31,601 nucleotides of DNA, taken from a virus. Positions 1 to 31,601 of this stretch are shown piece after piece. Each line of letters begins with the position of its first letter. Position 1 is the first letter of the stretch. The translations under genes and the position numbers were made by a program. The stretch spans positions 1-31,601 of the IMG/VR virus record IMGVR_UViG_3300005914_000046; one strand, 5' to 3'. The notes under the pieces are model-generated. The model was not told the DNA's origin, ran no database searches, and was given only the letters and a program-made list of their open reading frames with translations.

Positions 1-539
1 TCGAGGTCAACGATTTCGTCGGCTTCGATTTGAGCCAAAACCGCTTGGATTTTCTGACGGTTTTTGTAGATCTTAGTCGCCTTGGCTAAATAGTTGTCTG
101 CAAATGTCTGCAATCCCGCTGGCACGTTTAGGTTTTTGACTGTGCGAAGGAGTGCAGCCACCACAATACGGGTTTCGAGCGCCTCGCGGTTGATATCGAA
201 ATGCTTGTTAGCCTCTTCGTATTCAAGATTCGAGACAACATCCTGTTTTTCCCGCAACGATCGAGAGACAATCGCCCAAGTAGTCCGGATCTCGTTTGCC
301 TCAACGTCGATTGCCGGAGTGCCTACGAGTCGGGCCATTGCGTCGTCAACTTTTGGCTGATCTTCCGTAACCTTGAGCAACGGGACGAGATTTTCAGCCA
401 GTCCTTGGATCGGGCCACCGTCGCCAACGGGCCAATTGCCTGTTCCGCTCATTCGAACGGGTTCGGCTTCCGTGGTCGTGTCATAGAGCATCCACCGGCC
501 CGCTGTTGCTGCTGTATCTACTGGATATTGTATAGCCAT
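1..539 (-). CDS. Hypothetical protein, C-terminus beyond window edge
   Basis: The reading frame starts at the ATG at 539-537 (MAIQYPVDTAATAGRW) and stays open to base 1, giving 179 visible residues and no stop. The N-terminus is Gly/Thr-rich (residues 1-50). The rest is predicted helical, rich in Ala, Glu, Asn and Arg, with a VVAALLRTVKNLNVPAG segment. No family is recognised. It follows the tail-fibre-like gene by 6 bases, so it is probably the next gene of the same leftward operon and may be a virion or tail-assembly component, which is inference from position only. The leader is A/T-rich with no clear Shine-Dalgarno. Confidence 0.75.
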   Translation of the reverse strand, partial: MAIQYPVDTAATAGRWMLYDTTTEAEPVRMSGTGNWPVGDGGPIQGLAENLVPLLKVTEDQPKVDDAMARLVGTPAIDVEANEIRTTWAIVSRSLREKQDVVSNLEYEEANKHFDINREALETRIVVAALLRTVKNLNVPAGLQTFADNYLAKATKIYKNRQKIQAVLAQIEADEIVDL

Positions 540-545
540 GATTTA

Positions 546-1655
546 TTATTTTATGTAGTTGAAGTAAAACTTGAGTCCGGCCCCTGCAATTGTTGAGCCG
601 ACCCCATCGGCAAAAAGCTCTATGAGATCACCCTTGGCTACTACAGTCGGCGATGTTGTGAGAACTGCCGCTGTTGCCGCCGTTACCGACGTTTTTTCCG
701 TGGCGTCGATCGTTGGTTTAGTCGAAAATATGGTTGTGCCGTTTAGGTGTACGTCTCCCGTAAAAGCGCTCCCTGTTGGAGCTGCTGTTAAGCCGACTAG
801 CACCTCCTCAATCAATCCCGCTCGCTGCGCGTGGAATGAGGCTTTGGCGACTGAAGTCGATGCTGTAAGAGCCGTAGTCTCGTCACTCGCCGCGATACCG
901 CCGTCGAGTCGGAGTAGCTCGTAATCGGTTCCAGCGTCATCTGTAAACATTGGGCGATTTGCGGCAGTATTCTTGGTCCAAAACTGACCATCCCCGGCAA
1001 CGTCTGCATCAGCCGCCGCCTTTTCACTCATAAACACGCCGTCGAATGTCGGAGCATCGGCAACCGCAACGCCTTGATCCATCGCCTTGACTGATGCAAT
1101 GGCTGTGAGTTCCGAGTCCATGAGAGCGCCCGCGCTCGTTACGTTGGCCGTGTCGGTCACATCTGCGTTGTTTTCGACTCCCGTCGCTTGTGACGCACTG
1201 TCGGCGGTCGTGCCTTGGGCGGCGGTGGCGTAATCCGTGGTCGCAAAGGCTTTGACGGCGGCAAGATTTGTAACCTCCGAGTCCATCAGAGCGCCTGCCG
1301 CTGTGACGTTTGTTGCGTCCGTTACGTCGGCCAACGCCTCGATTCCCGATAGTTTGGTCGAGTCAGCGCTTGGGTAAGTGACTTTCGCTGTGTTCGCATC
1401 AACGTCCGTCTGGATGGTTGCCAATCCCGCTGGAGTAACTGCTCGCACGGTGTCCGTTCCAGTGTCCACCTCTGCCAGAGTTGCCAACTCTACCACACCC
1501 GCGACCGTTGCAGATGATGCCACTTCGTCGCCCGTATTAGTGCCAGACGTATTCGCGAGGAGAGTTATTAAATCGGCTTTGTTGGTATCGGTAAAAACGA
1601 TCGCATCGGCAGCTTCCGTCCCTGTCAGCCTTGCATCTGGTAATTCTACACTCAT
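546..1655 (-). CDS. Tail-fibre-like repeat protein
   Basis: 369 aa, very low in Cys, Trp and aromatic residues and rich in Ala, Thr, Asp and Val, as in phage tail fibres. About residues 50-80 contain a GVVELATLAEV...AVTPAGLA unit of the type repeated in many tail fibres. A duplicated block follows: ADVTDATNVTAAGALMDSEV, then ADVTDTANVTSAGALMDSEL about 70 residues later. The C-terminal 110 residues (from about ASDETTALTAS) look like a beta-rich tip or trimerisation domain ending FYFNYIK. It overlaps the upstream gene by 4 bases (ATGA), indicating coupled translation. Fibre type is inferred from composition and repeats; the receptor is unknown. Confidence 0.75.
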   Translation of the reverse strand: MSVELPDARLTGTEAADAIVFTDTNKADLITLLANTSGTNTGDEVASSATVAGVVELATLAEVDTGTDTVRAVTPAGLATIQTDVDANTAKVTYPSADSTKLSGIEALADVTDATNVTAAGALMDSEVTNLAAVKAFATTDYATAAQGTTADSASQATGVENNADVTDTANVTSAGALMDSELTAIASVKAMDQGVAVADAPTFDGVFMSEKAAADADVAGDGQFWTKNTAANRPMFTDDAGTDYELLRLDGGIAASDETTALTASTSVAKASFHAQRAGLIEEVLVGLTAAPTGSAFTGDVHLNGTTIFSTKPTIDATEKTSVTAATAAVLTTSPTVVAKGDLIELFADGVGSTIAGAGLKFYFNYIK

Positions 1656-2134
1656 GAGGCAACTAGTTTAGATCGCATCCCAATACGTGACGAATTGGTC
1701 AGTATTTCGGGAGTCATTTGATAAGGTAGGAGATTGTTGAACAACTTGATTTTACCCTTCCACATTGCCACGAAAGCAAATTCAGCAGCAGTCCAAACCC
1801 CTTTGGCTTTCCGGGCTTGTTGAACCTGGTCCGGAGTCTTGATAAACTCCCAAGTATCCCAGAATTTAACGGCTCCATGAGATTTGCCAACTTGGGAAAG
1901 TATCCAATCCACCGCAGCCATTTCGTAACGTACCGATGTATCGGCGTTGTAAGTGGTGTATGTAAGCCCCTTGACGGGCTTTTCATTCATTTCCCTTACT
2001 ACGCCATCCTTTATCCCAAAAAGAGCGGATAACTGATACTTGGGCAGCTCTCCAATGGGTTCCACCAAAACGGCCACATCGTAGTAATCGTTCTTGCGAG
2101 GATCACCGGATTTACGCTTAAAAACCAACTTCAT
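1652..2134 (-). CDS. Hypothetical protein (160 aa)
   Basis: Starts MKLVFKRKSGDPRKNDYYDV. An ATG 18 bases upstream (2152) is in frame, but the start at 2134 is preferred: it has a GGGGAG Shine-Dalgarno 7 bases away and forms an ATGA overlap with the stop of the preceding 55-aa gene. The protein is mixed alpha/beta and basic, with several Trp residues (VDWILSQ, KFWDTWEF, VAMWKGKI). No family recognised. It sits between small unknown genes and the tail-fibre-like gene, so a virion or assembly role is possible but unproven. Confidence 0.75.
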   Translation of the reverse strand: MKLVFKRKSGDPRKNDYYDVAVLVEPIGELPKYQLSALFGIKDGVVREMNEKPVKGLTYTTYNADTSVRYEMAAVDWILSQVGKSHGAVKFWDTWEFIKTPDQVQQARKAKGVWTAAEFAFVAMWKGKIKLFNNLLPYQMTPEILTNSSRIGMRSKLVAS

Positions 2135-2298
2135 GCCGCAACTCCCCAACAAATAGTTTCACCCTGCCAGACCAACACCTCATTGTTCCAAACGATAATT
2201 TCACAGTCGCTGCCACCAGTGAAGCCACCTACGCCAATCACGACCCTACGGATCAATCGACTGACAACCCCTTTGGAAACTCTGTTCGGTAAAGCCAT
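2131..2298 (-). CDS. Small hypothetical protein (55 aa)
   Basis: A short frame, ATG at 2298 to TGA at 2131, encoding a basic, Val/Gly-rich N-terminal half (RVSKGVVSRLIRRVVIGVGG) and a beta-like C-terminal half (CEIIVWNNEVLVWQGE). It overlaps the next gene by 4 bases and starts 7 bases after the previous stop, leaving no unexplained gap. That tight packing is the main support. Function unknown. Confidence 0.65.
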   Translation of the reverse strand: MALPNRVSKGVVSRLIRRVVIGVGGFTGGSDCEIIVWNNEVLVWQGETICWGVAA

Positions 2299-2305
2299 CA
2301 GTGAC

Positions 2306-2632
2306 TTAGTGAGAGGGGCGGAATGTTACAGTAACGAGAGCCGTACCGGATCCAGCCATTGTAAACGTTAGCTTTTCGGCAATCGTTATTACAACGATCT
2401 TGTCAGCAGCAATCGCTGACATTGCAGCACCAGCCTCATCATCGAGAACCAATTTATTGCCACTACGGTCTTCGGCTTTAATCCCGAAAGTTCGAGATCC
2501 GAAAGTTCCCATCAGTGAGAGGACGTAAGGCCCAGCCGGTAAGGGAGGTTGACTTGCGAGAGGAAAGGAGAAGTCGCCATTAGCGTCCCCTCCTGCTGTT
2601 GAAATGATTTGATTTGTTGCGAAATCTGCCAT
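2306..2632 (-). CDS. Hypothetical, possible beta-sandwich virion protein (108 aa)
   Basis: Starts MADFATNQIISTAGGDANGD. Beta-rich, with alternating hydrophobic segments (GPYVLSLMGTFGSRTFGI, KIVVITIAEKLTFTMAG, ALVTVTFRPSH) and no Cys, which suits a small head- or tail-surface beta protein. It is the first gene after the attC-like site at 2699-2758 and begins the run of apparent structural genes leading to the left edge. The leader AAAACCAATAACC has no Shine-Dalgarno. The virion role is inferred. Confidence 0.7.
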   Translation of the reverse strand: MADFATNQIISTAGGDANGDFSFPLASQPPLPAGPYVLSLMGTFGSRTFGIKAEDRSGNKLVLDDEAGAAMSAIAADKIVVITIAEKLTFTMAGSGTALVTVTFRPSH

Positions 2633-2698
2633 GGTTATTGGTTTTTACACCAACACCGCTCAAAAAGGCAAGCATTCGCTTTACGCGGGCATTTGACG

Positions 2699-2758
2699 AC
2701 GTAACAGCCGATCCCCCGTGTTATGCGTCATTTTTGACGCTAAACAAGAGTGTTATAT
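2699..2758. repeat. attC-like recombination site S0 (weakest copy)
   Basis: 60 bases bounded on the plus strand by ACGTAAC (2699-2705; one mismatch to RYYYAAC) and GTTATAT (2752-2758; one mismatch to GTTRRRY). A perfect 6-bp hairpin GCGTCA-TTTT-TGACGC lies at 2725-2740. Its right core GTTATAT is exactly complementary to the left core ATATAAC of the next site (2957-2963), with one gene between them. The stop codon of that gene lies inside this core. The internal arms are less regular than in S1, so on its own this would be weak. Confidence 0.4.
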
Positions 2759-2932
2759 TTCTTTAGCTACTGCTATAATCATCTCTGCTCGTGCGGCCTT
2801 GAGATCATCAACAAAATCTAAATCTTTAGTTTCCTCTTGCTCGCCACAGTGTTCACATCTTACGAAACCATTTTCAATTTCTTCGATCGCACGATCTAAA
2901 AATAAAAGAGCTGCGTTCAAATTACCATTCAT
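2753..2932 (-). CDS. Small CxxC protein carried in a cassette-like unit (59 aa)
   Basis: A frame from ATG at 2932 (MNGNLNAALLFLDRAIEEIE) to TAA at 2753. A GGAG Shine-Dalgarno lies 7 bases upstream. It is mostly helical, with a central CEHCGE motif that could be half of a zinc site, and an acidic C-terminal half (DLDFVDDLKAARAE). The gene is bracketed by GTTATAT (2752-2758) and ATATAAC (2957-2963), perfect complements, as expected for the two ends of one integron cassette. The stop codon lies in the first box. Function unknown. Confidence 0.75.
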   Translation of the reverse strand: MNGNLNAALLFLDRAIEEIENGFVRCEHCGEQEETKDLDFVDDLKAARAEMIIAVAKEI

Positions 2933-2956
2933 ATTATTTCTCCAAAATCATTAAAA

Positions 2957-3016
2957 ATATAACAATGCGCATCAAGTCGGACGCGCTACGCTTGCCGCTT
3001 ATGCGCTGGGTTAGGT
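2957..3016 (+). repeat. attC-like integron recombination site S1
   Basis: 60 bases with the full layout of an integron attC read on the plus strand: left core ATATAAC (one mismatch to RYYYAAC), then AAT, arm GCGCAT-c-AAG-t-CGG, short central stem GCG-CTA-CGC, arm CCG-CTT-ATGCGC and right core GTTAGGT (perfect GTTRRRY). The left arm has unpaired C and T that the right arm lacks, matching the extrahelical bases of known attC sites. The TCAAG in the left arm and TAACAAT at its start are typical of classical cassette sites. The stop codon of the gene at 3011-3178 lies in the right core. Orientation is opposite to the neighbouring genes. Confidence 0.7.
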
Positions 3017-3178
3017 GTTTATATTTCCGCGTTTCATGTGGTGGGCTTGGATCTGGTATTTCAGTTCAGGATGATCTATGACCAATTCCTCTAGGAAATC
3101 GCAGTGAAGCATATTGAGGCGTTCGAGGCTGTCTCGCTGGTAGGTCATTACGAAAATATCTTCTCCCGTTGATTTCAT
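3011..3178 (-). CDS. Small hypothetical protein in a cassette-like unit (55 aa)
   Basis: Starts MKSTGEDIFVMTYQRDSLER and ends in TAA inside the attC core at 3010-3016. The frame is open further upstream to 3265, but that part translates the attC-like element S2, and the same N-terminal peptide appears at the second copy of the repeat (near 5140), so it is an artefact. The ATG at 3178, 9 bases after the GTTAGGT box, is the likely start. Short helical acidic protein (LHCDFLEELVIDHPELKYQ). Bracketed by GTTAGGT (3010-3016) and ACCTAAC (3187-3193), exact complements. Function unknown. Confidence 0.65.
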   Translation of the reverse strand: MKSTGEDIFVMTYQRDSLERLNMLHCDFLEELVIDHPELKYQIQAHHMKRGNINT

Positions 3179-3186
3179 CCATGCCC

Positions 3187-3286
3187 ACCTAACAACACTC
3201 CGCAGCCAATGAGAGCAAGCCGCTCCCACTCGCTGGATTTTAGATTGATTCGTTTTTGCTCTCATAGCTGGGTTTTATGGTTCTAC
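3187..3286. repeat. attC-like element S2, copy 1 of a 100-bp repeat
   Basis: Begins with ACCTAAC (perfect RYYYAAC), followed by AACAC. Arms CAGC-CA-ATGAGAGCAA and TTGCTCTCAT-A-GCTG pair over 14 bp, with one extra base in the left arm, around a loop of about 40 bases. The right end is GGGTTTTAT and then GGTTCTAC, neither a perfect GTTRRRY, so the right core is degenerate. It is 96% identical (4 differences in 100) to 5062-5161. The left core is the exact complement of the right core of S1. Confidence 0.6.
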
Positions 3287-3292
3287 GACTGA

Positions 3293-3382
3293 TCAATGAA
3301 TAGCTGGCTTCGGTCTAGTAACCGCAAGGCATCCATCTTCTTCACTCATTAGTTTTTCCAGTCCCTTCATATCTTTAGTCAT
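3293..3382 (-). CDS. Very small ORF downstream of RuvC-like gene (29 aa)
   Basis: ATG at 3382 overlaps the stop of the RuvC-like gene (ATGA), and the frame ends in TGA at 3293, just before repeat S2. It encodes MTKDMKGLEKLMSEEDGC and eleven further residues. Translational coupling and full use of the gap support expression, but the length makes this uncertain. No function can be proposed. Confidence 0.4.
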   Translation of the reverse strand: MTKDMKGLEKLMSEEDGCLAVTRPKPAIH

Positions 3383-4032
3383 GATTCCCCCCTGGCCATC
3401 GCCAGGTATTTATTTTTAAGTCCGGTTTTCAAGTAATCGATACGCGCCCAATTTGCCAAGCCGATCGAGTCCATGATATCGGTCCAATCGCCTGGATTCA
3501 ATTTCTGAGGCTTGGCTGTCGATTGCATGCCTACGACATTCATCTCAGTGGTGGGATTGAGATCGGGCACGATGTCCTTGCCTGGGTTTTTTCTGACCGT
3601 ATAGCTAAGACCTAAGCTAGAGCAGATTTGGGTATGGTGGATTCGTTTGGCGAGACTGCCTTTCCACTCTTGAGGGTACGGTATCTTTATCTCAGAGGGA
3701 GGATCCCATACGCCGCTTCGATCCCCCGAGACTACGCCTAGCAGGAAAGCCCCCATCTGTCCGAGGTGTATCAAGTCCTGGGGATTGGCAGTGCTTTTGC
3801 CTCCCAAGTACCTTTGGCCTTCCATGACTGCCGTATATTCCTCGCCGCAGTAACATGGAAGATACGCGGAATAAGCTATAATTTGCCGCATCTGAATTAC
3901 CATGGAGTCCCGAGCCGATCGACCCGCCTTATTGCAGATCTTGCTGAGGAAGATCGATTCGACCTTGCCTGCTTCGTCAATGACGGCCACGGACGCTTTC
4001 TTTATATCCGGATCCATTCCTATGAATTTCAT
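3379..4032 (-). CDS. RuvC-like (RNase H fold) Holliday-junction nuclease
   Basis: 217 aa. Begins MKFIGMDPDIKKASVAVID, the first beta-hairpin of RuvC-type nucleases with catalytic Asp7. Glu71 follows in YTAVMEGQRY, and acidic residues Asp182, Asp185 and Asp188 lie in GDWTDIMDSIGLANWA, so the D-E-D/D pattern is present. Phage members of this family resolve branched DNA before packaging. The protein carries a long insert (about residues 100-175), possibly a DNA-binding part. It is the larger of two RuvC-like genes in the window (other at 15985-16506) and sits in the accessory block. Assignment to the superfamily is solid; substrate is inferred. Confidence 0.75.
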   Translation of the reverse strand: MKFIGMDPDIKKASVAVIDEAGKVESIFLSKICNKAGRSARDSMVIQMRQIIAYSAYLPCYCGEEYTAVMEGQRYLGGKSTANPQDLIHLGQMGAFLLGVVSGDRSGVWDPPSEIKIPYPQEWKGSLAKRIHHTQICSSLGLSYTVRKNPGKDIVPDLNPTTEMNVVGMQSTAKPQKLNPGDWTDIMDSIGLANWARIDYLKTGLKNKYLAMARGES

Positions 4033-4069
4033 AGTTACAATATGTCGTGGGCAAAGGTTAGCGATCCCC

Positions 4070-4534
4070 CTAGAACAAGCAGATGCCGTCCAAGTGATCG
4101 CACTCGTGCTGGAAGATCCGAGCGTGGAAGTCGTGAAGAACCCGCGTCTTGCGATTACCCATGGTGTCCGTCCAGGTGGCGCGGATCTCCCGATGGCGTT
4201 TCTTGTACCTGAGCTTTCCTGGAAAGGACAGACATGACTCGGATTGCGATGATGTGAGAGGTCCCACAGGCGTCCAAGTAGGGTTTATGGAGATTTCGCA
4301 TCCGTCGATCTTGCTGACGAAAAAACGCAGCCTTATGCCTACTTGAGGAGCGGATAGCCCTACCCCCCTTCTCTTGCTCCGCTTCTTACGCATAGCCGCG
4401 AGCATCTTATCGGCGTACGGGACCACCTGCTGACGCGAGTCCGTGACGGGATCGCAGATTGCCGTGAGGTAGCTGCTGCCTTGCATTTCGAGCTGAAGCT
4501 CCTCGGTAGGTTCTAGTATTTCTGTATCCGACAT
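4070..4534 (-). CDS. def: Peptide deformylase
   Basis: 154 aa, typical of the compact phage and organelle-like deformylases. All three family motifs are visible: motif I GVGLSAPQVG (57-66), motif II ESCLS (99-103, the metal ligand being Cys101) and motif III HECDH (143-147, two His ligands and the catalytic Glu144). The enzyme removes the formyl group from the N-terminal Met of new proteins, using Fe or Zn. Motif II has Ser in place of the usual Gly (EGCLS). The C-terminal helix beyond motif III is very short, as in cyanophage deformylases. It lies 37 bases after the RuvC-like gene. Phage copies are thought to speed maturation of phage or host membrane proteins during infection. Confidence 0.9.
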   Translation of the reverse strand: MSDTEILEPTEELQLEMQGSSYLTAICDPVTDSRQQVVPYADKMLAAMRKKRSKRRGVGLSAPQVGIRLRFFVSKIDGCEISINPTWTPVGPLTSSQSESCLSFPGKLRYKKRHREIRATWTDTMGNRKTRVLHDFHARIFQHECDHLDGICLF

Positions 4535-4628
4535 GTGATTTTGGGTTGGCTGTTAATCCTGTATTGGATTGTTTTTTCCATTGTCTTTTTGGTTTAGTTT
4601 TCTGGATACCGATCCCTCATCGGGGAGG

Positions 4629-4859
4629 TTATGTTTCCCACCCGCAAAATCGATTGTATGCGGGCAGGCATTCAGGGTCTATCAGCGCCCTCTTTCTCTC
4701 AACCCGATGTTTCCTCTTTTTAAGATATTGGTGGTATCCTCTAGCACGACAGTCTCTTCCATCTGCTTGTTCAACGGCAGCACACATAACAACGCCACCG
4801 AGACAATTCCTCTTAGGCTCCCCTTCTACTTGGTTGATCTTCACTTCGTCTTGTCTCAT
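4629..4859 (-). CDS. Hypothetical basic Cys-containing protein (76 aa)
   Basis: Starts MRQDEVKINQVEGEPKRNC. It contains five Cys (NCLG, VMCAA, RDCRA, PECL, RFCGW), which could bind a metal, and a strongly basic middle (YLKKRKHRVERKRA). No named family recognised. Between it and the deformylase are 94 bases (4535-4628) in which no convincing gene or hairpin is seen. Confidence 0.55.
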   Translation of the reverse strand: MRQDEVKINQVEGEPKRNCLGGVVMCAAVEQADGRDCRARGYHQYLKKRKHRVERKRALIDPECLPAYNRFCGWET

Positions 4860-4868
4860 GGCAAAGGG

Positions 4869-5028
4869 TTATGTGATTATTGATCGCTGTACCCTTCGAT
4901 TCCGATTTCTAAAAAAATTGCGAAGCATAGCCACATCAACCGTAGTTCTCTCGGCTGCCACATCACTTTGGGCCCCCAAAACCACCAAACAAATCCATAT
5001 CTGGATCGGTAGTCGTTTGGTTGCTCAA
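4869..5028 (-). pseudogene. Small gene with an apparent +1 frameshift in a G-run
   Basis: Reading from a TTG at 5028 (preceded by AAGGAAGAGG) gives LSNQTTTDPDMDLFGGFGG, which ends in TGA soon after a run of five G (plus-strand C-run 4973-4977). Dropping one G continues as GAQSDVAAERTTVDVAMLRN and ends RRVQRSIIT at TAA 4869-4871. Together they form a protein-like sequence of about 52 residues. It may be a frameshifted gene, an assembly error, or a translational frameshift site. The longer frame at 4877-5140 in this area is rejected because its N-terminus is translated repeat S3. Confidence 0.4.
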
Positions 5029-5061
5029 GATCCTCTTCCTTGGGGGAAACAATAAATCTAC

Positions 5062-5161
5062 ACCGAACAACACGCCGCAGCCAATGAGAGCATGACGCTC
5101 CCACTCGCTGGATTTTAGATTGATTCGTTTTTGCTCTCATAGCTGGGTTTTATGGTTCTAC
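5062..5161. repeat. attC-like element S3, copy 2 of the 100-bp repeat
   Basis: 96% identical to 3187-3286. Left core ACCGAAC (one mismatch to RYYYAAC), arms CAGC-CA-ATGAGAGCA and TGCTCTCAT-A-GCTG, right end GGGTTTTAT then GGTTCTAC. One difference from copy 1 shortens the hairpin arm by a pair. The stop codon (TAG) of the gene at 5158-5358 lies in the terminal GGTTCTAC. Confidence 0.6.
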
Positions 5162-5358
5162 ATTAGTTCATCTATCAATCTTCTAAGATCAATCGGATTT
5201 ACGACCATCACCCCATCGGGCCATTTGGTGCAAATAGTCAAACCCTCTCGTATGTGACTAGGATTATCACACAGAGATTGTAGGTAATTTAAACGTTCCG
5301 TGTCCGTAGCACAACCCGCATCATTCAATTCCTTACGTTCCTTCGTCTCTTCAGTCAT
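5158..5358 (-). CDS. Hypothetical protein (66 aa)
   Basis: Starts MTEETKERKELNDAGCATDT and ends VNPIDLRRLIDELM, with the TAG inside repeat S3. The N-terminal half is acidic and helical, then ICTKWPDGVMVV, a probable beta hairpin, then a final helix. It lies 7 bases downstream of the previous gene. No family recognised. Confidence 0.6.
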   Translation of the reverse strand: MTEETKERKELNDAGCATDTERLNYLQSLCDNPSHIREGLTICTKWPDGVMVVNPIDLRRLIDELM

Positions 5359-5365
5359 GATTGTA

Positions 5366-5686
5366 CTATTGGATGTTCTCGGGAAGATTCGGAATCAACG
5401 CCCACCCCACCATTGAATCGTGCGGCTCGGTGTCGCTTTCGAAGAATTGCATTTCTCCGTGGGCGCACGCCCCCGGTTGAGCAGTTACCCATTCCTCCAA
5501 TTGGCGGCACCAGAATGTCGGAATGAGGTAAGGCCATCCAAAGTGCGCTAGAATTACCGTGCCGTCTTTCGGCGCGATAAATGGGTCGAGCAACCGAGAA
5601 CAAAACGAAGATCCCAACCCCTCGCCGCTGGGCTGCGGGCAAGCGGTTGAGTCGTGCGAGGTTTTACAGCAAGGGCATACGTTCAT
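5366..5686 (-). CDS. Hypothetical protein with N-terminal CPCC knuckle (106 aa)
   Basis: Starts MNVCPCCKTSHDSTACPQ, a Cys cluster (C4, C6, C7, C16) that could hold zinc. From residue about 35 it has IAPKDGTVILAHFGWPYLIP, then a Trp-rich middle (FWCRQLEEWVTAQ) and a terminal GWALIPNLPE. The order 'PKDGT-hydrophobic, then W, then a Pro-containing end' resembles small phage proteins of the DUF551 kind, but the match is not strong. Function unknown. Confidence 0.6.
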   Translation of the reverse strand: MNVCPCCKTSHDSTACPQPSGEGLGSSFCSRLLDPFIAPKDGTVILAHFGWPYLIPTFWCRQLEEWVTAQPGACAHGEMQFFESDTEPHDSMVGWALIPNLPENIQ

Positions 5687-5758
5687 GGTGTTTTTCGGGG
5701 TGAGAAGTTAAGCGTTATCTAGGAAATTGGAAGAAATCCCATCCCATAAGTTTCATTA

Positions 5759-6037
5759 CTAGTCTTTAGGGTTCGCTAAAGAATAACCGCACCCATAACA
5801 CTTGTCCGTTGATTCTGGATTTGCGGTTCCGCATTCAGGACACTTAATCCGATACGGGCATCCGTGTATTTCGCGCGTGCCGCATAGCCATCCTAGCTTT
5901 CCTGATTTCCTCTGGGAATATCCAACCCCCTGAGTAAACGATCCGGGGTCGGGCCGGGGCCAGTAGCACGAGGCGGTAAGGCATCTTTTGCCAACTACCT
6001 CAACCATTTCTTTTACGTTCTTATCTTTTACTTTCAT
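5759..6037 (-). CDS. Zinc-ribbon protein (92 aa)
   Basis: The start chosen is the ATG at 6037, which lies inside repeat S4; an in-frame ATG at 6073 would translate the repeat itself. The protein begins MKVKDKNVKEMVEVVGKRC. Its C-terminal 40 residues hold a zinc ribbon: CPECGTANPESTDKCYGCG (two CxxC pairs 11 residues apart), preceded by two more Cys (WLCGT, HGCPYR). Probably a small nucleic-acid or protein-binding zinc protein. The 72 bases between it and the next gene (5687-5758) show no hairpin or gene. Confidence 0.6.
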   Translation of the reverse strand: MKVKDKNVKEMVEVVGKRCLTASCYWPRPDPGSFTQGVGYSQRKSGKLGWLCGTREIHGCPYRIKCPECGTANPESTDKCYGCGYSLANPKD

Positions 6038-6086
6038 AACAACTCGTGGTGGCAATTCGTACATCTGCCACACTTGGAGGTTCTAC
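6034..6086. repeat. attC-like intercistronic element S4
   Basis: 53 bases: TCATAAC-AACTC, arm GTG-g-TGGCA, loop ATTCGTACATC, arm TGCCA-CAC, then TTGGAGGTTCTAC. The arms pair over 8 bp with one extra G in the left arm. The element spans the whole junction between two minus-strand genes: it holds the start ATG of the downstream gene at one end and the TAG of the MT-A70 gene at the other. It is closely related to S5 (6702-6758). The cores are poor matches to integron consensus. Confidence 0.45.
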
Positions 6087-6670
6087 GAAGAGAATTGAAT
6101 GTCGTTCGGTAGCTCGTTTCCCCATACGTGCCAGCCCTGTCTTTTTCGGCGCGCGAAGAGCTCCAATCGCGGAGCCTCGCTCTGCCGTTCTATCATATCT
6201 TGAAAGAACTCCGGTTTCTGACTGTGGCGTTTCTGACGCTTCACCTGCCACCATGTCGAATCTTGGCGAGCCTTCCCGGTGGGCATCTTTCCACGGCGAG
6301 CGAGAATCAGGAACTCTGTCGTCGGGCAGTAGAGACCGCCCTGCCCGGTTCCCCTCGGTGCCTTGCACCAAGTTAGCGTTTGGCAGTATCGGAAGCCCCA
6401 CGTTTTCAGAACGTCGAAGGCATCGGGTAGATACTTTTGAGTCACCCACAAATACAGATCGCATTGATCGGCGGCGAGATCCCCCACCGGGAGCGCTTTG
6501 ATTTCGGCCAGCTTCATTTGATCGTATGGCATCGGCTCCGCCTTGGTGGTCTGCACCAATGCCTTCTTGCTCCCGGTGCCCCAGCTCTGCCCGTAGTGCC
6601 AAGGCGGATCTACCACGATGCAACGGAAGCCCGAAGACACAGAACAAGAGGATGATGGGGACGGGGTCAT
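6083..6670 (-). CDS. MT-A70-type DNA adenine methyltransferase
   Basis: 195 aa. Has the MT-A70 catalytic DPPW at 21-24 (CIVVDPPWHYG), then DLYLWVTQKYLPDA, LTWCKAPRGTG, an EFLILARRGK segment, a KPEFFQDMIE segment and the closing RLELFARRKRQGWHVWGNE. This is the usual order of phage MT-A70 proteins, which put N6-methyl on adenine in DNA, using S-adenosylmethionine. Likely role: protection of phage DNA from host restriction. Its start overlaps the end of a 12-codon upstream ORF (ATGA). It lies one small gene away from a second methylase (6941-7693). Confidence 0.85.
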   Translation of the reverse strand: MTPSPSSSCSVSSGFRCIVVDPPWHYGQSWGTGSKKALVQTTKAEPMPYDQMKLAEIKALPVGDLAADQCDLYLWVTQKYLPDAFDVLKTWGFRYCQTLTWCKAPRGTGQGGLYCPTTEFLILARRGKMPTGKARQDSTWWQVKRQKRHSQKPEFFQDMIERQSEAPRLELFARRKRQGWHVWGNELPNDIQFSS

Positions 6671-6705
6671 GATTGTTTGGGGTCTAGTCTAAGTATCATT
6701 TTCAT
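6667..6705 (-). CDS. 12-codon upstream ORF coupled to MT-A70 gene
   Basis: ATG at 6705, inside repeat S5, gives MKMILRLDPKQS and stops at TGA 6669-6667, overlapping the MT-A70 start. It may serve only to bring ribosomes to the methylase start. It could instead be the remnant of a gene start brought in with the repeat, since the zinc-ribbon gene starts at the same place in S4. Expression is unproven. Confidence 0.3.
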   Translation of the reverse strand: MKMILRLDPKQS

Positions 6706-6758
6706 AACAATTTCGTGGTGGCAATTCGTACCTCTGCCACACTTGCGAGGTTATCTAC
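6702..6758. repeat. attC-like intercistronic element S5
   Basis: 57 bases, the second copy of S4 with a few substitutions and small indels: TCATAAC-AATTTC, arm GTG-g-TGGCA, loop, arm TGCCA-CAC, TTGCGAGGTTATCTAC. As in S4, the ATG of the downstream frame and the stop of the upstream gene (TAA 6751-6753) lie within the ends. The left end AACAAT is the same as in attC-like S1. Confidence 0.45.
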
Positions 6759-6951
6759 TTAAAGCCCGATTCGCTTTGCGTTCAATGTCATCCATCGCAG
6801 ACCTTCGAGACTGCCGACTATCGGAGTCGGCTACAGCCCACGTAGAAATAACCTTCAGCGCGTTTTCCATTCGGTCCCAATCTTCGGTCGTTCGCCCAGT
6901 GTCGAAGTTTTTCATGCCGATTCTGCCGTATAGTTTTCCTTTATATTTCAT
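6751..6951 (-). CDS. Small hypothetical phage protein (66 aa)
   Basis: Start ATG at 6951 (MKYKGKLYGRIGMKNFDTGR), overlapping the methylase end by 11 bases; an ATG at 6966 would add five residues. The N-terminal KLYGRIG...FDTGRTTEDWDRME pattern is common in small phage proteins of unknown function. The C-terminus is basic (SRQSRRSAMDDIERKANRAL). Its TAA is inside element S5. Confidence 0.65.
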   Translation of the reverse strand: MKYKGKLYGRIGMKNFDTGRTTEDWDRMENALKVISTWAVADSDSRQSRRSAMDDIERKANRALSR

Positions 6952-7693
6952 GATGATTGATTTCAATAGTGTTGTGGGGAATGAAGAGTTCCGTTTGCGA
7001 CGTTTCCCGATAGATTCGAGCCTTGGCCGCTTCGTAGTAGTCTGGATCTATCTCGCAGGCCGTCAGATCCATTCCTGCGTAGTGCGCGGCGATGGCGATG
7101 CTTCCGCTTCCCAGGTGCGTATCAAGCACCCGCATTCCGGGTTCCGCGAAGATGGACAGCAGCCACTTATAGAGAGCTACGGGCTTCTGCGTCGGGTGGA
7201 TTTTACCGCAACCGCCGCCGCCTTGATTGTTCCATCGGAAGAGTTTTGCAGGCTTGTTGAAGCTCGTCCATGCCATTTCCCACGCAGAGAAGTTTGGCCA
7301 TGGCTGTTCCTTATCCCATGAGATAACGCAGCGTGTCGGCGGCAAAGGGAAGTAGTTCCCTCCCCAAATAATTTGATTTTTCGAGACCCGCCTGAGTTCG
7401 TCGAAGTATTCCGGGCGGGGAGCCACATCCCATTTAGTATTCCCTGTATTGAGCACTCTGTTTTTCAGCTTTCCAGCACCATTCAATGAGCGTTCCGAGT
7501 TCATTTCTCCGCCCGCTTCTCCGATGCCGTAGGGCGGATCAACGATTGCCAGATCGAAGTGTCCATCCGGGAAGGTTTTCATAACATCCATACAGTCGCC
7601 GAGCCGCAGATCCAAAGACCCACAACAAGACGGTGCATGGAACACGGCGGGCGCGTCCTGCGTAATTTCGAGCGTGAAGATTTCCGTGTCCAT
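6941..7693 (-). CDS. DNA (adenine-N6 or cytosine-N4) methyltransferase, beta order
   Basis: 250 aa from the ATG at 7693, which is one base after the upstream stop; the frame is open 59 codons further but that part overlaps the upstream gene. Motif order is beta-type: catalytic DPPYGIG (52-58) first, then a target-recognition stretch, HPTQKP (166-171), and the SAM-binding motif as LDTHLGSGSIAIAA (190-203), in which His-Leu replaces the common Pro-Phe (DPFxGSG). Such enzymes modify adenine N6 or cytosine N4. No restriction nuclease is next to it, so it is probably an orphan protective or regulatory methylase. Confidence 0.88.
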   Translation of the reverse strand: MDTEIFTLEITQDAPAVFHAPSCCGSLDLRLGDCMDVMKTFPDGHFDLAIVDPPYGIGEAGGEMNSERSLNGAGKLKNRVLNTGNTKWDVAPRPEYFDELRRVSKNQIIWGGNYFPLPPTRCVISWDKEQPWPNFSAWEMAWTSFNKPAKLFRWNNQGGGGCGKIHPTQKPVALYKWLLSIFAEPGMRVLDTHLGSGSIAIAAHYAGMDLTACEIDPDYYEAAKARIYRETSQTELFIPHNTIEINHHEI

Positions 7694-7694
7694 G

Positions 7695-7904
7695 CTACGA
7701 TAGCCCCTCATGCTTGGGGTTCGGCTTGTAGTGATGGCGGCAAAGCGTCGTGAATTTCTCGTAAGAAACAGCACTTTCGGGCGTATCCATCCGGTGAAGC
7801 GCTGTCCCGTCCCCGATGTCTGCATAGGGGATGATTCTCCCGCATTTATCGCACTTGTTCCAAAGCTCACGTTTCGATTGTTTATTCATTATATGATCCC
7901 TCAT
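7695..7904 (-). CDS. Small zinc-finger-like protein (69 aa)
   Basis: Starts MRDHIMNKQSKRELWNKC; the first ATG overlaps the RHH stop (ATGA), and Met6 at 7889 is a possible alternative. Contains CDKCGR near residue 18 and CRHHY near residue 54, about 32 residues apart, a likely zinc site of CxxC...CxxH form. The C-terminus (YKPNPKHEGL) is basic. This architecture is seen in small phage zinc proteins of unknown role. It sits between the RHH regulator and the methylase. Confidence 0.65.
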   Translation of the reverse strand: MRDHIMNKQSKRELWNKCDKCGRIIPYADIGDGTALHRMDTPESAVSYEKFTTLCRHHYKPNPKHEGLS

Positions 7905-8074
7905 CGCTCCATAAACCCATCGGCAGCAGCTTCGAAGACGCTTGTGAGCGTAGTCTTCGGATCATTCTCGGAGCGATCCCTGTTACGCTTGGCTATCTTC
8001 CGCTGAAGAGCCTCCTTTTTTGCAGCATCCATGAAAATGGTCGTGCGTGACGTTTTGTAATCGAGTTTGTTCAT
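7901..8074 (-). CDS. Ribbon-helix-helix-like regulator (57 aa)
   Basis: ATG at 8074, preceded by AAGGTGAT. The sequence MNKLDYKTSRTTIFMDAAKK runs on into a helix (EALQRKIAKRN), a turn (SENDPKT) and a second helix (TLTSVFEAAADGFMER). A short beta strand followed by two helices in about 50 residues is the Arc/MetJ-like RHH fold, which binds paired operator half-sites as a dimer. It is the first real gene downstream of the leftward promoter/operator repeat at 8121-8167, so autoregulation at that palindrome is likely. No database check could be made. Confidence 0.6.
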   Translation of the reverse strand: MNKLDYKTSRTTIFMDAAKKEALQRKIAKRNRDRSENDPKTTLTSVFEAAADGFMER

Positions 8075-8112
8075 TAGATCACCTTGCAGGTTCTTAAATC
8101 AATTTTGCTCAT
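8074..8112 (-). CDS. 12-codon leader ORF before RHH gene
   Basis: ATG at 8112 gives MSKIDLRTCKVI and its TAA overlaps the RHH start as TAATG. The ATG lies only a few bases downstream of the expected start of transcription from the promoter at 8121-8148, so the message would be almost leaderless. Could be a short coupled leader or fortuitous. Confidence 0.25.
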   Translation of the reverse strand: MSKIDLRTCKVI

Positions 8113-8120
8113 GGCCAACG

Positions 8121-8167
8121 AACATACACACTCAGACAACTAGTGCAAGCATTGTTTGCAGTAGTGT
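8121..8167 (-). promoter_or_regulatory. Leftward promoter with operator palindrome, copy 1
   Basis: 47 bases, 45 of them identical to 8410-8456. On the minus strand it has TTGCAC (8148-8143), a 16-base spacer and TATGTT (8126-8121), reasonable -35/-10 boxes reading toward the RHH-methylase operon. An imperfect dyad (CTAGTGCAAGC-ATT-GTTTGCAGTAG) covers the -35 box. The repeat is conserved exactly as far as the -10, which supports a leftward promoter plus operator. Confidence 0.5.
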
Positions 8168-8407
8168 GTGAATCTATACGGGTGATAGCTTGGCAGTAGA
8201 TCGGTTGGAAAGCTCGGTTTAGCGGGAGGCTAAAGATGAATTGCCAAGATCGAAACCTGACTTACTAGAAATATCTCATCTAGGACATATTCCACTCATC
8301 GGTTATGCCATCCTCCACCCGCTAAATTGAGCTTTCAATTTCGCTTTCGCTGTTTCTTTGTATCTATCATTTCATTCTTTGGTTTTGGTTAGGTTAAATC
8401 ATTGGGG
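8168..8407. ncRNA. Structured tract A between the two promoter repeats
   Basis: 240 bases with no plausible gene. The main feature is a 19-bp pairing between 8208-8226 and 8318-8336 (ends TTTAGCGGG and CCCGCTAAA), including two G-U pairs if the plus strand is the RNA or two C-A mismatches if the minus strand is. CTTGGCA (from about 8189) can also pair with TGCCAAG (from about 8242) as an alternative fold. Either strand could be transcribed: the copy-2 promoter at 8410 would read through it leftward. An origin or packaging structure is a possible alternative. Confidence 0.35.
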
Positions 8408-8409
8408 CA

Positions 8410-8456
8410 AACATACACACTCAGACAACTACTGCAAACATTGTTTGCAGTAGTGT
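8410..8456 (-). promoter_or_regulatory. Leftward promoter with operator palindrome, copy 2
   Basis: Second copy of the 47-base repeat. Minus-strand boxes TTGCAG (8437-8432), a 16-base spacer and TATGTT (8415-8410). Its dyad is perfect: CTACTGCAAAC, ATT, GTTTGCAGTAG (11-bp arms), so it is probably the stronger binding site. It would drive leftward transcription into tract A and then on through copy 1. Confidence 0.5.
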
Positions 8457-8460
8457 TGAG

Positions 8461-9003
8461 GAATAAATCGTTAGGCAGGCTGCTGTACGGCTCCTGAGTT
8501 AGTCCCCTCTATCCATAGCATAGCTAAAGACAGAGGAGACTAAACGGAAAAAGGAATAAATCCTCAGTGTAGGAGATAGACCCACTAGCAACACATCGCC
8601 GCGATATGGAAGTCCCCATAAAAATTCTAGGCGTCTTTGGCGTGTTACTTTCGTCTGCTAAGGTGTAATCCCTTTGCAGCCTAGAGAAGCAATCTGTGCT
8701 TCTCAATCGCTAGGCCAGTCTATTATCTCCCTTTTCGGGTAGTGTACCTAATTGGCCGTTAAGCAGTAAATCTAGAGACGGCGATCAGAGTTCCGGAGAG
8801 AACGGAGCCACTAAAAGAGAAAGGCCACTATCGCGTCAAGCAATAATGGCCTCCAAATTCTCCAGAACTCTATGACCGCCACCTCACCGCCGATTCATAT
8901 TACTGTCAAGTAAAAGAGTTTGCTCCCGCCACGGTTGGCTTACCGGGGAGCTCGATAATCTTATAGGGCATGAAGACCCTCGCCTGACACTCGTGGCTTA
9001 TCA
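8461..9003. ncRNA. Large structured non-coding tract B beside the tRNA
   Basis: About 540 bases lacking a credible ORF but dense in long stems: TTAGTC-c-CCTCT with AGAGG-a-GACTAA (8499-8543); GCCTA-GAGAAGCA with TGCTTCTC-...-TAGGC (8679-8715); a nested 23-bp arm from GGCG (8780) and GAGTTC, GGAGA, AGGCCA to TGGCCT, TCTCC, GAACTC and CGCC (8880); GCTCCC...CGGT with ACCG-GGGAGC (8922-8951); and GATAA...TTATC (8954-9002) enclosing AGGG/CCCT. This density next to a phage tRNA recalls large ornate phage RNAs (GOLLD, ROOL), but no sequence match was checked. The strand is not settled; the adjacent tRNA is on minus. Confidence 0.45.
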
Positions 9004-9011
9004 TTTCAAAA

Positions 9012-9087
9012 TGGAGGTACTGACAGGAATCGAACCCGCGGCCTGGGAATTACAAAAACCCTGCTCTACCGGCTGAGCTACAGTACC
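9012..9087 (-). tRNA. tRNA-Thr, anticodon UGU
   Basis: Cloverleaf read on the minus strand: acceptor GGTACTG/CAGTACC perfect; D-arm GCTC/GAGC with GG in the loop; anticodon loop TTTGTAA giving UGU (Thr, codon ACA); 5-base variable loop; T-arm GCGGG-TTCGATT-CCTGT; discriminator T and an encoded CCA end. The anticodon stem GGGTT/TTCCC has only three pairs, with two U-U oppositions next to the loop. All other conserved positions (T8, A14, G18, G19, A21, T33, T54, T55, C56, A58) are present. Confidence 0.85.
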
Positions 9088-9374
9088 AAATTGGAGTCAT
9101 TGGATGGATTCAAACCACCGACTTTTTTAAGAGCTTTCCGATCACCGCCCGTGTTAGGGACGTTTTCATTTAGACCAATGACATTGGTCGGGAGCTGAAA
9201 TACCCATTCAGCCAGGCCGTGCAGGTCGCTATCCTGCGCCGGATTCTGTTTTTCCCGATAATATGAAAGAACAATCCCCGCCACACGCTGGAGCTCCCAC
9301 TGATCCCGCAGAGACCAACAGGAGCAACTTCGCGTGTGAAGTCGAAGATGAGGAGAGTGAAATACTACTTGCAT
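9078..9374 (-). CDS. Doubtful ORF overlapping the tRNA region
   Basis: 98-codon frame starting MQVVFHSPHLRL. Residues about 22-65 (LRDQWELQRVAGIVLSYYRE and following, to EWVFQLPTN) look protein-like and amphipathic, but the frame runs through the tRNA-like element and into the first bases of tRNA-Thr. It could be a remnant of a gene disrupted by tRNA acquisition, or chance. No family recognised. The 102 bases from 9375 to 9476 contain a 5-bp hairpin (TGGCC/GGCCA near 9433) and no clear promoter. Confidence 0.25.
   Translation of the reverse strand: MQVVFHSPHLRLHTRSCSCWSLRDQWELQRVAGIVLSYYREKQNPAQDSDLHGLAEWVFQLPTNVIGLNENVPNTGGDRKALKKVGGLNPSNDSNLVL
9092..9182 (-). other. Possible tRNA-like element, 4 bases from tRNA-Thr
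   Basis: Read on minus, GTCATTG (5' end) pairs with CAATGAC near the 3' end, followed by TCCA. A T-arm-like GGTGG-TTTGAAT-CCATC precedes it directly. A 5-bp stem with loop CTAACAC (T33, A37; anticodon AAC) is possible. The overall length of 91 fits tRNAs with a long variable arm. However, the D-arm is not recognisable, T56 replaces the invariant C, and the 5' half is also part of another palindrome (9173-9189). It may be a degenerate tRNA or a chance fold. Confidence 0.3.
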
Positions 9375-9476
9375 AAATAAATCAAGAATTTTATCGCATT
9401 AATGCAAGGAGTGTGTATCAGTCTTTCCCAGATGGCCAATCCGGCCAGCGTGTGAAACCTAAAAAGAATTGAAGAT

Positions 9477-9659
9477 ATGGCTAATAGTGTGAAGAAGAGA
9501 ACCAGGGACTGCCCCCCCTATAAAGCAATGTACGAGCAATCGCAGAACGACCTAGATGTCACGATCGCGAAGCTCTCCTATACCGAGGCTAAGTTGAGTG
9601 CGGAGATAAACTACTCAGCGCAACTCAAGAAGCTCTTGAATAGAAAGGAGCGGGTATAA
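9477..9659 (+). CDS. Small hypothetical protein, first of early operon (60 aa)
   Basis: Starts MANSVKKRTRDCPPYKAMYE. Basic N-terminus, then a helical, probably coiled-coil stretch (SQNDLDVTIAKLSYTEAKLS...LKKLLNRKERV). Its stop overlaps the next start (TAATG). No family recognised. As the first rightward gene after the control region, it might be a regulator or accessory factor, but nothing in the sequence proves it. Confidence 0.6.
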   Translation: MANSVKKRTRDCPPYKAMYEQSQNDLDVTIAKLSYTEAKLSAEINYSAQLKKLLNRKERV

Positions 9660-9910
9660 TGATAGTGGACATCACAATCGACGGGAAAGACTTCCAAGTT
9701 GACTACAACTACACTCCAGCAGCCAGGGGATACCGCGACCCCAACGGCTTTCAAATGGAACCCGACACTGATGCAGAGTTGGAGATTCTAGTCATTAGGG
9801 ATGATCAGTTGCGGCAATTGACCAACTTCATCAGAGATTGCCGGACAGATCTTTACATCGGGATTGAAGCGGAAGTCTTGAGGATAATAGAGGAGGGGGA
9901 TGCAGAATGA
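9659..9910 (+). CDS. Small hypothetical protein (83 aa)
   Basis: Starts MIVDITIDGKDFQVDYNYTP, with AAGGAG 9 bases upstream inside the previous gene. Beta-rich N-terminal half and acidic C-terminal half (EAEVLRIIEEGDAE). The layout 'V-I-G-F-V-Y-Y-P-A...P...A-LEI' is common among small phage proteins that lack a known role. Overlaps the YopX-like gene by 4 bases. Confidence 0.7.
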   Translation: MIVDITIDGKDFQVDYNYTPAARGYRDPNGFQMEPDTDAELEILVIRDDQLRQLTNFIRDCRTDLYIGIEAEVLRIIEEGDAE

Positions 9911-10341
9911 GCAGATTATTTAAATTCAGGGCTTGGCCGAAGAGGATCATTCATGGGCACAAGAAGAAGCGGATGTACTACAGAATACTACATGGAGATC
10001 ATTGGTTTAATAAACCAATTGACGATGGAGAAGACATCAATTGGAATAATGCTGTAATATCTGCTAGGGGCTCAGATCCGTATGACCTAGACACGATGGA
10101 ATACACCGGCCTTCAGGATTCGAAAGGCGTGGATATTTACGAAAGCGACATCTTAGCATTCGGAACGGGATTAGAGATGCAACGAGGAGTAGTGATCTAC
10201 CACAACGGCGGGTTCTGCTTCGATCTCAATCCGCCGTTCTTCGTTATTCGACGGGCTGTAGCTGCCGTCATTAGACGACCGAGTGCAGACGCCCGGATTA
10301 TCGGAAACATTTATGAGAACCCTGAACTACTGGAGAAATGA
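9907..10341 (+). CDS. YopX-family phage protein
   Basis: 144 aa. Carries the YopX signature: N-terminal KFRAWPKR, a middle MEYTGLQDSKGVDIYESDIL and C-terminal ARIIGNIYENPELLEK. YopX proteins are frequent in phage early regions, form barrel-like beta structures, and have no established function. A GAGGAGG Shine-Dalgarno lies within the previous gene. Length is typical for the family. Confidence 0.88.
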   Translation: MSRLFKFRAWPKRIIHGHKKKRMYYRILHGDHWFNKPIDDGEDINWNNAVISARGSDPYDLDTMEYTGLQDSKGVDIYESDILAFGTGLEMQRGVVIYHNGGFCFDLNPPFFVIRRAVAAVIRRPSADARIIGNIYENPELLEK

Positions 10342-10586
10342 TCTGCCTAACCCAACCAGAAGATTCGTTCGCTAAGTACACGATGAATGTCCATAAGTTC
10401 TATGACATCTGCGAAAGCTACTATTCGGGATTCGTCCCGTTTGGCAGACCTAACGAGCTCATTGAGCTCGCTCAACAATCAGAGGCTCACATCGACGTGC
10501 TCGCATCTTTCATTCATTGGATCGCTGAACATAAACAGCATCCTCTTTTAAAACCAAAACGTCCTTTGTTGGACAAAGAACTCTAA
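10338..10586 (+). CDS. Hypothetical protein (82 aa)
   Basis: Starts MICLTQPEDSFAKYTMNVHK, overlapping the YopX-like gene by ATGA, with GGAG just upstream. Mostly helical, with aromatic-rich segments (HKFYDICESYYSGFVPFG) and a basic, Pro-rich end (HPLLKPKRPLLDKEL). No family recognised. Confidence 0.65.
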   Translation: MICLTQPEDSFAKYTMNVHKFYDICESYYSGFVPFGRPNELIELAQQSEAHIDVLASFIHWIAEHKQHPLLKPKRPLLDKEL

Positions 10587-10605
10587 TCAGAAACCAAATA
10601 ATAAT

Positions 10606-11259
10606 ATGTCATTAATAGCAAAAGAATCAGGCGGAGCCGTCTCAGAACCAGTTCCTCAAGGAACTCATTCAGCCGTATGCGTAGGCATCTACGACATCGG
10701 TACTCAACATTCGGCCACGTATAATAAGTGGTCAGAATCAGTTGTCATAACCTGGCAGCTTCCAAGTCTTCGCATCGAGATTGATGGGGATGATTTGCCA
10801 AGGGTAATCTCCAATACCTACACGTTATCTCTAGGCGAGAAAGCGAACCTTCGCAAGATGCTAGAAGGATGGAGAGGTAGGGCGTTTACTCCAGTGGAGT
10901 TGGATGGATTTAGTGTGTCCAAGCTGCTTGGAGTTCCATGTATGATGCAAATCATCCACAAATCAGGTAAGGGAGCAAATGCTTCTAAGGTGTACGCAAA
11001 CATCGGCAGCATCATGCCAATAATGAAAGGTAGCCCTACCGTCATTCCTGAAGGCGATACAGTCTTGTTCGACATAGATACAAATGGCCCCGGCGGTGTC
11101 ATCCCTGAAACTTTTCCAAAATGGATTCAGGAAAAAATCAAGGAGTCCAAGGAATACGTCGAGGCGGTTGAAACGCATGTTGAGCAACCAACGGCAGGAG
11201 TAGCGGATACTCCCAGTGAAGAGAATGCGGATGTTGATGATTCAAATTGTCCTTTTTAG
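10606..11259 (+). CDS. Putative single-stranded DNA-binding protein
   Basis: 217 aa. The body looks like an OB-type beta domain (residues about 15-145: HSAVCVGIYDIGTQ, SVVITWQLPSLRIE, CMMQIIHKSGKGANASKVY) and matches a type of phage protein found with recombination genes. The last 45 residues are acidic and disordered (EENADVDDSN) and end CPF, much like the acidic tip of bacterial SSB that ends in Pro-Phe and recruits partner proteins. The neighbouring gene set (nuclease, helicase loader, resolvase) supports a role on ssDNA. DNA binding is inferred, not proven. Confidence 0.55.
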   Translation: MSLIAKESGGAVSEPVPQGTHSAVCVGIYDIGTQHSATYNKWSESVVITWQLPSLRIEIDGDDLPRVISNTYTLSLGEKANLRKMLEGWRGRAFTPVELDGFSVSKLLGVPCMMQIIHKSGKGANASKVYANIGSIMPIMKGSPTVIPEGDTVLFDIDTNGPGGVIPETFPKWIQEKIKESKEYVEAVETHVEQPTAGVADTPSEENADVDDSNCPF

Positions 11260-11262
11260 ACA

Positions 11263-11367
11263 ATGTTCGGATACATCCTCGCGTGGATAGCTGGAGCAGC
11301 CTTCGGATTCGTCTGGGGGGTGCTTTGGAAGGAGCATCACACTAAAACTGAACCATCTAATAAATAA
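11263..11367 (+). CDS. Small single-pass membrane protein (34 aa)
   Basis: A short frame between two larger genes. ATG at 11263 starts 3 bases after the SSB-like stop, and the TAA is 1 base before the next gene. It begins MFGYILAWIAGAAFGFVWGV, a clear hydrophobic helix with small residues (GAAFG) followed by a charged tail (LWKEHHTKTEPSNK). Fits a single membrane span with the C-terminus in the cytoplasm. Function unknown. Confidence 0.6.
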   Translation: MFGYILAWIAGAAFGFVWGVLWKEHHTKTEPSNK

Positions 11368-11368
11368 T

Positions 11369-12307
11369 ATGAATCATCTTTTTAACGATGGACTGCCTGA
11401 AGCTATTCTTCTTGCGGTCAGCAATGATCAATACGATCCAGGAGAGAGCGACTACACGCCTTCTTCCCTGAACTCAGCCGCATACCAACGTAGGCTTGAG
11501 AAAGACACTGAGGCTCAACTGAAGCACTTTAAGGATTCTAACCAATTAAAACAGTATTCAAATCTCTTGAGGCAGGTCCAGCAGCCAGCTTCAAAGCGAA
11601 TCTGGGCATTACTCGGTTCAGCCGTTCATTATATGATTGAATTGGCGGGAGATAAAGCTGAACACTTGGAATGTGAACATCGTTTCTACGGAACGGTCAA
11701 AACGCTCTTCGGCGACAGCAAGATAGGCGCTCAGATTGACATCTTAGATACGATTAAGAATGCGATCTTCGATATGAAGGTCACGTCGACTTACGTATTT
11801 GCGGGAGGAATCAAACCGGAGTGGGAGGCTCAGTTGAATGTTCAACGATGGTGCGTCTGGAAGGAATCCGGGCGAGTAGTCGATTCATTGAACATCGTTG
11901 CCATCTGGAAGGATTGGAGTCTATCGCGTAAACATGGAGTTTACCCGGATTCGCAATGCTCGAACCTGGAAGTGAATGTGTGGCCAATGTATGTGACTGA
12001 AGCATGGATTCGCGAGAAAGTCGTTGAACGTGAATCAGCGATGCAAGCGGATTCATTGGATGAAGTAACGCCTTGTTCCGATGTAGAAGTCTGGGCTAAG
12101 CCGACTAAGTACGCAGTCACTAAGCCTGGAGCATCGAGAGCAATGAAAGTCTTCGATGTAGAAACCGAGGCTATTGAATACTCATCAACCAAAGCTGAAG
12201 CATTCGTGAAAACCCGCCCAGGAGCTCGAACCCGTTGCGAAGGATTTTGCGATGTCGCCTATATTTGCCCCGCATTTAACGCTCACAAAAAGGAGTATTC
12301 AGAATGA
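11369..12307 (+). CDS. Cas4/RecB-like PD-(D/E)XK nuclease
   Basis: 312 aa. The nuclease core is visible: GSAVHYMIE with His87, GAQIDIL with Asp124, FDMKVTS with Asp135 and Lys137, then the EWEAQLNVQRW helix (Gln155). At the C-terminus TRCEGFCDVAYICPAF carries Cys290, Cys294 and Cys300, the arrangement of the iron-sulphur cluster found in Cas4 and AddB-type nucleases. Such phage enzymes resect DNA ends as 5'-3' exonucleases for recombination. It follows the SSB-like gene, so the two probably form a recombination pair. Strand polarity is inferred. Confidence 0.8.
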   Translation: MNHLFNDGLPEAILLAVSNDQYDPGESDYTPSSLNSAAYQRRLEKDTEAQLKHFKDSNQLKQYSNLLRQVQQPASKRIWALLGSAVHYMIELAGDKAEHLECEHRFYGTVKTLFGDSKIGAQIDILDTIKNAIFDMKVTSTYVFAGGIKPEWEAQLNVQRWCVWKESGRVVDSLNIVAIWKDWSLSRKHGVYPDSQCSNLEVNVWPMYVTEAWIREKVVERESAMQADSLDEVTPCSDVEVWAKPTKYAVTKPGASRAMKVFDVETEAIEYSSTKAEAFVKTRPGARTRCEGFCDVAYICPAFNAHKKEYSE

Positions 12308-12945
12308 CAGTCAAAGAAATAACTGAGAAGATTAAACTCCATGTTCTTTGGTCAGAAGGTGATGCAATGGGAGAGATAGCCAACTTCCGTGGAGCCGACC
12401 TCCGTAAAGCCGACCTCAGTGGAGCCAACCTCAGTGAAGCCAACCTCCGTGGAGCCAACCTCAGTGAAGCCGACCTCCTTGGAGCCAACCTCCGTAAAGC
12501 CGACCTCCGTGAAGCCGACCTCCGTGAAGCCGACCTCAGTGGATCCGACCTCCGTGGAGCCGACCTCAGTGGAGCCAACCTCAGTGAAGCCTACCTCCTT
12601 GGAGCCAACCTCCGTAAAGCCGACCTCAGTGGAGCCAACCTCAGTGAAGCCAACCTCCGTGGAGCCGACCTCCGTGAAGCCAACCTCCGTGAATCAGTGA
12701 TTCACGCATCTGTATGTTGGTCAGATCATGGCGAATGTGGGCGAATATTGATGGCTTATAGCATAAGGCCGTTTAAAAAAGTAATATACTCATGTGGATG
12801 TTTTTCAGGAGAGATAGAGGATCTGTTAGATTACATCGATAAGGGGAGTGATGAATTCTCAAAATCTCGCAAACTAGCCTGCTCTTTCATCAGGGATAGA
12901 ATTAATGAAATGATTATATCAAGAAAGGAATACTTAGAAAAATGA
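12304..12945 (+). CDS. Pentapeptide-repeat protein with C-terminal domain
   Basis: 213 aa. After an N-terminal helix (KEITEKIKLHVLWSEGDAM) come about 21 tandem pentapeptides, residues about 28-133, of A(D/N)LXX type (ADLRK, ADLSG, ANLSE). These form a right-handed quadrilateral beta helix. The C-terminal 75 residues have three Cys close together (SVCWSDHGECG, IYSCGCFSG) and a helical end. Some pentapeptide proteins mimic DNA and protect or inhibit gyrase (Qnr, MfpA); here that is only a possibility. Starts in an ATGA overlap with the nuclease gene, with AAGGAG upstream. Confidence 0.85.
   Translation: MTVKEITEKIKLHVLWSEGDAMGEIANFRGADLRKADLSGANLSEANLRGANLSEADLLGANLRKADLREADLREADLSGSDLRGADLSGANLSEAYLLGANLRKADLSGANLSEANLRGADLREANLRESVIHASVCWSDHGECGRILMAYSIRPFKKVIYSCGCFSGEIEDLLDYIDKGSDEFSKSRKLACSFIRDRINEMIISRKEYLEK
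12388..12692 (+). repeat. 15-bp tandem repeats in pentapeptide gene
   Basis: The DNA repeats a 15-base unit like GGAGCCGACCTCCGT, alternating GGAGCC/GAAGCC, GACCTC/AACCTC and CGT/AGT/CTT endings. All units keep a 15-base period, so copy number can change without frameshift. The regularity also keeps the other frames open (for example, frame 12389-12700 on plus), which are not genes. Confidence 0.9.
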
Positions 12946-13850
12946 CACAAATAATATCAGAACCAGCAGAATCAACTGAACTCATCTCGCTTGAGAAGTT
13001 CACTTCGAAGGAAATCTACGATCCCAATACCGGGTTAATGGAAACACTTCTCCAGAAGCTCGACACCGTATCAGCCGGTATAATCAAAAGGATGGAAGGT
13101 GACACCAAGGATGGGCGAACCCTCTGTATGCGGAACAAGAATAAAGTGGTTGCCCTACAAAAGATTTTCGACACCGCCAAGAAGTTTGAAACGAAGGAAT
13201 TGAAAGAGCAGACTAATGCGATCGATCGACTTGGGAAACTCGCAAATGACAAATGCGAGGAGCTTAAAACCGCGATGATGAAACCCCGCAAAGAGTTCGA
13301 GGAAAAGCTAGCCGCCCGCCAGGCTGAACATATGAGCCGACTGAATATGATTACGGAGAAGCGTAATCATACCGGGCAGATACTTGGAAGGCATTTGATC
13401 GAACTGAACGCTCGAATCGCTTTTATCTCCGGGATGACGATTGGCCCAGCTTGGGAGGAATTCGAAACGAGGGCTCGATCGGAATGGAAGTTGACCAAGG
13501 ATTATCTCGATAATGAGATAATCACTGTCACTCAGGCGATTTCGGATAAAGCTCGATTGGATGAACTAGAGGCCGCTGAGGCAAAGCGGAAGGCTGAAAC
13601 TGCCCAAGCGCCTTCACAGACTACGGAAGCCCCTACAGCAGCCACTCAAGGACCGCCAAACAACTCAGGCATCGCTACGACGCAGGAGTTTGGAGCAGGA
13701 AATCAGAACGCTACAGTCGAACACCGACGGGACATCAATAGGGCGATCCTATCCGATCTAATCGGACTAGGACTAAACGCCGCCACATCGAAGCAGTTGA
13801 TTCAATTGATAGCCGCTAACAAAATCAATCATCTCAAAATAGAATACTGA
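12942..13850 (+). CDS. Coiled-coil phage protein of unknown function
   Basis: 302 aa, ATGA overlap with the previous gene. Residues about 30-215 are nearly all helical and highly charged (KFETKELKEQTNAIDRLGKL; PRKEFEEKLAARQAEHMSRL; LDELEAAEAKRKAETAQ), then a Pro/Ala/Thr/Gln-rich linker (220-255). A conserved-looking C-terminal domain follows (DINRAILSDLIGLGLNAATS, ending NKINHLKIEY). The architecture occurs in phage replication/recombination operons, often next to nuclease and ssDNA-binding genes. No catalytic motif. Confidence 0.7.
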   Translation: MTQIISEPAESTELISLEKFTSKEIYDPNTGLMETLLQKLDTVSAGIIKRMEGDTKDGRTLCMRNKNKVVALQKIFDTAKKFETKELKEQTNAIDRLGKLANDKCEELKTAMMKPRKEFEEKLAARQAEHMSRLNMITEKRNHTGQILGRHLIELNARIAFISGMTIGPAWEEFETRARSEWKLTKDYLDNEIITVTQAISDKARLDELEAAEAKRKAETAQAPSQTTEAPTAATQGPPNNSGIATTQEFGAGNQNATVEHRRDINRAILSDLIGLGLNAATSKQLIQLIAANKINHLKIEY

Positions 13851-13851
13851 T

Positions 13852-14382
13852 ATGACACATATAATTAAGAAACTAACAATCACCCCAAACTCATTGAAGT
13901 TGGAGTTCTCAAACGACTTGAAAGATCCATTCGTTCACATTGCCGAAATATCAGGAATGCGAGATGAATCCCTTCAAAGTCACATCGATGCGATTGCCGA
14001 ACGGGTAATCAGCGAAAAGATGGACAGTTACGAGGAGGACAAAAATCAGCTTTCAATGTTTGACGATGACGGGGAAGCGAAAGCTCATAAAGCCGCTGAA
14101 GAAGATCCTACCAATTTTGCTGACCCGGATGGAGAAGCGGAAGAAGAAGATTATTCTATGATGGCAGTCCCGCTCATTAACGGAACTCAAATGCCGTCAT
14201 TTAAGAATATGCTCACCGAGCACGCCGCTTGGTACATTCACAACCACTACACAGGGGAGGATGGTGAACCAGGCATAGGCGACCTCATTCAGGACATAAA
14301 GCATTCCCTTGACGCTGTTATTGATGACAATCTGAATCTATCGGATGCTAAACTTGTCGCCATCGACTACCTGCAATTCTAG
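13852..14382 (+). CDS. Hypothetical acidic protein (176 aa)
   Basis: Starts MTHIIKKLTITPNSLKLEFS, one base after the previous stop. N-terminal beta segment, then a long acidic middle (LSMFDDDGEAKAHKAAEEDP; DPDGEAEEEDY) and a helical C-terminus (SFKNMLTEHAAWYIHNHYTG). No family recognised. The strong terminator directly after it suggests it closes the first transcription unit of the early operon. Confidence 0.65.
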   Translation: MTHIIKKLTITPNSLKLEFSNDLKDPFVHIAEISGMRDESLQSHIDAIAERVISEKMDSYEEDKNQLSMFDDDGEAKAHKAAEEDPTNFADPDGEAEEEDYSMMAVPLINGTQMPSFKNMLTEHAAWYIHNHYTGEDGEPGIGDLIQDIKHSLDAVIDDNLNLSDAKLVAIDYLQF

Positions 14383-14400
14383 TTAACCCCAAACCAAAAT

Positions 14401-14440
14401 GGGGGAGTAGTGGAGAGACTGCTCCCCCTCTTTTTTTTTT
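14401..14440 (+). terminator. Strong intrinsic terminator inside the early operon
   Basis: GGGGGAGTAGT / ACTGCTCCCCC forms an 11-bp stem with one G-U pair and a 6-base loop, followed by TC and ten T. It ends 5 bases before the next start codon. Genes downstream must be transcribed by read-through, antitermination or a separate start. Confidence 0.92.
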
Positions 14441-14444
14441 AATT

Positions 14445-15263
14445 ATGGCATTCCCAATTCGATTAAGCCACATGGCAGCAGCAGGTGAGAACCTCCTAGC
14501 TGCCCTAATGCATTGCAATCTAAACATAGACCCAGAGGAGAAGAGTAAGGTTAAATTCAAATGCCCGAAATGCACCGAGAGCGTCATTGTTCCTCAAAGT
14601 CACTTCAATCTATTCGGACCGACAACGGTTTGCGATCCATGCACCGCTAAACGGAAAACGGATGTTCGAATGGATGATGCAAAGTTATTCTGGAGTAGAA
14701 CGTGTCCAATTTCTTTCCGCAATACCGATATTAAGCATGAGAAATTCAACCTCAATGCGTACAACCGAGCGAGGCAGATCTCTATGGATTCTGGATACAA
14801 GGATTCAATCGTACTCTATGGCGACACAGGTTCATGCAAGACGCGCATTGCTTGCCAGTTGGCAAAGATGGCATTGGCCAACGGGAAAACGATTGCTCTC
14901 CACTTTCCAGAGGATCTAAAGGACCGCCCGCGCTTCCAAAGCAGAAAGGAAATCCTGGTTAACCTGACTTCACCGGATTTCATTGTTCTCGATGACATCT
15001 TCATTGCTGGAGCAGCCAAGGAGGACACCGCGGATTTCATCAAGGATTTAATTGATCGCCGCTACCGGAATAACAAAGCGACGATTATCACTTCACAATC
15101 AACGGCAGAGGACTTCGCAACGGATGCGAGGAAGTTCGGATCAATGTCGCCGGTCGAGTACCAACGTATTGAGGCAATTGTGAGAAGGGTCAGGGAATCA
15201 TTCACCTGCATCGATTGCGACAACTTGTCGGAACTGGAAACTGAAGAAGAGGGGAGATTCTAA
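14445..15263 (+). CDS. DnaC-like helicase loader (AAA+ ATPase)
   Basis: 272 aa. N-terminal zinc-ribbon (Cys40, Cys43, Cys63, Cys66), then the ATPase core: Walker A GDTGSCKT (126-133), Walker B FIVLDD (179-184), and an arginine-rich end (RIEAIVRRVRE). This matches the DnaC/IstB type that loads a replicative helicase onto DNA. The partner helicase is not in the window, so it may be the host's. The start sits right after a T-run with no room for a Shine-Dalgarno; Met10 (14472) is a possible alternative start. Confidence 0.85.
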   Translation: MAFPIRLSHMAAAGENLLAALMHCNLNIDPEEKSKVKFKCPKCTESVIVPQSHFNLFGPTTVCDPCTAKRKTDVRMDDAKLFWSRTCPISFRNTDIKHEKFNLNAYNRARQISMDSGYKDSIVLYGDTGSCKTRIACQLAKMALANGKTIALHFPEDLKDRPRFQSRKEILVNLTSPDFIVLDDIFIAGAAKEDTADFIKDLIDRRYRNNKATIITSQSTAEDFATDARKFGSMSPVEYQRIEAIVRRVRESFTCIDCDNLSELETEEEGRF

Positions 15264-15265
15264 TC

Positions 15266-15454
15266 ATGAGTGAATCAAAATACAAAATACAGATATGGTC
15301 CAAGTGGTCTAAAAGATACACGACTCCGACCTACAAGATAACGCTTGTGATCGGGCATCAGTCCTTCGAGCTGGAATATGAAGGCGATACTATGGAAGAC
15401 GCCAAGTGGATGGCGGAGCAGTTGAAGACCGGAATGGATAGGATAGTGAAATGA
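15266..15454 (+). CDS. Small hypothetical protein (62 aa)
   Basis: Starts MSESKYKIQIWSKWSKRYTT. Basic, Trp/Tyr-rich beta hairpins, then a terminal helix (MEDAKWMAEQLKTGMDRIVK). GAGGGGAG lies about 10 bases upstream. Overlaps the next gene by ATGA. Fits small phage beta-alpha proteins of unknown role. Confidence 0.65.
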   Translation: MSESKYKIQIWSKWSKRYTTPTYKITLVIGHQSFELEYEGDTMEDAKWMAEQLKTGMDRIVK

Positions 15455-15657
15455 AACGTCTTAAAAAAAAACAGATAGGTCCTTGGTGTAGCTACTGTGA
15501 ACCAAAGACAACTAAAGCCACTCATCGGCAAGATGGATTCGCTGATATATTTTGCTGTCACAATCATAGATATGAGTTGATTCTCAATGAACAGGAAAAC
15601 CGAAAAATCGATACGCATATGACTGAAGCGGATTATGAAACTTGGAATTCCTTATGA
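15451..15657 (+). CDS. Small Cys/His protein (68 aa)
   Basis: Starts MKRLKKKQIGPWCSYCEPKT. CSYC plus CCHNH (about residues 34-38) could form a zinc site of CxxC...C-x-H type. The C-terminal half is helical (RYELILNEQENRKIDTH). ATGA overlaps on both sides. No family recognised. Confidence 0.65.
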   Translation: MKRLKKKQIGPWCSYCEPKTTKATHRQDGFADIFCCHNHRYELILNEQENRKIDTHMTEADYETWNSL

Positions 15658-15992
15658 AGAAACCCAAGCCAACACTCCTCAGCCTCCCGGCCAAGCCCAA
15701 GAAGGACAATTCCGTTCAGGAGTTGGCCAACTACATTCGCTTCATCGAGAAGGACTGTAAACGGAGATGGGTATCGTTCCTGCATCCTATACATGGGAAA
15801 GTTACCGGACGCTGCCTACGGGCCTCTCACGCGGGTCTACAGCAGCCAGGGAACCATTTAGACTTCACTCTAACCATTGAAGGCCGAGCAAAGTCCACAC
15901 TCAACACGATCGACGTTTCGATGATCGAGACCTACGCTCAGTTCTTCGACACCAAACAACTAGCCATAAACGATTGTAAATCATATGAATAA
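15654..15992 (+). CDS. Hypothetical protein (112 aa)
   Basis: Start set at the ATG at 15654 (MKKPKPTLLSLPAKPKKDN), which overlaps the previous stop as ATGA; an in-frame ATG at 15642 is less likely. Lys/Pro-rich N-terminus, then a mixed region with WVSFLHPIHGKVTGRCLRAS and an aromatic C-terminal part (MIETYAQFFDTKQLA). Overlaps the RuvC-like start by 8 bases. No family recognised. Confidence 0.65.
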   Translation: MKKPKPTLLSLPAKPKKDNSVQELANYIRFIEKDCKRRWVSFLHPIHGKVTGRCLRASHAGLQQPGNHLDFTLTIEGRAKSTLNTIDVSMIETYAQFFDTKQLAINDCKSYE

Positions 15993-16506
15993 ACGAATCC
16001 TAGCCCTAGACATCTCGCTCCATACTGGATGGTCATTCCAAGTCGGAGACGGACCAGTCAGTACGGGAAGCGAATCATTCGCTATCAAACCCAAGGTCCG
16101 GGCTACAATGACGAAGGAGCAAATTCTAGGCGAACAGTGTCTCAGCTTTGCCAAGTGGATGCGGGAAATGCTACGTGACTGGAACCCTGACGAAGTTGCA
16201 GTCGAAAAGGGATTCATCAATGTCAGCAATTCAACGGAGATTCTTTTCATGCTCCAGGGAGTTCTAATGCTCAACACCAGATACCGGGATATAAACGTCT
16301 TCAGATACGCTACATCATCACTCAAGGCTTATGCCCTAGTACCGGGATACGGAAAACGCTACCCGGACCTCTCAGGCCCCCATCGCCGTAAAGCGATCAA
16401 GCTGGAAATGTTCGAAGCTGCCAAAGCGAAAGGCGTCGATGTCGCCAATGATGACGAGGCCGACAGCTTTTGGTGCTTATGCCTTCACAAACAGACTACA
16501 GGTTAA
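15985..16506 (+). CDS. RuvC-like Holliday-junction resolvase
   Basis: 173 aa, the usual length for RuvC proteins. Catalytic residues: Asp9 in ILALDISLHTGW, Glu74 in EVAVEKGF, and Asp156, Asp157 and Asp160 in ANDDEADSFW. That is the D-E-D-D set of the RuvC fold, which cuts four-way junctions with Mg2+. Last gene of the rightward operon; its final 11 bases overlap the end of the convergent tailspike gene. The second RuvC-like gene (3379-4032) has the same catalytic pattern but different length. Confidence 0.85.
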   Translation: MNKRILALDISLHTGWSFQVGDGPVSTGSESFAIKPKVRATMTKEQILGEQCLSFAKWMREMLRDWNPDEVAVEKGFINVSNSTEILFMLQGVLMLNTRYRDINVFRYATSSLKAYALVPGYGKRYPDLSGPHRRKAIKLEMFEAAKAKGVDVANDDEADSFWCLCLHKQTTG

Positions 16507-18079
16507 CTTTGCGCCCCGTCTCTTCCCATACTTGATCATTGAACATCGTCAGCACTAGGGTATCTCCAGCGGCCATCACGAAGTTCGCAGATCCATTAAG
16601 TAAGATATTAGTACCATCCGTTATAGTGACAGCATGAGCCGAGAGCAGTCTAATTGTTTGACCTACAACGCCGTCATCGAAGTCTGTTATTGTAGTGGTT
16701 CCGCCAGTGATCGCAATATCGATCCCCAAAACCGTAGGAGTGGCGTCATTCGCCAAAGTGGTAGGGCCGAAGCTCGTCGTTGAGCGCTGTCCGTTGAAAG
16801 ACTTGATTCTTCTAGTGGCTCCTCCACCTATCGATTCCGATGTGGCTGGAATTCCTGTCGGCAATGATCCATCTGCCGTGTAGGAAACTATTTCGTTGTA
16901 GATAATGTCTGACGTATCGTCCGTAGTGATGGTTAGATAAACCCCAGTCGATGTAATCGTAGCTGCGGTACTGAAATCAACTATCGTGCTGATTCTGCAT
17001 CTCGCGTTGTCGGTGTAGACCGCCGAGAAGTTGCCAGTAGACGGAATTGCTACAGTGTTGTCGGCCAGTAGAAGCATATCGATTTCCAAGTCGGAATCGA
17101 ATACGCGAAGCCAAGCGTTAGCCGATCCGGCAGCAGTGGTCGCATCGCAAACCTCACATCTCAGAAGACCGATAACTCCAGAACAGTTCTGGAACTGGAA
17201 GGCGATCTTATTGGCCCTATCCGCAGCGAAGCTCTCGATAACAAGCCCAGAGCAAGCCTGCATGTAGAGAGCCCTTCCTGAAGTCCTAAGAAAGTCCGAT
17301 TGGAGCGAGTAGCATTGCTTGAAGCTCAAGGTCGTATTGGATACGCCATGAATGTAGAAACCGTAGTTGTCCGAATCCTGGGAAGTGCAAAGATCGAACT
17401 CGCCTAAGAACGTGCTGCCCGTAGATGGGTTGTAGAAATTGTGATACCCATTGGAAACCGAAATGTTGAAAATCTTATAATTCGAAGTGATGACCGACGC
17501 GCTAGAGAGCAATACCCCAGACCCGGCAATGGCAGTTTGAGGCGTAGTGTAGATAATCCTGAAATCACGCAACTGAAAGCGAGAAGTGATTGTAGCCGTA
17601 CCCGTACAGTCGATCGCGTTGTAACCTGTACCAGTGGCTGTGATAAGCGTTCTGCCATCCCCCTGAAGGATGACTCCGGTTTTCATTAGGATTGGGCCAG
17701 TGATGAGGTGACTATTTCCAAGCCGAACTATCCCCCCGTTATTTAGATTCGCATAAGTAATCGCTAGATTAATCATAACCGTGTCATCGGCCACCCCGTC
17801 GCCTACCGCCCCGAACATATTGACCGAGATACTGCTCTGATCCGTTCGGATGAATCGCCCCGTTGTCGTGTCGGCTAGTTTGACGATTGTCCCGTTGTCA
17901 TCGGTTGCCGTACTAGAAGCGTCCCAGAAGAAGCCACCGCCGCCGCTATCGCCCTCGGTAGTGTGACCGGATACATCAGCCGTCTCGTTGTCGGTAAGCC
18001 CTTCACCGGACAATAGACGAAGATTCGCCAAACTGTCGAAGGTGTGTCGGCGTGTGTTGCCTTGGATGGATATGCTCAT
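16496..18079 (-). CDS. Tailspike with pectate-lyase-like beta helix
   Basis: 527 aa. N-terminal 90 residues form a head-binding/linker part, followed by SVNMFGAVGDGVADDT, the classic start of phage beta-helix spikes. Regular beta-helix turns follow (about 110-430: GILLMK-type rungs, SGVIGLLRCEV, NTTLSFKQCYS). Residues 430-527 are a beta-rich C-terminal part (TPTVLGIDIAITGG...MFNDQVWEETGRKVNL). Spikes of this type bind and often cut surface polysaccharide. Starts in a TAATG overlap with the gp16-like gene. Enzymatic activity is inferred from fold. Confidence 0.85.
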   Translation of the reverse strand: MSISIQGNTRRHTFDSLANLRLLSGEGLTDNETADVSGHTTEGDSGGGGFFWDASSTATDDNGTIVKLADTTTGRFIRTDQSSISVNMFGAVGDGVADDTVMINLAITYANLNNGGIVRLGNSHLITGPILMKTGVILQGDGRTLITATGTGYNAIDCTGTATITSRFQLRDFRIIYTTPQTAIAGSGVLLSSASVITSNYKIFNISVSNGYHNFYNPSTGSTFLGEFDLCTSQDSDNYGFYIHGVSNTTLSFKQCYSLQSDFLRTSGRALYMQACSGLVIESFAADRANKIAFQFQNCSGVIGLLRCEVCDATTAAGSANAWLRVFDSDLEIDMLLLADNTVAIPSTGNFSAVYTDNARCRISTIVDFSTAATITSTGVYLTITTDDTSDIIYNEIVSYTADGSLPTGIPATSESIGGGATRRIKSFNGQRSTTSFGPTTLANDATPTVLGIDIAITGGTTTITDFDDGVVGQTIRLLSAHAVTITDGTNILLNGSANFVMAAGDTLVLTMFNDQVWEETGRKVNL

Positions 18080-20364
18080 TATTCTGCTGTGTTGGTTAGT
18101 CCCACTGCTGCGGATTTACTTAGCGTCTCAATGTCGGATTGTTGTACCGATCTCGCTAATGCTCGTTTCACAAAACTGGATTTGAAAAGTCTATCGAGTT
18201 CACCGGGAGAAGGTGGCCCCTTTAATGCGCTGCCAAGCTCCTTGGCGAAGTCATCATTGATAGCCGCTTGGAACATAACTGTAGCCCGATCCTTCAGAGA
18301 TACGTCTCTTAATGCCTGTTTCGTGCTCTGTCCAAATACGAACATTTTACCGATAGCTGCCTTCCACCCCTTATCCGCTTCTTTGTCGATCGCTCGTTGA
18401 ACCGTCGCCTCAAGGCTTATATCCGTTCCTTTTCTATAAGATTCCAAGATCCTTCTAAGTCCTGAGAGTCTAGCCTTTTGCTTGGGACCACTAGCGAGTT
18501 CAATAACGACATTAGCAGTATCCTCGTTCCTGCCGAATACAGCCTTGAATATGTCATTGGCGTTAGCTCCATTCTCAAGGGTTCCTAATTTAGAAGCGAT
18601 GTAATTCGAATGAAGATCGTTTGCCACGTTTGGATCGACCTTCCTTAGTTGATCCATGAATCGTTTTGAGTTTTGGATATTCTCAGGTCTCGGATTGAAT
18701 AGCGATGTCTGGAAGTTCTTTAAAGCCGTATCCTTCTTGGAAGCGGCATCGCCAACCGAGCTTTGAAGGATTTTCTCGATATCATCGGACATCTTGGAGA
18801 AATTCTTATCGGCAGCTCCGTACCTGCCTTTAGTGGAGCGATTAAGCGCTGCGGTAACTGACTTCTCAATCTGCTTGGCCTTGTTCTTAACTGAGCCAAG
18901 CGTAGAAGTATCGGCAGTAAGCTTTTGGATATCTCGAAGAACCCAATTGATTTCTTGAAGCAATCCCGCTCTCATCTCTCTCTTTGGCAGTGGCGGCAAA
19001 GCCGTTTTTACCAGATTGCCTCTAGCATCTACTAAATCAGGGGCATCCTTCGCTAGTTGGCTTCTCTTAGCCAAAGCTGCATCGTACTCATCGGTAGTGA
19101 ACATGCCCTTGAGCTGTTCGAGTTTCTTTCGCGCTGGCGAATTCTTAACGGTCTTTAATGAAATTAAATTATCAATCTCGTTTCGAATCGGACCTAGATC
19201 TATCTTGGGAGCTCCAGCGAAAGCCTTGTCATACATTACATCGGCGACCCCTGTGCGAATCTTCCTAGCATCTTCTATAATGCCCTTGGATACCGTTCTA
19301 GCTCCTTCTAGGGATTCAAGAGATCCGACTTCGGTTGAGATTTCCTTTTGGAGAGCCTTGAGCATAGACCTTGATTGGTCCTCCATCGTTCTAGTCACTT
19401 CGCGAGCTGCCGATTCGTTTACCTTGGCCCCCTCTCGGAGTCCTGCCAATGGGCGCTGAAAATCCGTAGATGCATCGCCAGCGAGCGCTTGGGCTCCTAG
19501 TGGAGTGTCTACATCCAGCTTCTTTGCCAGTTTGCCTTCATCGACGTACCGCTTCAATAGATTGACACCTTGCTCTCTAGGAACTCCTGCATCGGCAAGA
19601 TCATCCAGGGTCTTAGCCGATTCGATCGCTTTCCGCTTCGCTGGGGAAAACTTAGCCCAAGCTTTGCCAAACAACGGGCCTACGGCTTCCGCCCCGGCGC
19701 CTAGAGCAACATCCAAAACAACCTCCTCTACGTTGAAATCGCCTCCAAGTCCTTCTTGAGCCTCCTGAACTCCTCCGCTCGTTATTCCTGAGAACAAGGA
19801 ACCTAAACCCATTTTAGACCAGATACCCGCGCCCATTCCTGCGGCCTTTGCGGCTGGAGCGAATAGAGCAATCTGCCCAGCAGTTGAATAGAGGTCAGTC
19901 CGAGACATGCCAGGTTTATTTATAACGAACTCTTGACCGTCCGGAGTTTTGGCAAACTGAAGACCACCTTGATCCTCTACTTCGATACCCATCGACTTTA
20001 GAGCCTTGGCACGTTCCTTGTCATCAGGGATAAGCACCGTTCTCATTGCTATTCCGAAAGCGTTTTTCTGAGATTCCCCCGTAAAAAACTCATCTGGTAA
20101 CGGATTATAGGAAACTAATTCATCGAGACCCTCTGCCCGAGCCTTAGCCTCTTCTGAGAATGCTGAATTGCCTCGACCAACTGGAACCTCGGAGACCTGA
20201 AACGTCTGATTCATAAACGGTCGAGTCTCATTCGTTCCCGTAGATTTGTAAGTTTGAGGCCTCTCTGATTCGGGTACATCCACAGGTGGAGCCATCTCGA
20301 ACTTCTGAGAAGGATCGAATCCCGCAGGAGTGGTCTTGAAGGGTTTATTTGGATCAAAAGCCAT
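18079..20364 (-). CDS. gp16-like DNA ejection protein
   Basis: 761 aa. Starts with two copies of a FDPxxxF motif (FDPNKPFKTT, FDPSQKFEMA), common at the N-terminus of P22-type ejection proteins. Residues about 155-215 are hydrophobic and Gly/Ala-rich (TAGQIALFAPAAKAAGMGAG), fit to contact a membrane. The rest is long charged helices. Last of the three ejection genes in P22 order, before the spike. In P22 the equivalent is released with the DNA and helps it cross the inner membrane. Assignment rests on composition, size and synteny. Confidence 0.8.
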   Translation of the reverse strand: MAFDPNKPFKTTPAGFDPSQKFEMAPPVDVPESERPQTYKSTGTNETRPFMNQTFQVSEVPVGRGNSAFSEEAKARAEGLDELVSYNPLPDEFFTGESQKNAFGIAMRTVLIPDDKERAKALKSMGIEVEDQGGLQFAKTPDGQEFVINKPGMSRTDLYSTAGQIALFAPAAKAAGMGAGIWSKMGLGSLFSGITSGGVQEAQEGLGGDFNVEEVVLDVALGAGAEAVGPLFGKAWAKFSPAKRKAIESAKTLDDLADAGVPREQGVNLLKRYVDEGKLAKKLDVDTPLGAQALAGDASTDFQRPLAGLREGAKVNESAAREVTRTMEDQSRSMLKALQKEISTEVGSLESLEGARTVSKGIIEDARKIRTGVADVMYDKAFAGAPKIDLGPIRNEIDNLISLKTVKNSPARKKLEQLKGMFTTDEYDAALAKRSQLAKDAPDLVDARGNLVKTALPPLPKREMRAGLLQEINWVLRDIQKLTADTSTLGSVKNKAKQIEKSVTAALNRSTKGRYGAADKNFSKMSDDIEKILQSSVGDAASKKDTALKNFQTSLFNPRPENIQNSKRFMDQLRKVDPNVANDLHSNYIASKLGTLENGANANDIFKAVFGRNEDTANVVIELASGPKQKARLSGLRRILESYRKGTDISLEATVQRAIDKEADKGWKAAIGKMFVFGQSTKQALRDVSLKDRATVMFQAAINDDFAKELGSALKGPPSPGELDRLFKSSFVKRALARSVQQSDIETLSKSAAVGLTNTAE

Positions 20365-21677
20365 TACTGTACTTCAGTATAGTTCACAGGATCGCTAGGA
20401 TTTCCTCCGTTGAATATATATCCAACGCCATTTTGGTAAACAGTTGTACCTTGTTGTATTCCGGAAACATCTGGTTGTGAATCTTCGCCACCAAGTCCTT
20501 CGTAGGATAGAACCTGTCGCTGCGTTTCATCGTTGGTTATCCCAACAGACTCCATTTGCTTGATTCTTCCAGCTAGGGTAGTTGCTGGTGGCTCTTTGTC
20601 CTCTAAGTATTCTAGCTTTAGCAAGCCAGCTAATCGCTCGTAATGCTGAATGACTATTCCGATATTATCCCTGAATTGGTTCTCGGTTTGAGAAGTCGCT
20701 AACTGAGCGATATTATTCTCTAATAGCTTGAGCTCCTTCTCTGATAACTGTCCAAATCCAGTTGATCCAGTAGGAGAGTTCGCTTTCAATTGAAGCATTG
20801 TATCAAGAGCGATCTTGTTCTTTAGAGAATTCGTGAGAGCTTCGAAATCAAAGTTCTTCGTGCCCGGAAACATCTTGAGAACCATCTGACTGAAACCCGT
20901 ATTCAGATCCCCGACATTCTCCTTGATCTTATTCGCTACCTTTAACGTATCTTCGAGCTTGAACAGATCCGCTCGCTTAGTTCGAGCAAGTTTCTTTTCA
21001 GCAGATTTTGCCTTTAATGCGTCTCTTCCTTCTGGAGTATTTGGGTCTTTAGCCCTTTCAATCATAGCCTTTGTTTTCGAAGCCTCAACCGCATCTTGCT
21101 TTAATCCCGCTGCCTTTGCTTCCTCTTCAGGTGTGAGTTGATCGCCTCGCTGTATCTTTTCAAATAGATCCCTATCTTCATTGGAAAGGCTTTTAACATA
21201 CTCGTAGGTTTGAATGTCAGCGGGGGGGTTACCCCTAGACGTTCCCGCCGCCCCCGCTCTCAAAAACTCCGAACGATCGACGTTGAATTTAAGCATTGAA
21301 CGCAACTGTTCGGGAGTGCCTCCGTTCTCCTGCATCTCTCGAATAATGTCAGGGTATATCTGACTCGTCTGAGAAATCATCTGTTCGTCAGGTAGCTGCA
21401 TGAGAGCATACGAATTAGAAGCGATGCTTTGATCCTCTTGAAGCCTCTGGTCTACCTTCGCCTGATTCTGGTCGTTTTGAATCCCCGTTTCTCGATCGGT
21501 AGCAACATTCTTGTTCTGCTGAATCACTTGGTCGTTAATCTCCGAAGTCTGGCGAAGGATGCCCTGCCGTAGCGGAGCCTCGTTTCTAGTGATCTGCTGT
21601 TGCTGAACCTGACCGCCAACACTGGCAATCGCTCCCATCCGGTCTATCGGACTTACGTATGTGCTGTATCCTGCCAT
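20364..21677 (-). CDS. gp20-like DNA ejection protein
   Basis: 437 aa, close to P22 gp20. Starts MAGYSTYVSPIDRMGAIASV. Gln-rich N-terminus (GGQVQQQQITRNEAPLRQGI), long charged helices in the middle (AKAAGLKQDAVEASKTKAMI; KSAEKKLARTKRADLFKLED), and a flexible Gly-rich end. AGGAGGT lies 7 bases before the ATG. Lies between the gp7-like and gp16-like genes, as in P22. Confidence 0.8.
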   Translation of the reverse strand: MAGYSTYVSPIDRMGAIASVGGQVQQQQITRNEAPLRQGILRQTSEINDQVIQQNKNVATDRETGIQNDQNQAKVDQRLQEDQSIASNSYALMQLPDEQMISQTSQIYPDIIREMQENGGTPEQLRSMLKFNVDRSEFLRAGAAGTSRGNPPADIQTYEYVKSLSNEDRDLFEKIQRGDQLTPEEEAKAAGLKQDAVEASKTKAMIERAKDPNTPEGRDALKAKSAEKKLARTKRADLFKLEDTLKVANKIKENVGDLNTGFSQMVLKMFPGTKNFDFEALTNSLKNKIALDTMLQLKANSPTGSTGFGQLSEKELKLLENNIAQLATSQTENQFRDNIGIVIQHYERLAGLLKLEYLEDKEPPATTLAGRIKQMESVGITNDETQRQVLSYEGLGGEDSQPDVSGIQQGTTVYQNGVGYIFNGGNPSDPVNYTEVQ

Positions 21678-21678
21678 T

Positions 21679-22362
21679 TTATCGACCTCCTGTTATTCCA
21701 AAGTTCTGCTCTCTAAATCCCTGATTCTGACCACCAGATAAACCGTACCCAGCTATTCCTCCAATATCCGCGAGACCGCTCGAATAGCTCTGCGCTACTC
21801 CTAATCGTCCCTGAGCGTTCGCTGCTCCTCCTTGAGCGACTAGATTGGCCTGAGTGTTCGCCGCGTTTGCCGCAACCCCTCCTGTGGCCGCTGCCGCTCC
21901 GTAGCCTGTATTTACGCCAGTGTCCAATCGGTTGAGATATTGCTGTCCAAAGTCGTACTTGATCCGTTGTAGACGATCGCTTAGAGCTGCCAATCGGTTT
22001 CCGCTTCTAAGCTGACCCGTTGCCGAAGCTCCTCGGTTCACGTCATCTCGAACAAACTCGTTCTGCTGAGTGAGAACGGGATCGTCGTAAACATTGTTCC
22101 AAGCGTTTGTCTTGTCCTGCTGAGTGCCTTGAAGCCCTAGCAAGACATTCCTACGGTTTAATGACGGAATCCCTGAATCAGTGTAAGGTTGAAGCGTCTG
22201 CTTGGTGTCCTGGTAATTATCCCTGACAATCTGACCAGCCTCAGCCGTAGCTCCTGCCTGTATCTTAGCAGCAGATTTCGCCCCTTTAGCCGAAATTGCT
22301 CCTCCAGCGATCGATGCTCCACCGACGACCGCTAATGCTCCCCACCCTATTGCGCTAGACAT
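21679..22362 (-). CDS. gp7-like DNA transfer protein
   Basis: 227 aa, close to P22 gp7. N-terminal hydrophobic Gly/Ala segment (IGWGALAVVGGASIAGGAIS), then a middle KQTLQPYTDSGIPSLNRRNV and DRLQRIKYDFGQQYLNRLD, and an Ala/Gly/Asn-rich C-terminus (AAAATGGVAANAANTQANLV). GGAGG lies 7 bases upstream of the ATG, inside the SET gene, with a 16-base overlap. First of three ejection proteins. Confidence 0.82.
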   Translation of the reverse strand: MSSAIGWGALAVVGGASIAGGAISAKGAKSAAKIQAGATAEAGQIVRDNYQDTKQTLQPYTDSGIPSLNRRNVLLGLQGTQQDKTNAWNNVYDDPVLTQQNEFVRDDVNRGASATGQLRSGNRLAALSDRLQRIKYDFGQQYLNRLDTGVNTGYGAAAATGGVAANAANTQANLVAQGGAANAQGRLGVAQSYSSGLADIGGIAGYGLSGGQNQGFREQNFGITGGR

Positions 22363-23270
22363 TGAAGACCTCCGTTTCCGTTTGTTTTGATGTAGTTATC
22401 CAAGTAATTCATTGTGATTTCGGTCCCCTTGCTGATGTCTTCCAACGCTGTCGCATCGTTACCGACTAGCCAAGCATTAGGTTTAAATGAGTGATTCGAG
22501 TATCTCGCTAGTATCGTTCGGTTGCCTTCCATGAACACTGGAAATCGTTCTCCCTTTTCGATGTCCCTAGTAGTGAAAGTTCCCATTCCATCTATTTCTG
22601 ATACTCCTAAGTCGATTGATCCGCAAGGAATGCCTTCAGGTTCGCCTTGATCGTTCATGTAGTAGTCGATTGCTTCCTGTGATACTCCTGCTATCTTTTT
22701 AAAGACTTCGTATTCTCCGAGCTCTGGATGATCCTTGGATGATTCGAAGTAGAGTTGATCTAGCTTCTCTTCATCTCTCTCATTTGTCGGATTGGCAAAG
22801 GTGTTAGTGAATTTCACTCCATCGATCGTTATACCGAGCTTTCGCACACCAGGACTGGAAATGAATACGTCTCCAGCTAGAAAGTAATTTGCCCCAGTTT
22901 CAGTGAAGACAATTACATCTCCCTGAACAACCGAGTTGATTGTTTCAACCTTATGCTCTGCTCCTGTGACGATCGACATAGGAGAAAGAACCATTTCCTT
23001 AACCGATACTCCGTCCGAGTGTATCCAGCTCATTGAGCATTCTGCCCCGCATAAATCGAACCGTTCACGATTCGCAAGATGGGCTTCTATCTCATCCACT
23101 GCCGAATCAAAGGTTTCCTTGTCGAACTCACCTACCAAACGAGACACGTTCAAGCCAATGAAATCATCCATCGTCTTGAGGAATGGCGGGATCTGTTGAA
23201 TCCCTTCAGCCATTTCAAGCTTCTGCTTCTCGTCTAGTGAATCGTAAATATGAGCTTCGGTATCTGCCAT
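22347..23270 (-). CDS. SET-domain protein in the virion operon
   Basis: 307 aa from ATG 23270, preceded by AGGA; the ATG at 23300 overlaps the upstream gene and is less likely. The C-terminal 90 residues hold SET motifs: GMGTFTTRDIEKGE (229-242), RYSNHS (256-261) and EITMNY (284-289), as in protein-lysine methyltransferases that use S-adenosylmethionine. A late Cys304 may be a post-SET remnant. The N-terminal 200 residues form an unrelated domain with VLSPMSIVTGAE and GDVIVFTETG. Placed between tail and ejection genes, it may be a virion component or modify virion or host proteins. Target unknown. Confidence 0.75.
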   Translation of the reverse strand: MADTEAHIYDSLDEKQKLEMAEGIQQIPPFLKTMDDFIGLNVSRLVGEFDKETFDSAVDEIEAHLANRERFDLCGAECSMSWIHSDGVSVKEMVLSPMSIVTGAEHKVETINSVVQGDVIVFTETGANYFLAGDVFISSPGVRKLGITIDGVKFTNTFANPTNERDEEKLDQLYFESSKDHPELGEYEVFKKIAGVSQEAIDYYMNDQGEPEGIPCGSIDLGVSEIDGMGTFTTRDIEKGERFPVFMEGNRTILARYSNHSFKPNAWLVGNDATALEDISKGTEITMNYLDNYIKTNGNGGLQCLAQ

Positions 23271-23281
23271 GTCTCTATTTC

Positions 23282-23650
23282 CTAATTCACTGAAAACCAA
23301 TTGCAGGTTTCGCCACTAACTGAGCTGTCTACCCATACCGCGTCAGTGTTTGATATGTCGATGCTGATTGACTCACCAGAAGCTAGAGGGAAGCCGTTTG
23401 AAGCCGCAACCGTACTGTTGCCCACGTAGATAATCCCCGTGTTCGCTGCCGCTGCCTTCACCGTTATCGACTTAGCTGTAGTCGTAGCAAATTGAACTCT
23501 CGTCGTTGCGGTTGTAACCGTTACGAGCGCTGAGCTGATCGTTGTTGGCAATGGGAAGTTCCCCACTTGAACGGGTAGCTTCCCGTCTAATGGATCGGCG
23601 TGAACCGTACCATCGGAATTCCTTAATCTGACTGCTCCAAATTTACTCAT
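23282..23650 (-). CDS. Small beta-rich virion protein (122 aa)
   Basis: Starts MSKFGAVRLRNSDGTVHADP. Thr/Ala/Val-rich with a SITVKAAAANTGIIYVGNST segment and an ending ISNTDAVWVDSSVSGETCNW, a pattern often found in small phage surface or tail proteins. ATGA overlap with the previous gene. Lies in the region where P22 has gp26/gp14. Exact role unknown. Confidence 0.65.
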   Translation of the reverse strand: MSKFGAVRLRNSDGTVHADPLDGKLPVQVGNFPLPTTISSALVTVTTATTRVQFATTTAKSITVKAAAANTGIIYVGNSTVAASNGFPLASGESISIDISNTDAVWVDSSVSGETCNWFSVN

Positions 23651-24063
23651 GTATATCGATACTCCGTTCCAATAAATGCCAAGTCTGGAGAGTCGCCGTC
23701 AGATATGACGGTTGGATTAACTTCGCCTTCAACTGTTCCTTGAAGTGTGAGAGTGTTGCTTGCTCCGCTTCTGGAAACGTAATGCCGACCAGCCCCTGGC
23801 AATACAATCGTAATGCTTCCCGTACTCATATCGGCCAAAACATACTCGTTATTAGCGATTGAATAAGGGGAATCTGCCGATGTAATGACGTTGTAGGTTG
23901 GTTCGAGCTCTGTCACCCGAGCTCCTAGCGTAACACCATCTGCGTTCGCTCCATTGATCGCGGATTCGATTGTTTCCAGAAAGACCTGAGTAGACAAAGA
24001 AGCGTACCCGTCTTCGTCGACAATAACTTCGTCTCTTAGTGGCGCTATTGCTCGCAAACTCAT
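23647..24063 (-). CDS. Hypothetical virion protein (138 aa)
   Basis: Starts MSLRAIAPLRDEVIVDEDGY. The first 55 residues are helical (STQVFLETIESAINGANADG, then VTLGARVTELE), the rest beta (SITIVLPGAGRHYVSRSG; TLTLQGTVEGEVNPT). Directly after the gp10-like gene, the place of the tail needle in P22, but no needle-like heptads are visible. ATGA overlaps on both sides. Confidence 0.65.
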   Translation of the reverse strand: MSLRAIAPLRDEVIVDEDGYASLSTQVFLETIESAINGANADGVTLGARVTELEPTYNVITSADSPYSIANNEYVLADMSTGSITIVLPGAGRHYVSRSGASNTLTLQGTVEGEVNPTVISDGDSPDLAFIGTEYRYT

Positions 24064-25508
24064 TCGAAAGCGTCCTCCAAGGTTACCTTCATCTCTGTGA
24101 AAGCCTGTCGGTTATCCGTGGTTGTCGTGAAACGGAAGATTGCCCGGTCGTTGAATCGGCCAAGTCTGTTCCAGCGGATCTTCGTCTCGAATTTTCCGAT
24201 CTTGCCCATAGAGCGCTCGCCCTTGCTTATCCATGTCCGACCCTCGTCTTTGCTGTATTCGAGAAGCACTTGAGGATTCGTGTCGGCTGGAGCATCCCAG
24301 ACCTCCTGAGCCACTCCCGTTTCAGCCTTTAATTCGATCTCGTCTACGAATAGATGATCGCCTTGACCAGACAAGTAACGGCCTGTGAAGATGCAGGTTC
24401 TTCCTCCATAGCTTCCACTCTGGTCAAAATACGATATAAGTCCTCCTCCTATATCCCACATGATCTTGTTGTAAACTTTCAAGGGAGGCGTTAAAGCTCC
24501 CAACGTATCAGACGAAAACCATACGGCCTGACCTTTCAATGCCGATGCCGTTATGTTGTAGAAAAGTGCCGTTGGAGGATTGTAGAATCCAATTATTAGT
24601 TGTCCATCCCAAGAGAAGGACAGCGCTGAGTTACTAGCATAGGTTGCGTCCCTCCATTTGGCGTCTATTGCGTCCGTACTGATCTTTTGAACAGATCCCG
24701 ACCCGACACCCCTCCAAGCCGCATATTTCTCATTTATGCCACCTCCCCAGAAGAAGAACGAATTGTCGAACGAGATCCAACCACCCCGAAAGGCCAACCC
24801 CTTCTCGATGGTAGCTCCGGGCACTTCCACGAATGCGAAAGGCTCGGTAGCCACGTTTCGGAAAACCTTGATTGTCTCCCCGCCCATTGCCATGAGCTGA
24901 CCTCTCGCGCGTCCTACGCGAATCAGATCCTCTTTCAGAAATGGTTGAAGGAAAGCCAATGCGTCAAATGTCTGTCCCTTGTTTACGACAACCGAAGACG
25001 ATTGGAAAATGCTTACATCGGTAGACCATAGGAAATACCCGTCTACCTCGACCACGCTGGTTACTCCTCCAAGCTCCGCCTCGAAATCCTGGAAGATCGT
25101 ATCGGTTATCTGAACAAGCCCATTGGTCGGATCGTAGAAGTAGCTAGCTACCCCTGGAATGACGATAGCCATAGTCTCGCCGTTGTCGTCGATTATTGCC
25201 CGTTCGGTAGTCGTACCTGTATTGATTGCTCCAATCGTCGTGACAGTTCCAGAGGAATCCATCTTGTATAGATTGGATCTGCTGGCTATGTAAAACTCAT
25301 TAGCAAATTCATGGAATCCCCATGTTACATCAGCAGGAATAGTTCCGAAATCGGTAAATCCTGGAATGGAAGCAAGCATACCCTTCGCTGAACTGCCTTC
25401 GCCCTGAGAAACGATGGGAATCAGATCCCGACACTCCTGAGCCGCGAATGGCAGACTAGGACTCTGATAGAATCCAAAGTCGATAGGTACTCTAACCATT
25501 TTGGACAT
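24060..25508 (-). CDS. gp10-like packaged-DNA stabilisation / tail hub protein
   Basis: 482 aa, close to the 472 of P22 gp10. Propeller-like beta repeats throughout (WGFHEFANEFYIASRSNLYK, VVEVDGYFLWSTDV). The C-terminus has the family-like VLLEYSKDEGRTWISKGERS then KIRWNRLGRFNDRAIFRF. Forms the hub that closes the portal channel after packaging and carries needle and spikes. Follows the gp4-like gene with one inserted gene. Confidence 0.85.
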   Translation of the reverse strand: MSKMVRVPIDFGFYQSPSLPFAAQECRDLIPIVSQGEGSSAKGMLASIPGFTDFGTIPADVTWGFHEFANEFYIASRSNLYKMDSSGTVTTIGAINTGTTTERAIIDDNGETMAIVIPGVASYFYDPTNGLVQITDTIFQDFEAELGGVTSVVEVDGYFLWSTDVSIFQSSSVVVNKGQTFDALAFLQPFLKEDLIRVGRARGQLMAMGGETIKVFRNVATEPFAFVEVPGATIEKGLAFRGGWISFDNSFFFWGGGINEKYAAWRGVGSGSVQKISTDAIDAKWRDATYASNSALSFSWDGQLIIGFYNPPTALFYNITASALKGQAVWFSSDTLGALTPPLKVYNKIMWDIGGGLISYFDQSGSYGGRTCIFTGRYLSGQGDHLFVDEIELKAETGVAQEVWDAPADTNPQVLLEYSKDEGRTWISKGERSMGKIGKFETKIRWNRLGRFNDRAIFRFTTTTDNRQAFTEMKVTLEDAFE

Positions 25509-25509
25509 A

Positions 25510-25968
25510 CTAGGTATTTACCGTGTGGATATTCGACCCGTCGCTGATAAAGGTCGCGCTAGAATCGCTAGTGAGAAGCACCGAAGACGCCCCATCGATC
25601 GTGTTACCCGCTCCAGGGAGAACCGTAAGCGTATTCGACGTATGCGTTATCTGTTTCACCGTGATCGATGCCGTGTCGGTATCTGCCGCGGCATACATAT
25701 TTGCCGCCGTGTCCAATGTCACCGAAAACCCGCCTCCTGATGTATCTCCAAGGATTACGTTGTCGGTCGATAAAGCTGCCGTATTTGCGGTAGCCGTTCG
25801 GATCTTCAGACGCTTCGCCCCAGAAGAGACCAGGTTAGTGATTGCCGTTGCGAAGTTGGATACCAATATCTGTCTGATACTGCCCCCCACGTTCGCCCAG
25901 AGCTTGTCCGAGGAAGCAACCGTTGTGACGTTGGTTGCGTTTACTAATTTATTGTCTGCGAAGCTCAT
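25510..25968 (-). CDS. Hypothetical beta-rich virion protein (152 aa)
   Basis: Starts MSFADNKLVNATNVTTVASS. Thr/Ala/Ser/Asp-rich, no Cys, with TASITVKQITHTSNTLTVLP and SATFISDGSNIHTVNT, a pattern of small fibre or decoration proteins. Inserted between gp4-like and gp10-like genes, which are adjacent in P22. ATGA overlap with the gp4-like gene. Role unknown. Confidence 0.65.
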   Translation of the reverse strand: MSFADNKLVNATNVTTVASSDKLWANVGGSIRQILVSNFATAITNLVSSGAKRLKIRTATANTAALSTDNVILGDTSGGGFSVTLDTAANMYAAADTDTASITVKQITHTSNTLTVLPGAGNTIDGASSVLLTSDSSATFISDGSNIHTVNT

Positions 25969-26483
25969 AATGTTGGTTGTGCGTCCTCTAGTGGGTTTCC
26001 GTTCTCGTCATCGATTGTCATGCCGAGTTGGTCGCGAAGATCATCTTTGCCCTCGTCGTAAAAGAAATTAGTGCCCGTTCCGTAATTGAAACCGTAAGCG
26101 CTGTTGCCTTGTCCGGTTGGAAGACCGTCAGGCAATGAAGGTTTGCGAACTCGGATGCAAATCCGTCGTACTCCCTTCAGATATTCTTGAGCTTTGGCGA
26201 CCATCGAATCCGTAACCGATTTGCCATACTCGTCGGCAAGCAATAGCGTGAGTTTCGCTTTCATCATACCCTGAGCCCAATCGGGAACGGTTATGGCGTC
26301 AGTGAGGTTCGATACGATCGTGTAGCCAAGGTTTATGCCGTTATGATCGGCAAGGGCTATCATCATGTCATTCATCTCGTCAATCGCCGTTGTAGCGTCG
26401 CTAGTCTGAATGGAATTAACATCAGGATCTTTCACCTTGATACGCTCGAAGGCGCGATAGATTATGTCGCTTGCTACTGCCAT
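25965..26483 (-). CDS. gp4-like head completion / tail adaptor protein
   Basis: 172 aa, near the 166 of P22 gp4. Helical N-terminus with DIIYRAFERIKVKDPDVNSI and TTAIDEMNDMMIALADHNGI; middle MMKAKLTLLLADEYGKSVTD; then PDGLPTGQGNSAYGF, like the PxxMPTGSGNS segment of P22 gp4. The protein binds the portal after packaging. Starts in a TAATG overlap with the upstream gene. Followed by the inserted 152-aa gene, then the gp10-like hub. Confidence 0.85.
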   Translation of the reverse strand: MAVASDIIYRAFERIKVKDPDVNSIQTSDATTAIDEMNDMMIALADHNGINLGYTIVSNLTDAITVPDWAQGMMKAKLTLLLADEYGKSVTDSMVAKAQEYLKGVRRICIRVRKPSLPDGLPTGQGNSAYGFNYGTGTNFFYDEGKDDLRDQLGMTIDDENGNPLEDAQPTL

Positions 26484-26713
26484 TATCTATTGAGCCAGAC
26501 GATTGATTTGCGGAGATTGGCTAGAACGATATCTAGTTCTCGCGTTTTATCCCGCAGGCCAAGCTCGTCGATTAGAATCTGAATCCTCGCCTGTACGGTT
26601 GATGGAGTTGCGTGATCTATGTAAGGGGCTGGTATTTGAGATGGAGAATCAAGTCCGACTACGCGAGTCTCCTTTTTCGCTGCCACCTTCTTCACTGTCT
26701 TTTTCTCTGCCAT
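26483..26713 (-). CDS. Small Lys-rich virion-operon protein (76 aa)
   Basis: Start set at ATG 26713 (MAEKKTVKKVAAKKETRVVG) or 26719 (MIMAEKK). The longer frame from 26758 would begin inside the terminator hairpin and is rejected. Lys-rich N-terminus, then a Pro-containing linker and a helical C-terminus (VQARIQILIDELGLRDKTRE, ending RKSIVWLNR). No family recognised. It is the first gene after the terminator downstream of the coat gene. Confidence 0.65.
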   Translation of the reverse strand: MAEKKTVKKVAAKKETRVVGLDSPSQIPAPYIDHATPSTVQARIQILIDELGLRDKTRELDIVLANLRKSIVWLNR

Positions 26714-26734
26714 AATCATTTTGGTTTTCACCAC

Positions 26735-26763
26735 AAAAGGGAATGGCCCGAAGACCACTCCCT
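26735..26763 (-). terminator. Intrinsic terminator with UUCG loop
   Basis: Read on minus: AGGGAGTGGTC-TTCG-GGCCATTCCCT, an 11-bp stem (two G-U pairs) capped by a UUCG tetraloop and followed by four T. The short T-tract suggests partial termination, letting coat and scaffold messages be more abundant than the tail genes downstream. Confidence 0.75.
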
Positions 26764-26787
26764 AGTGAAATGTGTTAGAAAAACGGT

Positions 26788-27006
26788 CTAGCCGTTGTCG
26801 TTATAGCTCGATCTCAATACAGCAAGGTCTACGCGCAATGCGTTTACTTGAGCAACTAGAGAGGCTACAGAATTGCGAACTTCTGCTTGCACATAAGTTC
26901 CGCTGATAGCCGCGAGAGTAGCCGAAGCTGTGCCTCCCGAACTATCGGTGAGAGTAGCGCTCGTTAGAGCTGCTACATCATCTTCTAGTCTAATTCCTCT
27001 AGGCAT
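26788..27006 (-). CDS. Small virion protein (72 aa)
   Basis: Starts MPRGIRLEDDVAALTSATLT. Contains the common phage pattern LTDSSGGTASATLAAISGTY followed by a helix with VRNSVASLVAQVNALRVDLA. Similar short proteins lie next to coat genes in many phages, possibly as fibre or decoration parts. It sits 12 bases after the coat gene and before the terminator, so it is probably expressed at high level with coat. Confidence 0.7.
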   Translation of the reverse strand: MPRGIRLEDDVAALTSATLTDSSGGTASATLAAISGTYVQAEVRNSVASLVAQVNALRVDLAVLRSSYNDNG

Positions 27007-27018
27007 AAGTCAGATTGT

Positions 27019-28314
27019 CTAGTTACCCCAGACTACACCTCCCAAAAGTGGGTTGAAGGTTGAGAAGACAGGCTGCATATCGATACGTAGAGTAGTCTCA
27101 GCAGTAGTCATGTCAGATCCCATGCTCAAACGCATCGAGAACGATCCATCTTTGCTAGTGATAACACGGCTTTCCTGTCCGTAGAGCTTGCTCAGACGAA
27201 CAAACGCTAGTCCAAGAGCTTCAGGGTGCATGAACATCGATGGGACGTTCACGCTCGCTTCAGTACCGCCAATGATGCTGATTCCGGTAGTGGTTCCGAT
27301 TGCAGCGCTGATAGTGTTGTACTGACCGGCTGCTTCGTAGATCGCTGGACCTTGAACAACAATATCCATGTCGCCGCTACCATCTGCCGTATCGCCTGTT
27401 ACAACGACACACTGATATGGAAGAGGAGCACCATCACGACCAACACTCAAAGTCTTGGTCTTCTGGTTTACCCAATAGATCGAAGGAATGCTCAAACGAT
27501 CTCCAACAACGAGCGTGTCGTTCTCGGCGAATCCGCTGATGTTCATGCTGGTCCGGTACGTATCCTTCGCAGACAAGTAAGTCTGAGTTGGAGCGGTTCC
27601 ATTTACGACCACAGTGGCGCTGTCATACCCAGCTCCGCAAGTATGCGAAGAAAGAGTATCGCACATGCGAGCGTCTACGTTTCCGAAGTTGCCTGCGATT
27701 GCTGCGCGTTCCCATGCCGACGTGACCAGAGCGCCGCTATTACCAGCAAGGCCATTCTGAGCGTTAGCGAGACGTTCGATCGAATAAGGATCAAACAGAC
27801 CCTTGCATTGACCTTCAGGAAAGCCCATCGCAGAAGCGAAAGAACCAATCTGAGCAACGTCGCTCCACTGGCTGACCGTATTCGTTACGGTTCCCAATGT
27901 ATGAGCTAGGTTGTTCTTCGCGTAAGTTGCCAAGTTCGTTTCAAACTTAGTAGCCAAGCGAGAAGAAGCCGCTGCCATGATTGCTCCGAGATCCTCATCG
28001 TTCAAGTCCTGAGACTCGTCGATTAGATCCCACTGGATAGGAACGGTGATGACGTTCTGAGCGGTAGCCGTTGCGCGACCACGTTGAAGCGTGTTGATCG
28101 TAGATGAAGTAAGATCGCCGCGAGCAGTTTCTACTGCTGCGAAGTCCCAAGGACGGCGCACGTATGCGGTATCGCCTGATGCTGGATTCCGAAAGTCGTT
28201 GTCCGTAATAACGGAGCGATTGACGCACTTCGAGAATACCATCTGACTGTTCCAAGCTTTAAGAAAGCCTGAAGCTAGTCGATTAACATAATTGCTGCTT
28301 AGTGTAGTTGCCAT
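27019..28314 (-). CDS. Major capsid (coat) protein, P22 gp5-like
   Basis: 431 aa, one more than P22 coat (430). Begins MATTLSSNYVNRLASGFLKA and includes the early segments SKCVNRSVITDNDFRNPAS and DTAYVRRPWDF, typical of P22-type coats. The middle part has Asp/Gly/Thr-rich insertions (DKDTYR...NISGFAENDTLVVGD) as in the I-domain, and the C-terminus reads TLRIDMQPVFSTFNPLLGGV. The HK97-fold coat forms the icosahedral shell. No Shine-Dalgarno; an AAATAAATAAA leader precedes the ATG. Confidence 0.92.
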   Translation of the reverse strand: MATTLSSNYVNRLASGFLKAWNSQMVFSKCVNRSVITDNDFRNPASGDTAYVRRPWDFAAVETARGDLTSSTINTLQRGRATATAQNVITVPIQWDLIDESQDLNDEDLGAIMAAASSRLATKFETNLATYAKNNLAHTLGTVTNTVSQWSDVAQIGSFASAMGFPEGQCKGLFDPYSIERLANAQNGLAGNSGALVTSAWERAAIAGNFGNVDARMCDTLSSHTCGAGYDSATVVVNGTAPTQTYLSAKDTYRTSMNISGFAENDTLVVGDRLSIPSIYWVNQKTKTLSVGRDGAPLPYQCVVVTGDTADGSGDMDIVVQGPAIYEAAGQYNTISAAIGTTTGISIIGGTEASVNVPSMFMHPEALGLAFVRLSKLYGQESRVITSKDGSFSMRLSMGSDMTTAETTLRIDMQPVFSTFNPLLGGVVWGN

Positions 28315-28351
28315 TTTATTTATTTCTAATGTCTAATTATGACCCTCGCTT

Positions 28352-29239
28352 CTATTCGATGTAGAAGCCGTCCAGAATTGCCATCGGTCTACCCGATGTT
28401 CCTCCAGATGTCTGCTCTATCGGTGGCGGAGCCCCCGTAAGTTTCGGTTTCGCCTTCTTTGCTGGAACAGGATTCGCAATACTGTGCTCTATGACGCCTA
28501 TCGCCATGAGAGCTCTAAGAGGAGGCATTCCAAGAATACGGTTCCTCTCGTCTGCGTTCTTTAGAAGATAATGATCGAGAGCTGGTCCTACGTCGGACTC
28601 CGAAACTGCATCGTTGACGTGCTTCGGCCATGTCGGATCACCCGCATCTTTGAAGTCATCAACGTATTCTGGATGCTCATTCGCATAAGCAACTAGCTTT
28701 TGATCGAACGCTTTGGCTTTTTCTTGGGATGCTTGCTGATGAGCTTCCGTCTTTCTCGTATTCTCCGACAAGGCAATTTGCCTCGCTACTTCATCGCTCT
28801 GCCATTTCGACTGAGCAGCTTGAAGCTTTTCAGCATCATAGTCGATGCCCTCATCGGACTCGCTAGGATAGGGTTTTGCGGTTGGTGCGGTTTTACTCGA
28901 ATTACGAAACTCTTCAAACTCACGTCTGAGCGTTTCATTGCCCTCGCGTTCCCTTTGAAGTTCCTCTGCGTTCTTTTTCTTCTTTAGTATTTCCTCGTTC
29001 AGTCTTGCCCTAGGAATCATGTCACCAGGCTTGCTGTGACTCTCCTCAACCGGGCTCGCGTTCGTTTCGCCTTCATCGTCGGATTCACTCTCGGATGAAA
29101 CACCCTCGACCTCCTGTGTTTCGATTTCCTGCGTAGGAACGATTTCTTCTGCTGGTGTGGACGATTCACCGATAGCTTCGCCTTCGACGATTACTTCGTC
29201 CAGGTCTAGCGTTACATCCCCTATGGTTTGATTAGACAT
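28352..29239 (-). CDS. Scaffolding protein, P22 gp8-like
   Basis: 295 aa from the ATG at 29239 (MSNQTIGDVTLDLDEVIVEG), near the 303 of P22 gp8; the frame from 29293 adds 18 basic residues and is unlikely. Very acidic N-terminal third (SSESESDDEGETNASPVEES), then a charged helical core (LNEEILKKKKNAEELQRERE). The C-terminus is basic and Pro-rich (NPVPAKKAKPKLTGAPPPIE), as expected for coat binding. Sits directly before coat. The gap 29240-29380 holds two small hairpins (GCCG-TTTTT-CGGC and CCCCT...AGGGG) and no gene. Confidence 0.82.
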   Translation of the reverse strand: MSNQTIGDVTLDLDEVIVEGEAIGESSTPAEEIVPTQEIETQEVEGVSSESESDDEGETNASPVEESHSKPGDMIPRARLNEEILKKKKNAEELQREREGNETLRREFEEFRNSSKTAPTAKPYPSESDEGIDYDAEKLQAAQSKWQSDEVARQIALSENTRKTEAHQQASQEKAKAFDQKLVAYANEHPEYVDDFKDAGDPTWPKHVNDAVSESDVGPALDHYLLKNADERNRILGMPPLRALMAIGVIEHSIANPVPAKKAKPKLTGAPPPIEQTSGGTSGRPMAILDGFYIE

Positions 29240-29380
29240 TTTGACAACTTGCTTGTTGAACGCCACTCGGATTGAGCGACGTAGGACATTCAAATGTCGT
29301 ACCCCTATTAACGAAAGGGGAAAATGAGGGCAATGGGGCTGGTTTTAGCCGAAAAACGGCCTAGCCAATTTAAAAACGAC

Positions 29381-29716
29381 TTATTTGACAGTGTAAGTTT
29401 TGCCTTTGACTTTGATCTTATTGACCGAATCCTTGCGCTTTTTCTCTTTCTTGGCTCGCTCTAGGTCTTCTTTAGCGTAGTTTTTAAGCTGCTTGGCAGA
29501 CTTCTTAAGAATCTTACCCCCATCCTTCATAAACTTAAGATGATCCTTTGATTCCTTGTTACTGTAAGCTTTATCTCTAGCTCCAGCAGAAGCATTGGTC
29601 TTATTTACTAGAGCCTTTGTCTTCTTCTGACTAGCCTTCCGCTCCTTGAGCTTGTTCTTCGCCTTCGTTACCTTGCTAGTGTCCTTTACGAGTTTCCCTT
29701 TGCTGTAAATTGCCAT
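29381..29716 (-). CDS. Lysine-rich basic protein between portal and scaffold (111 aa)
   Basis: 34 of 111 residues are Lys and 4 are Arg, against 11 acidic, so net charge is about +27. No Cys or Trp. Starts MAIYSKGKLVKDTSKVTKAK and ends VNKIKVKGKTYTVK; the middle is probably helical (LKNYAKEDLERAKKEKKRK). Such composition suggests nucleic acid binding, perhaps packaged with the genome, but no family is recognised. Its start is 2 bases downstream of the portal stop. P22 has no gene here. Confidence 0.65.
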   Translation of the reverse strand: MAIYSKGKLVKDTSKVTKAKNKLKERKASQKKTKALVNKTNASAGARDKAYSNKESKDHLKFMKDGGKILKKSAKQLKNYAKEDLERAKKEKKRKDSVNKIKVKGKTYTVK

Positions 29717-29718
29717 GA

Positions 29719-31601
29719 TTATTGCTGTGGTTGTGGTTGAGTTGATTGTCCTTGCTGCTGCTGTTGAGCTTGTGCCTGTTGCTGATGCATTTGATCTTCA
29801 CGGGCTTCCTTAGCGTCGGCTCGCTTCCCATCCATGATGGTTTTGTTCACCTGCTCAAGAGCCTGTTCTGCTGCCGTCTGGCTCTTCAATGTGCGGAGTT
29901 CCTGACCTTCGATCGTCTCCTGAACCTGTGCCCAATTCTCGGCGGTTTCGGATCTGATCTTTTCACTCTCAAGTTCGATTTGATCGATCTTTGCTACTCT
30001 TTCTTCAAGAGATGCTACCATCATTTCAAAATTCAATTCCTGAATCGGGTCAGGTTTCTGCTTAGACTTCATTTCCTCTTCCTCTTCAGGAGTTGGATCG
30101 ATGTAGCCTTCTTTGATTCCAAGCTTGCGAGCTCTAGCCGATGCTTCTTTCGAACCTGGGAAATCCATGTTCTTCAATACCAAGTCAGTAGTCGTTTGTC
30201 CGATGATCGGGCTAGTGCGACCTGCCTCTGTTAAGTAGGCTACGGCTTCTTCGCGCTTAGTAGCGAACGATGGGCCGACATCGACCTTCATATCGTACTT
30301 CCCGACACTGAGGTCGTTTAACACAACCTCTTCGCCCGTCTGCTCATCAATAACAACTTGATTGATCTGCACCAGATCGACATCGCCATCTTCCTTCAAT
30401 ATCCGCTCGATTCTAGTGCCGTCGTAAATTGGAGGTATCATACCGATGATGATCCGCCCAGTATGCTCGATCATCTTCGCGTGATTATCGGTGATCTCGT
30501 AAGTACCGTTGAACCCTTGCCGTTGCTGAGTCTTTAGAGCAATGCCGCTTTGATCTCTTGGATTGTCGCCCAGAGAAGGAGCATGGTAGCCCGTAGCTGA
30601 CATTATATCGCTCTCCGCCTGTCTTATCCGGTTGATTTGAGCTGCTTGAACGGCTGGAGCTCCCGTTCTCCTCGGCGGTCCCGCATTCTCGGGATCTGGA
30701 TTGAAAAATTGTACTGGCGCATTGTCGGTAGCCATTCGAGCAAGATCGCCTTCGTAGCCTTCCGCTTGCTTCGTAGATACCCAATAAGGATCTTTCGGAG
30801 CCAATGCCCCTGTTTCTACGCTGCTCGAAGTCTCGTAATTGTAGACACGCTGAGGATCTTTCGCCTTGCGGATCATTCCGCAGTAGTAATGAACTCCGTC
30901 GATCCAAGAGCTGTAGCCGTAGCCAAGAACGATTGGTAGCTCCATGCCGGGAATCTCGTGAGGCCCATCAAGAACCTCGCCTCCGGAAAGCTTGTAGTGA
31001 AGAACCTTGTGAGACGAAACCACCTTGATCTGACTTTGCGTGATTCCGTTCTGGGCGAGTTCGTCTTCTATCTTCTCAAAGTCTTCGTTCTTCTCGTAGG
31101 TCTGCCCATTCGTCATCAAAACCAAAGTCTTCTTCGTAGGCTCTTTGACGTAATAATCCGCTACCTTTATGAAATCCTGCGTTCGCCAGCCCGATCGTAC
31201 CCCGTTGATTCCAATCAGATTGAAATTGGCCGCCTTGCTTAAAGGCCAACGCTTCTCAAAGCTCTCAGGACTCCAATTCTTCACAACGCTAATCCATTTC
31301 GCGTCCTTGTGACAGTCCTCTACCGATTCTGGATCTACGGAAACAGTAGTAGCCGCCGAACGAATCGGCTTGAGATAGATTTCCTGATCCCACCCATCGT
31401 CTACGGTGTACCGCGTACATACCTCCCATGCACCAATCCCGCCCGTCGCCATTTCCTTCAATCCGTTGTCTTTCCACGAATCGCCTGAATTATCTCGAAT
31501 GCTGCGTACAACACCTTCGTAAATCTCCGCAATATCTTGCTTCGCTCCGCCACCCTTTGGCCTAACGCGAATCTCTACACGATTCTGAAGCTGATCGCCC
31601 A
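29719..31601 (-). CDS. Portal protein, P22 gp1-like (N-terminus beyond window)
   Basis: About 627 residues are visible; the frame stays open to the right edge (upstream part reads DQLQNRVEIRVRPKG, then IYEGVVRSIRDNS), so any start near 31461 is internal. P22 portal is 725 aa. Includes the family-like GIGAWEVCTRYTVDDGWDQE and EVLHYK, ATGYHAPSLGDNPRDQSGIA, and a long C-terminal helix region ending in a Gln-rich tail (QAQAQQQQQGQ), matching the barrel region of P22 portal. Forms the dodecameric DNA channel. The missing upstream part should be preceded by terminase genes. Confidence 0.92.
   Translation of the reverse strand, partial: GDQLQNRVEIRVRPKGGGAKQDIAEIYEGVVRSIRDNSGDSWKDNGLKEMATGGIGAWEVCTRYTVDDGWDQEIYLKPIRSAATTVSVDPESVEDCHKDAKWISVVKNWSPESFEKRWPLSKAANFNLIGINGVRSGWRTQDFIKVADYYVKEPTKKTLVLMTNGQTYEKNEDFEKIEDELAQNGITQSQIKVVSSHKVLHYKLSGGEVLDGPHEIPGMELPIVLGYGYSSWIDGVHYYCGMIRKAKDPQRVYNYETSSSVETGALAPKDPYWVSTKQAEGYEGDLARMATDNAPVQFFNPDPENAGPPRRTGAPAVQAAQINRIRQAESDIMSATGYHAPSLGDNPRDQSGIALKTQQRQGFNGTYEITDNHAKMIEHTGRIIIGMIPPIYDGTRIERILKEDGDVDLVQINQVVIDEQTGEEVVLNDLSVGKYDMKVDVGPSFATKREEAVAYLTEAGRTSPIIGQTTTDLVLKNMDFPGSKEASARARKLGIKEGYIDPTPEEEEEMKSKQKPDPIQELNFEMMVASLEERVAKIDQIELESEKIRSETAENWAQVQETIEGQELRTLKSQTAAEQALEQVNKTIMDGKRADAKEAREDQMHQQQAQAQQQQQGQSTQPQPQQ

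Follow-up and report, generated by a model that had tools for sequence, protein, structure and literature searches.

A viral contig of 31,601 nucleotides (IMGVR_UViG_3300005914_000046; this whole stretch is called the window below) very probably carries, on a phage, a mobile integron cassette array of the CALIN type, that is, a cluster of attC sites lacking an integrase. As read from its sequence, the region displays the anatomy of integron cassettes together with the marks of a recent exchange of units through junctions of the integrase type. Two aspects of it appear to be new: the precise exchange of cassettes between unrelated phages, and the antisense orientation of the genes relative to their attC sites, which recurs beside one clade of MT-A70 methyltransferases.

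Core boxes and attC sites of the array

An earlier note on this DNA had described two cassette-like units bracketed by reciprocal core boxes. Direct reading of the sequence finds all four boxes, GTTATAT (2752-2758), ATATAAC (2957-2963), GTTAGGT (3010-3016) and ACCTAAC (3187-3193), and the pairs GTTATAT/ATATAAC and GTTAGGT/ACCTAAC are each complementary at 7 of 7 positions. The observation is confirmed, and its interpretation in terms of integron cassettes is supported. Each unit holds one small minus-strand gene with its TAA stop codon inside a core box, as had also been claimed. The gene of cassette 1 (2753-2932) is an ORF encoding 59 aa with a CxxC motif, has no PHROG or Pfam match and ends in GTTATAT; that of cassette 2 is an ORF at 3011-3265 ending in GTTAGGT, with a probable start at 3178 (3011-3178, ~55 aa). 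The array is bounded on its left by S0 (2692-2758, plus strand), which ends in the core GTTATAT and is a candidate insertion site, its likeness to an attI being one of position only.

The attC of cassette 1, S1 (2957-3016, plus strand), ends in the core GTTAGGT. It follows the same plan as the attC sites of class 1 cassettes (aadA2, aacA4), with a close, class-1-like sequence (TAACAA...TCAAG.CGGAC/CGACC..GCGCTACGC...GCTTA...GTTAG in comparison with aadA2). Unlike class 1 cassettes, the window has the gene antisense to the attC, and no IntI, attI1 or Pc is recognized in it. A fold check agrees with the description of S1 given earlier, in that unpaired C and T residues occur solely in the left arm in the plus orientation; the site folds on either strand. 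Its folding energy alone is modest (z -1.97), being equalled by 6-7 of 200 shuffles.

The array proves longer than the two units of the earlier note, both of which stand, with six or more attC-like sites in the interval 2957-6756. These sites start at 2957, 3187, 4784, 5062, 6034 and 6702, all on the plus strand. Every gene is encoded on the minus strand, and cores repeatedly contain a stop codon (2753, 3011, 4629, 5158, 6083 and 6751). In the attC sites whose two arms were compared by eye, the left arm has the extra base. The feature called S2 in the earlier note is indeed part of an attC, being the left end of a ~100-bp site, D1a (3187-3286, plus strand; R'' ACCTAAC, R' GTTCTAC), which belongs to cassette 2, has an extra unpaired base in its left arm and has a copy at 5062-5161. 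Further along, the array includes a minus-strand ORF encoding 217 aa (3379-4032), with no Pfam or PHROG match and no relatives found in a search with its protein, and a minus-strand peptide deformylase gene (4070-4534; PF01327 1.4e-30, phrog_2890 2.9e-27). The cassette start core GTTATGT (4628-4634, plus strand) holds the stop of the minus-strand ORF 4629-4859 and is complementary at 7 of 7 positions to the R'' box ACATAAC at 4784. This box opens the site A0 (4784-4874, plus strand; ACATAAC ... GTTATGT), whose R'' and R' boxes are again complementary at 7 of 7 positions and which scores 29.0.

The next cassette (4869-5161, plus strand) ends in the copy of D1a, D1b (5062-5161; R'' ACCGAAC, R' GTTCTAC; score 23.3), and the core GTTCTAC at 5155-5161 contains the stop of a minus-strand gene for 66 aa (5158-5358). 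A minus-strand gene for an MT-A70 DNA methyltransferase (6083-6670; PF05063 2e-25, phrog_359 4.6e-47) lies between two attC-like sites on the plus strand. The first, D5a (6034-6086), is short, scores weakly alone and ends in the GTTCTAC that holds the stop of the methyltransferase gene; the second, D5b (6702-6756), ends in the GTTATCT that holds the stop of the minus-strand ORF 6751-6966. D1a and D1b form a 101-bp repeat that is 96% identical, with identical 3' halves, and the D5 copies are 97% alike. D1a, D1b and D5a all end in the off-consensus GTTCTAC, and reciprocity is not obeyed by all units: the start core and R'' box are complementary at 7 of 7 positions in three cassettes of the window and three of a second phage described below, and at 4-6 of 7 in the others. 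Elsewhere in the window, a pentapeptide-repeat-like protein with ADLxxANL repeats is encoded at 12304-12945, its coding DNA forming an internal tandem repeat in which other frames are open too.

Scores were obtained with an attC scorer trained on 28 attC sites taken from integrons of class 1, Shewanella and Vibrio, for which the leave-one-out range is 19.9-39.1. The score of S1, 31.6, is the maximum in the window, lies inside the range of known sites and was not reached when the whole window was dinucleotide-shuffled 300 times. D1a scores 27.9. Five sites on the plus strand score at least 23 within 4 kb, the largest cluster in 300 shuffles being two, and the window thereby contains the two or more attC sites in the same orientation within a few kb by which a CALIN is recognized. 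The covariance-model check proposed with the earlier note gave a weak result in favor of S1, since a home-made model built from 24 attC sites places S1 first in the window and matches it at full length with 14.6 bits and an E value of 0.3. The same model gives 20.9 and 17.5 for the attC sites of phage TJE1 and leaves the D1 and D5 sites unmatched. The suggestion that S0 is itself an attC is unconvincing, as its copy in the second phage scores 23.7 at best, inside the range of shuffle maxima.

A site at 8406-8476 with a score of 29.6 was rejected as an attC; it belongs to an inverted repeat in a probable operator region, and this palindrome calls for caution, as the attC scorer can be fooled by such structures. 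A 47-bp repeat (8121-8167 and 8410-8456) holds the near-palindrome ACTACTGCAAACATTGTTTGCAGTAGT, lies in a divergent region before a tRNA-Thr gene and looks like an operator pair for two opposing transcription units. In database searches, an Rfam scan of the window found tRNA only, blastn of S1 against plasmids returned a single chance-level match, the strict S1-type pattern was absent from the viral contigs searched, and a near-identity search among phage records gave no match. A 17-mer of D5 occurs in three contigs with no wider similarity and was judged a chance match.

Units shared with a second phage

The 3' part of the D1 repeat is found exactly in one viral contig, IMGVR_UViG_3300022848_000047 (G005). 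Two blocks of the window, 3009-3286 and 4865-5378, are 97% identical in G005, where they stand beside different cassettes. S0 is 88% identical to G005 17758-17821; in each phage this similarity stops within the core, at G|TT(A). Its exact 28-mer occurs, among viral contigs, in G005 only. The first cassette beside S0 in G005 carries a PAPS-reductase-like gene (phrog_424) with its own attC (18601-18695; cores 7 of 7), and the same place in the window is taken by cassette 1, with its 59-aa gene and S1. What follows the shared second cassette in G005 is a gene for 65 aa whose attC is of the D5 type (19167-19216, to which D5b is 94% identical), bounded by GTTATAC/GTATAAC. D5a is a 90% match to a site of G005. 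Cores of G005 are reciprocal at 7 of 7 positions twice for GTTAGGT/ACCTAAC and once for GTTATAC/GTATAAC. The block at 4865-5378, with its 66-aa gene, matches G005 19502-20024, the similarity starting at G|TT. The precise gain and loss of units that the earlier note had asked for is thus observed, as G005 swaps the first and third cassettes around the 3009-3286 unit at G|TT cores.

Four of the five junctions between the window and G005 fall at the G|TT of a core, for which the chance expectation is ~2e-7, given 20 near-consensus cores in 4.3 kb; at the remaining junction (5371) the window has no consensus core. One could regard the region as ordinary phage genes with intergenic hairpins, its blocks being swapped by homologous recombination at the repeated hairpins with no integrase involved. 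Such swapping is in keeping with the near-identity of D1a and D1b and of the D5 copies, and with the closest structural relative of the window phage (G002), which has an MT-A70 gene (9187-9656) beyond the portal gene with no attC sites nearby. However, at three junctions, namely the right side of S0|cassette 1, the left side of cassette 1|cassette 2 and the left side of the 4868 junction, the two phages have unrelated sequences next to the block that they share. Homology there is limited to a few core bases, offering little substrate for homologous recombination, yet these junctions lie at G|TT. Hairpin swapping does not predict reciprocal cores either, and we consider it very unlikely as an account of the whole array. 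The identical 3' halves of D1a and D1b do indicate homologous recombination between these copies as well.

The gene of the shared second cassette is identical in both phages, and its attC (3187-3286) differs from that of G005 (18866-18965; score 31.5) at ~8 of 100 positions. In the window, the 3' half of D1a is that of D1b (5062-5161), which suggests conversion between attC copies.

The two phages differ in type. The window phage is podovirus-like, with a portal protein of podovirus type (phrog_156), a head closure protein (Hc3) and no recognized tape measure, and G005 is a siphovirus with a tape measure, a J-like tail fibre and RecE/RecT. They share a tail-fibre gene that is 92% identical over 1.56 kb, which suggests a common host. 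No integrase is visible in the window, as had been noted earlier: neither TIGR02249 nor PF00589 was matched. The integron integrase profile (TIGR02249) also found nothing on G005, and that of tyrosine recombinases (PF00589) nothing on G005, G002 and a near-identical phage (G001) whose record does not cover the array; these records, and that of the window, may be incomplete. Since no tyrosine recombinase is visible, the region is read as a phage CALIN on which a host integron integrase is the enzyme most likely to act. A search for a host integron with the D1 pattern in genome contigs had no match.

The lack of a phage integrase, the several degenerate cores (GTTCTAC) and the mixture of attC families would also suit a dead remnant: a chromosomal integron of bacterial origin that was carried into a phage on a single occasion and became fixed there, its cassettes now being immobile. 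Against this stands the presence of 97% identical units in different neighbourhoods of two unrelated phages, which speaks for recent movement, and a differing first cassette followed by a shared second one fits ongoing insertion at one end. A dead remnant is accordingly judged quite unlikely. A differing first and a shared second cassette are also expected if cassettes enter at S0. Alignment of S0 with attI1 gave no significant similarity (p 0.06-0.12), so the role of S0 rests on its position.

Orientation of the cassette genes

An ordinary cassette has its gene pointing toward the attC of the same cassette, an orientation that is usual, not obligatory. The genes of the arrays in the window and in G005 are all opposite to the attC sites and read away from their own attC, a point that the earlier note had not drawn out. 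Codon scoring agrees with the antisense assignment in three of four units of the window and all four of G005; in the remaining unit the two scores tie, both below zero.

Relatives were fetched with the array's MT-A70 methyltransferase (6083-6670). Among those with at least 54% identity, an attC adjoins the gene in about half. Where polarity is clear, which we define as a margin of about 5 or more, 15 of 16 loci are antisense and one (L085) is forward; with the window included, the count is 16 of 17. None of the scanned distant homologues (at most 40% identity) has an attC nearby, which serves as a control on false positives. The phage contig of locus L015 carries five cassettes with 7 of 7 cores, and codon scores call four of the five genes antisense. 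Another phage (IMGVR_UViG_3300020171_000022, with head-closure, Erf and PrimPol genes) has a pair of attC arrays, one per strand, with eight sites in each (16182-19421 and 5421-7546). Both arrays include an MT-A70 gene, in either case oriented against the attC sites, and 10 of 14 genes of both arrays were called antisense. Fifteen attC sites with cores reciprocal at 6 or 7 of 7 positions form a dense array on the viral contig IMGVR_UViG_3300032156_000999 (L012, 1793-8020), which has a terminase match and, for integron integrase, just a weak 16-bit partial match. Codon calls in this GC-rich array are mixed (8 forward, 4 reversed), the scoring being uninformative on very short cassette genes there; the antisense rule is either not universal or not readable in L012. 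Terminase genes are also present on the contigs of L015, L016 and L020, and no integron integrase above the family cut-off was found on the viral contigs. Two viral loci, L019 (2847-5883) and L020 (7873-13286), have Treponema-like attC sites of ~130 bp, with polarity uncertain in several.

It may be asked whether the use of flank motifs to call attC polarity has produced the reversed orientation as an artefact. The sites are near-palindromic, and the 130-bp Treponema-like sites of L019 and L020 give small strand score margins. The loci counted above, however, all have margins of 5 or more, and the same scorer calls bacterial-type control arrays mostly forward (6 of 7 genes in L035, 11 of 14 in L042). 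A TCAAG-type left arm with an extra base is a known marker of attC polarity, and it is present in S1, L013, L015, L068 and L076. An artefact of this kind is therefore unlikely.

Comparison with known systems and a proposed mechanism

The capture of attC clusters without an integrase by phages is already known, and the exchange together with the antisense pattern is the apparent novelty here. The earlier note had called captured cassettes rarely described; rare they are, but they have been published as integrase-less attC clusters, the available text of Qi et al. 2023 (PMC9892861) giving 17 phage CALINs, some with methyltransferases, and phage-borne attC sites, including those of TJE1, that are active in being recombined by IntI1 in E. 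coli. The CALINs of the virulent phages TJE1, P12002L and PH101 resemble the array of the window as integrase-less attC clusters with small or methyltransferase genes. The cassettes of TJE1 and PH101 have the typical structure with genes in the same direction, whereas the genes of the window are antisense to the attC sites; units of the window are also common to a different phage, and neither sharing between phages nor antisense cassettes as a rule is described in the available text of that study (PMC9892861). In the open-access literature searched, with most subscription journals and preprints outside its scope, neither inter-phage cassette exchange nor antisense cassettes were reported.

The "reverse integrons" of Treponema (PMC3607928, PMC7691350) are similar in having an unusual relative orientation. 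There, the integrase gene is turned and the gene stop lies on the R'' box of its own attC, whereas in the window the gene itself is turned relative to the attC. Chromosomal-integron fragments of Vibrio and Shewanella prophages (L042 and L035) likewise have reciprocal cores and attC arrays in phage records; unlike the window, they carry IntI and mostly forward genes.

In the mechanism that we propose, each unit is a cassette made of a core GTTRRRY, a small gene and then an attC site. The integron integrase of a common host would act in trans during infection, cutting and joining phage cassettes on folded single-stranded attC sites. Replication and transcription of the phage DNA may offer the single strands, on which the attC bottom strand would fold and recombine. 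Captured genes would be transcribed from the leftward operon of the phage. Because this operon runs leftward and the attC sites rightward, only cassettes with antisense genes would be expressed and kept. More tentatively, S0 could be the insertion point, with new cassettes entering at the 3' end of the operon.

A wider hypothesis, which we put forward as possible though short of an even chance, is that phages hold a distinct pool of antisense cassettes, with the stop codon drawn from the core GTTA. These would be passed between unrelated phages of the same host by the host integron integrase and would be inserted at a capture site that the phage carries distally in an operon, so that the arrays would be integrase-free integrons that use the host enzyme and have their orientation set by phage transcription.

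Integron cassettes are a currency of bacterial gene exchange. Phages could move methyltransferases and small genes of unknown function from one lineage to another and return them to hosts. The antisense orientation recurs in several phages; it could provide a simple rule to recognize phage-adapted cassettes from sequence, and it raises the question of whether the attC folds on a strand that is exposed by phage transcription. With the same cassettes and integrase-type junctions in two unrelated phages, phages would actively trade in the cassette pool.
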